64,000 nt of DNA from a virus. Both the position numbers and the translations under genes were made by a program. Where the stretch lies: IMG/VR virus record IMGVR_UViG_3300036766_000670, positions 1 to 64,000 of that record; one strand, written 5' to 3'. The notes under the pieces are model-generated. The model was not told the DNA's origin, made no database searches, and saw only the letters and a list, made by a program, of their open reading frames with translations. Of this stretch, positions 1-64,000 are shown one piece after another (positions within the stretch are counted from its first letter, which is position 1; every line of letters starts with the position of its first letter).

Positions 1-1577
1 CATCCTCATTTGCTACGTCTGCATCTTACATTACCGCATCTAATATTGCTGGAACTATAACCAGTGCTTCATATGCCATTTCTGCTTCTTATGCACCACA
101 AATTCCATTCCCTAATACTATTGCTTCGGCATCTTGGGCATCTAGCTCGATCTCCAGTTCACAAGCTAATACAGCATCTTTTATCACTGCATCTAACGTG
201 GTTGGAACCATAACTTCTGCTTCATTTGCGATAAGCGCATCGTATGCTCCGTTTAGTGATAATCCAAATGCCATATCTGCCTCTTGGGCTTCTTCAAGCA
301 TTTCTTCAAGTTATGCTGATACTGCTTCTTATGCCTTAAATGCTGGTAATGCCTATGCAATCAACTTTATTCCAGCAGTAGCCACGAGTGCTTCTTGGGT
401 ATCTGCTAGTGTCAAGATCACAACAGCAGATACGGCCTCATATGTCACCGGATCAAATGTAAATGGAGAAGTATTAAGTGCTGGAACGGCGACGACAGCA
501 ACCAGTTCTTCGTTCGCTTCGGAATCAATATCAGCAAGTTATTCAACAAATGCGGAAACGGCATATGCGATTAATTTCATTCCAGTAGTGGCCACAAGTG
601 CATCGTGGGTTTCGGCTTCTGTTAAAATTACAACTGCCGATACAGCATCCTATATCAATGCATCCAATGTTATAGGGATAGTTGCCAGTGCTTCTTATGC
701 GGCAACATCATCTTATATGGTGATAACAATGGTTGCTTCTGCATCATGGGCATCAAGTTCGATTTCTAGTTCGCAAGCTGCTACGGCTTCATTATTGATT
801 GAAAATGGAGTAATATCCAATATGTTTCCATACTGGAATAATAATATTCTCACTACTTCGAGTATTCTCCAATTTACTTCTTCCACTCTCAATGGAAATC
901 AACTTAAAGTGGGGCCAGAAGTAACTTATGGAGATTATTTGCTTATAGGAGGAAAAGCCAATTTTACTCAAGAAGGTCAAAGAATATCAGCAGATGTGGG
1001 AAATCTTTTCATTGATACAAGTGGTTCGGCAAACAAAGTTTATTTGAACTTTTATGGTGGTGGAGATGTAATTACAAATGTAAATGGAGGAAAATTAGGA
1101 GTAAATACCTCTGCCCCAAATGCTCAACTTGATGTTAATGGTAATATCCATGCTAATAGCATTACAAGTTCTCTAGATGGAACCGCTAGTTGGGCAAACA
1201 ATGTTGTTAGTGGACGTTCTATTATGTTATGTTCAGCTTACACCCCACTAATCTCAGGCCCAGATATAGGTGAAGTTCCAGTGCCTTATTCGCCGTTAGA
1301 CGGTACAACATCATTAATTTATACAGTTAGACGATTAGTTTTCAGGGTACAAACTTCCGCCAATGATACGTCTATAATTGCAATTGAGAAATCAACCGGC
1401 ACTGGTGGATTTTCGGCTACAACCATTGGCTCTGTAACATTATCCTCTGGTAGTTATGAGGCATATAATACGGGTTCTTTGGGTACGATAAACAGTGGGG
1501 ATAAGTTAAGGTTTAATATAACAACACTCGGAAGTGCCCAAAACTGGATCACAATTTGCGAAATCTCGTCGCCTTGA
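1..1577 (+). CDS. Repeat-rich tail fibre-like structural protein (5' partial)
   Basis: The reading frame is already open at base 3, so the gene starts left of the window; the first in-window ATG (198) is internal. The first ~800 nt encode low-complexity repeats built on A-S-[WY]-A and T-A-S-[YF] units rich in Ser/Ala. A longer unit occurs twice (about nt 357-480 and 555-680), both copies carrying AYAINFIP and a following SASWVSASVKITTADTASY stretch. The repeats end near nt 800; the C-terminal ~250 residues are a non-repetitive, beta-rich region. Such repeats are common in extended phage tail fibre or tail-surface proteins. It lies upstream of two further tail-surface-like genes. A receptor-binding or fibre-shaft role is inferred; no catalytic motif is seen. 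Confidence 0.7.
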   Translation, partial: SSFATSASYITASNIAGTITSASYAISASYAPQIPFPNTIASASWASSSISSSQANTASFITASNVVGTITSASFAISASYAPFSDNPNAISASWASSSISSSYADTASYALNAGNAYAINFIPAVATSASWVSASVKITTADTASYVTGSNVNGEVLSAGTATTATSSSFASESISASYSTNAETAYAINFIPVVATSASWVSASVKITTADTASYINASNVIGIVASASYAATSSYMVITMVASASWASSSISSSQAATASLLIENGVISNMFPYWNNNILTTSSILQFTSSTLNGNQLKVGPEVTYGDYLLIGGKANFTQEGQRISADVGNLFIDTSGSANKVYLNFYGGGDVITNVNGGKLGVNTSAPNAQLDVNGNIHANSITSSLDGTASWANNVVSGRSIMLCSAYTPLISGPDIGEVPVPYSPLDGTTSLIYTVRRLVFRVQTSANDTSIIAIEKSTGTGGFSATTIGSVTLSSGSYEAYNTGSLGTINSGDKLRFNITTLGSAQNWITICEISSP

Positions 1578-1585
1578 TATTTATA
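1578..1585 (+). promoter_or_regulatory. Late-type octamer TATTTATA
   Basis: The octamer directly follows the stop codon at 1575-1577 and ends 4 nt before the ATG at 1590. No Shine-Dalgarno sequence lies between. It is one of at least 14 copies in this window placed upstream of genes and reading the same way as the gene. Confidence 0.45.
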
Positions 1586-1589
1586 GCAT

Positions 1590-2525
1590 ATGCCGACATC
1601 ACATTTTACTATTTTTCGTAATTCAGATACCAATGCGCCAGCATTAAATGGTCAATCCGGTAGTTTGGTTTCAATATTGGATTATGTATTAGTAACTGGT
1701 TCTGGTTGGATAAAATCTTTTAGCGGCACTAATAGTGCGGTTTATCATATGCCGACTGGTTCTGGATTTTATTTGAATGTCCAAGACACCGCAATAACAA
1801 CTTCTAAGGAAGCTCAAATATGGGGTTATGAAGTGGCAACTGCTCAGAATATTGGAACCAATCAGTTTCCTTCTATGAGCCAAGGAATAAATAATAACGG
1901 ATATCTTCCTGTAAGAAAAAGCTCAACGGCGGATTCGACTTCCAGAACATGGATTGTCTTTGCTGATTCAATGAGTTTTTATTTCTACAATATTACCGGG
2001 GATAGCAGCGCCACTACTACATACTTAGGATGGCAATTTGGAGATTTTTATTCATTCAAATCAAACGATCCATATAGATGTATAATACAGGGAAGAACGT
2101 CAGAAAATGCTATTGCTACCAATGCTAATGCCTTGGAAATTTTATCTTTGCTAAATACAACAGTGACAAGCGTATATGTTGCCCGGTCCTATCTTGCTGG
2201 CCCGAATAGTAATAGTTTGGCGGTTGGAAAACACGGCGATGGTGCTAAAGGTTCAACCACAATAATGAATGGGACTACCCAATATCCCAACCTCCCAGAT
2301 AATGCTTTGTATATGAGTCCAGTATGGATTACCGAGCCTAGTACTAATACACTAAGAGGTCAAATGAGAGGATTTTATCAAATACTCCACGCTCAAGGAC
2401 GTTTTTCAGACGGAGAACAATTTACTGGTTCCAATTCTTTCGTAAGTAAATCGTTTTATATATTACCCGGAACCAATACAGGACTTTATTGCATGGAAAC
2501 CAGTAATACAATTTTAACAAACTAA
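1590..2525 (+). CDS. Tail-surface structural protein, tandem paralogue 1
   Basis: This 311-residue protein is clearly related to its downstream neighbour along its whole length. Shared blocks include LNGQSGSLV near residue 20, RKSSTADST/RKSTSADTT in the middle, AVGKHGDGAKGSTT and a Cys-Met-Glu-Thr-Ser ending close to the C-terminus. There is no signal peptide or membrane segment; the composition is Ser/Thr/Gly-rich, as in beta-structured virion proteins. The start follows a TATTTATA octamer. A virion or tail-fibre-associated role is inferred from context; the fold is not recognised. Confidence 0.7.
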   Translation: MPTSHFTIFRNSDTNAPALNGQSGSLVSILDYVLVTGSGWIKSFSGTNSAVYHMPTGSGFYLNVQDTAITTSKEAQIWGYEVATAQNIGTNQFPSMSQGINNNGYLPVRKSSTADSTSRTWIVFADSMSFYFYNITGDSSATTTYLGWQFGDFYSFKSNDPYRCIIQGRTSENAIATNANALEILSLLNTTVTSVYVARSYLAGPNSNSLAVGKHGDGAKGSTTIMNGTTQYPNLPDNALYMSPVWITEPSTNTLRGQMRGFYQILHAQGRFSDGEQFTGSNSFVSKSFYILPGTNTGLYCMETSNTILTN

Positions 2526-2526
2526 T

Positions 2527-3471
2527 ATGTCATATCAATTCACAATCATAAAATCAACTAATGTAGGCGCTCCAACACTTAACGGTCAATCGGGAAGTCT
2601 TGTCGCAGTTTTGGATTTTTGTTTAACCGGCTCAGTAACCGGATGGACAAGAACATTTACAAGTTCAAGTTCAGGAACAGTAACAAGAGCACAATACCAA
2701 ATGCCATCTGGCTCAAGAATGTCCATCAATATTCAAGATGATGCCATTGGAACGGGTGGAGCGAAGGAAGCAAGAATATTTGCTTTTGAAAGTGGTTCTG
2801 CAATTGATGCCGGTTCTGGTCAGTTTCCATTAGCAGGGCAGGGTGTTGCAGGCACGGGTGGATATTTAATAGCAAGAAAGAGCACAAGTGCTGATACAAC
2901 GGCAAGAGTATGGCAATGTTTTGCTGATAGTTCTACCTTCTACTTTTTTGCACAAACCGGAGACCAGGCTAGTACCTATGAAGCATTTATGTTTGGAGAT
3001 ATTTATTCTTTAAAATCTAATGACCTATATAGATGCATAATCATCGGTAGAGCATCTGAAAACACCACAGCAACCGAAACTACGGACACTTTAGCAGCAA
3101 TAAATACTGCGGTAGCTGGACATTATATGTCAAGAACATATGGCGGTGGAGGAGTTTCAACTGCTGTAGGGAAACATGGCGATGCAGTCAAAGGTTCTAC
3201 TACAGCGTTAAACGGAACAGTTCAATATCCTAATGGTCCCGATGGAACAATGTATATCTCGCCAGTGTGGGTTCATGAAAATGCTTCGTCGACAGTCAGA
3301 GGCAGATTGCGAGGATCTTATCAAATATGTCATGCAATTGCTAATTTTAGTGATGGTGATACTTTTAACGGAAGTTCAACGTTGGTAGGTAAAACTTTTC
3401 AAATTCTAAAAAGTAGTTGTAATCTTGGTGTATATTGCATAGAAACTTCTGCAACTCTGGAGACAAATTAA
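2527..3471 (+). CDS. Tail-surface structural protein, tandem paralogue 2
   Basis: This 314-residue protein is a paralogue of the preceding gene; the two are separated by one base and are probably translated together. Conserved segments line up from LNGQSGSLVAVLDF at the N-terminus to the Gly-Val-Tyr-Cys-Ile-Glu-Thr-Ser ending. Copy 2 has a Gly/Ser-rich insertion after residue 40. Tandem duplication followed by divergence fits genes exposed on the virion surface. Function is unknown beyond a structural assignment by context. Confidence 0.7.
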   Translation: MSYQFTIIKSTNVGAPTLNGQSGSLVAVLDFCLTGSVTGWTRTFTSSSSGTVTRAQYQMPSGSRMSINIQDDAIGTGGAKEARIFAFESGSAIDAGSGQFPLAGQGVAGTGGYLIARKSTSADTTARVWQCFADSSTFYFFAQTGDQASTYEAFMFGDIYSLKSNDLYRCIIIGRASENTTATETTDTLAAINTAVAGHYMSRTYGGGGVSTAVGKHGDAVKGSTTALNGTVQYPNGPDGTMYISPVWVHENASSTVRGRLRGSYQICHAIANFSDGDTFNGSSTLVGKTFQILKSSCNLGVYCIETSATLETN

Positions 3472-3477
3472 CATAAC

Positions 3478-3942
3478 ATGAGTGCTTTAGCTTATAGTGG
3501 TTCAAATGGATGTTTAGCCGATGCGGGTAAAATAGGTGTTCTAAAAGCACTTAATCTCGGTGGTCAAATCGCTTATATAAATGGTATAACCGAATATTTC
3601 ACTGATGGTTCTCCTGCGGCACCGTGTATGCAAATTGCTATTCCTAATAGTTTTCGTTTTCGTTGGGTCATTCATACAGGTGTAAATACAATACAGGTAA
3701 ATGCCAAACAAGTTGTTAATCAAAATCCAAGACCTAGTATAACCGTAAGAGCAAATTCATCAATAGGCATACCGAATGATATTATTGCTTATGCTCCGAG
3801 TGGAAATGGATGGACAACTACTAATACTATTACTATAAATAATACATCAGGAAATAAAGGAGCGGTGTATGTTGATTTAGCAAATAACTACGGTGGACAA
3901 TCTAATACACCAGCCTATTTTGACCATATTGTAACCAGCTAG
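3478..3942 (+). CDS. Small beta-rich structural protein
   Basis: This 154-residue protein begins 6 nt after the previous stop and shares the tail-surface cluster. It is rich in Asn, Thr, Ile and Val, with many short predicted strands (for example INNTSGNKGAVYVDL near the C-terminus) and no Lys-rich or membrane region. It does not resemble the two paralogues upstream. It may be a decoration or fibre-tip protein, but only the gene context supports this. Confidence 0.6.
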   Translation: MSALAYSGSNGCLADAGKIGVLKALNLGGQIAYINGITEYFTDGSPAAPCMQIAIPNSFRFRWVIHTGVNTIQVNAKQVVNQNPRPSITVRANSSIGIPNDIIAYAPSGNGWTTTNTITINNTSGNKGAVYVDLANNYGGQSNTPAYFDHIVTS

Positions 3943-3968
3943 TATAATAACTTGAAAAGAGACATAAA

Positions 3969-4479
3969 ATGAAGTACAATATTGTCAATATGAAGGAAAT
4001 CCAATTAGCAAATAATAAAGGTGTTGTTTTTATTGATAATAAAGATTACGATTTAGTATTACAATATAAATGGTGTTTGCCTACTCGTGATAAATATCCA
4101 ACAATCTCAATTCATGCTGGATATTATAAACAAAAATAAATCAAAATGCATCATCTAATCCTTCCACTTACAAAAGATGTGGAAATAGACCATATCAATC
4201 ATAATGGCTTAGATAATAGACGTTGTAATTTGAGATTAGTAACACATCAACAAAATATTCAAAATACATCAGTTCGTAAACAGAAAAAAAACTTCTAAAT
4301 ACAAAGGTGTATCTTGGTTTAAGAGAGATAGCACTTGGAGAGCATATATAGGAAAAGATTGTAGTGGGAAACAGACGCATCTTGGATATTTTAACACAGA
4401 GATAGAAGCAGCAAGGGCATACAATGAAGCTGCAACAAAATACTTTGGTAAATATGCTTGTTTAAACGAAGGATTATAA
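3969..4479 (+). pseudogene. Decayed HNH-AP2 homing endonuclease
   Basis: The three parts of an HNH endonuclease with a C-terminal AP2 DNA-binding domain can be read here, but not in one frame. The N-terminal part runs from ATG 3969 (IQLANNKGVVFIDNKDYDLV) to an in-frame TAA at 4137-4139. The same frame then resumes with the HNH core (EIDHINHNGLDNRRCNLR) and stops after an A8 run at 4284-4291. The AP2 part (KYKGVSWFKRD...W..YI, then THLGYFNTEIEAARAYNEAA) continues in the +1 frame to TAA 4477. One nonsense codon and one extra A therefore break the gene. It is a degenerate mobile element between two structural genes. Confidence 0.8.
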
Positions 4480-4480
4480 T

Positions 4481-4639
4481 ATGACGGTTAACGAAATCGA
4501 TGTTTGGATGAATAATGTGCCCGTGATTGAACAGGCTGGCGATTATGACTTTGCTACCTGGCTTGATGGTGTTCCTGTATTGGAACAAGGTGGACAGGGT
4601 GGCTCTGGATTGGAAAGACGCAGAGCAGAAATATTCTAA
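4481..4639 (+). CDS. Very small protein with duplicated W-x3-VPV motif
   Basis: This 52-residue reading frame starts one base after the decayed endonuclease. It contains two tandem versions of a short unit: WMNNVPVIEQ at residues 9-18 and WLDGVPVLEQ at 27-36. The duplicated motif argues for a real coding sequence, perhaps a small virion component, but there is no firm family assignment. The end is Gly-rich followed by a basic tail. Confidence 0.5.
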   Translation: MTVNEIDVWMNNVPVIEQAGDYDFATWLDGVPVLEQGGQGGSGLERRRAEIF

Positions 4640-4687
4640 TCCATAAACTTTATTAACCCTCAACAATATGTATAAAAAGTAAATCAT

Positions 4688-4996
4688 ATGTCACAGTCAA
4701 TCAAAATTACAGAGTCGGAATTTGCGGAGATTAAAATGCTTCAAAACAAATTTCAGGAAAGTATTCAACGACTTGGTTTGTTAGGTGTTGAAAAAATGGA
4801 ATTAGATCGCCTAGTAACTGAGTTTGTCGAGAAAGAAAAAAAGTTGAAAGATGAGTGGATTAGCCTTCAAAAATTGGAACAAGGACTTCTCGATAAGATC
4901 ATAGCCAAATACGGAGAAGGAAATCTTTCTATGTCAGATGGAACTTTTATCCCATCAATTATAGCACAAGCTCCGTTGGTCAAAGGAACGGTATAA
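4688..4996 (+). CDS. Small coiled-coil protein, hypothetical
   Basis: This 102-residue protein has a strongly helical, Glu/Lys/Leu-rich pattern over residues 5-75, compatible with a coiled coil, then a short non-helical C-terminus. It lies 92 nt upstream of the tail sheath gene. Small coiled-coil proteins near tail genes are common in T4-like phages, but the exact family is not recognised. It may act as a tail assembly factor or minor virion protein. Confidence 0.6.
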   Translation: MSQSIKITESEFAEIKMLQNKFQESIQRLGLLGVEKMELDRLVTEFVEKEKKLKDEWISLQKLEQGLLDKIIAKYGEGNLSMSDGTFIPSIIAQAPLVKGTV

Positions 4997-5024
4997 ATAT
5001 TTGCATCTTCATGTTTTTGGCAGA

Positions 5025-5032
5025 TATTTATA
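5025..5032 (+). promoter_or_regulatory. Late-type octamer TATTTATA before tail sheath
   Basis: This copy lies 56 nt before the sheath ATG at 5089, so here a normal untranslated leader is possible. A separate TATAAATA, identical to the T4 late promoter consensus, lies at 4992-4999 at the end of the previous gene. Confidence 0.45.
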
Positions 5033-5088
5033 ACTGAATAACAACTTTCTTTAGAGACCAACAATCGTATTGAAAGAAGGACAAATAT

Positions 5089-8000
5089 ATGCCAATCACA
5101 GAAGGTGGACAATGGAGTCCAGATAGAAAAATAATAAGCCCCGGTGTATTCACTCGGGAGATAGACCAGTCTGGTATCGCACAAGGCGTAGCGGATATTG
5201 GAGCAGTCGTAGTTGCACCATTTGCTAAGGGGCCAGGATTTTCGCCAACACTTTGTTCAGATATGACAACTCTGCAACAAGCGTTCGGGGTTCCTGATGG
5301 TAATTTATATGGCCCATATACTGCTCAACAGTATTTACAGGAAAAAGGATTTGTAACGGTTTGCCGTGTTGGTGCTCTTACTGGATATCATCAAAAGTAT
5401 CCGTGGGTCATTTGGGCAGAAGAAGGAAATTGGCTTCGTTATCCTGACGCTGGATGGTTGGATTATACCATCTCCTCAATATCTTCGACTGGTCTTTATT
5501 TCATATCCGCTTCCTCAAATGGAATTACAGCCAATTCGGCTGGATACACAGGTTCTATCACCTTTACCGCTCAACCAGTAACTCTTACATTAATTAATGG
5601 AGTAGCAACAGCTAATCCACTTGGAAGCAATACTGGTTCAATGCTTCTTCATCAACCATATCCTGCAAGTGGTAGCACACTGTACACCGGACAAACAGTT
5701 GCTGGACACATCAATGGTATATTTTCATTTACTGGCTCATTGAATGTTTCCACTGCTTCGGCAACATCTGCTTCGCTAATAAGTCAACTTTTTACTCAAG
5801 GTCTATTCAGTGGAAATATCTATGGTGTCCAATTTACAAGTAGTCAAGTTCCATTTAATACGGCCAATTTCTATGGTAACACTCTTCAAATCAGCCAGTC
5901 TTACGGAATTTGTAATTTACTGGTGTTAAATATTGCTGGATGTCTTACTGGAAGTCTTGGAAAGTATGGACTCGGATTTCTCGCTGGAAGTAATAATACT
6001 TTTGATCCATGCACAGGAATATGGACTGCCAGCGGATCGGCAATTAAAGTGTTGGCAGTTCTTGCCGATACTCAAAATGCCGAGATTGATAGCACTTTGC
6101 ACGCCCCAGGCTTTTTAGGTTCTACTCAAAGCTATAATCCTCTTGTCAGCGGTTCGACCAATATTGGATTAGATTTTGATATCCAGTTGAGCCAATCATT
6201 AAATGGTGCTTATGGTACATATCATTTCTCTCTCAATCCAGAAAGTCCAAAATACATTACTAATGTATTTGGTGAAGATTCGAGAGCGGGCAATCCATCA
6301 ACATACGTTCAAGGCACTAAAATTGAGGCCGCTTATCTCTATAAACTTTTCGAAGATGATATTGCCGTTGTTGCCACAGATCCAACTAAATGGCAAGTTC
6401 ATGGAGATGAAATGCCATCTGGTTCATGGACCGGCGAACCTTTGAATTTCACTGATCAATGGTCTTTGAATTTGCTAAATGGTGATTCTGCATATAGTTT
6501 AACTAATGCTTATACTCCGTGGATTCTTTCTCAACAAATATCTGCTTGGAATGGCGGAAAAGCAACTCGCTTTCCATTGTTCCAGCTTGCAACTTTGTCA
6601 GACGGTACTTACACCAATACTTCCTTCAAAATTGAAATCTCTAATGTAAAATTAGCGGGTACAGTCGCCGGAAGTGATTGGGGTTCATTTACCTTAACGG
6701 TTCGTGCTTATAGTGATACGGATAAAAGACCTCAAATCCTTGAACAATTTAATAACTTATCTCTTGACCCAACTTCTGCAAACTTCATTGCTCGCAGAAT
6801 TGGTGATCGCTATAATTACATCCGTTTTGATGGTAAAATCATTGAATTTGGAACATACACTAATAATAGCAAGAATATTCGTGTTGTAATGTCGCCAAAT
6901 CCATATCCAACAACCGCTGTTCCTTATGGATTTCAAGCTCTCTCTAGCCCAGTTAATGGAGCAATTGGAAATTGGTGCAATCCAATGGCATATACCAAAG
7001 CATCAATTTATAGTTTATTCCCTGGCAAATATACCTCAGGTATTGACTTTGTTGGCGTTCCTCCAGGGGCGGATGCAGAACTTACATCTTTGTATCCAAC
7101 ATCGTCAGTTGGTGAAGGGCACTGGAAAGATAATCTTCAATACTTCGCTCCGTTGCCAGCAGGATCAACGATTGGCAGTAATACGGAATTTGCTCTTGAT
7201 GATGTTATCACTGTAAATGGTGTTGGAACTGGTTCTTTCCTTGATCCATCGTTGAGTGGAAGCATTCCATCAACCTACGACGCAGCTAACGAAACCACCT
7301 ACGTCAAGATGCGTAAGTTCGTCTTTGGATTCCAAGGTGGATTTGATGGACAATCTCCAGCTATTCCTGAAAATGTTGGTGAAGATCTTGAGCCGGGTAA
7401 TACTCAGGGTTTGGATTGTACTAATAGTACAACAGCAGGATCGATTGCCTATAATCAGTGTATCGGTGCTCTTGGAAATGCCGATGAATTTGATATTAAC
7501 TTGATCGTTGTTCCCGGTATTATCTATTCCTTACACTCTTACGTTACTACCCTTGTAGTTGAGATGTGTGAGAATCGTGGAGATTGTTTCTTTATTCTTG
7601 ACATGTATAAAGACAGCGGTAATCCAACCACGGGTCAAATTGATGAAGTAGTCAATCTTGCCAAAGAATTTGATACTAACTATGCAGGTACTTATTATCC
7701 TTGGGTCAAGATATTAGATACGAATATAAATCAAATCGTAACTGTTCCACCATCAGTAGTGCTTCTAGCCGTATATGCTGCTAACGATAAAGTTGCGGCA
7801 GAATGGTATGCGGTAGCCGGTCTCAATCGTGGTGGAATCACTCAGGCAGTACAATTGACTGATCGCACTACTCATACCGAACGTGATACTCTGTATGAAG
7901 GAAAAGTCAATCCTATCTGCACATTCCCAGGACAAGGTATTGTAGTTTGGGGTCAAAAAACTTTACAGAATAAGGATTCTGCAACCAATAGAATCAATGT

Positions 8001-8307
8001 TCGTCGTTTGCTTATTGCGGTTAAAAAGTTCTTCGCCTCGACGGCAAGATACTTGGTGTTCGAACAGAATACAGCAGAAACTCGCAACAAATTCTTGGCG
8101 ATTGTTAATCCATATCTTGAAAGTGTACAGCAACGCAGTGGTTTGTATGCCTTCCAAGTCAAGATGGACGCCAGCAACAATACCCCAGATTTGATTGACC
8201 AGAATATTCTGTACGGCCAAATCTACTTACAGCCAACTAGAACTGCGGAGTTCATTCTCTTGGACTTTTATATCCTCCCGAGTGGGGCGAGTTTTCCTAC
8301 AGCGTAA
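5089..8307 (+). CDS. Contractile tail sheath protein (T4 gp18 family)
   Basis: This 1072-residue protein forms the contractile outer sheath around the tail tube. The N-terminus (residues 15-70; ISPGVFTREIDQSG, then VVAPFAKGP) and the C-terminal ~200 residues match the gp18 fold. The C-terminal part includes NRGGITQAVQLTDRTTHTERD, the RINVRRLLIAVKKF helix, FEQNTAETRNKF and the final LLDFYILPSG strand. It is much longer than T4 gp18 (about 660 residues); the extra length lies in a Ser/Thr/Gly-rich middle region (about residues 100-700) that probably forms surface-exposed domains. An 11-bp terminator follows at 8345. Confidence 0.93.
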   Translation: MPITEGGQWSPDRKIISPGVFTREIDQSGIAQGVADIGAVVVAPFAKGPGFSPTLCSDMTTLQQAFGVPDGNLYGPYTAQQYLQEKGFVTVCRVGALTGYHQKYPWVIWAEEGNWLRYPDAGWLDYTISSISSTGLYFISASSNGITANSAGYTGSITFTAQPVTLTLINGVATANPLGSNTGSMLLHQPYPASGSTLYTGQTVAGHINGIFSFTGSLNVSTASATSASLISQLFTQGLFSGNIYGVQFTSSQVPFNTANFYGNTLQISQSYGICNLLVLNIAGCLTGSLGKYGLGFLAGSNNTFDPCTGIWTASGSAIKVLAVLADTQNAEIDSTLHAPGFLGSTQSYNPLVSGSTNIGLDFDIQLSQSLNGAYGTYHFSLNPESPKYITNVFGEDSRAGNPSTYVQGTKIEAAYLYKLFEDDIAVVATDPTKWQVHGDEMPSGSWTGEPLNFTDQWSLNLLNGDSAYSLTNAYTPWILSQQISAWNGGKATRFPLFQLATLSDGTYTNTSFKIEISNVKLAGTVAGSDWGSFTLTVRAYSDTDKRPQILEQFNNLSLDPTSANFIARRIGDRYNYIRFDGKIIEFGTYTNNSKNIRVVMSPNPYPTTAVPYGFQALSSPVNGAIGNWCNPMAYTKASIYSLFPGKYTSGIDFVGVPPGADAELTSLYPTSSVGEGHWKDNLQYFAPLPAGSTIGSNTEFALDDVITVNGVGTGSFLDPSLSGSIPSTYDAANETTYVKMRKFVFGFQGGFDGQSPAIPENVGEDLEPGNTQGLDCTNSTTAGSIAYNQCIGALGNADEFDINLIVVPGIIYSLHSYVTTLVVEMCENRGDCFFILDMYKDSGNPTTGQIDEVVNLAKEFDTNYAGTYYPWVKILDTNINQIVTVPPSVVLLAVYAANDKVAAEWYAVAGLNRGGITQAVQLTDRTTHTERDTLYEGKVNPICTFPGQGIVVWGQKTLQNKDSATNRINVRRLLIAVKKFFASTARYLVFEQNTAETRNKFLAIVNPYLESVQQRSGLYAFQVKMDASNNTPDLIDQNILYGQIYLQPTRTAEFILLDFYILPSGASFPTA

Positions 8308-8344
8308 ATGATTGGAAATGAAATAGTTGGATAAAAACTTATTC

Positions 8345-8376
8345 AAAGAAAATCCTCATGTTGGGGATTTTCTTTT
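8345..8376 (+). terminator. Rho-independent terminator after sheath gene
   Basis: A perfect 11-bp stem (8345-8355 with 8365-8375) closes a 9-nt loop and its 3' arm is T-rich. It lies 38 nt after the sheath stop codon and would end sheath transcripts before the mobile endonuclease. Confidence 0.75.
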
Positions 8377-8419
8377 ATATGTATAGGACAACAATATTTG
8401 GCCAACAGGATAGAACATT

Positions 8420-9202
8420 ATGACATTGTACGGAAATCCAGAAAAAATAAAGAAGATATGTGAATGGACAGGGAAAGAGTTTATGGTCGATTGGAAACAT
8501 AGAAATCAACGATTTATAAATATCCGTGCTATGCGTAACTGGAGAATGGCTCAATGTAGAGAAATAGTTAAATGTCTAACTTGTGGGAAATCTTTTGAAC
8601 GATACAAGAATATACTTCATCTGGATACAGGACTTCCTACTCAATATTGCTCTAATGATTGTAATAGAAAATCTATACATAAGAAAGAGTGTCTTAAAAA
8701 ATGGATAAAAAATCATAATCCAATGGATAACCTTTTATCAAGAGAAAAAATAAAACAATCTAAACTTGAACGATATGGAAACTCAACATATAACAACATT
8801 AAAAAATGTAGAAAAACTATGATGGACAAATATGGAGTCCATTGTGTTTTTTACCTTCCTTCTTGTAAGTCTAATGGAAGGAGAATATCAAAGTTTCAGA
8901 AACGAATATATGAAGATCTTCTTCAACAACATCCAGACGCAGAACTTGAAAAGTATCTCCCAGATGTAAAAAAAGCAGTAGATATTTATATTCCTTCTAC
9001 GAAAAAAGTCATAGAATGCTACGGAGATTATTGGCATTGTAATCCCCAAAAATGTTCTCCTACTTATTACAACTATCTCGTCCATCTTACAGCACAAGAG
9101 ATTTGGGAAAAAGATAGACAAAAAGTTGAGTTACTCAAAAGTGGTGGTTATGATGTGGAAATAATATGGGAGAACAGTAAAAAGAGGTTTATAGAATATT
9201 GA
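8420..9202 (+). CDS. Vsr-like (EDxHD-type) free-standing homing endonuclease
   Basis: This 260-residue protein has a C-terminal nuclease domain of the Vsr-like PD-(D/E)XK type found in phage homing endonucleases such as I-Bth0305I. Key elements are VDIYIP (187-192), KVIECYGDYWH (196-206) and a closing helix plus strand, WEKDRQKVELLKSGGYDVEIIWE. An N-terminal zinc-ribbon pattern (C52-x2-C55...C77-x3-C81) and a repeated SKLERYGNSTYNN/DKYGV segment probably bind DNA. It stands between the sheath gene and a virion gene, after a terminator, as expected for a mobile gene. It appears intact. Confidence 0.8.
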   Translation: MTLYGNPEKIKKICEWTGKEFMVDWKHRNQRFINIRAMRNWRMAQCREIVKCLTCGKSFERYKNILHLDTGLPTQYCSNDCNRKSIHKKECLKKWIKNHNPMDNLLSREKIKQSKLERYGNSTYNNIKKCRKTMMDKYGVHCVFYLPSCKSNGRRISKFQKRIYEDLLQQHPDAELEKYLPDVKKAVDIYIPSTKKVIECYGDYWHCNPQKCSPTYYNYLVHLTAQEIWEKDRQKVELLKSGGYDVEIIWENSKKRFIEY

Positions 9203-9223
9203 CGGGGAGCGTTGTTTCTGCTA

Positions 9224-9231
9224 TATTTATA
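9224..9231 (+). promoter_or_regulatory. Late-type octamer TATTTATA
   Basis: The octamer ends 8 nt before the ATG at 9240; no Shine-Dalgarno sequence is visible in between. Confidence 0.45.
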
Positions 9232-9239
9232 CTTGTATT

Positions 9240-11723
9240 ATGGATAAGGAATATCTACAACATATAGCCGGTTCCCTTTACACTAAGGGTCTCGAAGAAC
9301 AAATTGGCGCAAGAGTGAGATCGGGTATGAAAAATATCGGCGCTATGACTGGCAGTCCAATGGAAAGTAGAGAATATACCTATATTCGTTATTCGTTTGA
9401 AAAATTTCTTAAGGGAATAACGCCTGTATTGGATGATTTTGCAGAGAATGTGGATCGACTTCGAAGATTTAAACCATCTCTTACCCCTAATCAAAATAAA
9501 GTGGTGGATTCCATTGTGGATCTCCACAACGTAATTAAGCCACGATACTATGGAGTTACCGTGAATCCACCAGGAAGAGTACAAGATTATCCTCCGGGAA
9601 GATATCCATATATAAAGGGAATTCAAAAACCATTAACTCCTCTTAAAGGAAAACAGCCTACCAAAATAGCTGAAATAATAGATGAAGGAATGCTTGGTCG
9701 ATCTGTAATTATTAATAAAGCCTGGACAAGCCGAAATGCTGGAAAAATCATTGCTGCTTATATAAAAAACATTTACGATAAACAAGTCGCCTTTTATGCA
9801 GAGGTCAAGAAATTAACTGGAAGAACCCCCAACAGAATTCAAACAGTGTTAAGAGATATAAATCGTAAGTGGTCGAATATTTTTGGAAAAGTAAGTGCGA
9901 CGATAAGTACATGGCAGACACAGGCCGAACCTACTGGAAAAACATTCGTTTCTCCTATAGGGGCAAAACCCGAGGGAAAGCCTATTAGTCCAGATCTAAC
10001 TCTTCCGCCAGAAACACCACCAGAAACATCAACCACTCCACCCGCTGTTGCCGCTGTGCTTACTCCAGATAATGGCAAACCCGCTGCCACGGTTCCTGCT
10101 GTTGGTGATGAAATTCCTCCTCCTGCAAGGGGTGATGATTTTGCTTACATAGTAGAAAATGTAGTAAAAATTATTATAGACACTGTTCGAACGGATACTG
10201 AAAGATCAAAAGATTATTTTGAGGCAGAAAGATTACCGAGAACGTGGGAAGAACCTTCTATACATGCTAAAGAAAGAGAGAAAAAAATTCCTACAACAAT
10301 AAAAACGCCTTCTGGCATTACTATTCCTTCAACTGTTCCTATCACCACAACTGCATCAATAATTCCAGATACCATTAAAGAACAGGAAGATGAACCAGAA
10401 AGTAAACCGGAAAAACCAACTGGAAAATTTTTGTACGATTTCAGAAGTGCTTATAGAAAATCAAGAAACTTTGCAATTGAAATGGGGGATCAAAAATCAA
10501 TAACTCTTTCAAGTGGAAAAACAAAAAATATTCGTGTAATTTGGGTTAATAAAGATCAGAAAAATGAAATTCATGTCAAATATCAAGATGCCGCCGAAGC
10601 TGTTGGAGATCAAAAACATGTGTGGAAAGAAATCATATTATTGAATTTCTACGATTATGAAGCCGATAGCAGAAGTGAAGAATGGCAAAAGGATGAAGGA
10701 AACAGATTATTTACTTATATTCATAATGCAAATCCATATGACAATCCATTAGAAGGAGCGAGTAAAGAACGATTGGCAAGACTTCAAAACAAATCTCTAA
10801 TGGACAAATTCAATCGAGCACTTTATGTAGTGATTGATAGGAAAGCAATGGAATTTAGTGCTATGGGGTTAAATATTGGTATTCTTGATGATGAATTGGC
10901 GACTATTTTCCGGTATGACCGTAGTGGAAAAAAACCTCCAATTAATGTTGAAGAACTTTTGAAGTATATTCGTTCTCCAAATGTAGAAACAAGAACTATG
11001 TGGATTGAAAAATTAAAGGATTTAGGATGGTTTGCTCGTAAAGGTTATCCAATTCCAGATCCTAAACAAGATCCTTCTACCTATGAAGGATTGCCAATTC
11101 CGGGTGAGGAAGAACCAATAACCACTCCCGCTCCAGGAACTACAGCCATTCCCACGGGAACTTTGCCAATACCCGATATCGATAAAATTCCCGCCGCAAT
11201 GGAGGCCAGAAGCACTTTACTTAATAAGGGATGGAAGGGAGTTTTTAATGCTATAGGACAAGCAGCTAAAAATCTTGGAGATCGAGCTAAGACAGCTTCT
11301 CCGGATGAATATGTAAAACTTGCCACCGATATATTAAAAGCTTCCAAAGCCGAAAGAGATCCAAAGTATGTATTGGGAATTGAAAATACTAATAATGCAG
11401 TAATGGCTTTGGAAAAATTGGGGTTTAATAAAGTAGTTGCAATAAAAGCTGTAGCAGAAATAGCTAATACAGAGGGAGAAAATCTTACAGATTCCGAATA
11501 TACTGAAAAGGCTCTTAAATTGCTCAAACCCGACAAAAAAACGCTCCCAAGCACATCAGTAGGGGGTCCACCGCCTACATCACCAGTATCTGGAGAACCG
11601 AGTAAATCCGCTGGAGGAGAACCCTCAAAATCACCCGTATCAAAACCGGCAAGCAAAAAAGCTAAAAAGGGAAAGTTGAAAGAAGGTTTCATTAATCCAT
11701 TTCAAGAAACCAACTTTCTCTAA
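9240..11723 (+). CDS. Large virion-type protein with Pro-rich linkers, unknown
   Basis: This 827-residue protein is not recognised. It has a helical N-terminal region (1-230), a Pro/Thr-rich linker (about 235-300), a central region with an aspartate-rich, mixed alpha/beta part (about 395-610), a second Pro-rich linker (about 625-650), a helical part, and a Lys/Ser/Pro-rich C-terminal tail ending in FINPFQETNFL. The linkers separate globular modules, as in internal head or tail-associated proteins. The late-type octamer in front and its position between sheath and tail tube support a late virion role, but nothing in the sequence fixes the function. Confidence 0.7.
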   Translation: MDKEYLQHIAGSLYTKGLEEQIGARVRSGMKNIGAMTGSPMESREYTYIRYSFEKFLKGITPVLDDFAENVDRLRRFKPSLTPNQNKVVDSIVDLHNVIKPRYYGVTVNPPGRVQDYPPGRYPYIKGIQKPLTPLKGKQPTKIAEIIDEGMLGRSVIINKAWTSRNAGKIIAAYIKNIYDKQVAFYAEVKKLTGRTPNRIQTVLRDINRKWSNIFGKVSATISTWQTQAEPTGKTFVSPIGAKPEGKPISPDLTLPPETPPETSTTPPAVAAVLTPDNGKPAATVPAVGDEIPPPARGDDFAYIVENVVKIIIDTVRTDTERSKDYFEAERLPRTWEEPSIHAKEREKKIPTTIKTPSGITIPSTVPITTTASIIPDTIKEQEDEPESKPEKPTGKFLYDFRSAYRKSRNFAIEMGDQKSITLSSGKTKNIRVIWVNKDQKNEIHVKYQDAAEAVGDQKHVWKEIILLNFYDYEADSRSEEWQKDEGNRLFTYIHNANPYDNPLEGASKERLARLQNKSLMDKFNRALYVVIDRKAMEFSAMGLNIGILDDELATIFRYDRSGKKPPINVEELLKYIRSPNVETRTMWIEKLKDLGWFARKGYPIPDPKQDPSTYEGLPIPGEEEPITTPAPGTTAIPTGTLPIPDIDKIPAAMEARSTLLNKGWKGVFNAIGQAAKNLGDRAKTASPDEYVKLATDILKASKAERDPKYVLGIENTNNAVMALEKLGFNKVVAIKAVAEIANTEGENLTDSEYTEKALKLLKPDKKTLPSTSVGGPPPTSPVSGEPSKSAGGEPSKSPVSKPASKKAKKGKLKEGFINPFQETNFL

Positions 11724-11804
11724 AATAGTACTTTATACTTCCATTCTTAGTACTTATTATCTCGTAATGAAGTACATTGTACACTAGGATTTTGAGTTGT
11801 CAAG

Positions 11805-11812
11805 TTTTTATA
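11805..11812 (+). promoter_or_regulatory. Variant late-type octamer TTTTTATA
   Basis: A one-mismatch form of the TATTTATA octamer ends 2 nt before the ATG at 11815, the same arrangement as at 1578. It supports choosing that ATG over a TTG 18 nt upstream. Confidence 0.3.
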
Positions 11813-11814
11813 GC

Positions 11815-12375
11815 ATGAAAAATACAGAATACATTTTATATCTTGATTTAGACGGTGTTCTCGTCAACTTTGAAAGAGGTTTCACAGATCTTTCGGATGG
11901 AATAACCCCCGATGAGATGAAATCCAGATACGGGGAAAAAGTTATGCAAAATCAATACTTAGCCGCCGGATCTTCATTTTGGGCAAACCTTGGATGGATT
12001 GAAGGCGGCGAGGATATTTGGAAAGCTTCAAATGAGTTGTTTGAAAGAGTTTGTATTTTATCTTCTACAGGTACTACTAATCCTATAAAAGGTAAGCCAG
12101 TAATTATGGGTAAAAAACAATGGATAGCTAAAAATATTCCCTCTTTAACCTCGGGTAAAATATTCATAGTATTGGGAAGCCACATGAAAAAAATGCTTGT
12201 CGCTAGAAATAGCATATTAGTTGATGATATGTCGAGCACAGTAGCCGAATGGAATGCGTATGGCGGAATTGGAATACTTCATCATCATAAATACTATCAA
12301 AAAACTATTCAAACATTACAAGATCTCGCTCATCCTCCATCCTTAACTGAACTTGCTAAACGCATTCAGTACTGA
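11815..12375 (+). CDS. HAD-family 5'(3')-deoxyribonucleotidase-like phosphatase
   Basis: This 186-residue protein has the HAD motif I at its N-terminus (YLDLDGVLVNF, with Asp11 and Asp13 as nucleophile and general acid) and a C-terminal LVDDM motif IV (DD near residues 136-137). The middle LSSTG segment fits motif II and GKKQWIAKNI the motif III lysine region. Size and pattern fit the NT5C/deoxyribonucleotidase group, which dephosphorylates nucleoside monophosphates. ATG 11815 was preferred because it follows a late-type octamer and gives the usual short N-terminus before motif I. It lies between two virion-type genes. Confidence 0.75.
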   Translation: MKNTEYILYLDLDGVLVNFERGFTDLSDGITPDEMKSRYGEKVMQNQYLAAGSSFWANLGWIEGGEDIWKASNELFERVCILSSTGTTNPIKGKPVIMGKKQWIAKNIPSLTSGKIFIVLGSHMKKMLVARNSILVDDMSSTVAEWNAYGGIGILHHHKYYQKTIQTLQDLAHPPSLTELAKRIQY

Positions 12376-12382
12376 TTACTGA

Positions 12383-12390
12383 TATTTATA
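12383..12390 (+). promoter_or_regulatory. Late-type octamer TATTTATA
   Basis: The octamer ends 3 nt before the ATG at 12394. If it acts as a -10 element, the transcript would begin at or inside the start codon. Confidence 0.45.
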
Positions 12391-12393
12391 GTC

Positions 12394-15300
12394 ATGAATC
12401 AAGATTTGAAAAAACTCATAAATGAAACCGTAAAAAACTTTTTCGACGAAAATGAAGTGGATGTTTACGGTTCGGGAGAACTTCCTCCGAGCGGAGAAGA
12501 AAAATACGAAAAACAGGAACCCGGAGGTACTATGAGTGCGACAAATTTGACACCGTTGATATACGAAACTAATTTCCGGATTTACAATGAAACGCTTTGT
12601 CCTGATTTATGGGATGCATATGATCATTTAGATGGTCATATAAGAGTAAATCTCTTGCGTATGGCATATGATTTCTATGAAAAGACAGATTTCAAAGCTC
12701 CAATTGTAGATGTCTATTTGATGGGATCTATTGCTAATTATAATTGGACTCCCGAAAGTGATGTTGATATTCATATAATCATTGACCATGATAAACTTCA
12801 AATGCCATCTGATACTATCTTAAGCGCAATCAAAGCTGCATGTTCTTTATGGAATAACGAGCATCATGTAGCGGTTAAGAGGCATAAGGTTGAGATGAAT
12901 ATTCAAAATATGAAAGAAGTTAAACCTCATGTCACCGGCATTTATTCTCTTGTTAAAGATCAATGGGTAAGAAAACCCGTTCTTCAATCTCTTTCTTTTG
13001 ATAAAACCTTTATTCAATCTATGTACAAAGGAATGAAAGAGTATCTCAAGTCTGCTATCAATAGCGGAAATCGACATGCTATGAAGGCGGTAAAAAAATA
13101 TATAGATGCTTTTCGTCAGTATGGACTTGATACCCGTGGTGAATTGAGTGTTGAAAATATCGTATTCAAAATTCTTCGTGCCAAAGGTTTGATTGAAATG
13201 TTGAAAACTGCTATAACAATGACATATGATAAAGAGATGACAGTAAGAGAGGCCGAAAAATTGAATGAAAGTAAAGAACCAGAATCTGCCATTGAAGATT
13301 TGATGGAAGAGCACGGTGTAGTGAGCCGTTGTTTGCTTATTTATGAAGAATTGATTCGTAAATTGGAGACAGAGAAGGAAATGTCTTTTGACATTGTTCA
13401 TGATATAGCCGAAGTAATCCGTCATCACGTAGAAGATCACCACGAAAAAGTAGAGGAGAAGTATGTCTTTGCGCTTTTCAAAGGAAAAGATAAACTGGGA
13501 AAAGTAGTAAAAATTCTTACAGAACAGCACAAAGCGGGCAGGAAATTAACTGGAAAAATACTTAATCTTTCTTCTAAATCGTACTCAAAAGAAACTCAAA
13601 ATCAGTTGTTTCAAGAGTGTAAAAAATTTGTCCATATGTATGGCCCGCATAAAGCATGGGAAGATACGGTAGTATTTCCCGCCGTTCGTAAAGCTTTGAC
13701 GGACAACGAGTTAGAAAAATTCAATGAAAAAATGGAAGAAGCCGAAAAAGAAGGCGATCCGAAAAAATTCATACAGGAAGTTGAAAAAATAGAAAAGAAA
13801 CTCGGTATTTACAAGATATGTTGTTTTACTCCTGAAAAGGACAGAAAGACAATGTTGGAGGTTAGACAACAAGACATTAAATCCCATCTTCCTTCACCAG
13901 AAAACATCAAGCTTATTGATGGTCAAAAGCTGGATCTTAGCCGATTAACCTTAGATCATTTGAAGGCATTACGGGCTAAAGCGGTAAGATTTTGGAAGGC
14001 TGCAAGCAAGAAAAAAGATCATGAAGAAACTCTTTGGGCACTGGCAGAGTTTGAAAGATATAACTTCGAAATAAAAAGGAGAATGAGATACATAAATGCT
14101 CCTCTCATAACCGAAGAATCAAAAAAATTTCCACCTTTTACTCTTGTTTTCGACAGTTCAGATGTAGCAAAAGGTGCTGTAAAGATTATGTTGGGTAATG
14201 AATGGTTTGGTAATATCTATAAACCTCTCGAAGGATGGGGTGAATATACTGGAAAGTGGATTTTCAATGCTGCCAGCAAAGAAGCAATGAAAATGAAGTT
14301 TCCAGCTAAGGGATATAATAGTCCGGGAGAATTGCTTCGAGATTTAAAAAAATGGTATAGTCAACGATTTATAACCGAGAAACAAGAAGTTTTTGACATT
14401 AAAGGTCCGGATGAATTGTCTCCTAGAAATCAAGTTGAGCTTGATCAGTTAGTTCGTAATTCTGAAAACATTATATCCGGTAAAGAGCTTTATTATATTT
14501 ATTTAGTCAATGATCATGTTGCGGGTGCTCTTTATACATCTTATCGTGATCGAGTATATAGTTTTAATGTTGTTGTTAGTAAAGAATATCGTCAGAAAGG
14601 TATTGGAGTAAGAATGATAAGGGATGGATTAGATGAATATTTCAACAATATTCTGGAAACCGATCCGGATGCGAAACTGGAACTTAATATTGTAAATCCT
14701 TCTATAATAGATTATCTTAAACGAATAGGGATGGAAGTGGAAAAGAGTGTTGGAGGACGTGTTATAATGTTTTATTCAAAAGGAAAAGAAAGTTCTATAG
14801 ATGAAAATGGGGGAGGGGGAATAGGATATTTTAGTAAAGAACTTGAAGCAGATATTCAACATCTAATTACAACCAGTGAGGATAGTATAGAGTCTGGTGA
14901 GCCGGTTCTTACTCGTGCTCAAGCAATTCGGTACTTAATGCAGGACATGGATGATCCTGGGCATTATTCACATGAGCATAGAAGGGAACTTCAAAATTTT
15001 GGTGTTAAGATCGGAATTTTTGAACCTTGTACAAGAGAAGAATTGGATAATATTGTAGTTATAGGTGGAAGAGGGCGAAAATATGACTTTAAACGAGGAA
15101 ATTTATACTATAGATTTAATTCTTGGAAACCTTTAATAGGGCACGAAGATCCAGTAGATGAAAATAATGAAGATTTAAAAAGTGATTTTGATTTGGCTGA
15201 ACAAGGAGATACTGTTTCTGTTGTAAGAAGAGCGATAGAGAAGCTGGGAGGAATGGAAAATTTCAAAGCGTGGTTTATGGGATGGATTTCAAAAGAAAAA

Positions 15301-15819
15301 ATTCCATATAGACAAATAGATTCTTCGGGACAATCGCATACTGTAGAATTTTTTGCGAGAAAATATTTAAAAGGCGAGATAGATTTGCGTCGTATTAGTG
15401 AAGGTTATGGAGCGGGTATTCCAGGCACAGATAAGCGTTTAGGTATTCCAGGTGAAAGATGGAGAATTAGAAGCAAAGACGCTCCAAAAACTCCAAAGAT
15501 GCCAAGCGACGAAGAGTTATCAATAACTATAGATCTCGATGAAATTGTTGATAGTACATTGGAATTACTATTCGAATCTCCTAATATGGAAACTCTTAAG
15601 AAAAACAGAAAAACTCTTTCTGATGAAGAAAGAAGAATAGTTATGGATTCGGGAGCGGTATGGCATCATAGTCCAAATGGAAAAGAAACTCCTGGGGTTT
15701 GGAAATCTATAGTCAAAGGAAAAACATGGTACGTTTGTAATACTCACAGAGCTTATCAATGTAAGCCAACTCTAAGGGGAGCCATAAAAGCTTTCGAATT
15801 TATAGAGACAACCTCGTAA
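12394..15819 (+). CDS. Multidomain protein: nucleotidyltransferase + hemerythrin-like HHE + GNAT; possible packaged polyprotein
   Basis: In this 1141-residue protein several domains can be read in order. Residues 1-11 form a short leader ending in I-N-E. Residues ~55-285 are a nucleotidyltransferase-fold domain with G111-S112 and SDVDIHI (D123, D125). Residues ~297-475 match a hemerythrin-like HHE domain: H307, H344/H345, H349/H350, H379, then H414, H419 and E423 in the order of di-iron ligands. Residues ~485-566 are helical; ~575-655 form a small unassigned domain. Residues ~683-796 are a GNAT acetyltransferase with the acetyl-CoA motif VVVSKEYRQKGIG (727-738). The rest is unassigned, ending in a region with C1115 and C1123. 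[I/L]-x-E tripeptides fall at 290-292, 572-574, 660-662, 802-804 and 1001-1003, close to most of these boundaries. Joint role unknown. Confidence 0.8.
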   Translation: MNQDLKKLINETVKNFFDENEVDVYGSGELPPSGEEKYEKQEPGGTMSATNLTPLIYETNFRIYNETLCPDLWDAYDHLDGHIRVNLLRMAYDFYEKTDFKAPIVDVYLMGSIANYNWTPESDVDIHIIIDHDKLQMPSDTILSAIKAACSLWNNEHHVAVKRHKVEMNIQNMKEVKPHVTGIYSLVKDQWVRKPVLQSLSFDKTFIQSMYKGMKEYLKSAINSGNRHAMKAVKKYIDAFRQYGLDTRGELSVENIVFKILRAKGLIEMLKTAITMTYDKEMTVREAEKLNESKEPESAIEDLMEEHGVVSRCLLIYEELIRKLETEKEMSFDIVHDIAEVIRHHVEDHHEKVEEKYVFALFKGKDKLGKVVKILTEQHKAGRKLTGKILNLSSKSYSKETQNQLFQECKKFVHMYGPHKAWEDTVVFPAVRKALTDNELEKFNEKMEEAEKEGDPKKFIQEVEKIEKKLGIYKICCFTPEKDRKTMLEVRQQDIKSHLPSPENIKLIDGQKLDLSRLTLDHLKALRAKAVRFWKAASKKKDHEETLWALAEFERYNFEIKRRMRYINAPLITEESKKFPPFTLVFDSSDVAKGAVKIMLGNEWFGNIYKPLEGWGEYTGKWIFNAASKEAMKMKFPAKGYNSPGELLRDLKKWYSQRFITEKQEVFDIKGPDELSPRNQVELDQLVRNSENIISGKELYYIYLVNDHVAGALYTSYRDRVYSFNVVVSKEYRQKGIGVRMIRDGLDEYFNNILETDPDAKLELNIVNPSIIDYLKRIGMEVEKSVGGRVIMFYSKGKESSIDENGGGGIGYFSKELEADIQHLITTSEDSIESGEPVLTRAQAIRYLMQDMDDPGHYSHEHRRELQNFGVKIGIFEPCTREELDNIVVIGGRGRKYDFKRGNLYYRFNSWKPLIGHEDPVDENNEDLKSDFDLAEQGDTVSVVRRAIEKLGGMENFKAWFMGWISKEKIPYRQIDSSGQSHTVEFFARKYLKGEIDLRRISEGYGAGIPGTDKRLGIPGERWRIRSKDAPKTPKMPSDEELSITIDLDEIVDSTLELLFESPNMETLKKNRKTLSDEERRIVMDSGAVWHHSPNGKETPGVWKSIVKGKTWYVCNTHRAYQCKPTLRGAIKAFEFIETTS

Positions 15820-15832
15820 TCAAAAGAAAAAT

Positions 15833-16612
15833 ATGATTACATTGAAATCATTATTGTGCGAGCAAGTGAAGAAAATATCTCTTCAAAAGGCTGTTGATAA
15901 TAAACTTTTTGGTCCTGTTTATCACGGAACAAACCAAGAAGCCCTTTCTAAAATAGATAAAGAGGGTTTCAAAGTGATTATGGGACTTCATGGTACATCG
16001 GGTATGTCACATGGATATGAATATGAACCATATGGATATTTTACTGATGTTCCTCCCCCAATTCATCATCTTGGGTTCGGCGTGTATTTTACTACTGTCA
16101 AAGCTATTGCTAAAAGATTTGCTGGTGGTACAGCAAAAGGAATGAAAGCATATTTCTTGGATATTCCAAAGAAGGAAACAATAAATTTTGCTTCACCGAG
16201 AAAAATGATGAAATGGTGGATTGAAAATGGATATGATCCGGAATTGGCTAAACGTGGCGAAGGTGGTAGGTACATGGCAACGGCAAAAATGACCGAACAA
16301 TTGAAATCCAAATACGAGGGGGTGTGGTTCAAAGGAAAAGGAATACACAGACTTTTGGATGGTGATCAAGTAGTTGTATTTGATCCTAAAGACATTTATG
16401 AAATAGATTTGTCTTTATCGAAGGAATTTGACCTTGGTGCTAAAGTTAAAGCCAAAATTGACATAAAATATACTGATAAGGAAGGAAATGTATATGGAAG
16501 TGTTGTTCCTATTGGAACAACAGGGATTATAGTTAAAAGATACGATGTCAAAAAAAATGGCGAAAGAATATCCTCTCTATTGGGCAAAAGATGCCGAGCG
16601 ATATGCATTTGA
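15833..16612 (+). CDS. ADP-ribosyltransferase-like protein, C-terminus frameshifted
   Basis: The N-terminal half resembles PARP/ART-type folds: VYHGT at residues 29-33, IDKEGF at 41-46, GFGVYFTTVKAIAKRFA at 81-97 and DGDQVVVFDP at 176-185. T4 packages and injects ADP-ribosyltransferases (Alt), so a virion-delivered enzyme is plausible. The short leader (MITLKSLLCE) resembles those of nearby genes. The frame runs out after an A8 tract at 16550-16557; reading one base on gives a coherent continuation (EYPLYWAKDAERYAF...) to TAA 16677-16679. The intact protein would therefore be about 20 residues longer with a different C-terminus. A clear catalytic glutamate could not be placed, so activity is uncertain. 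Confidence 0.6.
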   Translation: MITLKSLLCEQVKKISLQKAVDNKLFGPVYHGTNQEALSKIDKEGFKVIMGLHGTSGMSHGYEYEPYGYFTDVPPPIHHLGFGVYFTTVKAIAKRFAGGTAKGMKAYFLDIPKKETINFASPRKMMKWWIENGYDPELAKRGEGGRYMATAKMTEQLKSKYEGVWFKGKGIHRLLDGDQVVVFDPKDIYEIDLSLSKEFDLGAKVKAKIDIKYTDKEGNVYGSVVPIGTTGIIVKRYDVKKNGERISSLLGKRCRAICI

Positions 16613-16716
16613 TGTAAAGTTCAAAGTTGGTGGTGAAAGACAAGTAAAGGATACTTGGGTGGAACCTTTGAATTTATAACTTTTTATTTTTCTCGCTTAT
16701 TTCTCCAGGAGGCATA

Positions 16717-16724
16717 TATTTATA
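16717..16724 (+). promoter_or_regulatory. Late-type octamer TATTTATA before tail tube
   Basis: The octamer ends 28 nt before the tail tube ATG at 16753. A separate AAGGA-type ribosome binding site lies about 8 nt before that ATG, so this gene would have a short normal leader. Confidence 0.45.
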
Positions 16725-16752
16725 ATCAGAAGCATAAATAAGGATTCTATCT

Positions 16753-17244
16753 ATGGCAGACTTACTAACAAACAACGAGATGTTCTTCACGATTTGGGAA
16801 CCCAAAACGAAGAATCGTTTCCTCATGTATATTGACGGCGTTCCAACGTACCTCATTCGTAAAACCGACCGTCCAAAATGGACCCAAGATCGTCAAACGA
16901 TTGATTATATCAACTTGCAATGGTTCTACAAGGGTAAGACCAAGTGGCAGGAAATTGATATTGAACTTTACGATCCCGTTGTTCCTTCCGCCGCCCAAAC
17001 AGTTTTTGAATGGTTCCGTTTGTCGCATGAATCTGTGACTGGGCGTGATGGATATCAAGATTTCTATAAAAAGGAAGTTACTATTGATATCCTCGGTCCT
17101 GTCGGTGATAAAGTTGAAGAATGGACTCTGAAAGGTGCTTTTCCAACTTCTTTTGATGGTGGGACAATGGAATGGGTCAATGATGCTGAACCAGTACTAG
17201 TTACTCTTAGGCTATCATACGATTATGCGATCCTCCAATATTGA
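16753..17244 (+). CDS. Tail tube protein (T4 gp19 family)
   Basis: This 163-residue protein matches gp19-type tube subunits in length and pattern. Typical features are the N-terminal NRFLMYIDGVPTYLIRKTDRP segment, the ELYDPVVPSAAQTVFEWFR helix-containing middle, VTIDILGPVGDKVEEWTLKGAFP and the final VTLRLSYDYAILQY strand. Hexameric rings of this protein form the inner tube through which DNA passes. Unlike in T4 it is separated from the sheath gene by about 8 kb of other genes. Confidence 0.93.
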   Translation: MADLLTNNEMFFTIWEPKTKNRFLMYIDGVPTYLIRKTDRPKWTQDRQTIDYINLQWFYKGKTKWQEIDIELYDPVVPSAAQTVFEWFRLSHESVTGRDGYQDFYKKEVTIDILGPVGDKVEEWTLKGAFPTSFDGGTMEWVNDAEPVLVTLRLSYDYAILQY

Positions 17245-17281
17245 TGTATGATTATGCTGTATTGATTAGAATCGCATAATC
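17221..17281 (+). repeat. Inverted repeat spanning the end of the tail tube gene
   Basis: An 11-bp perfect inverted repeat (17221-17231 and 17271-17281) flanks a 39-nt loop. The left arm lies inside the last codons of the tube gene. A partial third copy of the arm (GATTATGC at 17249-17256) lies in the loop. There is no following T-run, so it is not a typical terminator; it may mark a past insertion or rearrangement next to the downstream endonuclease gene. Confidence 0.5.
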
Positions 17282-17373
17282 AAAGTGAACTTTTAGAAAT
17301 TTTCTTGTTATATAATAGAGAAATGAACTTTCCGGCGATCTATGTCATACTTATTTAATGTAAGGTGACGCTT

Positions 17374-17439
17374 ATGATCGATTTGAAGCATTGCCCATTG
17401 AGTTTTGGCGTCACCTTACTCAATGGGCTTTTTATTTGA
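17374..17439 (+). CDS. Possible 21-residue leader peptide
   Basis: A short frame, MIDLKHCPLSFGVTLLNGLF plus a final Ile, starts at ATG 17374 eight to nine nt after an AAGGTG sequence and runs through both hairpins. Its TGA at 17437-17439 touches the AAGGTG ribosome binding site of the endonuclease gene, which would allow coupling. It may be coincidental; no homologue is known to me. Confidence 0.3.
   Translation: MIDLKHCPLSFGVTLLNGLFI
17393..17437 (+). terminator. Rho-independent terminator in the leader
   Basis: An 11-bp perfect stem (17393-17403 with 17418-17428), a 14-nt loop and a following T-rich run (TTTTTATTT) form a canonical terminator. It would protect the endonuclease gene from transcripts coming from the tail tube gene unless the alternative stem forms. 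Confidence 0.75.
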
Positions 17440-17448
17440 AGGTGACGT

Positions 17449-17901
17449 ATGGCAAGAAGCAAAGAAGAATTAAGAGAATATGGTCGGCAGTATTATTACC
17501 GTAACAAAGAATTACATAATAAACATAACAGAGAATATAATCAAGCAAACAAAGAATGGTTAGATGTTTATAAAAAGAAGTGGAGATTAAGTCAATCCGG
17601 AAGAGTATCTCAATACATTTCACGACAAAAATATAAGTGTCGTAAATATGGAATAACTTTTGATCAATTAAACCAGATGAAGATTGACCAAAAAGGAATG
17701 TGTGCTATTTGTTCTAAGCCTTTTACAGACAGCAAAAAAGTGCATTTTGACCACGATCATATTACAGGAAAAGTTCGTCAGCTATTATGTAATAATTGTA
17801 ATTGTGGAATAGGATATTTTAAAGATAACATAGAGATGTTATTAAATGCAGTTGAGTACTTGAACAAATGGAATAAACGATGTTCTCTTAACTTTGTATG
17901 A
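17449..17901 (+). CDS. Endonuclease VII-family HNH nuclease
   Basis: This 150-residue protein belongs to the recombination endonuclease VII family (T4 gp49 type and related mobile nucleases). It shows the zinc-binding CAIC (85-88) and CNNC (114-117) pairs around FDHDHITGKVRQLLC (100-114), which holds the His-Asp-His catalytic region, and an N-terminal basic helix. Family members cut branched DNA or act as homing endonucleases. The basic N-terminus (RQYYYRNKELHNKHNREY) and its position beside the tail tube gene favour a mobile nuclease. A related broken copy lies at 62949-63119. AAGGTG lies 4 nt before the ATG. Confidence 0.85.
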   Translation: MARSKEELREYGRQYYYRNKELHNKHNREYNQANKEWLDVYKKKWRLSQSGRVSQYISRQKYKCRKYGITFDQLNQMKIDQKGMCAICSKPFTDSKKVHFDHDHITGKVRQLLCNNCNCGIGYFKDNIEMLLNAVEYLNKWNKRCSLNFV

Positions 17902-17909
17902 TATTTATA
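17902..17909 (+). promoter_or_regulatory. Late-type octamer TATTTATA
   Basis: The octamer overlaps the stop codon region of the endonuclease gene (TGA 17899-17901) and ends 22 nt before the ATG at 17932; AAAAGGA lies between, giving a normal short leader. Confidence 0.45.
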
Positions 17910-17931
17910 AAGTGAAAAGGATAAATCATAT

Positions 17932-18612
17932 ATGAAGCAAAAACTTTTGGAATATCTCGTTAGGCAATGTGTACGAGAAGTATTGGCCCAAGTGAGAGAG
18001 CAGGATGACGAAACTAAAGGTGCCCCATCACCACCAGCGGCGGGCCTGGGAACTGCCGATACTCCGGCGGTTCCAAAACCGAAAGATACTACGCCAGAAG
18101 AACCATCTGAACCAGAAACTCCACCCACCAGCTTGAAAGGAGCGATATTTGTTAATCCAAGAGATAAATCAAAACTATCTCCAATCGGGCCTCTTCCTTT
18201 TAATATAAGTGATGCCGCTTTGGAAAGAAAACTTTATGATATATCAACAAGTTACATAGGACCGGAGGTAAAAGTTTCTCTTTCTGCATTTCGAATGGTT
18301 AAAGATGCCATTAGAAATCCAGGCTCAACTGTTTACTTATACTTTGGGAAATTTGACCCAGAATCAGAGGAGATATTTTTGATGGCAGATAAAAGTTTGC
18401 AAGCAGCCAAAGATGGTACTGTTCCTCCAGCAGAACTTACTAGAACTCCTGTTTCTACTGCTTCTCCAAGTCAGTTTGATCCAATTACAGCAGAACCGGA
18501 ACAATATGCTCAACAAATGACTAGTGGTGGTATGTCTCCAAGACGTGGGATTGATGAACGAATAGTCAAAGCCATAAAGAAAATAGTCAGAGAAGTATTG
18601 ACACGAAAATAA
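17932..18612 (+). CDS. Hypothetical virion-type protein with terminal R-E-V-L helices
   Basis: This 226-residue protein starts with an amphipathic helix (LEYLVRQCVREVLAQVRE) and ends with a very similar one (ERIVKAIKKIVREVLTRK). Between them are a Pro-rich linker (about 30-65) and a small globular part (about 68-155; KGAIFVNPRDKSK...). The N-terminal helix resembles those of the genes at 12394, 18614 and 44312. It is preceded by a late-type octamer and followed by a related small gene after one base. It may be a packaged or scaffold-associated protein; no known family is recognised. Confidence 0.65.
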   Translation: MKQKLLEYLVRQCVREVLAQVREQDDETKGAPSPPAAGLGTADTPAVPKPKDTTPEEPSEPETPPTSLKGAIFVNPRDKSKLSPIGPLPFNISDAALERKLYDISTSYIGPEVKVSLSAFRMVKDAIRNPGSTVYLYFGKFDPESEEIFLMADKSLQAAKDGTVPPAELTRTPVSTASPSQFDPITAEPEQYAQQMTSGGMSPRRGIDERIVKAIKKIVREVLTRK

Positions 18613-18613
18613 G

Positions 18614-18979
18614 ATGAACCAAAAAAATCTTCAAGAACTCATCCGTTGTATAACTCGGGAAATATTGGAGGAGTATATGGATACTCCTACTAAAATTGGT
18701 AGTATTTCTGATAAAAGCGATGAAGATGATAAGGATATTTCTGCCATGACCGCTGTTGAAAAAGCAAAGAAAAGGCGTGAGGAAGAAAAAGCGAGACAGG
18801 ATCAAATTAGAGGGGGTAAGCTGGAATTGAATGCTACAAAAAAACAAACCGATTATTTTGGGCAGCAACTTAAACAGAATAGATTAAAACAGGCTGCTCA
18901 GAGAAAAGTTCTTCAAAATCTTCAAGCAGATAAAGACATTAGTGTTGGTGGTGCAGGTAGTATTGGTGTCAAAATATAA
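18614..18979 (+). CDS. Small charged protein with shared N-terminal helix
   Basis: This 121-residue protein begins one base after the previous stop. Its N-terminus (LQELIRCITREILEEYMD) matches the R-E-[IV]-L helix of the previous protein and carries an L-E-E tripeptide at 18-20. The rest is highly charged and probably helical (KAKKRREEEKARQDQ) with a Gly-rich end. Function unknown; the shared leader suggests a common destination with the neighbouring proteins. Confidence 0.6.
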   Translation: MNQKNLQELIRCITREILEEYMDTPTKIGSISDKSDEDDKDISAMTAVEKAKKRREEEKARQDQIRGGKLELNATKKQTDYFGQQLKQNRLKQAAQRKVLQNLQADKDISVGGAGSIGVKI

Positions 18980-19045
18980 TAAGTCAAAAAATCTACAGAA
19001 AACATATATATTCTCAGAAGCGTGTAACAATCTGTAGAAAAGTTT

Positions 19046-19882
19046 ATGCCAGATCAAATCATTCCAATTGCAAGATCGAGTAATACTCCATCATCTCCAC
19101 CAGTCCCACCGGGATATCAAAAAATGGAATCCAAGTTTCCAACGGAAATAATCAACCTTCCGTCAAAAGGATGGTTTTATCCTTCCGATAATCCTCTTTC
19201 TTCCGGCACTCTTGAACTTAAGATGATGACTGCAAAAGAAGAGGATATTCTTACATCTCCGAACCTTATTCAAAAGAATATTGTTCTGGATAAACTTCTT
19301 GAGTCGGTAATTGTCAATAAAGCGATTAATGCTGATGAAATGCTTATTTGTGATCGGAATGCGGCATTTTTTGCTATTCGTAGATTGGCTTATGGCGATA
19401 CTTATGAGGCAACGATGACTTGTGGTCGCTGTGGTAGAGAAAACTCCATTTCGATTGATTTAGGAAAAATGGATAATAAACCTTTCGACTTTGACAAGTA
19501 TCCTAAAGGGGAAAATTCTTTCACTTTTCAACTGCCATATTCGAAAGTCACAGTTACTTACAAAATTTTGAGTAAAAAGGATGAAAGCATCATTGATCAA
19601 GAACTCACCGGATTTGCTAAAGTGACCAAAGATTTTGCCCGACAAATTACTACTCGTTTAAGTCATATTATTACCGCAGTTGATGGTAATTCCGAAAAAA
19701 ATCGCATTCGTAAATTTGTCAATGAAGAACTCCTCTCGAAAGATAGTTTAGCATTTCGCAAACATATTCGAGAAAGTATGCCAGATATTGACTCTTCATT
19801 CATGTTTTCCTGTGCTAATTGTGGGCTTGAAAGATTGGAGGAAACGCCGATGGGCGTATCCTTTTTTTGGCCTAACGGATAA
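19046..19882 (+). CDS. Baseplate hub protein, T4 gp26-like, with zinc finger
   Basis: This 278-residue protein has the typical signature of gp26-type hub proteins in T4-like phages: FPTEIINLPSKGWFYP near residue 31, then LELKMMTAKEEDILTSPNLI and a helical domain. Two Cys pairs (CGRC in TCGRCGRENS and CANC in SCANCGLE near the C-terminus) are spaced to form one zinc site. The Pro-rich first 25 residues are probably flexible. The gene end overlaps a second reading frame after a T7 run; see the next entry. Confidence 0.75.
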   Translation: MPDQIIPIARSSNTPSSPPVPPGYQKMESKFPTEIINLPSKGWFYPSDNPLSSGTLELKMMTAKEEDILTSPNLIQKNIVLDKLLESVIVNKAINADEMLICDRNAAFFAIRRLAYGDTYEATMTCGRCGRENSISIDLGKMDNKPFDFDKYPKGENSFTFQLPYSKVTVTYKILSKKDESIIDQELTGFAKVTKDFARQITTRLSHIITAVDGNSEKNRIRKFVNEELLSKDSLAFRKHIRESMPDIDSSFMFSCANCGLERLEETPMGVSFFWPNG

Positions 19883-20108
19883 ATATAAAATCCAGCTTCA
19901 CGAGTTAATATTCGATTTCTGCTATTATGGCCAGATCGAATATGATGCGGTATACTCCATGCCTGTCCAGTATCGCAATTTCTATGTTCATAAGCTTGTA
20001 AACATGAAGGAAAAAGAAAAACGCCAATATGATATGGTGGCAGGCAAAGCAGAAATGCCTTCTTCAACCCAACAAATTGTGCGAGGACCAGCAATTAACT
20101 GTCACTAA
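19869..20108 (+). CDS. Small hub-assembly-like protein overlapping gp26-like gene (+1 frame)
   Basis: The conserved part of this frame, KYKIQLHELIFDFCYYGQ and VYSMPVQYRNFYVHKLVNMKEKE, resembles the small protein that follows gp26 in many T4-like phages. The frame is open from ATG 19788, inside the hub gene, but that upstream stretch looks like a shadow. The real start may be a GTG/TTG inside the overlap. Alternatively the product may be made by a +1 shift on the T7 run at 19862-19868, giving a longer hub-protein form. Start given here is the first codon after the T-run. Confidence 0.55.
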   Translation, partial: GLTDKYKIQLHELIFDFCYYGQIEYDAVYSMPVQYRNFYVHKLVNMKEKEKRQYDMVAGKAEMPSSTQQIVRGPAINCH

Positions 20109-20144
20109 TCTTTTTATATTATCTCAATGTGAAATCCCTCATGA

Positions 20145-20450
20145 TTACTGTGACCATGCCCACTCCGGATGGACATTCAGCAGAAAAACCGCTGTCCAGG
20201 CGATGATGCAGACAATCCACAGGGCGATTTTGACAAACACCATTTTCCGCCATACATCAGGCATGTCAATCATGTTGATAAAGCAGCCGTTCGGTTTTCG
20301 CATTAATTTGCCCTCGATGATGGTGGCAAAAACGGGGGCAAACAGGCAACCGAAAATTATTGCCACAACGAGAAGTCCGATTGTGTCCCCGGCAATCCCC
20401 TTTACGGAGTTGGAGATCGATCCATTGATGTCAATTTTTTCTCTTTTCAT
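20145..20450 (-). CDS. Small two-helix membrane protein, moron-like
   Basis: This 101-residue leftward protein sits alone among rightward tail genes. It has two membrane segments (about TIGLLVVAIIFGCLFAPVFATII and IALWIVCIIAWTAVFLLNV) separated by a polar stretch, and no signal peptide. Its base composition looks distinctly richer in G+C than its neighbours, and it has its own strong promoter. These are traits of a moron, a recently acquired gene expressed independently of the phage programme. Small membrane proteins of this kind often act in superinfection exclusion, but that role is only an inference. ATG 20450 is chosen over an upstream GTG that would overlap the -10 region. Confidence 0.7.
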   Translation of the reverse strand: MKREKIDINGSISNSVKGIAGDTIGLLVVAIIFGCLFAPVFATIIEGKLMRKPNGCFINMIDMPDVWRKMVFVKIALWIVCIIAWTAVFLLNVHPEWAWSQ

Positions 20451-20456
20451 GTAGCC

Positions 20457-20484
20457 AATATACACCCTTTTTTTATTTTGTCAA
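20457..20484 (-). promoter_or_regulatory. Sigma70-type promoter for the moron-like gene
   Basis: On the minus strand TTGACA (20484-20479), a 16-nt spacer and TATATT (20462-20457) form a near-consensus promoter. The -10 box ends 6 nt before the ATG at 20450, so the transcript would be almost leaderless. Confidence 0.75.
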
Positions 20485-20507
20485 GGGGAAAAATCGTTTG
20501 CAGGCCA

Positions 20508-20515
20508 TATTTATA
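20508..20515 (+). promoter_or_regulatory. Late-type octamer TATTTATA before tape measure gene
   Basis: The octamer ends 21 nt before the ATG at 20537 and lies back-to-back with the leftward moron promoter. Confidence 0.45.
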
Positions 20516-20536
20516 CTCATGGAAAGCATTTGATTT

Positions 20537-23014
20537 ATGCCACTTCTAACTGACGCAGTCAACCTTATAACCGACACCCTTCCGATGTGGAAGGAATACC
20601 GCAATCTTCAAGATGATCTGGTAGATATCTACAAAAAACAAACCACATCTATTAGAGAAATAGCTGGTGTAAATAAAAGTATTGAAAAGGGGTTATTAGA
20701 GCGTCATAGACGTGAAAAAGAACTGATTCAACTTATTAGAGATAGTAAAGAGAATTTGCTTAATGCCGAAAAAAAGGCCGTAACGGTTCGGGGAAAGGAT
20801 AAAGATGCAGCAATGGCAAATGTAGCGGCTAGAAAGCAAGCACTAATTGCCCTTCAAGCAGAATATGACATGCTTCAAAAGATAAATAAACAAGTTATGA
20901 TTCCGTGGATATACTTCATGGTAAAAACCTGGACATTATTCATGAGAATGGATAAGGCTGCGGAAGCTTTGAGAATGACGATGGGTGTTTTCCGTGGACA
21001 AGTTGCCGATATTCGTTCCCAAGCACAAAAAATGGCAATTCAGTTCATGAATGTCGGTGTTACTATTGATGGAGTGTATAATGCTCTTGTAGCTCTGGGT
21101 AAAGAAATGGGAAGCATTCGTATAGCCAGTACTGCTCTTGTTCAAACTATTGCTCTTTTGAAAGCCCAGTTAGGAGTTGCCGAAGAGGATAGTGCCGGAT
21201 TTTTTAGAAATATGGCGGCTTTGTCTAAGACCACTATGGCGTCTCAGGAAAACATGGCATATTTAGCTCAAGATTTAAGTCAAGCTGCGGGAGTACCTCT
21301 TCCTACAATAATGAGTGATATTGCTCATATGTCAGAAAAGACATTATCTTTAATGTCAAGAGTTCCAAGTCAAATTGTAAAGGCGGCTGTAGAGGCTCGT
21401 AGATTAAATGTTTCCCTGAATGAAATGGCAAGAGGAAATGAACAACTTCTCAATTTTACGGAAAATATACAAGCCGAAATGGAAGCATCGGTATTATTGG
21501 GTAAAGCAATTAACTTACAAAAAGCTCGTGAATTAACTTACCATCGTAATATAATTGAAGCTACCAAGGAAATCGTTGGTATAGCCGAAAAAATAGATTT
21601 CACCAACCTTGATTATTTCCAGCAACAGGCTTTTGCCCGTGCGACCGGAAGAAGTGTAGAAGAACTTTTTAAGATGGTACAGGCACAAAAAGAGTGGAAT
21701 GAAGCAAGACTTTCAAATGATCTAATTGTTAAAAAATCAGTAGCAGAATATGATAGACTTCTTCGAATGAATAAGGAAGAAACATCAGATAGAGCACAAC
21801 ATATAAAACAGATGGTTATACAGCAGGCTAACCAACAGCGAATAATAACAATTCAAAATAAATGGAATAAAATTGTTGCTCAATTAGGAGAGATATTCCT
21901 TCCGATAATAGATAAATTGCTTTCAGCAGTAACTTATGTGATTGACATAGGAACAGGGGTTGCAAGATTTGCCATCAACCTTTATGGAGCATTTTACGCA
22001 ATTGAAAAAATATTCAAGTATTCTGGAAATATATCTGTAATATTTCACAATCTTGGACTAAAAATAAAGCTCCTGAATTTCATATTTAAGCCGTTAAAAA
22101 GTCTTTTTGGATACATTATGGTTGCAACGGATAAGATTTTACCTACGCTTATTAGAATAGTAGGAGTAGGATCGAAATTTCCTAAAATTTTCGGAATAAT
22201 AGCTCCACTTCTCAAAACATTTGGTAAGTTTACTGGAATCATTAACATATTACTTGCTGTATGGAATGTTGTAAAATCTATATTTCATGGCATAATAGAT
22301 ATAATAGATGGCATAAAAATAATGTTCAACGGAAATGTATGGGGAGGAATATTGAAAGTGTTCCACGGATTGTTCAAGGCGACTATAGGAGCAATTTTGG
22401 GAGCTATTGAAGGAGTATTTGGATTTATCATAGATATTCCTATATTGATATTGAAGGGATTGGGAGCTATGGGGGTGGGTTGGGCTAAGGCTGCGGGAGA
22501 ATGGGCGAATAGCATGTGGACAGCATTGAAGGATTGGTTTGGATTCTCCCCGTCTAAAATTGCGCTGTTAATTCTCAAAGGAATAACATCAATCGGGACA
22601 ATGATGTTTGATGCTTTGACATATCCATTTCGTCATGCATTTGCATGGATATTGGATAAAATTCCGGGAATGGGAAAATTTGCTGGAAAACTTCGTGAAG
22701 GAATGGGCGGGGTTCTTGCTGAACCAGTAGAAAAGAAAGCAACCGCTGCTTATATTCCTGCTGTTACAGTAACTCCCACTGGAACTAGAATTGCTACTCC
22801 GGAACCGGCAAAAACCGCTGTTACTGCTGAAACTAAAGCAGAAAGTACTTCAGATAGTAAAACCTTGGGAGAAATTCTAGCGGCACTTACTACATTGAAT
22901 AAAAACCTGGAAGCTGGAAAGATTGGATTCTATGTAGATGGACAGTTATTAAGTGCAACTTTAGCAAGACAAACTGAATTTCGTAAAGGATATGGAGTGA
23001 ATAGCATCGCTTAA
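20537..23014 (+). CDS. Tail tape measure protein
   Basis: This 825-residue protein sets tail length and threads through the tube. It has a long coiled-coil-like N-terminus (residues 20-130), a helical middle, and a hydrophobic section (about 460-690) with several potential membrane-spanning segments rich in Gly, Ile and Phe, as in tape measure proteins that cross the host membrane during DNA delivery. The ending, a KIGFYVDGQLLSATLARQTE motif, is typical of tape measure C-termini. Its place after the hub gene and before baseplate genes agrees. It takes the position occupied by gene 29 in T4. Confidence 0.85.
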   Translation: MPLLTDAVNLITDTLPMWKEYRNLQDDLVDIYKKQTTSIREIAGVNKSIEKGLLERHRREKELIQLIRDSKENLLNAEKKAVTVRGKDKDAAMANVAARKQALIALQAEYDMLQKINKQVMIPWIYFMVKTWTLFMRMDKAAEALRMTMGVFRGQVADIRSQAQKMAIQFMNVGVTIDGVYNALVALGKEMGSIRIASTALVQTIALLKAQLGVAEEDSAGFFRNMAALSKTTMASQENMAYLAQDLSQAAGVPLPTIMSDIAHMSEKTLSLMSRVPSQIVKAAVEARRLNVSLNEMARGNEQLLNFTENIQAEMEASVLLGKAINLQKARELTYHRNIIEATKEIVGIAEKIDFTNLDYFQQQAFARATGRSVEELFKMVQAQKEWNEARLSNDLIVKKSVAEYDRLLRMNKEETSDRAQHIKQMVIQQANQQRIITIQNKWNKIVAQLGEIFLPIIDKLLSAVTYVIDIGTGVARFAINLYGAFYAIEKIFKYSGNISVIFHNLGLKIKLLNFIFKPLKSLFGYIMVATDKILPTLIRIVGVGSKFPKIFGIIAPLLKTFGKFTGIINILLAVWNVVKSIFHGIIDIIDGIKIMFNGNVWGGILKVFHGLFKATIGAILGAIEGVFGFIIDIPILILKGLGAMGVGWAKAAGEWANSMWTALKDWFGFSPSKIALLILKGITSIGTMMFDALTYPFRHAFAWILDKIPGMGKFAGKLREGMGGVLAEPVEKKATAAYIPAVTVTPTGTRIATPEPAKTAVTAETKAESTSDSKTLGEILAALTTLNKNLEAGKIGFYVDGQLLSATLARQTEFRKGYGVNSIA

Positions 23015-23016
23015 GA

Positions 23017-23024
23017 TATTTATA
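23017..23024 (+). promoter_or_regulatory. Late-type octamer TATTTATA
   Basis: The octamer ends 3 nt before the ATG at 23028 and overlaps a TATAAATA (23021-23028), so both orientations of the palindrome-like element occur here. Confidence 0.4.
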
Positions 23025-23027
23025 AAT

Positions 23028-25322
23028 ATGGCAACAGATTTTGAACCAATTCCCTCAGTAGTACTAACTATTCCTCGGAATTATCCAACATTCCCCGTGC
23101 CCGGAAAATTGGAGATTTTATGGGATACCAACTATCACAAGTTGTATCATAAACTGTCTCCATATACTTCTGTCGGCCCTGGAGTGCTTTCCTGGGGAAA
23201 TCAACCATTTTATTACGTCTTTGCCGATCAAAATAATAGTGGGTTGAATGCATTGAAAAAATATGAATCCAGATTATTTCCCGCTGGTTCCGGACCTATT
23301 GATGTAATACGTGTGACGAAGTTTCTGGTTTCAGGAGCAGGGGTGACATTTTTGAGCAAGCAATTTTTACTTCAAACCGGAAATGCATATAATGAAACTC
23401 GCATTTATAATCCAACGTCACCTATTGTAACCGCTGGTATGCCATTGGTAATGGGAAGTGTTAGACCGATGAGGTTTATTGATTTATATGGGGGCCTTGG
23501 TGGCATTGCTCAAAGTTTAATCGGTAGTATTGGATCATTATTTGGAAGTTCTGCTATAAATCCTCCTCCTGGCACAGCCGGGAGAGGAGCTTTGCCAGAT
23601 GTCAATGTAAGTACTGATGGGAAAGGACTTCTTCGTGCTGGAACTGCGAATAGAGGGCTTTCTAATTTGCAATCAAGATGGGCTTCTTCTCAAGGCGGTG
23701 CCAGTAATGGATTTTTTTCGGCGGTCGCTAAGGCAGTCACTTCTTTATTTTCCAATTTTATTCCCGCAAGTCAACTGAATATAACATATAGAAGCGATGA
23801 GGGGGCATATGGGTTGATGATTGGAGGAGGGGACTCAAAATTTAAATACACTGGGCAAGACTACAGAGAGTATGGATTCGGACAAATGTGGATTGGAGGA
23901 GGAACAATAAGTAGAAAAAAGAATGAGTATCCAGTCAAACCATATCGCTTATTTGTTACATATAACTCTCAGGGAATGCGAACGACAGATATTCATTTAA
24001 CGACTGGCGGAATTTTTACTTCTATACCAGAAGTAGGTAATGTTGGGTATTCTCCTGTACAAAGTACTGATACGAATAAACCAGGATATCGTTATGAAGA
24101 TTCTGTTGGGGTAAGTGCAGGAGAAGTAGGCCAAGGATATGATGCATCTGATGTAATGTATCAGTATAAAGACTATGCCGATCCCTCCCAACAGTTTCTT
24201 ACTAAAAATCCGGATTTCAACAAGGATGATACGGACACACTTAATAATACGTTGAAAGAAGTTATTAAAAAACTAAAGGCTACAAGTGGAGGAATTTACA
24301 GTGTAAATATTACAAATGTAGATTCGAAAGTTATAGGAACTGGAAATGCAACTATTCAAGGTTATAATCGTTTATTTGCCACAAAGAATAAAATGGATAA
24401 TAGATCTGGTCTCAATTATCCTCTCGGTGTTCTTAAAGAATACGATGAGACGGTTGTGGTAGATAATACTCTTACTATTGATCCCGTATTCAATTCAATG
24501 AAACTATCAACTGCTGGACATTTTGATGCGCTTAACACATTAAATGTATTAAGTGGAAGCAGAGCCATAGTTAATTCTAAATTGAAAGGTTGGAATGCAT
24601 GGAACCCGTATTTGGATGATCAGATTGCCCTTTATTTTTATGATGTAGTAAATGATAAATATATTCCGTTTCGTGCCGCAGTCAAAGGTATAGCAGAATC
24701 TAGTAATGCGTCGTGGGAAGAATTGCCATTTATAGGTCGTGCAGACAAAATATATTCATATGGAGGATTCAATAGAAGTTTATCTCTAAGTATTCATATC
24801 GTAATCAGTAGCATTGCCGAGCTTGCTCCAACATGGCAAAGAATCAATTATTTGGCAACGCTTGTCAAACCATCAAATTATACTACGGCTACTTATCAAG
24901 GTGTTATGAATAGGTTTATGATTCCTCCAATGGTAATGTTGACTCTTGGAGATATGTATAATAGTCAGCCGGTGCTTATTCAATCTCTTACTACAACTAT
25001 TCCGGAGGAAGCAATATGGGAAACCATAAATGAGGATAATTCCGGGCAGTGGGAATATCTTTCTACTTACATAACGGCTCCCGGACTTCTTTATGGACAA
25101 TTGCCTCGGGAAGTAGAACTTGGACTAGGGCTTATTTTACTTGAAAAGGAACGTGCTATTGTTGGCGGAGCGAACTTCGGAAATGCTCCACGAAATGAAG
25201 ATTGGTCCGCCCCGAATTACAATGCCATTTCTAATAGAGGAGCAAAACAAAACGAACTTGATCAATCGTTGATTGTAGATATTGTTAATCGTTCTAAACC
25301 ATCCTCAACTACTACTCTATAA
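23028..25322 (+). CDS. Baseplate / tail-tube-adaptor structural protein
   Basis: This 764-residue protein follows the tape measure gene. The C-terminal third carries a pattern seen in phage tail-tube-adaptor and baseplate proteins: SLSLSIHIVISSIAEL, then MIPPMVMLTLGDMYNSQPVLI, then TTTIPEEAIWE. The centre is Gly-rich and holds a Phe/Gly-rich low-complexity part (about 160-240). The next gene encodes a LysM protein four bases further on, an arrangement common in contractile tails. The exact T4 counterpart is not clear; gp48/gp54-like functions are possible. Confidence 0.65.
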   Translation: MATDFEPIPSVVLTIPRNYPTFPVPGKLEILWDTNYHKLYHKLSPYTSVGPGVLSWGNQPFYYVFADQNNSGLNALKKYESRLFPAGSGPIDVIRVTKFLVSGAGVTFLSKQFLLQTGNAYNETRIYNPTSPIVTAGMPLVMGSVRPMRFIDLYGGLGGIAQSLIGSIGSLFGSSAINPPPGTAGRGALPDVNVSTDGKGLLRAGTANRGLSNLQSRWASSQGGASNGFFSAVAKAVTSLFSNFIPASQLNITYRSDEGAYGLMIGGGDSKFKYTGQDYREYGFGQMWIGGGTISRKKNEYPVKPYRLFVTYNSQGMRTTDIHLTTGGIFTSIPEVGNVGYSPVQSTDTNKPGYRYEDSVGVSAGEVGQGYDASDVMYQYKDYADPSQQFLTKNPDFNKDDTDTLNNTLKEVIKKLKATSGGIYSVNITNVDSKVIGTGNATIQGYNRLFATKNKMDNRSGLNYPLGVLKEYDETVVVDNTLTIDPVFNSMKLSTAGHFDALNTLNVLSGSRAIVNSKLKGWNAWNPYLDDQIALYFYDVVNDKYIPFRAAVKGIAESSNASWEELPFIGRADKIYSYGGFNRSLSLSIHIVISSIAELAPTWQRINYLATLVKPSNYTTATYQGVMNRFMIPPMVMLTLGDMYNSQPVLIQSLTTTIPEEAIWETINEDNSGQWEYLSTYITAPGLLYGQLPREVELGLGLILLEKERAIVGGANFGNAPRNEDWSAPNYNAISNRGAKQNELDQSLIVDIVNRSKPSSTTTL

Positions 25323-25325
25323 ACT

Positions 25326-25622
25326 ATGCTAAGATATAATAACATTCCAATAACAACGAGATATGATGGAAAAAGAGTTTATCTATCCACATTCTATCCT
25401 TCGGTTTCTCCGTCCTCCACAGATCTTTTAATAGTATCCCAAGAGGGAAATTGCTTGGATACCTTGGCATACAAGTATTATGGAGATCCTACTTTATATT
25501 GGATTATAGCCAATGTTAATAATATAGGAAGGGGAAGAATGAGTATTCAATCTGGACTAATATTGAGAATTCCAACAGATATTAATTCTGTCATAGATAA
25601 GTTTAATACCGCAAATTCGTAA
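25326..25622 (+). CDS. LysM-like baseplate protein (gp53/gpX-like)
   Basis: This 98-residue protein holds one LysM-like module: EGNCLDTLAYKYYGDPTLYWIIANVNNI followed by a Gly/Leu-rich turn and LILRIPTD. The same pattern occurs in T4 gp53 and P2 gpX, which help assemble the baseplate. It lies tightly between two large baseplate-type genes with gaps of about four bases, suggesting one transcription unit. Confidence 0.75.
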   Translation: MLRYNNIPITTRYDGKRVYLSTFYPSVSPSSTDLLIVSQEGNCLDTLAYKYYGDPTLYWIIANVNNIGRGRMSIQSGLILRIPTDINSVIDKFNTANS

Positions 25623-25626
25623 AGTT

Positions 25627-28179
25627 ATGGCAGGCATAGCACCAGTGATCCCGTGGGAACCATGTAATATCCCAAGCGCAATTCAAGATGAACTTAACCG
25701 CCGTAAGGTTAATAGAAGTTTCGTATACATAGATGCTAATAAGGGCGGTTGGAGCGAAACGGGGGAAAATGCTGGAGATTGGAGAAAATATCGTGGCCCA
25801 ACAAGTCCTTGGGTGAGATTTTGCTCAAATGGAATGGGACGGGAATTTGAAACAAATGCTGATGGAAGTTTCAGATTGAAGAATGGAAAACGCATTCCAC
25901 TCAGTAAAATAAAACCCGGATTTGTTTTATTCGGAGGGAAAACATTCTACAGTGGATATGGTTTTAACAATGTTAATTCAAGTCCTGATAGTATCATAGG
26001 ATATTTGCCAGACGGAATCCATACTCACACTATTTCAAATGATCTTCAAACCAGTAATTATCCGATTCACGTTCCTCCTCCTGAGATTGAAAAAATAAAT
26101 GTAATCATTCAAAAGGAGTTATATCGTAAAGCCACGGTGGATTGGATTTGTTTTTCCAAGGCACAATTGGAATATATGACTCCATATTTTCTTGTTCCCG
26201 GAATTTCTTGTATTTTGGAATGGGGATGGAACAACTTTGATTCAAATGCTCTGCTTAATTTGGATAATCCAGATGAACTAAAGGTATATAATAACAATCC
26301 TTATCCCTTGTATAATGATCATATTATCAAGGCAAAGGGAAATTATGATGTTATTTTTGGAAGAGTGACAAATTTTGAATGGGCTATCGAAGGAACTAGG
26401 ATTAGATGCAAAACTGAGATTACATCTCAAGACCGTATTTATTCTGGTGTAGTGGTAGATTCTACGTCTGTTACTTTGATTGATGATGCTAAAAAGGAAG
26501 AAGTAGGAATCAAGCCCGAAAATAATTTACAACAGTTTATTGAGAAGTATCTGCCTTCATTTAAAACCGTTGGAACTAAGAGTGGTTCTGATATATTCAC
26601 TATACACGAAATATACGATGTTCTTAAATATATAAGTGCCAATCATCCGAATAACTGGAGAGAGTATGCATATGGAGTGTTTTATGGACGTGATAAGCAA
26701 GATATAAAACATGTAGCGGCAGATACAGATCGAAATCTTAAAGAGGACTTCGATCATGATGGAGATATGAAGGAACTTTGGATAAATTTTGGATTGGTGG
26801 TTGAAATCGTAAACTATCATGTCTCAAAAATGAAAAGTTTCAAAAAAGCAGAAATATTTCGCATAGACATTGATGATGTTGTTATTACTGGTCATCCAAA
26901 TTTAATTTCTGGTGATGGTAAAGTATTGCTTATTCCAAATGCCGAAGCCCCGAAATATTTCAAGGGAAGGTTTAGTAAATTCGATCCAACCGCTAAAGGA
27001 AACATAGATTATAAGGTGATGAGCACTGCTACAAATCCTCTCATATCTCTTACTAACCGAGACGATGCCAAAGCAAGTAAAACTATTGCCGATTATAGAT
27101 TGGCTGTGGTGTGTGGGCAGGGTCTTAATGCTTATCGTGATGATTTGAATATTCTTATAAATCGAATCCGCATCGAAAAATGTGGGTCTAATAGTTCTAC
27201 AAGTTTATCGTATCCGTTTGAGTTTCCGTTTCTTTTTGATAGAAATCCGGAGATAGAAGGATCGAATGGAAAAAAATATCCCGCAAGATACTCTGGATAC
27301 CTTAAAAATCTATACGTCAATATTGGTTTTCTACAGGAGACAGTAAAAGATTCTAAAACTTACATTCAGTTTATTGAAAAAATTTTGAATGGAATCAGTA
27401 GTGCGGCGGGAGGATTTTGGGATTTTCGTATAGTCGGAGGAACTGGAAAAGCAGGGCAGTCAAAAAATAAACCAGCAACTCTCAAGATTGTAGATTACAA
27501 ATTTGTAAATACATTAAATTCTGGTGCCCCATTCACATTCGACTACTTTGATGCAGATAGCTTGTTGCTCGGGCTTAATTTCAAACCTACGTTGAGCAAT
27601 GCCCAGGCAATTCGTACAATATATGCCCAGACTAACAACCCAGATTCAAAAACAGTTATTACTAATGGAGATAATGAACTTTTGGATTATCATTTTAGAG
27701 ATCGTTTAATTAAAGATGATAATATAAAAGAAAATGAAAATTCTCCGTCTCCAAAAGCTCCAAATAACGAATTTCTTGAAACTATGCGTGAATTACAGCA
27801 ACTTTCTGGTACGGACGCTATGTATCAGATGACAAATAGGTTTGAAGGTAAAATTATTATTCGGCGTTTGGTACTTCCTGCATCCAATGTCTTAAGTCTT
27901 TTGCTTGATGATGGAGATGAAGAAAACAATCCAAAATATAGCGGGATTATGCCTGGTATTCAAGCAACTTTTACTATTCAGGGTATTGGTGGGTTAAGAA
28001 CATTTATGATGTTTCTTGTTCGTAATTTGCCGGAGCCATATTCTGAGAAAAACATCGTATTCCGTATCGTAGATGTTCAAGAGGCCATTGAATCTGGAAA
28101 ATGGATTACAACCATCACAGCGGGTCTTGTTCCTCTTCGAGGATATATTAAAGAGCGACTAGGTATTCCCAACATTTAA
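25627..28179 (+). CDS. Baseplate hub-like structural protein
   Basis: This 850-residue protein closes the tail gene cluster. A recognisable segment is RKATVDWICFSKAQLEYMTPYFLVPG followed by CILEWGWNNFD (around 155-200), seen in large tail proteins of T4-like phages from environmental sets. The C-terminal part (GKIIIRRLVLPASNVLSLLLDDG, then GIMPGIQATFTIQGIGGLRTF) is compatible with a hub-type beta domain. By position after LysM it would be the central hub, but at 850 residues it is about twice the length of T4 gp27. Assignment is by context and pattern only. Confidence 0.55.
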   Translation: MAGIAPVIPWEPCNIPSAIQDELNRRKVNRSFVYIDANKGGWSETGENAGDWRKYRGPTSPWVRFCSNGMGREFETNADGSFRLKNGKRIPLSKIKPGFVLFGGKTFYSGYGFNNVNSSPDSIIGYLPDGIHTHTISNDLQTSNYPIHVPPPEIEKINVIIQKELYRKATVDWICFSKAQLEYMTPYFLVPGISCILEWGWNNFDSNALLNLDNPDELKVYNNNPYPLYNDHIIKAKGNYDVIFGRVTNFEWAIEGTRIRCKTEITSQDRIYSGVVVDSTSVTLIDDAKKEEVGIKPENNLQQFIEKYLPSFKTVGTKSGSDIFTIHEIYDVLKYISANHPNNWREYAYGVFYGRDKQDIKHVAADTDRNLKEDFDHDGDMKELWINFGLVVEIVNYHVSKMKSFKKAEIFRIDIDDVVITGHPNLISGDGKVLLIPNAEAPKYFKGRFSKFDPTAKGNIDYKVMSTATNPLISLTNRDDAKASKTIADYRLAVVCGQGLNAYRDDLNILINRIRIEKCGSNSSTSLSYPFEFPFLFDRNPEIEGSNGKKYPARYSGYLKNLYVNIGFLQETVKDSKTYIQFIEKILNGISSAAGGFWDFRIVGGTGKAGQSKNKPATLKIVDYKFVNTLNSGAPFTFDYFDADSLLLGLNFKPTLSNAQAIRTIYAQTNNPDSKTVITNGDNELLDYHFRDRLIKDDNIKENENSPSPKAPNNEFLETMRELQQLSGTDAMYQMTNRFEGKIIIRRLVLPASNVLSLLLDDGDEENNPKYSGIMPGIQATFTIQGIGGLRTFMMFLVRNLPEPYSEKNIVFRIVDVQEAIESGKWITTITAGLVPLRGYIKERLGIPNI

Positions 28180-28185
28180 AACAAA

Positions 28186-28214
28186 TTGACTTCTGATCTA
28201 AATGCTGGTATTGT
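28186..28214 (+). promoter_or_regulatory. Sigma70-type promoter for DNA polymerase
   Basis: TTGACT (28186-28191), a 17-nt spacer and TATTGT (28209-28214) lie directly before the polymerase gene. The -10 box ends 9 nt before the ATG at 28224, predicting a leader of only about 3 nt. It marks the change from late tail genes to replication genes. Confidence 0.6.
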
Positions 28215-28223
28215 GATCGGCTG

Positions 28224-29573
28224 ATGATTGAGACAGAATCAGACTTAAACCGATTCAAGCTGGAAAATCTTGAATGTGAATGGATTGTACATATAATTCC
28301 TGTTGAGGAAGGTGTACATCCTGTGATCAATAAACCGTGCATTCTTTTTATCCGAAATACTTCTACTGGAAAAACTTACTACTATTCATTTAATCATCCC
28401 GATTCTATTTCTCAGGTGACAGATTCTTATTTTATTAAAGAATGTCTCCTGAATATGGATGATGTGAAGTGGGTGCTTGATATGAAGTCATTTTCTCAGA
28501 TACTCCGCCTTTCAAACATGTTCGATATTAATCTCTGTAATTTTTTTAAGCACGGTGAAACTATAGATTTTATGGAGTTTGAAACGCCTGCTCATAATCT
28601 TGTTCGTAGAAATTGTGGTAGTATCAAACAAATCAATAAAGCAATTTCTTTGATGAAACATAAAGAAGCTTTTGATGATATGTGTGAATATGTTGAAAAG
28701 TTGATTGAAGGATTCCCGGCAAATGACTCATTTATAAAGGTTAATGATATTATCATTGGAACTCTTAGGGATATTGAATCAAATGGTATCCATGTTGATC
28801 GAAAGAAATTCATTCAATATTTTAAGGTTGACCCCGGTCCTTCTGAAATGGTTTATAGTCAGTACAATATCTATACAGCTACAGGAAGGCCAAGTAATCA
28901 CTTTGGCGGGGTGAATTATGCTGCACTGAATCATACTGATGGTTCCCGTTCCGCCTTTGTTTCAAGATATGGCAAAGATGGTAGAATGGTCGTGGTAGAT
29001 TATACGACATTTCATCCTCGTATTGTTTCTAAACTGACAAACTATGATATTCCCATAGAAATTGATATTTACGAGTATCTCGCCAAGTTATATTTTCAGA
29101 AAAAAGAAGTTGATGAGACGGATATAAAAAACGCCAAACAACTCACGTTCAGGCAATTCTATGGCGGTGTTGAAAAAGAATATGAACACATTAAATATCT
29201 TGCCAACCTGAAATCTTATATTGATAAACAATGGAAATTTTTCCAAGAAAAAGGGTATGTCTTGACTCCATTTTTCAAGAGGGCAATTTCTCATATTCCC
29301 GACCCCAATCCTCCCAAAGTGTTTAATTATATCCTTCAAGCTGCCGAAGGTGAAATTGCTATACCAAGAATTCAAACAGTATTGAGATATTTGGAAGGTA
29401 AGAAAACCAAGATAATACTTTATACTTATGATGCAGTACTGCTTGATTTTCACAGGGATGATGGATTTCCGGTTTTGAATACAATTCGTCAAATAATGAG
29501 TTTCAATAATGTCTTTCCAGTGAAAACTTACCTTGGGAATTCATATCACGATGTAAAACTTATCGATATCTAA
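28224..29573 (+). CDS. Family A DNA polymerase, compact form
   Basis: This 449-residue protein carries the family A polymerase core. TATGRPS (218-224) and NYAALNH, motif A VVVDYTTFHPR (256-266, catalytic D259), motif B KQLTFRQFYGG (K305, F309, Y313, G314) and motif C LYTYDAVLLDF (399-409, catalytic D403) are all present. Motif C reads Y-D-A where most family members have H-D-E. The N-terminal 200 residues look like a shrunken 3'-5' exonuclease domain without clear DxE metal ligands. It is far shorter than Pol I. No separate exonuclease gene is seen in this window apart from the FEN-type one at 34067. Confidence 0.85.
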   Translation: MIETESDLNRFKLENLECEWIVHIIPVEEGVHPVINKPCILFIRNTSTGKTYYYSFNHPDSISQVTDSYFIKECLLNMDDVKWVLDMKSFSQILRLSNMFDINLCNFFKHGETIDFMEFETPAHNLVRRNCGSIKQINKAISLMKHKEAFDDMCEYVEKLIEGFPANDSFIKVNDIIIGTLRDIESNGIHVDRKKFIQYFKVDPGPSEMVYSQYNIYTATGRPSNHFGGVNYAALNHTDGSRSAFVSRYGKDGRMVVVDYTTFHPRIVSKLTNYDIPIEIDIYEYLAKLYFQKKEVDETDIKNAKQLTFRQFYGGVEKEYEHIKYLANLKSYIDKQWKFFQEKGYVLTPFFKRAISHIPDPNPPKVFNYILQAAEGEIAIPRIQTVLRYLEGKKTKIILYTYDAVLLDFHRDDGFPVLNTIRQIMSFNNVFPVKTYLGNSYHDVKLIDI

Positions 29574-29600
29574 AATATTGTGTTTTGATTATCCTTTAGA

Positions 29601-29608
29601 TATTTATA
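29601..29608 (+). promoter_or_regulatory. Late-type octamer TATTTATA
   Basis: The octamer ends 11 nt before ATG 29620; AAAGGAT between them can serve as ribosome binding site. It supports the ATG over an upstream TTG at 29578. Confidence 0.45.
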
Positions 29609-29619
29609 ATCCAAAGGAT

Positions 29620-30369
29620 ATGAGTAACGTTGTTGACCGAGTATTTGCCGAAGTCTGCCTAGACGAAAGAGTTTCAGACGGCATATTCCAAATGGAAAAT
29701 GAAGAGCATATGAATGCTCTTCGTGACTATTTTGTTAAAAAAGGCATTCCTCAGGAAGCCGCCATCCAGGTGACTAATCGCATGGTTGAAGGCAAGTATC
29801 CAGAACGACAAGCTTATCGAACGGAAGATGGTATTTTAGTAACATGGCCTTCTCCACAACATAAGAAAAGGGCTATGGCTGAACATCCAGGTAAGTATGT
29901 TGAAGAAAACCCATTCCCCAAAAGACCATCGGAAAAAGAGCCTGAGAAAAGGGAACCTATCAGACGTGAACCGCCTCCTAAAGAAGAACCGAAAGATAAA
30001 GATAAAGATGAGGATGATAAATCTTTGCCAAGATCTGGTGGTAGCGTATTTGGTGGTGAAAAAATAACTCAAGGTGATAAAAAACTGGAAATAGAACCGC
30101 CTCGGGGCGAGGAAAAGCCAGAACCACCAGCCTCGGCTCCTCCAGTACCCACTATTGCACCAAGAACTCCAGAAAGAATTGCGGCAGAAAAAGAGGTTGT
30201 AAAGCAAATTCTCGGTACTGATAACAACGCACTCGCAAATATTACTGGCCCGCTGAAAGAAGAAAATAAAGAATTACTGCGTTATCAATTAAACGAATTA
30301 TATAAAAAAGCGGACGCATTGGGGTTTAAGGAAGCTGTCACATTTTTGACTCCTTATGTAAAGCCTTAA
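29620..30369 (+). CDS. Hypothetical virion-type protein with charged linker
   Basis: This 249-residue protein has a conserved-looking N-terminal domain (residues 1-105) with CLDERVSDGIFQMENEEHMNAL and KKGIPQEAAIQVTNRMVEGKYPERQAYR. A long Lys/Glu/Pro-rich linker follows (about 105-190), then a small helical C-terminal domain (about 195-249). ATG 29620 was chosen because of the ribosome binding site and the late-type octamer. It stands among replication genes but has late signals. Function unknown. Confidence 0.65.
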   Translation: MSNVVDRVFAEVCLDERVSDGIFQMENEEHMNALRDYFVKKGIPQEAAIQVTNRMVEGKYPERQAYRTEDGILVTWPSPQHKKRAMAEHPGKYVEENPFPKRPSEKEPEKREPIRREPPPKEEPKDKDKDEDDKSLPRSGGSVFGGEKITQGDKKLEIEPPRGEEKPEPPASAPPVPTIAPRTPERIAAEKEVVKQILGTDNNALANITGPLKEENKELLRYQLNELYKKADALGFKEAVTFLTPYVKP

Positions 30370-30398
30370 AATTTGTTATACCATTTTGTTTCAAACTT

Positions 30399-30797
30399 AT
30401 GCAAGACCTAGACAACCGCCAATTGCTGTGTACTTTCTCAAACAATAAAGATTTTCAAACAATCGCCGAGGAAATCAAAAAGTTTTATGAAGTATACAGC
30501 AATCGAATTTTCGCATTTTCCAATATTAAGAACCCCAGAGAAGTTTATTTGACTTATAATGTTCTTAATATGAAAAAAGATACCCCCAAGTTTTCAAATA
30601 CCATTCTTATTCATCGTAAAAAACAAACCAATACGCTTTATACTTTAAATGCAATGAATCGTCTTATCGAAGAAGAAAATGGAAAAGCAGACAATACTTA
30701 CATTGTGAATTGGTCACTCTATTCCAACTCTTTAATCATCACGGGGGGCGTTTCAATTCGCATAATTCCTCTGAAAATTTTAAGTATTTTGGACTGA
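30399..30797 (+). CDS. Hypothetical protein
   Basis: This 132-residue protein has a mixed alpha/beta pattern with no recognised motif. The N-terminus contains NRQLLCTFSNNKDFQTIAEEI. It lies between a virion-type gene and a small regulatory-looking gene and keeps the direction of the replication cluster. No membrane segment or zinc motif is seen. Confidence 0.6.
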   Translation: MQDLDNRQLLCTFSNNKDFQTIAEEIKKFYEVYSNRIFAFSNIKNPREVYLTYNVLNMKKDTPKFSNTILIHRKKQTNTLYTLNAMNRLIEEENGKADNTYIVNWSLYSNSLIITGGVSIRIIPLKILSILD

Positions 30798-30870
30798 AAA
30801 CAAAAAGTAATAAAAAAAATATTTTTTGTTTTTTTCGTTACTATGTATAGTGGAAGAAAGATTATATATT

Positions 30871-31335
30871 ATGAAAAAAGCAAAAAATGAAAAGCGGGTC
30901 ATCAATATTCCCAAGGGACAATTTGATGAAATTAAGGATTACTGTGATAGAAATTCTTTGGACATGGTAAAGTGGATAGTAAAAAATTCTTTGGAAAAAA
31001 CAACTAAAAAAATTCCAGAGGGTATGCTTACTGTCAAGGAATTGGAAATTATAAGAAAAACTGCTACCTTTAGTTGTCCCGATAACTGGTTGGAAATGGT
31101 ATTGAAGGAGATAGGCAGCAGATTAGTAGATAGTGTCTCGGCAAATTCAAATCAAAGAGAAATTAACTGGGGGCCAGTTATAGACGTTGTAAATACATAT
31201 GGAAGATGGGTACAATTGATTTTAACAGAAGAACAAGTAAAAACTGTTGCGAGAGAGTTGAAATCCCGTGGATTTAATTTATCTGTAAATCCAGACGGAT
31301 ATACAGTTCCGCATAAGTATAAAATAGTTTGGTAA
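30871..31335 (+). CDS. Hypothetical protein, possible small DNA/RNA-binding regulator
   Basis: This 154-residue protein starts at ATG 30871 behind GGAAGAAAG; an upstream TTG at 30826 lies in an A/T tract and is less likely. The N-terminus KNEKRVINIPKGQFDEIKDYCDRNSLDMVKWI recalls ribbon-helix-helix-type segments (a strand followed by two helices), but this is only a resemblance. The C-terminal part (LILTEEQVKTVARELKSRGFNL) is helical. It sits before the SSB gene. Regulation of replication genes is conceivable but unproven. Confidence 0.6.
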   Translation: MKKAKNEKRVINIPKGQFDEIKDYCDRNSLDMVKWIVKNSLEKTTKKIPEGMLTVKELEIIRKTATFSCPDNWLEMVLKEIGSRLVDSVSANSNQREINWGPVIDVVNTYGRWVQLILTEEQVKTVARELKSRGFNLSVNPDGYTVPHKYKIVW

Positions 31336-31386
31336 AAAAATTCTTAAAGGTCGACTTAAAATAACACTTTTTTTATCTAAAATAAG

Positions 31387-31415
31387 TTGCAGAGTGACTT
31401 TTTGTAGTGTAGAAT
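31387..31415 (+). promoter_or_regulatory. Sigma70-type promoter for the SSB gene
   Basis: TTGCAG (31387-31392), a 17-nt spacer and TAGAAT (31410-31415) lie in the 170-nt intergenic region before the gp32-like gene. It predicts a leader of about 83 nt, long compared with other promoters here, in which regulation such as autogenous control of gp32 could act. Confidence 0.5.
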
Positions 31416-31505
31416 GCTATTTATTGAGGTAATAAAGTTCAAGACTTGATCCACCGATTAACGATTGAATTGATTACCTAGTTAACACTTAACCAATTAA
31501 ATAAT

Positions 31506-32357
31506 ATGGCAATAAATGTACAAAAACTCGCCGCCCGACTTAAGGAATTTGAGGATGGGCAGAAAGCTTCCGAATTCGCAAAACTTCTATGGAAACCCAA
31601 AGAAGGTATGCAAACAGTCAGGATTGTTCCTTACAAATTCAATCCGGATTCACCTTTTGTAGAACTTAAATTTTATTACAATTTAGGTGGAAAACATTAT
31701 CTCGCTCCATGTACCTTTGGCAAGCCAGATCCAATCCTTGAAGTGATTGAAACGTTGCGTGCCAGTGGCAGCAACGAGGAAAAAGAAATCGCCGCAAAGT
31801 TGGCTCCAACTTCTCGCACCTACGCACCAGTCATTGTTCGTAAGGAAGAAGAACTAGGGGTAAGATTTTGGGGCTTTGGTATTCAAGTTTATAAGCAGCT
31901 ATTAAAGCTGATTACAAATCCCAAATATGGTGATATTACTTCTTGGACAGAAGGAAGAGACATTGATGTAGAGTTTCACAAAGTAAGCAATAAAAAGAAT
32001 GTGAAAACTGGTCAATCTTTCCCTGAAACTACCATCATCTGTGATCCTAATATCACTCCTGTAGTCGATCCAACCCGTCATGACTTAATAGAAAAATTGA
32101 AGGATCAAACCGATATCCTCAAGATTTTCCCATTGAAGTCTTATGATGAACTCAAGGAAGCCGTTGATAAATGGCTTCATCCAGAAGAGACCGCCGAAGA
32201 GGTCGAAACAGCCGCCGAATCTGTTGCTTCCGCAGCCGTGTCTGTAACAGAAACACCCGCTGCTGCAACTCTGCCCACAACGACATCGGCCACAGTACCA
32301 GCAGGAGAAGCTCTTGCCAATGAATTTGACAAATTCTTTGAAACTACTAAACAATAA
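31506..32357 (+). CDS. Single-stranded DNA-binding protein (T4 gp32-like)
   Basis: This 283-residue protein matches gp32-type SSBs of T4-like phages. The N-terminus (VQKLAARLKEFEDGQ) is the basic cooperativity arm. The OB-fold core begins with TVRIVPYKFNPDSPFVELKFYYNLGGKHYLAP and includes YAPVIVRKEEELGVRFWGFG. The zinc-binding Cys cluster of T4 gp32 is absent; only isolated cysteines are seen. The C-terminus is Ala/Thr/Glu-rich and ends in FDKFFETTKQ, an acidic-aromatic tail suited for contacting partner replication proteins. It lies directly before uvsX. Confidence 0.85.
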   Translation: MAINVQKLAARLKEFEDGQKASEFAKLLWKPKEGMQTVRIVPYKFNPDSPFVELKFYYNLGGKHYLAPCTFGKPDPILEVIETLRASGSNEEKEIAAKLAPTSRTYAPVIVRKEEELGVRFWGFGIQVYKQLLKLITNPKYGDITSWTEGRDIDVEFHKVSNKKNVKTGQSFPETTIICDPNITPVVDPTRHDLIEKLKDQTDILKIFPLKSYDELKEAVDKWLHPEETAEEVETAAESVASAAVSVTETPAAATLPTTTSATVPAGEALANEFDKFFETTKQ

Positions 32358-32378
32358 ACTGATAGCGGATAGTTAAAA

Positions 32379-32421
32379 TAACTTGAGGATGGTAGTGTTT
32401 TATATTATCATCCTCAAGTTA
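32379..32421 (+). terminator. 13-bp hairpin between SSB and uvsX genes
   Basis: A perfect 13-bp inverted repeat (32379-32391 with 32409-32421) encloses a 17-nt A/T-rich loop. No T-run follows, so it is not a classical terminator; it may limit read-through, stabilise the SSB mRNA 3' end or bind a protein. Confidence 0.5.
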
Positions 32422-32447
32422 CATAATTCAGCGGGAAGGATAATTCT

Positions 32448-33626
32448 ATGGCCCCAGCAAAAAAGGTGTCAAGCAAGCATGTTGAGTCAGATGCTAATGT
32501 CGAACGTGATGAATTAGCTCTATTTTTACAGAAAGAACTTAACAAATCTAATAAAGATGGAAGCAAAGTTTCGTATTTTCTGGATGAAAATGATAATCCA
32601 TCACAAATTACAGAATGGGTATCAACTGGATCAACACTATTAGATTTGGCGGTTTCTAATATACCCCACGGAGGGTTGCCTGTCGGTCGAATGGTTGAAT
32701 TAAGTGGCTTGGAGAGCACGGGTAAATCACTCATTTGTGCCCAAATTATTGCGGAGACGCAGCGTCAAGGCGGTCTATCAGTTTTCTTCGACTCAGAGTT
32801 TTCGGTGGATAAAAATTTTTGGGTCGCTCTCGGTATTAATGTCAAAAATGTTAATTATGTTCCATTTACTACTCTCGAAGAGTTTTTTAATAAATTTGAA
32901 TTATGTATTGGAGCATTTCGCAAAAAATGTCCTGATAGACTTCTTACAATTTTAGTTGATTCGGTGACTCAAGCATCCGTTGAAAAAGAAATGGAAAGTG
33001 AACACGGAATTGATGGATATAATACTGGCAGAGCGATTGTTATTAGTAAGGCCATGCGTAAATGCACTGGTCTGATTGCCCGACAAAGAATTCTTCCAGT
33101 ATTTACAAATCAAGTCCGTTATAATATGAATGCTGGCCCATTTGGTGATAAATGGATTGTTCCTGGCGGTAAAGCTTTGCCGTTCGCTTGTTCAATTCGT
33201 ATTCGTTTTGCCAATCTTGGAAAACTTACTAAGAATGATGAAGTTATTGGAATGAAGTGCCAAGCCCAAGTCATCAAAAATCGTTGCGGCCCGTGTTATA
33301 GAACAGCGGCATTTGAAGTTCATTATGATAGCGGTATTCAAGATCTTACAAGTTGGCTTCAATTCATGAAGAAATATGGCATTATCACGGGTGATGGTCA
33401 TGGTTATGAATATAAACTCCCCTCAGGAGAAAAACTTGAATTCAACACTCCAAAGTTTGTTGAACTTATGAATACAGATGCGGCTTTGAAGGAAGAAATC
33501 TATATGGCTATTTGCGATAAATATATTATGCAATATCGTAACCCAAATAGTAAAATTGTTGAGGATGTTGTAGAAACAAACACGGAAAACGATGACATTA
33601 CAAAAAATGCAGTAAAAGAGGAATAA
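32448..33626 (+). CDS. uvsX: RecA-like recombinase UvsX
   Basis: This 392-residue protein is a RecA/UvsX-type ATPase that pairs homologous strands in phage recombination and repair. Walker A is GLESTGKS (87-94) and Walker B LLTILVDS (165-172); GGLPVGRMVEL precedes the P-loop, as is typical. FTNQVRYNMNAGPFG and the PGGKALPFACSIRIR segment correspond to loop 2 and the following core strand of UvsX proteins. The C-terminus is acidic (ETNTENDDITKNAVKEE). It forms a unit with the SSB gene upstream and the FEN gene downstream. Confidence 0.93.
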   Translation: MAPAKKVSSKHVESDANVERDELALFLQKELNKSNKDGSKVSYFLDENDNPSQITEWVSTGSTLLDLAVSNIPHGGLPVGRMVELSGLESTGKSLICAQIIAETQRQGGLSVFFDSEFSVDKNFWVALGINVKNVNYVPFTTLEEFFNKFELCIGAFRKKCPDRLLTILVDSVTQASVEKEMESEHGIDGYNTGRAIVISKAMRKCTGLIARQRILPVFTNQVRYNMNAGPFGDKWIVPGGKALPFACSIRIRFANLGKLTKNDEVIGMKCQAQVIKNRCGPCYRTAAFEVHYDSGIQDLTSWLQFMKKYGIITGDGHGYEYKLPSGEKLEFNTPKFVELMNTDAALKEEIYMAICDKYIMQYRNPNSKIVEDVVETNTENDDITKNAVKEE

Positions 33627-33630
33627 AATT

Positions 33631-33813
33631 ATGAAAAGAGTTTACAAACCAAAAGTTTGTATAGACAATGATTACGTTTCATTACCTATTGTAAATACTG
33701 ATAATGCTACAATAAAACTTTGGAATGTTGAAAAAGATAATTTTGTTACTATCACATTCGAAGTCGTTGAAGCACTGTATAAATTAATTCAGAAAAAGAA
33801 AGATAAATTGTGA
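33631..33813 (+). CDS. Small hypothetical protein
   Basis: This 60-residue protein begins five bases after uvsX and its end overlaps the next start codon (GTG 33810). It is a mixed beta/alpha protein with no recognised motif. Tight packing suggests it is translated with its neighbours. Confidence 0.5.
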   Translation: MKRVYKPKVCIDNDYVSLPIVNTDNATIKLWNVEKDNFVTITFEVVEALYKLIQKKKDKL

Positions 33814-34070
33814 AAAAAGTAAATTTAACACAAATAATTGATGCTCAAATATGGGCCAAAGAATGGCTTAAAATAATCAAAAAGCATCCAAATATTCCGA
33901 CAGACGAAGGTACAATGATTAGTTGGTTTGCCAACGCAATCATGGCGGGGTATGATGAAGCAAATAAAAGATGCAAATGTGATCCATATGCAAAAGAATG
34001 TTGTGATATTTGTACAGGATATACTAACGCAAAAGTACATGGGAAACTAAAAGATAAAGTTGGAGCATGA
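33810..34070 (+). CDS. Small Cys-rich hypothetical protein (GTG start)
   Basis: This 86-residue protein starts with GTG overlapping the previous stop and ends with a TGA overlapping the ATG of the nuclease gene. It contains SWFANAIMAGYDEANKRCKC followed by CCDIC; the four to five Cys could bind a metal. The first part recalls a common short phage protein family with a W-F-A-N-A-I-M-A-G-Y-D motif, whose function I do not know. Confidence 0.6.
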   Translation: MKKVNLTQIIDAQIWAKEWLKIIKKHPNIPTDEGTMISWFANAIMAGYDEANKRCKCDPYAKECCDICTGYTNAKVHGKLKDKVGA

Positions 34071-35149
34071 ATCTAACGCCTAAAGAAAAATCTAAACTTG
34101 TCAATATTTTCAAGAACCGTGAATCCCAGATCCAGGAGATTCATGATAATTGGAAAAGAACTACCGACTCTGACGTTCTCTTAGTTGATGGTACTAATAC
34201 TTTTATTCGTTGCTGGTCGGCAAATCCGGCAATGGACGAAAATGGAAATCATACGGGTGGTATTGTGGGATTTTTGAAGTCAATTGGTTATGCTATCAAA
34301 CTTCTTGCATCTACACGATGTATTATTGTGTTTGATGGGGTTGGCGGGTCTTTCAAAAGGAGACAACTTTTTCCAGAATATAAAGAACACCGCAAAGGAC
34401 GCATTAGACTCAACCGTTCTTATGAAGAAATGTCTGATGCACCTACAGAAGAAGAAAGTTGCCGAAAGCAATACCAACGAATGGTCAATTATCTGCAAAT
34501 TTTACCAGTAAATCTTCTTTCCATCGATCATGTTGAGGCAGACGATGTTATAGCTTTTCTTGCTACAGAATATTTTAGGGCGTCAAGAAAAGTATATATT
34601 ATGTCGTCTGATAAGGATTTTCTCCAATTATGTACAGGTAATATCAATGTTTACTCACCTACTAAAAAACGTATTTATGGCACCCCTCAAATTCTTGAAG
34701 ATTACCAAATTCACCCCAATAATTTTGTCTTATACCGTGCTTTAGATGGCGATGCTTCTGATAACGTTAATGGTATCGAAGGCGCAGGTCCAAAGACTAT
34801 CGTAAAACATTTCCCGTGGCTCAATGAAGATGTCAAACATACTATTGATGAAGTAATTTCTCATGCAATTAATTTGAGAAACAAGTATAAAGTCTGCGAA
34901 AATATTGCCGAAGGCCGTCTAATTTTGGAAAGAAATATGGCACTTATGCAGTTGAGAGAAACCGCCCTTACGACCGCTGCACAACTTCATTGTATTGGGT
35001 GTCTGGATACCAAGAAAATACCCAAACTTGATAGGAATGCGTTTTACAAACTGGTTCGGGATGATTTATTGGAAAATGTTCTTCCCAATCATGTGACTTG
35101 GGTAAGTGAAGTTTTTGATCCATTAGATAGAGTAACCAGAAGTGAATAA
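34067..35149 (+). CDS. 5'-3' exonuclease / RNase H-type FEN nuclease
   Basis: This 360-residue protein is a flap endonuclease-family nuclease like T4 RNase H, which removes RNA primers and 5' flaps. Metal-binding acidic motifs include LLVDGTNTF (residue 38 onward), IIVFDGVGGSFKRR, HVEADDVIAFLA and YIMSSDKDFLQL. ALDGDASDNVNGIEGAGPKTI is the helix-hairpin-helix DNA-binding signature. It follows uvsX in a tightly packed unit and would supply the 5' nuclease activity missing from the compact polymerase. Confidence 0.9.
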   Translation: MNLTPKEKSKLVNIFKNRESQIQEIHDNWKRTTDSDVLLVDGTNTFIRCWSANPAMDENGNHTGGIVGFLKSIGYAIKLLASTRCIIVFDGVGGSFKRRQLFPEYKEHRKGRIRLNRSYEEMSDAPTEEESCRKQYQRMVNYLQILPVNLLSIDHVEADDVIAFLATEYFRASRKVYIMSSDKDFLQLCTGNINVYSPTKKRIYGTPQILEDYQIHPNNFVLYRALDGDASDNVNGIEGAGPKTIVKHFPWLNEDVKHTIDEVISHAINLRNKYKVCENIAEGRLILERNMALMQLRETALTTAAQLHCIGCLDTKKIPKLDRNAFYKLVRDDLLENVLPNHVTWVSEVFDPLDRVTRSE

Positions 35150-35223
35150 AATGAACTCAAAAAATCGAAGAATAGAAAATAGATTGAAGAGACATATTGA
35201 TAAATGACGATTGGAAGAAGAAT

Positions 35224-35571
35224 ATGAGAGGATTATTGAAAGAAACAGAAATAAGGACATGCTCTCACAACGAGAGGAGAGGATGCGTCGTTTCATACGA
35301 GACGATTTATGAGAAAAAGTTGGAAGTAGATAGTAAGATCCTGTTACCAACAGTAGTTGGTCGTTTTGTTTTTACGGTAATAAAAATAGAAGGCGACATG
35401 GCAACACTTGAATCTGGTTCTGAAATGGCCCGAATGGAGAGGATCGGGAAGAACCGATGGAGGTACAACAATATCACTATGAATAAAAATATGAAAGTTA
35501 GAGTAACCGTAGTAGATGAACTACCACCAAAACCGGCGACGAATATAGGGTTTTCAAAGACGTATAAATAA
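35224..35571 (+). CDS. Hypothetical protein
   Basis: This 115-residue protein is assigned from ATG 35224 because GGAAGAAG lies 8 nt upstream; a TTG at 35197 is possible but less likely. It has a central beta-rich part (VVGRFVFTVIKIEGDMATLESG) that may form a small barrel, then a basic stretch. Between it and the FEN gene lies an 18-codon frame at 35151 that is probably not functional. A TATAAATA sequence lies at the gene end (35563-35570). Confidence 0.55.
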   Translation: MRGLLKETEIRTCSHNERRGCVVSYETIYEKKLEVDSKILLPTVVGRFVFTVIKIEGDMATLESGSEMARMERIGKNRWRYNNITMNKNMKVRVTVVDELPPKPATNIGFSKTYK

Positions 35572-35582
35572 AGAATTATATT

Positions 35583-36407
35583 ATGAAAATTAGATCATAT
35601 TTGATAAATGAAAATAAGTTTGGGAAGAGTGTTGTTGGTTCAGCATTTTGGGATGCCCGATGGTTTTTATATTTTGGATATAAAAGAACTCTCAATGTGG
35701 AGTGGCAACTATTTCATCGAGCCAGAAGTCATTTTTCATGTACAACAGAACTGGGACATGGAGATGGAGATGATGGATTGATGTTGCATATGGCAATCCC
35801 GTGGATTTTTTCAGTATTCATATCTTTTGACGGAATATTTGGAACGCTATTTCATCATCCAAATGAGCCTCGGGAGGTCGGCATTTCTATATTTGATGGG
35901 GCAATATGGTTTTATCCATTTTCCAAAGTCAATTCGTGGAATAGTAAAGATCCGTGGTATTCTCAATCTCATTGTTTTCGCCTAATAGAGTTTTTGTTTG
36001 GTAGATGGAAATATACAGAAGAAAATGTCGATCCTTGGAAACCCATCGTAGTTGCTATGCCCGAAGGGAAATATAAAGGAAAGTTACGATTATATGATGG
36101 AGTATGGAAAAATCGTATTAGAACAAAACGCATTCGCCGTGGAGAAATAGAAATGGAAGAAGGTATTCCGGTTCCTGGAAAAGGAGAAAATTCATGGGAT
36201 TGTGGCGAAGATGCCTTCCACGGAACAACTTGTCCTGCCATTACTCCAGAAGAAGCGATCTGCTCTTTAATCGAAGGTGTTATGCGTGACAGAAGAAAAT
36301 ATGGAAATTACAATAGCATGTTTGATTATGTTCCAGAGCAAAAGCATGTTAGATATAAGGAAATTCCTAATGGCAAAAATTATAAAGCATCTGTAGAAAG
36401 TAGTTAA
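35583..36407 (+). CDS. Conserved-looking hypothetical protein, possible packaged protein
   Basis: This 274-residue protein starts with MKIRSYLINENKFGK, a leader ending in I-N-E like several other proteins here. It is rich in aromatic residues, with many His/Trp positions in the first 140 residues. The C-terminal region reads RGEIEMEEGIPVPGKGENSWDCGEDAFHGTTCP and then a helix with RDRRKYGNYNS. The block with its Cys and His residues looks conserved in phage proteins but I know no function for it. A TATAAATA (T4 late consensus) lies 12 nt before the ATG. Confidence 0.65.
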   Translation: MKIRSYLINENKFGKSVVGSAFWDARWFLYFGYKRTLNVEWQLFHRARSHFSCTTELGHGDGDDGLMLHMAIPWIFSVFISFDGIFGTLFHHPNEPREVGISIFDGAIWFYPFSKVNSWNSKDPWYSQSHCFRLIEFLFGRWKYTEENVDPWKPIVVAMPEGKYKGKLRLYDGVWKNRIRTKRIRRGEIEMEEGIPVPGKGENSWDCGEDAFHGTTCPAITPEEAICSLIEGVMRDRRKYGNYNSMFDYVPEQKHVRYKEIPNGKNYKASVESS

Positions 36408-36420
36408 AAGTGGATATTTT

Positions 36421-37218
36421 ATGACTACTATTGATATAAGACATGGAGATTTCTTGGTGAGAGAAAAAGATATACTTGATAATTCGATAGACCTTATTGT
36501 AACAAGTCCTCCTTATAATGCGAAACAATTTTATACAAACTATAATGATAACCAGGAATTCACAATGTATTATGCTTGGTTAAAGGCGGTATGCAAGGGA
36601 ATGTATAGAATAATCAAACCAAATTCAAGTATTTTCATAAATATCTGTGACATAGGAATATCTAATGGTGAAGCAAGCGGAATTCATAAGATTGGCAACC
36701 GAGGAAATTTTTATGTGGAGCCGACACATATTGTGATTATTGGAGAGATGATATCGCTCGGTGCTCAATATTTACATCCGATTTTTTGGAAGAAACCGAG
36801 CAATCATAATAGTCAGTTTGGAGCAAATGCTCGTTTTTGTGGAACATATCCATATCCTAAAAATTGCCATGTTCCATCAGAAATAGAATACATTCTTCAT
36901 TTTAGGAAAAATGGCATTTACAAAAAAGTGGATAGAGATAAGAAATTGAAGTCTAAAGTTTCAAAAGAGAGATGGTTACAATTATCATCTCAAGTGTGGG
37001 AATTCAATGGGGTTCAGAGAAAAGATCACCCGGCACCATTTCCATTAGAACTTCCTCTTCGATGTATTGAGGGATGGTCTTTTATAGAAGATTTGGTGCT
37101 TGATCCATTTGTGGGAATAGGAACTACAGCATTGGCTTGCAAGAAACTTAACAGAAACTTTATCGGATTTGACATCTCTGATGAGTACTGTCGTATCGCT
37201 CGGCAAAGTATAGAATAA
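36421..37218 (+). CDS. DNA methyltransferase (N4-cytosine/N6-adenine, beta-type)
   Basis: This 265-residue methyltransferase has motif IV first (LIVTSPPYNA, about residue 25) and the SAM-binding motif I late (DPFVGIGTTALACKKL, near 225), the permuted order of beta-class enzymes. It modifies adenine N6 or cytosine N4; the recognition sequence cannot be read from the protein. It is the first of three DNA methyltransferases in this window. A bidirectional terminator follows. Confidence 0.85.
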   Translation: MTTIDIRHGDFLVREKDILDNSIDLIVTSPPYNAKQFYTNYNDNQEFTMYYAWLKAVCKGMYRIIKPNSSIFINICDIGISNGEASGIHKIGNRGNFYVEPTHIVIIGEMISLGAQYLHPIFWKKPSNHNSQFGANARFCGTYPYPKNCHVPSEIEYILHFRKNGIYKKVDRDKKLKSKVSKERWLQLSSQVWEFNGVQRKDHPAPFPLELPLRCIEGWSFIEDLVLDPFVGIGTTALACKKLNRNFIGFDISDEYCRIARQSIE

Positions 37219-37235
37219 ATTAGCTATCAAATAGT

Positions 37236-37279
37236 AAAGTTCCTTGCCAGAATTTATGATGCTACCGGCAAGGAACTTT
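37236..37279. terminator. Bidirectional terminator between convergent genes
   Basis: A perfect 13-bp stem (37236-37248 with 37267-37279) closes an 18-nt loop. One arm starts with AAA and the other ends with TTT, so it can end transcription from both the methyltransferase and the leftward gene at 37299. Confidence 0.75.
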
Positions 37280-37298
37280 CTGTAATTTCTAAGAAATA

Positions 37299-38327
37299 CT
37301 AACTTTTCCACCCTCTTGGGGGAATTGCGTATTTGCTATCTTTGAATGGTTCGGGAAAACTGACTTGTTTTTCATTTCCCATTGGAACACCCATTTCAAT
37401 CAAAGATTGTCGACTGGCATAATAGATATTTGTAGTAAATGTAAGTATGCCTTTTTCGAATTCAACTTCAATAACTCTACTCTCCTTTGCTTCACCAAAG
37501 CGGGTTCCCATGTCGAATCCCCTGGGTTCAACAGTGGAGCAGAAGTTAACGGTAACAGGAGTTGCCGAAGTCTGTTCGATGCATCCAAGGGTTTGACTAC
37601 TATTGAGGGATTGACCTTTAACAGCACTAGTTCCGGTAGAGGACAATTTATTGAAACTTGTTGCATTACGAGAACGAAGAGGAGCACTTACGCCCCCTCT
37701 TGCTCCGATTTTGCTAGAATGATAATTATTTGTTCTACTATCGGCAAGAGAATTCATTGTGTATGTATCGGAACTTCCCATTCCAGCGGTTCCACTATAA
37801 GTATTACTACACCAAATAGTCGGAGGAGGAGTGTATGAAGTAGTCCAAGGAGACTTCCAGGGCCAATATGGACGATCCCACCAATAATCCCAATCATTGT
37901 AACGATTGTGGTGATGATGATGTTCTTCTCTAATTATAATCGGTTGTGGTTTTTCCTTTTCTTGAAAAATACGAACGCCGATTACCCCGACATTTCTCTC
38001 AGAGCCATCCTCTTTGGAGGCGGCATAAGAGCGATTTTTGTAATCAAAAACGAATTTAGCAACAGTTTCATTGGAAACACGAAACCCATCGAGCTTCAAC
38101 GAACCATATCCGTTTATGACGTACCCATTTCCGTTTTCTGTTGCTGCTTTTCCGTTGAGGGCATCCAATCCATCAACAGATGTAACGGCAAGAATACGTT
38201 GCCAGGTGTTGTTTTTGATTTCGATACTGTACTCAGAGCCATGTTTGGCTTCTACGAACAGTTGACCATTGTGATTATATTGACGGCAACGATTGCCGTT
38301 GACAAGTATATTAACTTCGTAAGACAT
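37299..38327 (-). CDS. Bacterial-type surface/decoration-like protein, moron-like
   Basis: This 342-residue leftward protein lies between rightward genes with its own promoter and terminator. The N-terminal ~125 residues form a beta-rich domain (YEVNILVNGNRCRQYNHNG, EIKNNTWQRILAVTSVDGL, GYGSLKLDGFRVSNETVAKF, SERNVGVIGVRIF) that I associate with bacterial hypothetical proteins. Then come a five-His run and a Trp/Pro-rich segment (residues ~140-175), and a Ser/Thr/Gly-rich region. Base composition seems richer in G+C than its neighbours, suggesting transfer. AAGGAAAA lies before the ATG. Function unknown. Confidence 0.75.
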   Translation of the reverse strand: MSYEVNILVNGNRCRQYNHNGQLFVEAKHGSEYSIEIKNNTWQRILAVTSVDGLDALNGKAATENGNGYVINGYGSLKLDGFRVSNETVAKFVFDYKNRSYAASKEDGSERNVGVIGVRIFQEKEKPQPIIIREEHHHHHNRYNDWDYWWDRPYWPWKSPWTTSYTPPPTIWCSNTYSGTAGMGSSDTYTMNSLADSRTNNYHSSKIGARGGVSAPLRSRNATSFNKLSSTGTSAVKGQSLNSSQTLGCIEQTSATPVTVNFCSTVEPRGFDMGTRFGEAKESRVIEVEFEKGILTFTTNIYYASRQSLIEMGVPMGNEKQVSFPEPFKDSKYAIPPRGWKS

Positions 38328-38402
38328 ACGATTTTCCTTTCTTTAGTTGAGGTTCTAAAGCTTTGGCCGCTCATACTGCGGATTTCAGCTTTGTTACGCC
38401 AA

Positions 38403-38431
38403 TATATAACAGACCACAACGAAAATGTCAA
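38403..38431 (-). promoter_or_regulatory. Sigma70-type promoter for the leftward gene
   Basis: On the minus strand TTGACA (38431-38426), a 17-nt spacer and TATATA (38408-38403) form a strong promoter. A leader of about 70 nt precedes the ATG at 38327. Confidence 0.75.
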
Positions 38432-38482
38432 GCTTTTTCCGGATAAAAATAACCAATCTTGAAAGTTACGATTTATTATAAG

Positions 38483-38511
38483 TTTACATTGGGATGATAG
38501 TCGGGTAGAAT
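38483..38511 (+). promoter_or_regulatory. Sigma70-type promoter for Dam-like gene
   Basis: TTTACA (38483-38488), a 17-nt spacer and TAGAAT (38506-38511) lie back-to-back with the leftward promoter at 38403. The start codon follows at 38533. Confidence 0.55.
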
Positions 38512-38532
38512 GCAAGACACAATAAAAGAAGT

Positions 38533-39018
38533 ATGGCATTGTTCAATAATAAATTTGCGTCTATTAGACAAGATTGGAATACGCCAAGACCGTTGTTTGA
38601 CAAATTGAATAAGGAATTTAACTTTGAATGGGATCTGGCGGCAACCAAAGAAAATGCTTTATGCAACAAATTCTATTCTAAAGAAAATGATGGACTGAAA
38701 CAGAAATGGAGTGGAAATTGCTGGTGCAATCCTCCATATGGAGATAGAAATAGTAAAATGGTAGATTGGATTAAGAAATCTTACAATGATACACAATCCA
38801 ATCTCAATTTAACAGTTGTTATGTTAATTCCCAATAGATCTAATACTAATTGGTTTGTTAATTATATTGCTAAATCGCATGAAGTTAGATTTATTACCGG
38901 GAGGCCCAGATTTGGAAATACCATACATGGTTTACCACAACCTCTTTTAATTGTGATTTTTAAGAAATCCGAAACGCCTACAAAATGGTGTTGTTGGAAA
39001 TATGAGGAAAAAATATAA
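38533..39018 (+). CDS. Phage Dam-type N6-adenine methyltransferase
   Basis: This 161-residue protein fits the short phage Dam family. WNTPRPLFDKLNKEFNFEWDLAA starts the domain; WCNPPYGD is the catalytic NPPY motif IV; TVVMLIPNRSNTNWF and RFITGRPRFGN follow as in the family. Such enzymes methylate adenine in short sites and can protect phage DNA from restriction. It is expressed from a separate promoter. Confidence 0.85.
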   Translation: MALFNNKFASIRQDWNTPRPLFDKLNKEFNFEWDLAATKENALCNKFYSKENDGLKQKWSGNCWCNPPYGDRNSKMVDWIKKSYNDTQSNLNLTVVMLIPNRSNTNWFVNYIAKSHEVRFITGRPRFGNTIHGLPQPLLIVIFKKSETPTKWCCWKYEEKI

Positions 39019-39049
39019 ATTTTCTTGGAGTTTTTTGCTTGGAGTAATA

Positions 39050-39057
39050 TATTTATA
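39050..39057 (+). promoter_or_regulatory. Late-type octamer TATTTATA
   Basis: The octamer ends 14 nt before ATG 39072, with a good ribosome binding site (AAAGGAG) between. It fixes the true start of the broken homing endonuclease. Confidence 0.45.
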
Positions 39058-39071
39058 GAAAGGAGTATATT

Positions 39072-39810
39072 ATGGGGCGAAAATTAAAATACAAAACAAA
39101 TGATGAACAACTTGAAGCACAACGAAGATGGAGACGAGAATGGTATTACCGAAATAAATTCCAAGTCAATAAAGAGCGAATGCGAAAATACTATGTTGAT
39201 AAAAATATGGACAAGAAATTGCCCTGAATGTGGAAAAGAAATATTTCATTCTAGAAGAGACCATCGGAATTATTTTCAGAAAATAAATGCTAGATGTAAA
39301 TCTTGTTCTAAAAAGTCAGAAAATAATCCCCAATATGGAAAACTGTTGACTGATGTATGTCGTAAGAAAATAAGTAATAGGTTAAAGGGGAAAGTCCCAC
39401 GAAATATTGAACTTATACTGTGGAGAAATCATCATAAAATTTTTACCAATGACACTCGGTATAAAATGAGACTGTCTCGTATAAAATATTTACAGTCATG
39501 TTTAGGTCAAATTTTTCCAACATATAACAAAGTTGCTTGTAATTATTTTTCTCTACTCGATAAACAGCGGGGATGGAATGGACAGTATGCTACGAACGGT
39601 GGTGAGTATTTTATAAGAGACCTTGGATATTGGGTAGATTATTATGAACCAATGTTAAATATAGTAATTGAATATGATGAACCTAAACATTATAGGAATG
39701 GGAAGTTATTAGAACGGGATATTCGCCGAATGAAAGAAATACAGAATTTTCTAAAATGTGATTTTTATAGATATAAAGAAGAAACGAAAGAATTGAAAAA
39801 ATATGAATGA
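39072..39810 (+). pseudogene. Vsr-like homing endonuclease split by frameshift
   Basis: The N-terminal piece (from 39072, about 43 residues before the frame is lost; YKTNDEQLEAQRRWRREWYYRNK) has a ribosome binding site and a late-type octamer but stops at TGA 39225. The rest lies in the +1 frame and runs to 39810: a zinc-ribbon (CPEC ... CKSC), a YGKLLTDVCRKKISNRLKGK DNA-binding helix, and a Vsr-like nuclease domain ending GYWVDYYEPMLNIVIEYDEPKHY...ERDIRRMKEIQ. Removing one A from the A5 run at 39201-39205 joins both parts. The downstream part alone would lack the N-terminal basic helix. Its last 8 bases overlap the helicase gene. Confidence 0.7.
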
Positions 39811-41200
39811 AAATGAAACTAATACCTTTGTAAAATTTGGAAAAATTTTCCAGAATAAATGCCTTGCTGCGTTGATATCTGACCGTGCGTTTTTAGAAAG
39901 AATACTGGATATTTTATCACCAGATTTTTTTGAGACGGACGCTCAACGTTGGCTTGTCAAATTCATTATGGATTATTTCCCGAAATATCGTGAAATACCC
40001 ACAGCAGAAGTATTTGCCATCGAAATTCAAAGATTACCCGATACGGATGGTATAATGAGAGAGGCAATGAAAGAGCAAGTTAAATCAGCATATCGTCAAA
40101 TGGCTGCGGCAGATATTGTATATGTCAAAGAAGAGTTTCTTGAATTCTGCAAGAATCAAAAATTGAAATCGGCGCTTTACGAAGCAACCCGGTTACTTAA
40201 AATAGCCGATTATGCTGGCATTTGGAATATTATCAATGAAGCCAGCAAAGCTGGTATGGAAAGAAACATTGGCCACGAGTATTTGAAAGAAACTGATGGT
40301 CGTTTAAGTGAAGAAGCAAGAGAAGTCATCAAAACGAATTGGGATACTATTGATATTCATCTTGACGGCGGGTTGGGTAAAGGTGAACTTGGATTTGTTG
40401 TAGCACCAGCGGGAAGCGGAAAGACGTGGTTTCTTACTCATATAGGAGCGGAAGCAATGCGTCAGGGCAAAACTGTTCTACATTTTACAATGGAACTTAA
40501 TGAGAAGTATGTTGGACGCAGGTATGATGCATACTTTTCGGGCTATGCTTTTCAGGAAGTTCGGAATCATCCGGATAAAGTCAAAGAGACATTGAAAGAT
40601 ATCACGGGAAAACTGTTCATTAAATACTTCCCGATGAATACCGCCACGGCATTGACTTTGAAGATGCATGTGGAACGTCTCCAACTTATAACAGGAGTCA
40701 AGATTGATCTGGTCATTGTGGATTATGCAGATTTGCTTCGTCCTTCGGTGATTTACAAGCACCCAAGTCTATATGAAGAGGGTGGCAGTATTTATGGCGA
40801 GCTTCGAGGAGTTGCTGGCGAGTTACAACTTCCTGTCTGGTCTGCATCACAGGCGAATCGAGGAGCACACGAAGAGGAATTGGTCAGCGCACTCAATGTT
40901 GCTGATAGTTACAAGAAAATCATGATTGGTGATTTCATTATGTCTCTGGGACGAACGACTGAACATAAACTTGCTGGAACCGGAACTGTTGCTATAATTA
41001 AAAGTCGATTTGGTTCTGATGGTCCGGTATATGCTTGTTCGTTCGATGCTTCTATGGGAGCCATTAAAATTTACGATACGAAGTCGGTAGAAGGAATGGA
41101 AATTTTAAATAGGACGAAGAGTGCCCAAGAAAGCATTAAAGATATTCTTCGTAAACGTTGGAAAGAAACGCATGATAATAACAACGGTACGTCGGACTAA
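39803..41200 (+). CDS. Replicative DNA helicase (DnaB/gp41-like)
   Basis: This 465-residue protein is a DnaB-family helicase that unwinds DNA ahead of the polymerase. An N-terminal helical domain (1-160) is followed by the RecA-like motor: Walker A APAGSGKT (201-208), LHFTMELNEKYVGRRYDAYFSG, Walker B LVIVDYADLL (303-312), and the QANRGAHEEELV segment with the sensor Gln (motif H3). No separate primase gene is seen in this window. It overlaps the preceding endonuclease remnant by 8 bases. Confidence 0.9.
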   Translation: MNENETNTFVKFGKIFQNKCLAALISDRAFLERILDILSPDFFETDAQRWLVKFIMDYFPKYREIPTAEVFAIEIQRLPDTDGIMREAMKEQVKSAYRQMAAADIVYVKEEFLEFCKNQKLKSALYEATRLLKIADYAGIWNIINEASKAGMERNIGHEYLKETDGRLSEEAREVIKTNWDTIDIHLDGGLGKGELGFVVAPAGSGKTWFLTHIGAEAMRQGKTVLHFTMELNEKYVGRRYDAYFSGYAFQEVRNHPDKVKETLKDITGKLFIKYFPMNTATALTLKMHVERLQLITGVKIDLVIVDYADLLRPSVIYKHPSLYEEGGSIYGELRGVAGELQLPVWSASQANRGAHEEELVSALNVADSYKKIMIGDFIMSLGRTTEHKLAGTGTVAIIKSRFGSDGPVYACSFDASMGAIKIYDTKSVEGMEILNRTKSAQESIKDILRKRWKETHDNNNGTSD

Positions 41201-41253
41201 ATATCATTCCAAATTTTCATAATGCAATTGGAAAGAAAATATTTTGGTTGCGT

Positions 41254-41281
41254 TACGAATTAGAAATATCTACTTATACTT
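41254..41281 (+). promoter_or_regulatory. Weak sigma70-like promoter before NrdJ gene
   Basis: In the 114-nt gap before the reductase gene, TTACGA, a 16-nt spacer and TATACT (near 41276-41281) could form a promoter. The -35 box is poor; no Shine-Dalgarno sequence is obvious before the ATG at 41315. Confidence 0.3.
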
Positions 41282-41314
41282 TGCTAACCAAAAAAGAATT
41301 TCAATAGAGTCAAT

Positions 41315-43939
41315 ATGGATACACCTATTATTAAGTTTGAAGATGTAAAAAAGTTATCTACAGAAGAATATTTTCAGAATAATCAATTTAGTATAGATGC
41401 ATTCAAAGAGAAATATGCTCTAGTGCCGGACGAGACATACGTATATGCGGTAAAACGTGTTTGTGATTTCGTTGCTTCGGTTGAAAGGACAGAAGAATTA
41501 AGACAGTGTTGGAGTGCCCGTTGGTTTGATGAGATTTACAAAGATTGGTGGCACCCCGCCGGTTCTATTATGCAAGGTGCGGGGTCGGGAAGAAAGATTT
41601 CGCTTGCTAACTGCACAACTATATCTCTTGGAGTAAAACGAGACGATGAAGAATGGGATAGTCTCGAAGCAATCATTAAAAATGCCGCTTACACGATTGC
41701 AAAATGTGCTGCCTATCGTCAAGGCTTAGGCATAGATTTCTCTTGTCTCAGGCCAAATGGTACAAAAGTATTAAACTCTGCGAATCAATCTACAGGAGCC
41801 GTACACTGGATGGAGTTTGAGGATAAGATCGGTTATTTTGTAGGGCAAAAGGGGCGGATTCCCGCTATGTTATTTAGTATTTCCTGTGATCACCCCGATG
41901 TCGAGGAATTTATTCAAATCAAAAGTGATTATACTAAGATTCAAAATGCTAATATCAGCGTACAATGTACTGAAAAGTTCTATAAAGCAGTAGATAATGA
42001 TGAAGATTGGGAATTGAAATTTGAAATTCCTGCTGTAAAACGTGGAGATAAAGTGTATATTGATGTTCATAGTATTGATATGAATAGTACTCGTGAAAAG
42101 GACACTGGCCGCTTTTATAAAATCGTCACACATGATCGCAAGCGTGAGGTATTCACAAAAACAGTTAAAGCTCGCAAATTGATGGAGCTAATTGCCAAAA
42201 ATATGCACGCTAATGCAGAACCTGGTATTCAAAATATTGACATTGCTCGAAAATACAGCAATAGTGATGCTCTCTACGATCCCACCAACGAATATGATTC
42301 TCGTATTCTATCTACAAATGCCTGTTCAGAACAATATCTATCCCGAGAATCTTTGTGTGTTTTAGCATCAATTAACTGTGGGAAATTTTCCACAAAACGA
42401 GAGATTTACATGGGGCAATTGGAAAAGATTTCCAAATCAATCAACCGATTTTTAGATAATGTTAATGAATGTGAATTAGTTCACCAAACTTATGCCACTC
42501 CCCATCAAGAATTGGCAATTCGCAAACTTCGTCGAAACGGCTCTGGCATAACTAATATCGCCGCATGGTTATTCAAACGAGGAGTCATTTATGGAACCGA
42601 AGAAGGCAATAATGCTGTTGAAGAATTCATGAAATGGTATAACTATTGGTTGTACGTTTCAACAGAGGAACTCGGAAAAGAAAAGGGAAATTTTGGGTTA
42701 TTTAACAAAGATAAGTGGCAAAATGCTCCTTTCATTGTTCGGATGATGAAAGAATCGGAGAAACTCAACGCCGAGTTTAAGACGCCTCTTATCAAAGGAA
42801 CTCATGCTCGCAATGTTACAGTAAGTTCTATTGCTCCTACGGGCACCCTGTCTCTAATGTTCCGTGACTTTGTACTAAGTTATGGAATAGAACCTGCCTT
42901 TTTTATGTATTTCTGGAAAAGGACTCGTATGAATGGAAATTACGAGTACTATTTCTGTGTTCCACGAGTAGTACGTGATATGTTTGTAGAGGCGGGGTGC
43001 TCTATACCTATGGAATCTGATTGTATCAAGGATGATTGGAATGGTTCCAAGGGAAAGGCGATTGCGGCATTTGTTGAAGAACATAGACATAAGTTCAAGT
43101 TCAAGGAATCTATTGAAATTGATCCTATGAATAAACTTGAACTTATGTCTCGGGTGATGAAATGGGTAGATAGTTCGATTTCGGTTACTTATATGCTTCC
43201 TATTGGTTCTACATGGAAAGATGTTTATAACTTCATTCTCGAAGCTCATAAAAAAGAAGTCAAAAGTATTGCCGCTTTTCCTGACAAAAAAATGTATGGT
43301 ATTGTGTCAAGTTTTCCATTTAGAGATTTGGCATTTAAACTCAAAGATGAGGGGGTTATCATGCACCATCAAAATTTTTCAGATGAAGAATTGAAAGAGT
43401 TGAATCTTTCTCGTGAGACTATTCAATCAGGAGCTATGACTCGCCCAAAGCGTCTCCAGACATTAGATGCCGATATTTATATGGTAAGTGTTAAGGGAGG
43501 AAAATATTGTGTGGTGGTAGGACTCCAGAATGATCAACCTTATGAAATTTTTGGCGGGCATCTTAACGGTCTGGGGTTGAAATCAAACTATAAAAAAGGA
43601 AAAATTACTAAAGTTAAGCGAGGTCAATACGCCCTTGAGTTTGACGATATTTTCATTGAGGATTTTTCGAAACAATTCACTCCTACAGAACAAATATTAT
43701 TTAGGATGGCATCACTTCAAATGAGACATGGTATTCCTATTCGTTTCATTGTTGAACAATTACAAAAAGCGACCGATGATATGACAAGTATGGCATCTGC
43801 CGCAGCAAGGGTTCTCAAGAAGTATATTGAAGATGGAGAAACAGTAAGTGGTCAAAAGTGTCCATCATGTAATTCAGATGAATTAACTTATATAGATGGA
43901 TGTGTTTCTTGCTCCTGTGGATGGTCAAAATGCAATTAG
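41315..43939 (+). CDS. nrdJ: Class II (adenosylcobalamin-dependent) ribonucleotide reductase
   Basis: This 874-residue enzyme converts ribonucleotides to deoxyribonucleotides for phage DNA synthesis using vitamin B12. Hallmarks are LANCTTISLG with C100, the NACSEQ active-site motif (335-340; C337 and E339), the partner SINCG with C355, SSIAPTGTLSL and a C-terminal zinc-ribbon-like tail with CPSC and CSC pairs, probably the shuttling cysteines. No small subunit gene (NrdB) is present, as expected for class II. The phage would depend on host cobalamin; nearby CobS- and CobT-like genes may be related to this. Confidence 0.92.
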   Translation: MDTPIIKFEDVKKLSTEEYFQNNQFSIDAFKEKYALVPDETYVYAVKRVCDFVASVERTEELRQCWSARWFDEIYKDWWHPAGSIMQGAGSGRKISLANCTTISLGVKRDDEEWDSLEAIIKNAAYTIAKCAAYRQGLGIDFSCLRPNGTKVLNSANQSTGAVHWMEFEDKIGYFVGQKGRIPAMLFSISCDHPDVEEFIQIKSDYTKIQNANISVQCTEKFYKAVDNDEDWELKFEIPAVKRGDKVYIDVHSIDMNSTREKDTGRFYKIVTHDRKREVFTKTVKARKLMELIAKNMHANAEPGIQNIDIARKYSNSDALYDPTNEYDSRILSTNACSEQYLSRESLCVLASINCGKFSTKREIYMGQLEKISKSINRFLDNVNECELVHQTYATPHQELAIRKLRRNGSGITNIAAWLFKRGVIYGTEEGNNAVEEFMKWYNYWLYVSTEELGKEKGNFGLFNKDKWQNAPFIVRMMKESEKLNAEFKTPLIKGTHARNVTVSSIAPTGTLSLMFRDFVLSYGIEPAFFMYFWKRTRMNGNYEYYFCVPRVVRDMFVEAGCSIPMESDCIKDDWNGSKGKAIAAFVEEHRHKFKFKESIEIDPMNKLELMSRVMKWVDSSISVTYMLPIGSTWKDVYNFILEAHKKEVKSIAAFPDKKMYGIVSSFPFRDLAFKLKDEGVIMHHQNFSDEELKELNLSRETIQSGAMTRPKRLQTLDADIYMVSVKGGKYCVVVGLQNDQPYEIFGGHLNGLGLKSNYKKGKITKVKRGQYALEFDDIFIEDFSKQFTPTEQILFRMASLQMRHGIPIRFIVEQLQKATDDMTSMASAAARVLKKYIEDGETVSGQKCPSCNSDELTYIDGCVSCSCGWSKCN

Positions 43940-43964
43940 ATCGGGGTTTGGAAATAAATAACTA

Positions 43965-43972
43965 TATTTATA
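43965..43972 (+). promoter_or_regulatory. Late-type octamer TATTTATA
   Basis: The octamer ends 3 nt before ATG 43976, with no Shine-Dalgarno sequence between. Confidence 0.45.
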
Positions 43973-43975
43973 GGC

Positions 43976-44230
43976 ATGATTAAATCTCTGCTTCTATTTC
44001 ACATCGACAAACCTATATTTGGCAACGGAACGTTTTTTGGATCTTATGGTGTAATAGCCGCCAGTTGGTTTCATTTGATTCCGTCTTTTTTCGGCATCGT
44101 AGGAGCAATAACTGGGGGAATAACGGGTATTATAATTCTCACCGCTCAAATTTACAATAATGGGGGATTCAGGGGGGTATGGTATAAAATAAAACATTTG
44201 TGGGAAGGAGATAGTCCCAAATCGTTGTAA
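43976..44230 (+). CDS. Small membrane protein, holin candidate
   Basis: This 84-residue protein has one or two hydrophobic segments (about residues 22-58: YGVIAASWFHLIPSFFGIVG then ITGGITGIIILTAQI) and a short basic/charged C-terminus. Size and layout fit small holins or other phage membrane proteins. It has a late-type octamer, which agrees with a lysis or virion role, but no endolysin gene is next to it. Assignment stays tentative. Confidence 0.55.
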   Translation: MIKSLLLFHIDKPIFGNGTFFGSYGVIAASWFHLIPSFFGIVGAITGGITGIIILTAQIYNNGGFRGVWYKIKHLWEGDSPKSL

Positions 44231-44286
44231 AATGTGAAGAAAATTTCATTTGACAAAATAGAGCGGCTTTTCTAGGCGGGGAGATA

Positions 44287-44294
44287 TATTTATA
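44287..44294 (+). promoter_or_regulatory. Late-type octamer TATTTATA
   Basis: The octamer ends 17 nt before ATG 44312; AAGAGG between could help translation. Confidence 0.45.
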
Positions 44295-44311
44295 AGAGGC
44301 GATCTATTCAT

Positions 44312-45046
44312 ATGAAACCAGAGACATTTAGACAACTTATCCGAAGAGTCCTCAACGAGGAAGTTGAAAAAACCAGCGTTACCGGCAAGACTACATTTAA
44401 CCGTGTGCCAGAAATTGTACATGGTGAGGATTACAAAGAGATCATGCCTAATAAGCGTGCTGATATGAGCAAGGATAATTTACTCGCTGATATGGACAAA
44501 GTAGTTAAGGCAATTGATCCCGAGTACATAGTTGTATGGGACGATCACGATGATATTTCAATTTCTGCAAGAGATTTATTCCGTATTCGAATCATTCCTA
44601 AATGGGAAGGTAATTTTTGCATTGAAGCAATGACACGCAATGAAGATCGCATTTATATCACTGGCCAGACATGGGAACAAGTTAAACAGTTTGTAAAAGT
44701 TAATCTAAAAGACTCTAAAACCAAGGTTGATGTGGCTTATGATAAATCAAAGAAGAATGTAACGGCTGATGAAACTTCGGCTCCAGACAAAGGGATGCCT
44801 CAGAAGGATAAGCCAAATATTTTGCCACTTACTAATGAACCTCCGAAAGAAACCAAAAACAAAGAGAGAGATTACACCGAAAAACAAGTTAAGAAGGAGA
44901 AAGATTTACCAGAAAAACCAATGAAAGAGGTTGAAGATTTCGAGAGACAAAAAGAACATAGAGTAATGAGTCCGCTTAAAATTCGTAGAGAAAGAACCAA
45001 ATATCCGGTCAAAAAGCCGAATACTACTTTAACAGTTAAGTTGTAA
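44312..45046 (+). CDS. Hypothetical, possible packaged protein with shared leader
   Basis: This 244-residue protein starts with MKPETFRQLIRRVLNEEVEK, matching the R-x-V-L helix plus L-N-E of other proteins in the window. A small globular domain follows (about 55-130; EYIVVWDDHDDISISARDLFRIRII, with many acidic residues), then a long Lys/Glu/Pro-rich basic tail (about 135-244). A small domain with a basic tail suits a DNA-bound internal head protein. Function not recognised. Confidence 0.6.
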   Translation: MKPETFRQLIRRVLNEEVEKTSVTGKTTFNRVPEIVHGEDYKEIMPNKRADMSKDNLLADMDKVVKAIDPEYIVVWDDHDDISISARDLFRIRIIPKWEGNFCIEAMTRNEDRIYITGQTWEQVKQFVKVNLKDSKTKVDVAYDKSKKNVTADETSAPDKGMPQKDKPNILPLTNEPPKETKNKERDYTEKQVKKEKDLPEKPMKEVEDFERQKEHRVMSPLKIRRERTKYPVKKPNTTLTVKL

Positions 45047-45074
45047 TTTGTTTGTTCGATGATTAGGGGAAGGG

Positions 45075-45100
45075 AGGGAGCAAGTCGCTTGCTCCCTTCT
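45075..45100 (+). terminator. Hairpin terminator
   Basis: A 10-bp perfect stem (45075-45084 with 45088-45097) with a 3-nt loop is followed by TCTTC. It separates the late-type gene upstream from the promoter at 45131. Confidence 0.6.
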
Positions 45101-45130
45101 TCATGTACCGAGATAAAACACCCTTTTTTC

Positions 45131-45158
45131 TTGACATCTAACCGGAATATGATATACT
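45131..45158 (+). promoter_or_regulatory. Sigma70-type promoter for CobS-like operon
   Basis: TTGACA (45131-45136), a 16-nt spacer and TATACT (45153-45158) form a near-consensus promoter. The ATG at 45166 begins 7 nt after the -10 box, so the mRNA would be leaderless. Confidence 0.8.
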
Positions 45159-45165
45159 ACCATCA

Positions 45166-46098
45166 ATGAATGAGGTAGAAATTGAGGATGTTCTGCGTAC
45201 TTGTGTTGCGCTTAAACCCAAGGAATTAATAATCAGTGACTTAAAATGGAAGTACCTTGTACGTGCAGTTTTGCGTGCAAAAAATATTATGATTATCGGC
45301 CCCTCTGGATGCGCTAAAACAATGGCGGCAAGGTGTGTTGCTACGGCTTTAAAGCGTCCGTTTGAAAAATTCAATATTGGAAGCACTCAGGATGCTCGTG
45401 CAACTCTTATTGGAAATACCACCTACAAAAAAGAAACGGGTACTATATTTCACAAGTCGGCTTTTGTTAAGGCAATAAGCACTCCTAAAACAGTCGTTCT
45501 TTTAGATGAATTCACCCGTGGCACTCACGATGCCTGGAATATTTTAATGACCGTGACAGATCCTACTCAACGATGCTTGCGGTTAGATGAGGATGAGGAA
45601 AGTTCTGTTATCAATGTGGCCGAAGATGTTAGTTTTATTGCCACAGCGAATATTGGAAATGAATATACAGCCACCAAAGTTCTTGACAAAGCAAGTGCAA
45701 GACGTTTTCCCATAAAACTGGAAATGTCTCCTCTCAAGGGGAAAGAATTGAGGCATTTATTTAGCATTTTGTTTCCAAAACGAACTGTTGCCCAAGAAGA
45801 ATTGATGAAAACTCTCACGAAGATTTCTGATGATTTGATTGCCCAATGTAAAATCGAGGATGCCTCAATTTCTACTTTTATTGCTCCCGCAAATATGGTA
45901 GAGATGGGAGAATTAGTTATGGATGGATTTGGCCTTGAAGAAATTGCCGAAGCTGCTATTTATCCGGAATACCCCGATGATGGTGGGGCCGATTCTGAAC
46001 GGACATTTACTAAAAGTGTGCTTCAAAAGTACTTCCCAAGTGACGCCAAGAGTCCAATCAACGATCCTCTGGCGGGGAAGCGAGTCGAAGAGTTCTAA
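45166..46098 (+). CDS. MoxR/CobS-type AAA+ ATPase
   Basis: This 310-residue AAA+ protein has Walker A GPSGCAKT (45-52), Walker B VVLLDE (110-115), sensor 1 IATANIG and an arginine finger-like ASARRFPIKLE. The pattern fits the MoxR/CobS group; CobS works with CobT in cobalt insertion, and MoxR proteins act with VWA-domain partners as chaperones. Marine T4-like phages often carry cobS-like genes. The VWA protein at 47380 is the likely partner. No ribosome binding site is seen before the ATG. Confidence 0.85.
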   Translation: MNEVEIEDVLRTCVALKPKELIISDLKWKYLVRAVLRAKNIMIIGPSGCAKTMAARCVATALKRPFEKFNIGSTQDARATLIGNTTYKKETGTIFHKSAFVKAISTPKTVVLLDEFTRGTHDAWNILMTVTDPTQRCLRLDEDEESSVINVAEDVSFIATANIGNEYTATKVLDKASARRFPIKLEMSPLKGKELRHLFSILFPKRTVAQEELMKTLTKISDDLIAQCKIEDASISTFIAPANMVEMGELVMDGFGLEEIAEAAIYPEYPDDGGADSERTFTKSVLQKYFPSDAKSPINDPLAGKRVEEF

Positions 46099-46412
46099 TG
46101 AAAAAAGTTATAGTAAAATGTTTGGGTAAAACGGATGAGTTTAAAATTGATCCGAAGGTTTTCGATGACATTTATTATGAAGCTGCTATTCGCTTTCTTA
46201 AAAAAGGAAAGGATCAAGCGTCATTTAGAGTTTCTGCTGTAATAGAGTGTTTTGATAAAAATTTTTTGAAAATTGACAGAAAACATTTTTATTATAACAC
46301 ATATCACGTACTAATTGGTGCTGGAATGTGTGGAAAAGCTGAAATGCTTCGTAGTAAATTTCTCAAGGAATTTGGAATCGATCTTCAAAAAGAAAAATTG
46401 AGAGATAAATAA
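46098..46412 (+). CDS. Small hypothetical protein
   Basis: This 104-residue protein overlaps the ATPase stop and the next start by one base each (TAATG), so translation is probably coupled. It has a mixed alpha/beta pattern with a basic end (SKFLKEFGIDLQKEKLRDK). No known motif. Confidence 0.55.
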   Translation: MKKVIVKCLGKTDEFKIDPKVFDDIYYEAAIRFLKKGKDQASFRVSAVIECFDKNFLKIDRKHFYYNTYHVLIGAGMCGKAEMLRSKFLKEFGIDLQKEKLRDK

Positions 46413-47083
46413 TGTTTTCATACTACGGAAGGAAGTCTAAGGTTGTTAGGTATTATCCCAGTTCGTTGTATAATACTATAATAGAACCATTTGCTGGCAC
46501 CGCTGTTTATAGTTTATTTCGTGACAACTGGAAGAAAAATGTAGTATTGATTGACAAATATAATGTGGTAGTAAGAATATGGAAATATCTACAATCTGCT
46601 ACACCCGATGATATTCTAAAACTTCCAGATGTTAATAATGGGGAAGAACTTGTAAAAGTAAACGGCTTTAGCCAACTATTACAGGAAGAGAAGTGGTTAA
46701 TAGGATTTTCGGTTAATAACGGAAGTGGAATGCCGAAAAATGTTGCGGGCAGAATGAATTTCAATTCATGGTTTCGGGATAAAAAAAGAATTGCCAGAGA
46801 TTTGTATAAGATAAAACATTGGCAAATAAAATGTGATGATTATACGAATGTGGAAAATGTAATAGCAACCTGGTTTATAGATCCGCCATATCAGTTTGGT
46901 GGGGAATATTATAAGCATAGAGATATTGATTATAACACTTTATCAGAATGGTGTAAATCAAGAAAAGGACAAGTAATAGTTTGTGAAAATTCCAAGGCAA
47001 ATTGGTTGCCGTTTGTTCCACTAAAAAAGATGAGTGGACAGTTGCATATAACGACCGAAGCAATGTACTATCAGGAAACTTAA
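46412..47083 (+). CDS. D12-class DNA adenine methyltransferase
   Basis: This 223-residue protein shows the order of D12-type (Dam-like) enzymes: FSYYGRKSKVVRYYP at the N-terminus, SAM-binding EPFAGTAVYSL (motif I), then catalytic WFIDPPYQFG (motif IV). It methylates adenine N6 at an unknown site. It is the third methyltransferase in the window and lies inside the CobS-VWA operon. Confidence 0.85.
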   Translation: MFSYYGRKSKVVRYYPSSLYNTIIEPFAGTAVYSLFRDNWKKNVVLIDKYNVVVRIWKYLQSATPDDILKLPDVNNGEELVKVNGFSQLLQEEKWLIGFSVNNGSGMPKNVAGRMNFNSWFRDKKRIARDLYKIKHWQIKCDDYTNVENVIATWFIDPPYQFGGEYYKHRDIDYNTLSEWCKSRKGQVIVCENSKANWLPFVPLKKMSGQLHITTEAMYYQET

Positions 47084-47084
47084 A

Positions 47085-47387
47085 ATGTATAGAAGTAGAA
47101 GAGTGGAAAATTTTCCTCATAATTCCTTTTATATGGAAATAGAAGAGGGTGTTAGGCAATGGGTATATTTATTGAGAAATGTGGGAATAAATACTGAGTG
47201 TTCCTGTCATCACAAAGGTTATATTCAATGTCAAACATTAGATCCAACAACCGAAATTTTTAGAATAAAAAGTGTACTTTTGGAAAATGGAATAGAAGAT
47301 TTTGATATATCTATTATTCATAAAGGAACTAAGTGTAGTTCTTTGGAAATTCATTCTCCATCTTTTGTGAAAAATTGTAATGTATAG
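47085..47387 (+). CDS. Small hypothetical protein
   Basis: This 100-residue protein begins one base after the methyltransferase and overlaps the next gene by 8 bases. It contains CSCHHKGYIQC, with three Cys and two His that could bind a metal, but no known family is recognised. Confidence 0.55.
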   Translation: MYRSRRVENFPHNSFYMEIEEGVRQWVYLLRNVGINTECSCHHKGYIQCQTLDPTTEIFRIKSVLLENGIEDFDISIIHKGTKCSSLEIHSPSFVKNCNV

Positions 47388-49689
47388 AGGAAAAGTTATA
47401 TCACCTGCCGAAGTTGATTTCTGGCTGGATTTTGATAAGTATGTAAATTACTTTTCAAGCACTTCGGGAAATGTAAATGATGTCGGTATTTTCACTATTG
47501 ACATGGTACGTCTATCCTCTATCCGGAAAGCGGTTTCCAATTTTGTTCGTATTTTAACTCGCAGCCCCATTCCTGTCTATTTTAATGATGTCGAGGCTAA
47601 TTTCAATCTCGGAGGTAAAGTCATTTATATTTCTGCGACAATTAACTCCAAGCAGGATTTTGATGTCGCCGTGGGTCAAGCTCTTCATGAAGGCGCACAC
47701 ACGGTTAAGACTAACTTTGATGTTGTTAAAAATGCCTGGGCAAATATCCCATCTAAAATTCTCAAATTATCTGACTCAAAAAATATTCGCCGGGCATCTT
47801 TGGAAAAGTTTATTCATAATATATGGAATGTCATTGAAGATAGATATATTGATAATTACGTATTCAATGAAGCCCCGGGTTATCGTGGATATTATGTTGC
47901 TTTGTACAATAGGTTTTGGAATAATCCCGAAGTTGATGAACTATTGCTCAGTGATAAATTTCGATATCCAAGCCTGGATTCTTACAGTTTTCGTATCACC
48001 AACTTTACTAATGTGAATACAGATCTTCTTGCTTTGCCTCGTCTTTCGGATATTGCTTATACTATTGACATTTCTCATATTGACCGTTTGAAGAAAACCA
48101 AGGATAGAATTGAAAAAGCATTTGAAGTAACGGAAATTGCATTGGATTGTTTAGATGGGACTCCTCAATGTTTTGGTCTTAGTTTATTAGGTAAAAAAGT
48201 AGTAATAAAACAATCAAAAGATAATCTTGCCGATCCCAGAGATTATTTCGATTTTGATGACGAATCTGACAAAAAATCAAAAGGCGAAGATAAAAAGGAT
48301 AAGGAAAAAAAGAATAGTGATAGCGAAAAAGAAGATGTTGATGTCGGAAAAAAGATGGTTGATGAAATTTCTGATGTTTTGACTGGGAAGGATCAAGAAC
48401 CCGAGAAACTGAAAGAAAATAGTGATGTGGTAAATAGGATTTCCGAGGAAGATAATATTGAGAGAGAAGTTAAAAAGAAGATTAAGGATGTTGTCGAGTC
48501 TCAGCGTCAATTCCTGGCAGGAGAAATTCCTAAGACTATTGTGACAGAACAACAGAAATCTCTACTTGATTTGGTAGAAAAGCATGGTATTGTCATTGTA
48601 CAAGTTGATGTTCCCAATATTTTATCGGGCGATGATAAAAATCTTAAGGTAGATTGTATTGTGGTTCAGAAAATGACCAAAGAACTTGTTTTTTCGGGTC
48701 GGGAAGTATTCCCGCTATCAAGTGTTATGAAGATCGGGGATCAAATTCCCAAACCAGAGAAAGAAATGGTGGAAGCGGTAAGAAAAGGAGTACAACTTGG
48801 CATTAAACTTGGTCGAAAATTGCAAATTCGTGCCGAGGTTCATCCTATCAAAATAGTCCGCAAGAAATGGGGGAAAATTAACAAGCGTCAAATACACGAA
48901 GCAGCGTTTGATGCTGAGGATTTATTCTATAAAATTAAAATTGACGATCATCATCGTGCCAATTTGCATATTACCGTGGATGCTAGTAGCTCTATGACCG
49001 GAAACAAGTGGCTAAGAACAATGACAGCCGTTGTCGCCATTTGTAAAGCTGCTTCGATGATCGATAATGTTCACATCACAGTGTCATTCAGATCCACACA
49101 AGCATCGGGAATAATGGCATTGCCTTATATCGTGTTTGCTTACGACTCAAAAAAGGATAAATTCTCTAAAATTCGTACTCTATTTCCATATCTATTGCCG
49201 AATGGGTGTACTCCAGAAGGATTAGCATTCGGTGCAATTATGAATTTGTTTGAAGGAATCACACCAGACGAAGAAGATCGCTACTTTCTCAATTTATCGG
49301 ATGGAGAACCGTATTATTTATTGAGCGTTCCCAACTCTGGTCTTGCTCTTTCATATTCAGGAGAAGTAGGGGCAACCCATACAAAGGCACAAGTAGATAA
49401 GATCCGTCGCCACGGAGTTGAAATATTGAGTTATTTTATTGAAGAGGACTATAGCTGGCGATTTCAGACAGCAGCGGGGCAAAATCTAAAAAAGAAGCCC
49501 GAAGAAATGACTAAAGAAGAACTTGAGGAAGAGAAACGATTACAGCTAGAGAAAGAACAAAGTCCTCTTCGTAAAAACTTCCGAAGGATGTATGGACCTT
49601 CGGCAAAATTTATTGAAGTTAATGATATCGTTCCTTTAGCAAAAACAATGAATGATTTATTTTTGAGTAAAAACAGAAATTGTTCTTGA
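47380..49689 (+). CDS. Metalloprotease-like + VWA domain protein (CobT-like partner)
   Basis: This 769-residue protein has an N-terminal domain with HEGAH (103-107), an HExxH zinc-protease-type motif, followed by a helical part. A highly charged linker (about 285-375, Lys/Asp/Glu) separates it from a C-terminal von Willebrand A domain with the MIDAS motif DASSS (near residue 533) and NLSDGEPYY. This layout resembles CobT and other VWA partners of MoxR/CobS ATPases. The ATPase gene lies 1.3 kb upstream in the same operon. Target and peptidase activity are not known. Confidence 0.8.
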   Translation: MYRGKVISPAEVDFWLDFDKYVNYFSSTSGNVNDVGIFTIDMVRLSSIRKAVSNFVRILTRSPIPVYFNDVEANFNLGGKVIYISATINSKQDFDVAVGQALHEGAHTVKTNFDVVKNAWANIPSKILKLSDSKNIRRASLEKFIHNIWNVIEDRYIDNYVFNEAPGYRGYYVALYNRFWNNPEVDELLLSDKFRYPSLDSYSFRITNFTNVNTDLLALPRLSDIAYTIDISHIDRLKKTKDRIEKAFEVTEIALDCLDGTPQCFGLSLLGKKVVIKQSKDNLADPRDYFDFDDESDKKSKGEDKKDKEKKNSDSEKEDVDVGKKMVDEISDVLTGKDQEPEKLKENSDVVNRISEEDNIEREVKKKIKDVVESQRQFLAGEIPKTIVTEQQKSLLDLVEKHGIVIVQVDVPNILSGDDKNLKVDCIVVQKMTKELVFSGREVFPLSSVMKIGDQIPKPEKEMVEAVRKGVQLGIKLGRKLQIRAEVHPIKIVRKKWGKINKRQIHEAAFDAEDLFYKIKIDDHHRANLHITVDASSSMTGNKWLRTMTAVVAICKAASMIDNVHITVSFRSTQASGIMALPYIVFAYDSKKDKFSKIRTLFPYLLPNGCTPEGLAFGAIMNLFEGITPDEEDRYFLNLSDGEPYYLLSVPNSGLALSYSGEVGATHTKAQVDKIRRHGVEILSYFIEEDYSWRFQTAAGQNLKKKPEEMTKEELEEEKRLQLEKEQSPLRKNFRRMYGPSAKFIEVNDIVPLAKTMNDLFLSKNRNCS

Positions 49690-49714
49690 CATTTCATACA
49701 TTTTCGGGTATGAT
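49686..49714 (+). promoter_or_regulatory. Sigma70-type promoter, copy 1 of a duplicated pair
   Basis: TTGACA (49686-49691), a 17-nt spacer and TATGAT (49709-49714) overlap the end of the VWA gene. Its sequence is nearly the same as the promoter at 49933. The leader is about 17 nt with AAGGA before ATG 49737. Confidence 0.75.
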
Positions 49715-49736
49715 AAAACGCCATTAAGGAATAAAT

Positions 49737-49937
49737 ATGAGAATAGATGTAGTTTCAGAATACAATGATCACTATGTTCGAGCAATATTCAAATTTGAGA
49801 AGACCATCGTTGATAGTGGATTATTAAATGAGAAAGATTGTTTAGTATTAGCAGAACATCTTAGAATGGGTGCTGATAGTCTTGAACATTATTCAAGAGT
49901 TATTGCTGATACTAAAAAACAAAAAGAAAGTTCTTGA
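49737..49937 (+). CDS. Small hypothetical protein
   Basis: This 66-residue helical protein has its own promoter and ribosome binding site (AAGGA, 7 nt before the ATG). It contains SGLLNEKDCLVLAEHLRMGADSLEHYS, probably two helices. Function unknown; a small early regulatory protein is possible. Confidence 0.6.
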   Translation: MRIDVVSEYNDHYVRAIFKFEKTIVDSGLLNEKDCLVLAEHLRMGADSLEHYSRVIADTKKQKESS

Positions 49938-49961
49938 CATTTTATACATTTTGAGGTATTA
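49933..49961 (+). promoter_or_regulatory. Sigma70-type promoter, copy 2 of a duplicated pair
   Basis: TTGACA (49933-49938), a 17-nt spacer and TATTAT (49956-49961) repeat the promoter at 49686 with a few changes. The leader to ATG 50012 is about 45 nt. Confidence 0.75.
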
Positions 49962-50011
49962 TAATGTCCTACTAAGGAGTGTGTAAGCAAACACTGATCT
50001 AGTTAAATTTT

Positions 50012-50389
50012 ATGAAGAAAAATACACGAAAAAACAAAACAAATCAAACATTAAATATGCCCAAGAAGGCATATTATACATTGAAAGAGTTATTTGCCAT
50101 TAACAAACATTTCAATGCAGAAATCACAGTTAGGGTTCGACATACCAATGTTATTGAAGATGGCAGGGTTGCCGAAATTGGCGCAGTTCCTGGAGGAAAA
50201 GGTCGCCCTCAGAAGGTATATGCCTTGACTCCCGTTACCAAAACTTTGCTTGAAAAGGTCAGAGCAGACGGTATTAGTCTTGTTGATAATGCTGAAAAAC
50301 TAATCAATATTATTAACGTGGCTCCAAATACATCACCAACAACTCCGGTTGTTTCACTCGTAGGATCAAAATCAGTTGCAACGAGTTAA
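50012..50389 (+). CDS. Small basic hypothetical protein, possible DNA-binding
   Basis: This 125-residue protein has a strongly basic N-terminus and a central part (YYTLKELFAINKHFNAEITVRVRHTNVIEDGRV then KGRPQKVYALTP) that could form a winged-helix-like fold. The C-terminus is Ser/Thr/Val-rich and disordered. It is expressed from a strong promoter. DNA binding is only suspected. Confidence 0.6.
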   Translation: MKKNTRKNKTNQTLNMPKKAYYTLKELFAINKHFNAEITVRVRHTNVIEDGRVAEIGAVPGGKGRPQKVYALTPVTKTLLEKVRADGISLVDNAEKLINIINVAPNTSPTTPVVSLVGSKSVATS

Positions 50390-50416
50390 TAGAACGAATG
50401 CTGTATATCCGATTAT

Positions 50417-50602
50417 ATGACCAAAGATAAAAGGATGGTAAAGGTCAAGCCGAAAAGATATCGGATATATGGCATTTTTAATTTTAAGACGAGAAAACTG
50501 GTATATGTTAGCCTGAGTCTGGATTTAGTAGAATTCGAATTTGGGCTTGGTGAATATGGGGAAAATTGTGGTACAGTTTCGACTGACATTATCTTATATT
50601 AG
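50417..50602 (+). CDS. Small hypothetical protein
   Basis: This 61-residue protein has a pattern of strands (YRIYGIFNFKTRKLVYVSLSL) followed by an acidic end, reminiscent of a small conserved phage family with a GIFNFKT-type motif. Its stop overlaps the end of the leftward gene by four bases. Confidence 0.5.
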   Translation: MTKDKRMVKVKPKRYRIYGIFNFKTRKLVYVSLSLDLVEFEFGLGEYGENCGTVSTDIILY

Positions 50603-50907
50603 TAACGTCTAATATATTTTCCGATGGTTTCTATTGGTCCATGATAAATGTCAATTCTACGATAACCTTCGGAGGTCATAATGTACGAATAAATCCAGAC
50701 TTTGGAATTCGGTTTGACGTTCATTTCTCTGTCAATACCCTTGAGTGTGGTCATAACGACGTTTTTAGAACCAAAAATTATGGGTTCGATAAAGTCATTA
50801 TCGAATAAAAAAGAGGTATTAAGGTCGGGATAAAATAAATGAAATACATTGCCTATTATTTTATTTCTTTTATTTGGATTTACAACATTTTTCGGTATCA
50901 TATCCAT
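50599..50907 (-). CDS. Small hypothetical protein, leftward
   Basis: This 102-residue leftward frame starts at ATG 50907; an upstream extension to 51066 would run through the promoter of the opposite gene and is unlikely. It has a beta-rich pattern (LFYPDLNTSFLFDNDF, KVWIYSYIMTSEGYRRIDIYHG). It is divergent from the gene at 50964 and convergent with the one at 50417. Confidence 0.55.
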   Translation of the reverse strand: MDMIPKNVVNPNKRNKIIGNVFHLFYPDLNTSFLFDNDFIEPIIFGSKNVVMTTLKGIDREMNVKPNSKVWIYSYIMTSEGYRRIDIYHGPIETIGKYIRRY

Positions 50908-50925
50908 AAATAGCGTTAAAATAAC

Positions 50926-50954
50926 TTGAATGCTCTCTGGAAATATGGTATTCT
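50926..50954 (+). promoter_or_regulatory. Sigma70-type promoter
   Basis: TTGAAT (50926-50931), a 17-nt spacer and TATTCT (50949-50954). The ATG at 50964 follows 9 nt after the -10 box, again predicting an almost leaderless mRNA. Confidence 0.5.
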
Positions 50955-50963
50955 CTGAAAAAT

Positions 50964-51269
50964 ATGAAAGAAATAGTTTATTTGAATCATACGTGTGCTC
51001 GTCTTCCGGAAGGAAAAGAAAAAGGCCGATGGAATTTTTCTGATATAGTAGCGTCACCACTTCCAATTAAATGTAAAGTTACAATAAATAAAAATATAGT
51101 AATAGATAATGTTTACGTTTACCATAAAGATAATGGCCCATATATTCTCTATAAAGATTATGAAATATATCCGGTGAGAATGGATTATGATTCATATTAT
51201 CAACTTATTGGAAAAGAAATGGTACTAGAGTTCAAGTCTGACGATTTTGTAATACAATCATGTGAATAG
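50964..51269 (+). CDS. Small hypothetical protein
   Basis: This 101-residue protein is beta-rich with many Lys, Asp and Tyr residues (IVIDNVYVYHKDNGPYILYKDYEIYPVRMDYDSYY). No family is recognised. It starts a short rightward series leading to the clamp-loader gene. Confidence 0.55.
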   Translation: MKEIVYLNHTCARLPEGKEKGRWNFSDIVASPLPIKCKVTINKNIVIDNVYVYHKDNGPYILYKDYEIYPVRMDYDSYYQLIGKEMVLEFKSDDFVIQSCE

Positions 51270-51277
51270 ATATTGAT

Positions 51278-51442
51278 ATGGGTAAAACATATAGAAAAGA
51301 TAACAAATTCCGATTAAAGAAAAATGGTCGTGTATTTGTAAAAGATCAACCGTGGAAGAAAAATAAACATAAAAATAATTCGCCTCCGGAAGAGAAACCT
51401 CTTCCAGAACCGGCGGATTATCTCAACCAATTTCTTAACTGA
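51278..51442 (+). CDS. Very small basic protein
   Basis: This 54-residue frame starts at ATG 51278 and ends in TGA 51440-51442, three bases before the next ATG. The first half is strongly basic (KTYRKDNKFRLKKNGRVFVKD), the second Pro-rich. Tight spacing with its neighbours supports it; function unknown. Confidence 0.5.
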   Translation: MGKTYRKDNKFRLKKNGRVFVKDQPWKKNKHKNNSPPEEKPLPEPADYLNQFLN

Positions 51443-51444
51443 CT

Positions 51445-51663
51445 ATGACAACATTTTTCATGCTAATAGCGTACATCCTATTGATAGGATTGGGAATGTT
51501 ATTTTACTTATTGCATAACCGAGTGGAAAATTTGGCAACAAAACTTAACCAGTCGGTGCAATGGCAGATTATTCTAAGAGACAATCAAGACGTTCTCCAA
51601 AATGATTTCAAGAGACTTTTCAATGAGTTCCAAAATATCAAAAAAGAAGTCAATCAAAAATGA
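51445..51663 (+). CDS. Small protein with N-terminal membrane anchor
   Basis: This 72-residue protein has one hydrophobic helix at residues 4-23 (FFMLIAYILLIGLGMLFYLL) and then a coiled-coil-like tail (ENLATKLNQSVQWQIILRDNQD...FNEFQNIKKEV). The layout resembles spanin- or anchor-type small proteins, but no lysis genes are adjacent. Confidence 0.55.
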   Translation: MTTFFMLIAYILLIGLGMLFYLLHNRVENLATKLNQSVQWQIILRDNQDVLQNDFKRLFNEFQNIKKEVNQK

Positions 51664-51733
51664 GGAGCCGAAAAGATGTCAGAGAAAAATAGTTTTCCGA
51701 AGGAAAAATTACTTAAACAAAAAAAGGAATTAT

Positions 51734-52072
51734 ATGGAAGCGGGTGAAATGGATTGTAAAATAGCAGAAGCAATTGGTTGGACACTTATACAACGATGTG
51801 AAGAACTAGATGATCTCTATGCCCTTATATATGGATTGCCGCCTGGAGTAATAATACAATCAGAAAAAGAATATGACTCCAAATGTCAAATAGTACCCCG
51901 CTTTGTCCGCTTTCCACCAGATATAAAAGCAAGGTGTGATGCTAAACAAACACTTACACAAGAAGAATTAAAACGTTATGACGTAGAATTGGAAAATATG
52001 TCCTCAAAATTAAAACAAAGATATCAATGTGGTGAAACTTTCTTACGTATAAAAAATCTGTGGAAAGAATAA
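51734..52072 (+). CDS. Hypothetical protein
   Basis: This 112-residue protein is assigned from ATG 51734, which has AAGGA upstream; an earlier in-frame ATG at 51602 would overlap the previous gene. It contains IAEAIGWTLIQRCEELDD and a LPPGVIIQ turn. It may be a conserved phage protein but the function is not recognised. Confidence 0.6.
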   Translation: MEAGEMDCKIAEAIGWTLIQRCEELDDLYALIYGLPPGVIIQSEKEYDSKCQIVPRFVRFPPDIKARCDAKQTLTQEELKRYDVELENMSSKLKQRYQCGETFLRIKNLWKE

Positions 52073-52105
52073 TTTGAAATAAAAAAGCAAACTACAGGAG
52101 ACGAG

Positions 52106-52591
52106 ATGAAAAGGATTAATGACAATCTTCCAAAGAAGAAGTCATTATTTGATCACGTAAAGCATATTCGGCAAGTTCAAGACCCGAATTATTACATTAA
52201 TCTTTCCGAAGATGATCGGAAAAGTTTTAATCACTTCATGATTCTTCGAGCATTGGCAATGGATGAAAGTCTTGTTGAGGATATATCTCAATTATTTCAA
52301 ATATTTGACAAAATACCTTCTCCACAGTTTTACCAATTTCTCATCGCTTTAGTTCCTAGAAACAATAGGTTCTGTCCGTGGGTAAAGTCAAAAGTAATGA
52401 AACACAAACCGGCCTTGCTTGGTTATGTTGCTAAACGATTCCAAGTTTCCAAATATCAGGCTAATGACTATGTAAATCTTTTGTTGCGAACTGAAAAGGG
52501 ACAGGAAGAACTTGTGGCTATTTGTAAAACTTTTGGCCTTGAGGATAAGGAAGTTGAGGATTTGTTTGAAGAGAGAAAGTATGATGAATGA
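52106..52591 (+). CDS. Clamp-loader small subunit (T4 gp62-like)
   Basis: This 161-residue protein matches the gp62-type clamp-loader subunits of T4-like phages: KSLFDHVKHIRQVQDPNYYINLSEDDRKSFNHFMILRALAMD at the N-terminus, then LIALVPRNNRFCPWVKSK. gp62 helps load the sliding clamp on DNA. The gp44 and gp45 partners are not in this window. An AGGAG ribosome binding site precedes the ATG. Confidence 0.75.
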   Translation: MKRINDNLPKKKSLFDHVKHIRQVQDPNYYINLSEDDRKSFNHFMILRALAMDESLVEDISQLFQIFDKIPSPQFYQFLIALVPRNNRFCPWVKSKVMKHKPALLGYVAKRFQVSKYQANDYVNLLLRTEKGQEELVAICKTFGLEDKEVEDLFEERKYDE

Positions 52592-52592
52592 T

Positions 52593-52763
52593 ATGAAAAC
52601 AAAACCGACATTTGAAGATGTAAGAAAAGTGGAAACCGAACTACTACATTGCCGACCGAGGCAACGCCTGCCCAGGATGAACGTGGAAATAGAACTTACG
52701 ATGCAGGATAAACATTATGGCAAACAAAAAACTATCAGATCTTCCCCGAGTAACTGCCGATGA
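52593..52763 (+). CDS. Uncertain small reading frame
   Basis: A 56-residue frame begins at ATG 52593 (in-frame ATGs also at 52581 and 52584) just after the clamp-loader stop and overlaps the next gene by 47 bases. Its first 15 residues look plausible; the rest is compositionally odd. Another frame (about 52640-52706) reads as a Thr/Pro/Glu-rich tail ending in TAA, so a frameshift may be present here too. Confidence 0.3.
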   Translation: MKTKPTFEDVRKVETELLHCRPRQRLPRMNVEIELTMQDKHYGKQKTIRSSPSNCR

Positions 52764-52910
52764 TCTTATTAAGGCGGGGATGGACAATGATACATTGGTA
52801 TTTATATCAATCCCTAACGAATCATCATACGCAATAAAAGTTTCTGAATTGCGGAAATTGACATCGTTATGGAGACATTGGTTAAAATTCAGGAGGATAT
52901 TTATAAATGA
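52717..52910 (+). CDS. Small protein with apparent -1 frameshift
   Basis: From ATG 52717 the frame reads MANKKLSDLPRVTADDLIKA...DTLVFISIPNESSYAIKVSEL, a pattern seen in short phage proteins. In the same frame it then runs on to 53061 deep inside the kinase gene. A -1 shift at about 52850 instead gives AEIDIVMETLVKIQEDIYK and a TGA at 52908-52910 overlapping the kinase ATG as ATGA. This ending looks natural. A lost G near 52850 or a programmed shift would explain it. Confidence 0.5.
52898..52905 (+). promoter_or_regulatory. Late-type octamer TATTTATA between RBS and ATG
   Basis: AGGAGG (52891-52896) comes before and the ATG (52907) right after the octamer. Here the octamer lies inside a normal ribosome binding region, so it may be fortuitous or act at the RNA level. 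Confidence 0.3.
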
Positions 52911-53605
52911 AAGTAGTCGGAATAGCAGGATATGCGAGATGCGGGAAGGATACATTCGTGGGGATAGCGAAGAACATTTTAATGAAGAACGGCTATCTCC
53001 CCTTCCGTGTGGCATTTGCGGACCAGTTGAAGAAAGAAGCTCAATCAATGCTGGAGGCTAATGCCTTTAAGGCATCGGTTTATACCGATGTCAGTGAAGA
53101 AAAAACCTTGATCCGTCCTCTTCTCGTATGGTGGGGATGTCAGCGAAGATATGAAAGCCCCGAGGGGTTATATTGGGTAAATATTGCCGATGAAATAATC
53201 CACAATTACATGGCGATGACCCATCATACTATGGATACTGATGAAAATAAGCTTATAACTTTTGTATCTGACGTTCGATTTCCGAATGAAGCCAAATGGA
53301 TTCATGAAAAGTGGGACGGAACAGTTATTCATTTGAAACGATATAGTATGAACTGGCGAAAGGGAGGTCAAGATGGAAGCGACCTATATCATGTGAAAGA
53401 GTACGACCCCGCTCCAAACGAGGAAGAAGAGAAACAAGATCCTATCGTTCAGAAAATGGCGGATCACTGTATCGAGTGGCAAAACAAGAAAAAAATGACA
53501 AGTGCCGAAGCGATAGAAGATTTAGAACTTCAAAAAATAGTTTTGGAAGCCCTCAACTCAACGAAATTTTTCAAACATCCAACTATCGGGATATTATCCC
53601 AATAA
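52907..53605 (+). CDS. Deoxynucleoside monophosphate kinase
   Basis: This 232-residue kinase phosphorylates dNMPs to dNDPs for phage DNA synthesis. The P-loop GYARCGKDT (8-16) has the GKD form typical of phage dNMP kinases (T4 gp1 type). VAFADQLKKEAQ and FVSDVRFPNEAKWI match the family. AGGAGG lies 10 nt before the ATG. The end overlaps the convergent leftward gene by 23 bases. Confidence 0.8.
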   Translation: MKVVGIAGYARCGKDTFVGIAKNILMKNGYLPFRVAFADQLKKEAQSMLEANAFKASVYTDVSEEKTLIRPLLVWWGCQRRYESPEGLYWVNIADEIIHNYMAMTHHTMDTDENKLITFVSDVRFPNEAKWIHEKWDGTVIHLKRYSMNWRKGGQDGSDLYHVKEYDPAPNEEEEKQDPIVQKMADHCIEWQNKKKMTSAEAIEDLELQKIVLEALNSTKFFKHPTIGILSQ

Positions 53606-53876
53606 GTTGTCCGTTGTCGTTATAGAAAGAAATTTGTCGTTCCGAAATTTTTGAGAGGAACTCGTGCTTTAATCTTGGAATTACGTTTCGTACTGCATTA
53701 TGATAAACACCATTACACATATTATAGATCTTCACCTTGTCCTCCCGCTTATAGCAACTACATGCTGCTGTGTAATTTTGAATACATTGTATCACTTGTA
53801 AAAAAGATGAATCCATCCTTGTTATACCATTTCCTTCGAGAAAGTTAACGAACTGTGTAACATTTCGTATATCCAT
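53583..53876 (-). CDS. Small hypothetical protein, leftward
   Basis: This 97-residue leftward protein ends inside the 3' end of the dNMP kinase gene. It has five Cys (CIQ, CSC, MCNG) in the middle and a charged C-terminus (LKHEFLSKISERQISF). A conserved-looking stretch is YKREDKVKIYNMCNGVYH. It lies at the end of the leftward sugar block. Confidence 0.5.
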   Translation of the reverse strand: MDIRNVTQFVNFLEGNGITRMDSSFLQVIQCIQNYTAACSCYKREDKVKIYNMCNGVYHNAVRNVIPRLKHEFLSKISERQISFYNDNGQLIGIISR

Positions 53877-53882
53877 AGGTTC

Positions 53883-54221
53883 TTATCCAAGTAGTTTATC
53901 AATGACGGTGAATAGTAATAACCCACCAACGATGTAACCCGGAGTTAACCACATTGCAGTAATTACTCCGAAGAATATTCCCATCCATACTGCAAGGCAA
54001 ACCGGACAAGTAATCAATCTTATTACAAAGCAGTTGTGGTATAATCTAAGATAATGTAAATATTCTAATGATACATCTTCCTTGTGTTTAGTATCAAAGT
54101 CCTTATAGAACGATAAGAAGTTTAACCGAAAAAGACGAGTATATTCAAGCCAGGCATCGGTACGAAACCATATCAAAAGATTCAAGGCGATAAGACATGT
54201 GAAAACGAATAGTGATGTCAT
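53883..54221 (-). CDS. Small membrane protein with CPVC motif (DUF1360-like)
   Basis: This 112-residue protein has an N-terminal membrane segment (LFVFTCLIALNLLIWF) and one or two C-terminal ones (AVWMGIFFGVITAMWL, IVGGLLLFTVIDKLL) preceded by ITCPVCLAVW. The CPxC-x3-W pattern recalls the DUF1360 family of small bacterial membrane proteins. Role unknown. A late-type octamer lies 6 nt before its ATG. Confidence 0.65.
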   Translation of the reverse strand: MTSLFVFTCLIALNLLIWFRTDAWLEYTRLFRLNFLSFYKDFDTKHKEDVSLEYLHYLRLYHNCFVIRLITCPVCLAVWMGIFFGVITAMWLTPGYIVGGLLLFTVIDKLLG

Positions 54222-54226
54222 TATGC

Positions 54227-55519
54227 TTATAAATATATCAACTCTACACTATCAAGAGAAGGATTTTTGACTGCTACATTTTCCTGTATTCGGTTCGGTA
54301 TTGGAAAAGTATTTATTGTGAGATAGCCCTTTCCCCATTGGTATGTTCCAGGACCATCTTGATTACTTTGTTGGTGTAAAATATCGTTAAGATTGAGAAG
54401 TACATTATCTGAGAACACATTCATACTTTGATAGTCTATATCCATGATAACATCTTCGGTTTCCAAGGGCTTATTTACAAAAATATCTTTTCCTTCCCAT
54501 GTTCGATAGTACTTTTTGTATATCTCCCATAATGGTGGTGTAATGTCAAGAAGATTATTGGCAGGAATATGCAATTTGTCATATTCTTTAATTAAGTTGT
54601 TTCTCACCACTTCATTGTCAATGTATATCTTGTCAAATCTATAATAGTTTTGGAATATGACAACTCCATCAAGAGGAGTAACATTCTTGAAATTGATACT
54701 AGCGTGATATTTGTATTCTTTTAGAGGATCAAAAGTCGTTGTATGCTTAAATGTTGGCCATTTGCGAAGAAATCTTTGCATTTCAATTATATCGGCTATA
54801 GATTGGAGCCGGGTTCTTGCTTGGAATTTTTCAGTCCACCATTCAATTCCTCGGGACGAAATGCAGGTGAAATGATATACTAAAGCATTCCAAATTTGCT
54901 TAATTTTCAATCCTTTCATCGAAAAACGATATAATAAGTCAGAATCTTCCCGAGAACGACGAAAAAGGGTATCATGTCCTCCAATTTCAACCCAATTTTT
55001 CTTATAAAGAGTGAAGGGAGCGAACCAGAAGTCGGTCTGATGAAGGCTTTTATTTGCCTCGGCAAATGTTGTGAAATCATCCAGGATAAATGTTTTGGGG
55101 TCTAACCCAAAGTCATAGGTAATTTTTTCCGGAGATGGTGGGTGAAGTGGTGGCTCGATTCTGGTAGCTGATATGATAGTATCGGGAGTTAGATATTTCA
55201 ATATTTCATCATCATAATCTTTACAGATGATCATATCGCTCTGTAAGTAACTTACAACATCAGTTTGAGCCATTTCAAACATTAAGTTTATATTTCTAGA
55301 ATATCCCAAAGGTATTGGTAATGGATTTTTTATAATTCTGAGATTGGGGAAGTGTTGTTTTTGAGTTACGAGGAAGCTCGTGGTGTCCTGATTATCATTT
55401 TCCACATAAACGAGAATGTCGTGGTCTTTGCGGGAAAGATTTTTGGCAAGAGAACGGAAAAGTAACTCAAGATGCTGTCGCTCGTTTTTAGCAGTATTGA
55501 TGCAGAAAGTTATTTTCAT
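54227..55519 (-). CDS. Glycosyltransferase family 2
   Basis: This 430-residue GT-A-type enzyme transfers a sugar from a nucleotide donor. The N-terminal half has TFCINTAKNERQHLELLFRSL, DILVYVENDNQDTTS, and a QSDMI motif in place of the usual DxD; FWFAPFTLYKKNWVEIGGHDTLFRRSREDSDLLYRF carries the acceptor-side ED motif. ATG 55519 overlaps the upstream stop as ATGA, so the GTG further upstream is not used. The C-terminal 200 residues are not assigned. Confidence 0.8.
   Translation of the reverse strand: MKITFCINTAKNERQHLELLFRSLAKNLSRKDHDILVYVENDNQDTTSFLVTQKQHFPNLRIIKNPLPIPLGYSRNINLMFEMAQTDVVSYLQSDMIICKDYDDEILKYLTPDTIISATRIEPPLHPPSPEKITYDFGLDPKTFILDDFTTFAEANKSLHQTDFWFAPFTLYKKNWVEIGGHDTLFRRSREDSDLLYRFSMKGLKIKQIWNALVYHFTCISSRGIEWWTEKFQARTRLQSIADIIEMQRFLRKWPTFKHTTTFDPLKEYKYHASINFKNVTPLDGVVIFQNYYRFDKIYIDNEVVRNNLIKEYDKLHIPANNLLDITPPLWEIYKKYYRTWEGKDIFVNKPLETEDVIMDIDYQSMNVFSDNVLLNLNDILHQQSNQDGPGTYQWGKGYLTINTFPIPNRIQENVAVKNPSLDSVELIYL
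54228..54235 (-). promoter_or_regulatory. Late-type octamer TATTTATA on minus strand
   Basis: On the minus strand the octamer reads in the direction of the leftward gene and ends 6 nt before its ATG at 54221. This shows that the motif follows gene orientation, not genome strand. Confidence 0.45.
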
Positions 55520-56370
55520 AGAACTTTTTCTATAGTACGACACAATCCTTCATCAAATCCAATCAATTTATCGACTATAGGCAATTCATAAAGATTTTTA
55601 TAATCACCTGTATAACTTCCATACCCAAATGGTTCTATTTCTTTGATTGCAGGTCCATGTATTTTGGTATGTTTATGTATAAGATTTGCTATTTTCAACA
55701 AATCCATTTTTTTGTCATAAACTAGGTTGAGATTTCGTTGCCAAGTTGGATTATGGAAAATATAATCCATCACTATGAAAATGTCATCCATGTAAAAAAA
55801 ATCCATCTCCATATTCCGATGGATTTCTATTGGCAATCCTTTTTTAAGATTGAGAATAGAACGTTTTATAAAGCGGGTATCCTCTTCATTATAATTGAAA
55901 CATCCAAAAATGCGAAGCACCCACATATTCTCGAAATCCGAAAGTGCTCTTCGTGCAATAATATTTTTTGATAAGCCATAAGGATCGGTGGGCCACCTGG
56001 AGAAAAGGTACTCTTCACGACATAATTGTATTGGATATCTTCTATCAAACTCTGCTCCCGAACCTATAAGAATTGTTGGAGGAAAATCATGATAGTTTTG
56101 AAGTATAGCACGATATAGATTTTCAAACATTCTGATATTTGGAATATATACTTCATCAAATGTATCCTTTTTGGTGCGTTTCCCTCCCTTTGTAGCAGCA
56201 TGGATAATAGCATCTGGATGATTTTGTTTTAGATATTCAACCAAAGATTCAAAATTGAAAAGATCCAGTTCTGTTCGTGAAGGAGCAAGAACATCATACC
56301 CCGCCCGTTCAAATAGAGGTTTGAGATTTCTTGCTATATAGCCGCTTCCACCTGTGATTAGGAGTTTCAT
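55516..56370 (-). CDS. NAD(P)-dependent sugar epimerase/reductase (extended SDR)
   Basis: This 284-residue short-chain dehydrogenase has the Rossmann motif TGGSGYIARNL (6-16), GSGAEFDRR and the catalytic YGLSK (Tyr-x3-Lys). It is of the size of dTDP-4-dehydrorhamnose reductase and GDP-fucose synthase-type enzymes, acting on a 4-keto sugar. In this operon it probably performs the last reduction of a dideoxy or branched sugar. It overlaps both neighbours by four bases (ATGA). Confidence 0.75.
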   Translation of the reverse strand: MKLLITGGSGYIARNLKPLFERAGYDVLAPSRTELDLFNFESLVEYLKQNHPDAIIHAATKGGKRTKKDTFDEVYIPNIRMFENLYRAILQNYHDFPPTILIGSGAEFDRRYPIQLCREEYLFSRWPTDPYGLSKNIIARRALSDFENMWVLRIFGCFNYNEEDTRFIKRSILNLKKGLPIEIHRNMEMDFFYMDDIFIVMDYIFHNPTWQRNLNLVYDKKMDLLKIANLIHKHTKIHGPAIKEIEPFGYGSYTGDYKNLYELPIVDKLIGFDEGLCRTIEKVL

Positions 56371-56855
56371 TTAATTAGATTTATGTAATGAGGTTTTTCA
56401 TCATGTAAAAAAAGTAGAAATTCGTTTGTTAGATCTAATACCGTTGGCGGTTTTGATGAAATGATGCTTTTGAATTGTTTCATAATTGCCATATCTTCTT
56501 CGGCCCAGTGCGTAAAACCTAAATATCCATAATCTTTATCTCTTCCTCCACCAACCAGTTTTATAGGAAGTTTTTCATATTCCATAAAATTTCTTATGAA
56601 CTCGAATGGACGATAAAGCAGAAAAGATGTAATGGAATAGCAGATAGGGGTCTTTCCTTCCATTGCTAAACCAGCGGCAACTCCAATCATAAATTGTTCA
56701 GCCGAACCCACATTGAAAAATCTATCAAAAAATTCTTTACGAATATCGTCCCATAGACCATATCCCATATCAGCGGTTATAAGGATGATGTTTTTTCCAC
56801 GATCCTTACGCATTTCTGTTAAAAGCATTTTGGCAAAATCTCGTCTCATTTGCAT
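56367..56855 (-). CDS. Transketolase C-terminal-type subunit
   Basis: This 162-residue protein matches the pyrimidine-binding domain of transketolases: NIILITADMGYGLW, FFNVGSAEQFMIGVAAGLAMEGKTPICYSITSFLLYRPFEFI (with the conserved Glu in SAEQ). The final transketolase domain is missing. With the next gene it forms a two-subunit, TPP-dependent enzyme of the kind found in sugar-biosynthesis clusters. Confidence 0.8.
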   Translation of the reverse strand: MQMRRDFAKMLLTEMRKDRGKNIILITADMGYGLWDDIRKEFFDRFFNVGSAEQFMIGVAAGLAMEGKTPICYSITSFLLYRPFEFIRNFMEYEKLPIKLVGGGRDKDYGYLGFTHWAEEDMAIMKQFKSIISSKPPTVLDLTNEFLLFLHDEKPHYINLIK

Positions 56856-57481
56856 ATCTCCATTGCTATATCATAATCTTCTTTGGACATTATTTTATAA
56901 TGGGCGTTCAAATCATGAAGGAAGGGGAAGTGTTCGGAAGTGCAGTTTATAATTGAAACTTGAGCTTTTTGAGTAAATCCCGATATTTGACGATATAATT
57001 TATATGGTGGAATTGGATCATAAGCACCATAGCCATTAGACATAATATACACTTGAATGTTGGGAACATCATTCATGTCTAAAAATCGTAATGCTTCCCA
57101 AAATACACCCTCGGCTGTTTCTCCATCACTAACCATTACGTGAATTCGACGATTTTTATTAGTCAATGCTCGGCCAACGGCGGCAGCTATTCCCATTCCT
57201 AAACTGCCAGTAGAGCAGTAAATGTGATTTTCCTCGTCTAAGTGAGGATGTCCACCATGCTTTTTGAAAAGTTCCTCGGCATCATGACCATAGTATTTTT
57301 CAAGTACAACATATAAAGCGAGGGCAGCATGTCCATTAGAAAGAATGAAAATGTCATCGAGTTTCTTTTTCTTAAAAATCCAATCAATCGTATCTACACA
57401 TGAAAAATAGCTTCCCAGATGAGCAAGTTTATGTTTATAAGCAATCTCAATTATTCGTTTCTTCAAGTCTTTATTTACCAT
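56846..57481 (-). CDS. Transketolase N-terminal (TPP-binding) subunit
   Basis: This 211-residue protein is the TPP-diphosphate-binding part of transketolase. HLGSYFSCVDTIDWIF, FILSNGHAALALYVVLEKY, GGHPH, STGSLGMGIAAAVGRAL and the Mg/TPP motif SDGETAEGVFWEAL are present. It overlaps the next gene by ten bases. Split transketolases in nucleotide-sugar clusters add or remove two-carbon units, suggesting a branched sugar product. Confidence 0.85.
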   Translation of the reverse strand: MVNKDLKKRIIEIAYKHKLAHLGSYFSCVDTIDWIFKKKKLDDIFILSNGHAALALYVVLEKYYGHDAEELFKKHGGHPHLDEENHIYCSTGSLGMGIAAAVGRALTNKNRRIHVMVSDGETAEGVFWEALRFLDMNDVPNIQVYIMSNGYGAYDPIPPYKLYRQISGFTQKAQVSIINCTSEHFPFLHDLNAHYKIMSKEDYDIAMEICK

Positions 57482-58446
57482 ATAAAATTGTCCTGGTAAT
57501 ATTTTACCACAGTCGGCAATTCTTTGTCAAATTCACAGAGATTTTTCCACCCGAGTTTTCGTAATTTACTATCATCAAGACTATAGCGTAAATCTTGACC
57601 ATCACGAGAATATGAAAAATCACAATAATCTTTTGCTTTTCCAGTTAAATTCACATCTGAACTCATAATAAGTTTAGTTATTTTTTTGACTACCTCTATA
57701 TTAGAAAGTTCACAATCTCCCGAGATGTTATATATCTCATTGAGTGGCGCTCCTTCATCATTGGCATAGATTATAGTTACAACGGCATATGCTGTGTCTT
57801 TAGCATGTAACCATACTCGTTTTGGAAGCCCAAAATTATGAAGAGGAATTTTTTTCCCGAGTTGAATAAATTTGCATGTCTTGGGAATGAGTTTTTCTAC
57901 GTACTGTCCAATCCCATAGTTATTCGTAGGTCTAACAATAATGTATGGAACCTTGAACGTTCTTCCCCAAGCTGTGATAAGCATATCTGCCGCTGCTTTA
58001 GTTGCTGAATATGGATTGCTTGGTTTGAGTAAATCTTTTTCCGTATATGAACCTTCTTTGATGTTTCCATATACTTCGTCGGTGCTAAAATGTAAAAATA
58101 TTGGCATCTTGTACCTATCCTTTTGACGAATGAGTTCCAATAGATGTTTTACTCCTTTGATATTAGAATGAATGAACTCATCACTATTTACGATAGAATT
58201 GTCCACATGTGTTTCAGCAGCAATATTGATTACATAATCGCAATCGTATAATGAAGTCAGATCATTTATATCGGCGTGGATAAACTTGAATTCTTTCCAT
58301 TGAAGAAACTCTTTCAATGCCTCTGGTTGAGCGGCATAGGTCATTTTATCTACTCCGATGACATACCATCCTTCATCTAAACATTCTCTGGTAACATATG
58401 CTCCAATAAATCCAAGGCAACCTGTAATATATACTATTTTTTTCAT
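57475..58446 (-). CDS. NDP-glucose 4,6-dehydratase
   Basis: This 323-residue extended SDR matches RmlB/RfbG-type dehydratases. Features are TGCLGFIGAYVTRE at the N-terminus, AAETHVDNSI, FLHFSTDEVYGN (catalytic T-D-E), NPYSATKAAADML (Tyr-x3-Lys) and RPTNNYG. It makes the 4-keto-6-deoxy sugar used by the 3-dehydratase encoded upstream. Whether the nucleotide is CDP or dTDP cannot be read. ATG 58446 overlaps the upstream stop as ATGA. Confidence 0.85.
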   Translation of the reverse strand: MKKIVYITGCLGFIGAYVTRECLDEGWYVIGVDKMTYAAQPEALKEFLQWKEFKFIHADINDLTSLYDCDYVINIAAETHVDNSIVNSDEFIHSNIKGVKHLLELIRQKDRYKMPIFLHFSTDEVYGNIKEGSYTEKDLLKPSNPYSATKAAADMLITAWGRTFKVPYIIVRPTNNYGIGQYVEKLIPKTCKFIQLGKKIPLHNFGLPKRVWLHAKDTAYAVVTIIYANDEGAPLNEIYNISGDCELSNIEVVKKITKLIMSSDVNLTGKAKDYCDFSYSRDGQDLRYSLDDSKLRKLGWKNLCEFDKELPTVVKYYQDNFIW

Positions 58447-59141
58447 AACATTTTCTTGAATTGAAAGTAAAAATTCCAACTCTGTATTAGTTCATCCGGC
58501 ATTGTTTCCTCACTATTCAGTTTTGGGTAATGCGGAGTTTGTAGCGGTGACGGATAGACCGCAACAGACTCAAGTTTATGTATGTACATAAAATACAAAA
58601 AATTGTCGTAATCCCATAATCCTCTATATAAAAACTGGTGGGCCATTCTCCAATTTGGAATGCTTATCATTAAAATAGAGTTCTTGTGCATCAAACTGTA
58701 TATTTTTTTCATTACATTTGACGGAGCTATCAAGTGTTCGAGGGTATCATTACAAATAATAAGATCATAGACAGGAAAAAGTCCACTTACATCCATATCC
58801 ATAGAAATATCTTTCACAAAAAAGGTTCCTTTGAACTTTTTATTATCAAAATATTTTTTGGCAAATGGTTTATCTACTAAATGATAATTCACTGGATACG
58901 AAAGTTTGGTTTGTATTTTTTGACTTAGAATACCCGGGCCAGACCCAACTTCCAGTATGGTCTTGACCTGAATTGAAGAGACAATTTCAACAGTAAGAGA
59001 TGCTTCGTATTCATATCGGTTATCCCACCCGTTTTCGTCTAATCGTCCGACAGTATCCCATTCATTTGGATCGAGAGTATCTACTTTGTTGGCAGTAAAA
59101 CTTCGTTCAAAATCGTTATGTGTAACTCGGAACATTGCCAT
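58443..59141 (-). CDS. Class I SAM-dependent methyltransferase
   Basis: This 232-residue enzyme has the SAM-binding motif ILEVGSGPGIL and a later DLIICNDTLEHL (motif with the post-II acidic residue), the pattern of small-molecule or sugar methyltransferases. It probably methylates a sugar or glycan in this cluster. It is separated from the preceding methyltransferase-like gene by one base. Confidence 0.75.
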   Translation of the reverse strand: MAMFRVTHNDFERSFTANKVDTLDPNEWDTVGRLDENGWDNRYEYEASLTVEIVSSIQVKTILEVGSGPGILSQKIQTKLSYPVNYHLVDKPFAKKYFDNKKFKGTFFVKDISMDMDVSGLFPVYDLIICNDTLEHLIAPSNVMKKIYSLMHKNSILMISIPNWRMAHQFLYRGLWDYDNFLYFMYIHKLESVAVYPSPLQTPHYPKLNSEETMPDELIQSWNFYFQFKKML

Positions 59142-59142
59142 A

Positions 59143-59805
59143 TTAGGTAATTTGTTTCATTTGAAGATTGGTCAGGTCATATTTATATTTTATGGACGAT
59201 TTTTTCAAAAATACTTGCCAGGCGTGGTCAAGCATTTGAAAATTTCCCTGATAAGCATTTAAAAAGGCATCAATTCCTAGTTTTGGTTTTTGTTTTTCGT
59301 CAGTGGTATGAATACCCCATCCATAATTGTTGAAAATAAGAATTCCTCCATCTTTGAGGAGATTCCATGACAGAACAGCATCACTTAATACATCAATTGC
59401 CAAATTAGAACCATCAACATAAACATAATCCACAGTTTCAGATATGAATACACTTGGATCACGAAGTATGTCATACGATTTTCCTTTCATAAACCGAATG
59501 TTTTTGTAAGGAACAATGTTATTTGTGAGATATTCAGTCTCGGTGATGTCAATAGTGTAATGGAGACTATTTTCTCCATTTGTAATTCTATCGGCGCAGA
59601 ACACAGCGCAATCTCCATTATACGCTCCTATTTCTATCCCAAGTACATTTGGTTTATTTGAAAAATGCCCTAAATAAGTTTGCCATTTTGGAATCCACTT
59701 CTCAAAAAAATTTGATCCCATAAATCCTTCGGGTCTTTTCATGTGAAATGGATAAGTGTAGGTTGTAATATCTTTTGTTAATGTATATTCCGCTTTATCA
59801 CTCAT
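59143..59805 (-). CDS. Methyltransferase-like protein (Methyltransf_24 type)
   Basis: This 220-residue protein shows a class I methyltransferase-like fold: LGIEIGAYNGDCAVF (motif I), SLHYTIDITETEYL, VDYVYVDGSNLA (motif IV region) and GGILIFNNYGWG. It resembles Methyltransf_24-type proteins. The substrate is unknown. It overlaps the upstream aminotransferase-family gene by four bases. Confidence 0.65.
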   Translation of the reverse strand: MSDKAEYTLTKDITTYTYPFHMKRPEGFMGSNFFEKWIPKWQTYLGHFSNKPNVLGIEIGAYNGDCAVFCADRITNGENSLHYTIDITETEYLTNNIVPYKNIRFMKGKSYDILRDPSVFISETVDYVYVDGSNLAIDVLSDAVLSWNLLKDGGILIFNNYGWGIHTTDEKQKPKLGIDAFLNAYQGNFQMLDHAWQVFLKKSSIKYKYDLTNLQMKQIT

Positions 59806-61160
59806 ATGTTTTTAAAAAATTCCTTTACTATTTGTTCTACATAATCCAGTTGTGGTGATGTAATTACTGGACTGGTTCCTAAAAAGAAAGTGTTGGTTGT
59901 TACTAAAGTTGCCACCGGAAAAAGTTTTCTCGCCCACTCAGCGTTCATTCCTATTGCTTGTCGTAATATTCCATAATCATTATGCCACCACCCTATGTCT
60001 GCATATGCAGGTTGAAGAAGAAGATTGCCGCCGAAATAATTTCGGGTTTGAATCTTGTATTCTTCCAAATAACTTGTAAGTTTAGATCGTGTAAATGGGC
60101 CACATTGTTTTACTGTAAGAGGAAATGCAAACCAAGAAGGATCTGAATTCGGCGTAGCTTCATGAATATATAGAAATTCTTCATAGGGTTTGAATATATC
60201 ATATAACCGCTTATAGTTTGCCTTCCGTATTTCGTGGATTTTTGGTAATTTTTTCATCTGAGCAAGTCCAATAGAACATTGAAGTTCTATGGGTTTCAGA
60301 TTATACCCGATATTATCATATACATATTTGTGATCAAATATTTCTTCTGGAAGCGAAGGCAACCAGTTTTTGAATCGGCATCCACAGGTGCCCTTGGGTG
60401 AAAGATTTGCCTTCTTTCCAACACAATAGCATCCACGTCCCCACTCTCTAAAGCTACGGGCGATTTTCTTTTGTTCTTCATTTTCACAAGCAAGAAATCC
60501 ACCTTCGCCCATTGTCATATGATGAGCGGGGTAAAATGAGCATGTAGATAATTTTCCATAACTTCCCAGAGGCTTGTTTCTGTAAGTTGAGCCGAGGGCA
60601 TCACAACAATCTTCCAAAAATATCATGCCATATCTATCCATAATGTCGATCAATTCATCCATATTGGGAGGATTGCCTAACACATGAGCAAATATAATAA
60701 CTGCGGCACCATTTTTGGCAGCTATTTTTACTTGATACAAATCCGGACCAAGATTCCACGGATCAATATCAATAAATACAGGTTCAAATCCGGCTTGAAT
60801 GATTGGATTGACTGTCGTTGGAAATCCTGCTACAGGAACAATGACCTTGGTTCTGTTTTTGAGTTTGAAGTACTTCTTGGCAGTGACCATCATTAAAAGA
60901 TTGGCACTGGAACCACTATTGGTGATTATGCCATAGTATTTTCCAAGCAGGGATGGAAACGTCTTTTCAAATTCCACCGCATCTTGTCCAAGAATAAGCC
61001 ATTCATCGAGCAATGTGTTTATCGCTTTGGAATACTCCTCACCATCAAAGTAAGGACCAGAATATTGAACCCAATCTTTACCTGGAGTCCATATTTTGGC
61101 CGCTTGTTTTTCGGCCATATATTCTTCGATGAGGTTTAATATTTCTTGTTTTGTAACCAT
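59802..61160 (-). CDS. RfbH/E1-type NDP-4-keto-6-deoxyglucose 3-dehydratase
   Basis: This 452-residue protein has the DegT/DnrJ aminotransferase fold, but the PLP-binding lysine is replaced: SFYPAHHMTMGEGG (208-221) carries His-His, the hallmark of the E1/RfbH 3-dehydratases. Four Cys at 244, 246, 259 and 261 (GCYC ... TCGC) fit the [2Fe-2S] cluster of E1. The enzyme, with a reductase partner, removes the 3-hydroxyl to make 3,6-dideoxyhexoses (the abequose, tyvelose, ascarylose, yersiniose routes). ATG 61160 is preferred over GTG 61178, which lies inside the -10 region. It heads the leftward operon. Confidence 0.88.
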   Translation of the reverse strand: MVTKQEILNLIEEYMAEKQAAKIWTPGKDWVQYSGPYFDGEEYSKAINTLLDEWLILGQDAVEFEKTFPSLLGKYYGIITNSGSSANLLMMVTAKKYFKLKNRTKVIVPVAGFPTTVNPIIQAGFEPVFIDIDPWNLGPDLYQVKIAAKNGAAVIIFAHVLGNPPNMDELIDIMDRYGMIFLEDCCDALGSTYRNKPLGSYGKLSTCSFYPAHHMTMGEGGFLACENEEQKKIARSFREWGRGCYCVGKKANLSPKGTCGCRFKNWLPSLPEEIFDHKYVYDNIGYNLKPIELQCSIGLAQMKKLPKIHEIRKANYKRLYDIFKPYEEFLYIHEATPNSDPSWFAFPLTVKQCGPFTRSKLTSYLEEYKIQTRNYFGGNLLLQPAYADIGWWHNDYGILRQAIGMNAEWARKLFPVATLVTTNTFFLGTSPVITSPQLDYVEQIVKEFFKNI

Positions 61161-61168
61161 ATTTTTGT

Positions 61169-61197
61169 AGTATATCACCTTTGTTACTACCTGGCAA
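61169..61197 (-). promoter_or_regulatory. Sigma70-type promoter of the leftward sugar operon
   Basis: On the minus strand TTGCCA (61197-61192), a 17-nt spacer and TATACT (61174-61169) precede ATG 61160 by 8 nt. The genes from 61160 down to about 54227 overlap or nearly touch, so this promoter could drive all of them. Confidence 0.7.
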
Positions 61198-61211
61198 CTT
61201 ATTTTATGTTC

Positions 61212-62141
61212 TTAACCAGTATATATATCTTTTAGATGATCAAATATTTCAAATTGGAGATTTGGATTGAATGTAAGAATTCCAAATGTAACATTGCTCG
61301 GTGATCCAATAAAATAATGACATCGTGACAGGTTTATTGTATCAGTAAGAACATAAACATATTCATCCAAAAGAGATTCGGTTTTAATCCAACCTTTTCT
61401 AAATCCTCCATCTGTAATTGAAGATATACTACTTCCATCCAAATATGATGAGGTTTTTCGTGTCCAATCTTCGAGACCAAAAGTTCTTTGATGGTTGACA
61501 TAAATTAACTTATCCTGAAACTTGATTTTGCAAAGTTCCAAAAACCCATGTTGATCACAACCTAAATATATCTGTTCAAATCCCCCACTTTCAAATGTTC
61601 GTTCTATTTGGTTAAGACACATTTCATGATATTGTTCATTCGAAAGTCGGACAGAAAGCGGTAAGTTTAATTCGGAGTTCTGGAAATAATGAAGAATAAA
61701 TCTATACTGAACCCCAAGAGTTTTCTTTGAGAAATCGGCAAAGGATATTATATTCGGTTTAAGAGTTAAATACTTCGCATAAGCATTGTAAAGAACGGCT
61801 CTCAATTTTCCAAACTTGGGGTTTAAATATATTTTTCCACCGCAATAGAACCATCCCTTATATTCGTCATACATGTCTCCAACAATTTGTTGTCTCAACT
61901 GGTCAACTCTATTTATCCTAAATGATGAACCTTGATAATATCCATCATTGTTTTTGTCAGAAGGTTCAAATTTGTATTTTTGATTAAATAACTCCTCAAA
62001 TATGTTTATACCATCTCTGTCCCATCCGTTCCACAGAATATAAATCGGTTCTCCGCTGAGTTCGGAATACCAGCACCAATCAATAACAGCGTTGAAATTA
62101 CTGAAAAATCCTGCCAGAGGTCTGTTTTTGATGATAATCAT
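61212..62141 (-). CDS. Glycosyltransferase-like protein, possible fucosyltransferase fold
   Basis: This 309-residue protein begins with IIKNRPLAGFFSNFNAVIDWCWYS and contains IYLGCDQHGFLELC and, near the end, YFIGSPSNVTFGIL. These resemble the GDP-binding half of GT-B fucosyltransferases (GT23/NodZ-like). No direct family match is certain. ATG 62141 overlaps the upstream stop as ATGA; it lies between a GT11-type gene and the sugar operon. Confidence 0.55.
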   Translation of the reverse strand: MIIIKNRPLAGFFSNFNAVIDWCWYSELSGEPIYILWNGWDRDGINIFEELFNQKYKFEPSDKNNDGYYQGSSFRINRVDQLRQQIVGDMYDEYKGWFYCGGKIYLNPKFGKLRAVLYNAYAKYLTLKPNIISFADFSKKTLGVQYRFILHYFQNSELNLPLSVRLSNEQYHEMCLNQIERTFESGGFEQIYLGCDQHGFLELCKIKFQDKLIYVNHQRTFGLEDWTRKTSSYLDGSSISSITDGGFRKGWIKTESLLDEYVYVLTDTINLSRCHYFIGSPSNVTFGILTFNPNLQFEIFDHLKDIYTG

Positions 62142-62947
62142 ACTTTTATTGAAATCCAGTCTGAGGGGAACCACGATCCATTTATAAAGTCAAATTCTCC
62201 TGGCCCAACATACTGATATGGACATACTACTATTTTGTCAGGATTAGGATTGAGATATGCTCCCCACCAGCCGAATGTACTATTTGCTATGATATTATGA
62301 TTACACATGGACATTATACACATGTCAACATAGTTAGAGTTATTTTCACTATAAACAACATTATCTCCTGTTATGTTTTCTTTACACCACGGGATGTCAT
62401 CCGAGAAAACTATAATAGTAAATTGTGGAACCTTCGTTTGAATAATGTTAAATGCATCTTGATAATAATTCAAATCAAGATTGAGAGAAGATACTTGTAA
62501 ATAATCTGTGCGTCTGAAATGCATAGATACGAATGGAGGCTTGATGGATTGTAAAAAAGAGGAGGCTTTCTCTACTATTTCTTTTTTGAACCGATATTCT
62601 TTACATATGTCTGATCTATATTCATCCCAATATTTGTACACATGGAAACACCCCATAATATCCCAGTTGAGAGACGGATCTATGGAATAAACATCTAAAT
62701 CTACTACTTGATTTTTCAAATAATATCTGCAAAACTGGACTCCTTGTAGTTCTGACAAGGATACCAACTTTCCGGTTAAGTTAAATGGCTCGAATATTTT
62801 TATCCCACGATGGACATTCATCAATTCTCGAAAAAACACGATATCATGCCCCATTTTTTTGGATAATGCATAGAGACCGGCATATTGACTCATTTGCGAA
62901 CCCATTTGTGGTCCCATAGACAAATCAGTTTTGGTTAGAAAGCTCAT
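62138..62947 (-). CDS. Alpha-1,2-fucosyltransferase-like (GT11)
   Basis: This 269-residue protein has the GT11 signatures: SMHFRRTDYL (the HxRRxDY motif), IIVFSDDIPWCKENI and NSTFGWWGAYLN (S-x-F-G-W-W-G). It starts with a Q-M-G-S-Q-M-S-Q-Y-A-type helix, a variant of the usual N-terminal G-N-Q-M-F-Q-Y-A pattern. It would transfer fucose or a related 6-deoxysugar from GDP-sugar. Its start codon lies one base after the stop of the endonuclease remnant. Confidence 0.8.
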   Translation of the reverse strand: MSFLTKTDLSMGPQMGSQMSQYAGLYALSKKMGHDIVFFRELMNVHRGIKIFEPFNLTGKLVSLSELQGVQFCRYYLKNQVVDLDVYSIDPSLNWDIMGCFHVYKYWDEYRSDICKEYRFKKEIVEKASSFLQSIKPPFVSMHFRRTDYLQVSSLNLDLNYYQDAFNIIQTKVPQFTIIVFSDDIPWCKENITGDNVVYSENNSNYVDMCIMSMCNHNIIANSTFGWWGAYLNPNPDKIVVCPYQYVGPGEFDFINGSWFPSDWISIKV

Positions 62948-62948
62948 C

Positions 62949-63119
62949 TTATTTCCACTTGTTTAAATAATCTACCGCTTTTAGAATTGTAGAAATATTT
63001 TCTCCAAATAAACCAATCGCTTGATTACATTTTTGGCATAATAACTGTTTTACTTTTCTTGTCGTATGGTTGTGATCATCCATATATCTTTTTTGTTGTT
63101 CTTTATCTTTGTATGCCAT
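62949..63119 (-). pseudogene. Internally deleted endonuclease VII-family remnant
   Basis: A 56-residue leftward frame joins a typical endonuclease N-terminus (MAYKDKEQQKRYM) straight to the C-terminal half of an endonuclease VII domain (DDHNHTTRKVKQLLCQKCNQ...FGENISTILKAVDYLNKW). The CxxC pair, first half of the His-Asp-His site and the basic helix are missing. The retained part closely parallels the intact gene at 17449. It is probably a mobile nuclease shrunk by deletion, left between two glycosyltransferase genes. Confidence 0.75.
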
Positions 63120-63125
63120 ATTATT

Positions 63126-64000
63126 TTATAAAAGATCTTCCAAATAGCGACTGAAAAACTTGTCGTTATCCATCCATAAATCGTCAGCAAGTTTGTAGTT
63201 TTTTTCGATGACTCCAATTCTTTTAGTATAATCATCGGGAGTAAGTGTAGTAACAATATTTAGTAACTCTTCTGGAGTATTGAATGTGATGATTCCATCC
63301 ATATCAAAGAAATCAGAAATATTCGGGCATCCCCAATAAATCGGAATGGTTCCCGTCAAAAAGCAGTCAAGGATTTTTTCACTATAGTAATTCGGATATA
63401 TTCCATTTTCCATTGAAACTGAAAATCGGTATTCTTTCAATGCTTCAATTTTTCCTGCTATCTCACGAATACCAACCCCAAACAAATCTATGTGAGCGCC
63501 TTTGGAGAGGAGATATTCCACACATTTTAGACGAAATTGGTGTCCTTCCGAGAAAGTTTTGGCAGAAGTGATGAAAGATATGTTCTTCGATTTAGGATAC
63601 ACCTTCATCAAAGAGTTATCTTGTAAAATAGGATATGTTTGCTTGTGGATATTCTTGTTTAGAACCACTTCGTAAGCACTATTACGATGTACAGCATTTG
63701 GTAGATGTAATAAATCTTTGCTGCAAGTTATTATCCTATCAAATTTGTCGGCGGAAGTTAGTACTCTTTGATATACTTTACTCTGTTCGAAGAGATAAGG
63801 AGGTTCATGAACATCTGCTACAATTTTTCCGTGTGGAATCTTGTAAGTTCCGTCTAAATACTTCAAAATTTCATCGTCTTGAAACAATGTAATATCGAAT
63901 TCTCCCCAGGTTCTCTTATAAACGAAAGAAAATTTGGTGGGAATGCTATTTCTTTCTTTATAATCCCCGAACATATTGATTTGAGGCAATTTTACACCAC
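63126..64000 (-). CDS. GT10-family fucosyltransferase-like protein (5' partial)
   Basis: The leftward frame is open at the right edge (VKLPQINMFGDYKER...), so the gene starts outside; a TTG at 63989 is probably an internal leucine. The C-terminal part has the GT10 signature FSVSMENGIYPNYYSEKILDCFLTGTIPIYWGCPNI, where EKI..C...GT.PIYWG binds the GDP-sugar. ADVHEPPYLFEQSKVYQRVLTSADKFDRIITC lies earlier. It would transfer fucose or a similar sugar in an alpha-1,3/1,4 linkage. With two other glycosyltransferase genes it forms a glycan-building group. Confidence 0.75.
   Translation of the reverse strand, partial: GVKLPQINMFGDYKERNSIPTKFSFVYKRTWGEFDITLFQDDEILKYLDGTYKIPHGKIVADVHEPPYLFEQSKVYQRVLTSADKFDRIITCSKDLLHLPNAVHRNSAYEVVLNKNIHKQTYPILQDNSLMKVYPKSKNISFITSAKTFSEGHQFRLKCVEYLLSKGAHIDLFGVGIREIAGKIEALKEYRFSVSMENGIYPNYYSEKILDCFLTGTIPIYWGCPNISDFFDMDGIITFNTPEELLNIVTTLTPDDYTKRIGVIEKNYKLADDLWMDNDKFFSRYLEDLL

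Follow-up and report, generated by a model that had tools for sequence, protein, structure and literature searches.

The window analysed here, a stretch of 64,000 nucleotides, comes from a 78,590-base virus fragment (record G000) whose genes include a T4-type tail module (sheath, tube and hub) together with UvsX and SSB. Flanked by the tail-sheath and tail-tube genes, at 12394..15819 on the plus strand, lies an open reading frame for a protein of 1141 aa (P0001), and its extent is confirmed as an earlier note on this DNA had given it. The nucleotidyltransferase-like (NTase), hemerythrin-like HHE and GNAT domains which that note had recognized were each found by Pfam above the curated cut-off: NTP_transf_2 at residues 99-156, Hemerythrin (PF01814, E=7.5e-8) at 299-430 and GNAT at 678-752. 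A PDB sequence search gave no match to P0001, and Foldseek found nothing significant for the full-length model; the best (non-significant) neighbours were AadA/ANT-type adenylyltransferases and MNT, which is in keeping with an NTase. NTases of this fold transfer nucleoside monophosphates, GNATs are acetyltransferases acting on proteins or small molecules, and the ligands of hemerythrins are O2, NO or iron. By analogy, these three might plausibly be host-directed activities, as was proposed for polyvalent proteins (PMC5512222). An embedded peptidase was also sought as a means of release and was rejected, since no peptidase family matched P0001 or the relatives scanned.

P0001 can be divided into a series of modules, all encoded on the plus strand (a slash marks the predicted cut). 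It begins with a peptide MNQDLKKLINE/ (residues 1-11, 12394..12426; junction site INE 9-11), which resembles a capsid targeting sequence and may act as one by comparison with T4 IPIII (PMC9026906); its counterparts in relatives read MNQDLQKLISE, MKKTLQQLITE, MDKDLQRVINE and MSKDLKRIITE. A spacer with a conserved SGEEKY.KQEPGGTM (residues 12-58, 12427..12567), a region that is a separate upstream ORF in many relatives, runs to the junction IYE/TNFRIYN (56-58). The NTase module (residues 59-286, 12568..13251), in which GS...SDxDxH is invariant, ends at the junction TVRE/ (VRE 284-286), and after a short spacer (residues 287-292, 13252..13269) a second junction site follows, LNE/ (290-292). The HHE module (residues 293-489, 13270..13860) ends at MLE/VRQQDIK (487-489). 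Next come a small helical module C (residues 490-574, 13861..14115), with the pattern ..DIK..P..LTLDHLKALR..EIKRRMRYINAPLITE/ and the junction site ITE 572-574, and module D (residues 575-662, 14116..14379), which reads ESKKFPPFTLVF...WYSQRFITE/ (ITE 660-662). The GNAT acetyltransferase module (residues 663-804, 14380..14805) ends SSIDE/ (IDE 802-804). The unassigned module or modules F (residues 805-1003, 14806..15402) end RRISE/GYGAG (ISE 1001-1003) and contain a further candidate site, VDE 921-923, in coil in the structure model. The GYGAG..GERWRIRSKDAPKTPKM segment (residues 1004-1061, 15403..15576) ends ELLFE/ (LFE 1059-1061), and the chain closes with a C-terminal module SPNMETLKKN.. (residues 1062-1141, 15577..15816), which stands alone in other phages behind T4-like targeting peptides.

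Scans with the whole protein or with single domains returned only one near-identical contig, so that profile scans were needed. An NTase profile (A2) reached relatives at 52-72% identity, and more were obtained with profiles of the C-terminal module (A3) and module C (A4), giving about 24 relatives of 365 to 1149 aa, several of them 850-1149 aa. The relatives are mosaics, in which shared modules occur in differing order and company. GNAT and ART-PolyVal domains are present among them, the latter as an internal module in L030 and L032. In some relatives the NTase has a gene of its own, whose first residues (MSxFRIYN) fall where P1' lies in the fused forms, and the N-terminal module is then the upstream gene; in about half of the relatives the chain that begins with the NTase carries no targeting peptide at its N-terminus, which is a point against the packaging proposed below. 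The N-terminal modules of L017, L021, L022, L025-L028, L030, L032, L127 and L134 carry, upstream of the NTase, a treble-clef-like zinc motif (CPHCKKEI..YTEDGG.TWRHxDC) that is absent from P0001. In more than 20 contigs the cassette consists of sheath, an 827-aa protein, a deoxyribonucleotidase, the polyprotein, often an ADP-ribosyltransferase, tail tube and hub. The nearest cultured phages by tube protein are Microcystis phage Mel-JY01 (56%) and Flavobacterium phage immuto; in both the sheath gene adjoins the tube gene, with no polyprotein gene between. When the middle and C-terminal modules were compared with phage isolates by tblastn, no match was obtained.

The earlier note had proposed that [I/L]-x-E tripeptides, which correspond to the L/I-x-E specificity of the T4 prohead protease gp21 (PMC9026906), mark the domain boundaries of P0001 as cutting sites. 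The seven tripeptides that it named (INE 9, LNE 290, LTE 375, ITE 572, ITE 660, IDE 802 and ISE 1001) are all at those positions. Its picture of a single tripeptide beyond the boundary ones does not hold: P0001 contains 20 [IL]xE, 13 of them beyond those listed, and this is not above chance (17.1 +/- 3.6 in composition shuffles, p=0.25). By frequency, one of the earlier note's own tests, the idea thus fails within this one protein, and the count in P0001 alone was rejected as evidence. A narrower form, [IL][NTASG]E, occurs 9 times against 4.4 expected (p=0.03), the pattern having been picked afterwards. It is the position of the motif in P0001, not its number, that is far above chance.

Module edges were defined as BLAST breakpoints among 24 relatives, without reference to any motif, and an edge was counted as a match if the Glu of an [ILVM]xE lay within 4 residues of it, with 1000 circular shifts as the null. 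The motif is found at 49.3% of 201 deduplicated edges (52% vs 14.5% before deduplication), as compared with 14.6% +/- 2.4 by circular shift, and none of the 1000 shifts reached the observed value; these 201 edges are not independent, because homologous edges share descent, and they represent about ten different kinds of module edge, including the start and end of the NTase, of module C and of module D, the end of the GNAT and the starts of the GYGAG and C-terminal modules. The strict [IL]xE is also enriched (30% vs 9%). Conversely, the motif is depleted inside the modules (173 vs 222 +/- 12.5 in shuffles; xD and xK not depleted), with a density of 11.8 per 1000 aa there as against 49 at the edges. 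The five sites at 290, 572, 660, 802 and 1001, which had been read as flanking domains, coincide with edges set independently in this way by the mosaic relatives. The first list had missed IYE 56-58, VRE 284-286, MLE 487-489 and LFE 1059-1061, and although its strict motif does occur at edges, the form [ILVM]xE describes the sites better. The reading of putative cut sites at domain boundaries is thus supported by a comparative test made blind to the motif.

The individual junctions illustrate this arrangement. Module C has [ILVM]xE on both sides in nearly all relatives: it begins after [ILVM]xE/VTQKDIK or similar and ends YINxP[VIML]xE/ whatever comes next (GYGAG, SPMMT, DKDYD or ESKKF). Module D is likewise bracketed in L032, L127, L134 and L136, and the GNAT homologue of L127 ends NSVDE/ before unrelated sequence. 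The NTase is preceded in relatives by IDE/ASFRVYN, IDE/SSFQIYN, LEE/SNFRIYN, IAE/DKVQIY or IYE/TNFRIYN, and the C-terminal module by LLFE/SP, LLLE/SP or LLME/AP. In most of the distant phages, too, the C-terminal module stands behind an [ILVM]xE site, after unrelated sequences (DLLLLE/CP, FHVAE/SG, DGLTE/SP) where it is fused, or after an N-terminus of about 10 residues where it stands alone (MSTFREFLIE/ followed by ASEF, MRSFYEWIIEE/, MMDCHLFLIKE/ followed by AT, MRLEQLFE/). These stand-alone N-termini match in length and form the T4 capsid targeting sequence, a 10-residue peptide at which gp21 cleaves behind L/I-x-E (PMC9026906).

A structure model of P0001 was made with AlphaFold2 from an alignment of full-length relatives. 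It can be seen that all 9 internal junction sites lie in coil, as a structure check on the sites would require, while 15 of the 19 other [ILVM]xE do not (Fisher p=1e-4); LTE 375-377 of the HHE domain is in a helix, as are most sites outside the first list. Confidence in this model is good only over the NTase and module C (mean pLDDT 51), and the coil result is therefore taken as supporting evidence. When the C-terminal module was modelled by itself (residue 1062 onward, alignment of 24 sequences), its pLDDT was 92. By this model it is a domain that folds on its own and has its start at the predicted cut; Foldseek gave no significant match for it.

Neither gp21 nor gp23 is found on the 78.6-kb G000 fragment. 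The search for a gp21-like protease that the earlier note had suggested was thus negative on this record, presumably because the record is a fragment. In relative G002 (353,772 bases), which carries the same cassette, both gp21 (PF03420, E=3.7e-23; GELDH and GISSRG motifs kept) and gp23 (E=6e-57) were found, and the sequence QLIEE/SSATG of its gp23 aligns with the maturation site FLTE/AEIGG of T4 gp23. The gp21 gene also occurs in six phages that have the C-terminal module in other contexts.

Taken together, these comparisons suggest that P0001 is probably a packaged 'polyvalent' effector polyprotein that would be cut in trans by a gp21-type prohead protease; packaging, cleavage, injection and the substrates of the enzymes are all inferred here. 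The gene would be a composite of modules, each closed by its own [ILVM]-x-E cutting site. The precursor would be produced late, along with the head and tail proteins, and would enter the prohead, where a protease of the T4 gp21 type would cut after each Glu, and about eight separate proteins from one gene would then reach the host with the DNA: the nucleotidyltransferase, the hemerythrin-like protein, the small helical protein, module D, the acetyltransferase, module F, the GYGAG segment and the 80-aa C-terminal protein. As each module bears its own site, swapping between phages would keep the release mechanism. It also seems somewhat favoured that a set of large T4-like phages shares this arrangement, i.e. 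a reshufflable enzyme cassette loaded as one chain, released during capsid maturation and swapped at the cut sites.

The junctions could instead be relics of fusion, in which once-separate capsid-targeted proteins were joined and the [IL]xE linkers are no longer cut, leaving one multidomain chain. Fusion would leave exactly these tripeptides, and stand-alone relatives of the modules do carry such N-termini. However, divergent relatives have retained the tripeptide, with a freely varying middle residue, although nothing else of the targeting peptide survives in them, and unused relics should decay; furthermore, module ends bear the tripeptide as well, and the interior of modules is depleted in it. 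We regard this explanation as unlikely. More doubtful still is cutting by another protease, of host or phage, or cutting after injection instead of in the prohead, with gp21 uninvolved. For published polyvalent proteins, embedded metallopeptidases are the suggested means of release (PMC5512222), the G000 fragment is without gp21, and the valine common at P3 of these junctions lies outside the published T4 L/I rule. On the other hand, no peptidase domain was found in P0001 or in the scanned relatives, and the motif agrees with the rule for gp21 as well as with the gp23 site in G002, a relative that encodes gp21.

The least probable explanation, and to our mind a very improbable one, is that the edge motif is a structural or recombination feature, such as a helix end or a DNA shuffling site, without proteolysis. 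Caps and linkers do occur at module edges, and E is frequent in linkers. Yet the control motifs (xxE without a hydrophobic residue, [ILVM]xD, xK and xQ) are at chance level at the edges, and other proteins of the same loci gave no clear pattern in the same edge test (20% vs 12%, n=61; 39 of 500 shifts as high, not significant). The junction DNA is diverse, with 45 of 48 9-mers distinct, so that a DNA-level shuffling motif was rejected and selection acts on the protein.

The predicted polyprotein can be compared with several known systems. The polyvalent proteins described from phages and conjugative elements were proposed to be injected and then released as single units (Iyer et al. 2017, PMC5512222). 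Like them, the P0001 family has one long chain with Pol-beta NTase, GNAT and ART-PolyVal domains, shuffled architectures and a neighbourhood of virion genes; hemerythrin is not mentioned in that work, and the NTase is reported there mainly from Firmicute mobile elements. An embedded metallopeptidase is frequent though not obligatory in polyvalent proteins; in contrast, none was found in P0001, whose [ILVM]xE at the edges would suit a prohead protease acting in trans. T4 IPI-III and Alt, the latter an ADP-ribosyltransferase, are cut by gp21 after Glu and injected with the DNA, and they share with P0001 a short N-terminal peptide ending [IL]xE (PMC9026906). However, each of these is one effector whose ends are trimmed, whereas in P0001 up to nine internal junctions would part several enzymes. 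Multiple prohead-protease cuts per chain are known for T4 gp22 and gp67 (core/scaffold) and for the SPN3US gp53 propeptide (PMC9026906, PMC10052503), but the fragments of these are scaffold or propeptide debris that is mostly removed, while those of P0001 would be folded enzymes. DarA, DarB and DdrB of P1 are large defence proteins, packaged via an N-terminal signal, and the capsid protease cuts DarA (PMC9024508, PMC12810830); what has been reported for DarA is one cut, in its N-terminal part, as opposed to the release of several enzymes. Judged from the sequence comparisons, the new element is an apparent release mechanism, in which capsid-protease sites stand at the module edges and no peptidase is embedded.

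Polyproteins that are cleaved into several enzymes are typical of RNA viruses. In tailed phages such chains had been suggested by analogy, with peptidases embedded in them; in the present case the candidate sites are readable from comparative data and assignable to a protease already known, so that a single recombinant protease and a single substrate would be enough to test the idea. If it is true, effector delivery would be coupled to capsid maturation, modules would evolve by swapping at cut sites, and packaged effectors in metagenomic phages might be found via module breaks at [ILVM]xE.

Other genes around the polyprotein may encode packaged proteins as well. Its neighbour at 15833..16612 on the plus strand encodes an ADP-ribosyltransferase (ART-PolyVal) with the conserved start MITLKSLL[CT]E/ (here MITLKSLLCE/; LLTE/, LICE/ and LLCE/ in relatives), and is a second candidate packaged effector, stand-alone in this phage. 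Two small proteins at window positions 17932-18979 start MKQELLEYLVRxCVREVL and MxQxQLQELIRxITRxVLKE, which are amphipathic without a clear cutting motif; as similar N-termini thus occur in neighbours without the tripeptide, the peptide alone is not diagnostic. The 827-aa protein between sheath and polyprotein (window 9240-11723) is fast evolving and has a RuvA_C-like match; some of its relatives start YLxNI..SPYVNE/G, and it is perhaps another packaged protein. In L157 (record G011), a minus-strand ORF of 370 aa beside gp23 contains tandem repeats ...xYSEY[LI]AEN..., which resemble capsid targeting peptides with [IL]AE; it might be a scaffold or core protein cut many times. Finally, two tail-tube-like proteins are encoded in the one record, at window positions 16753-17244 and at record positions 77417-77914.
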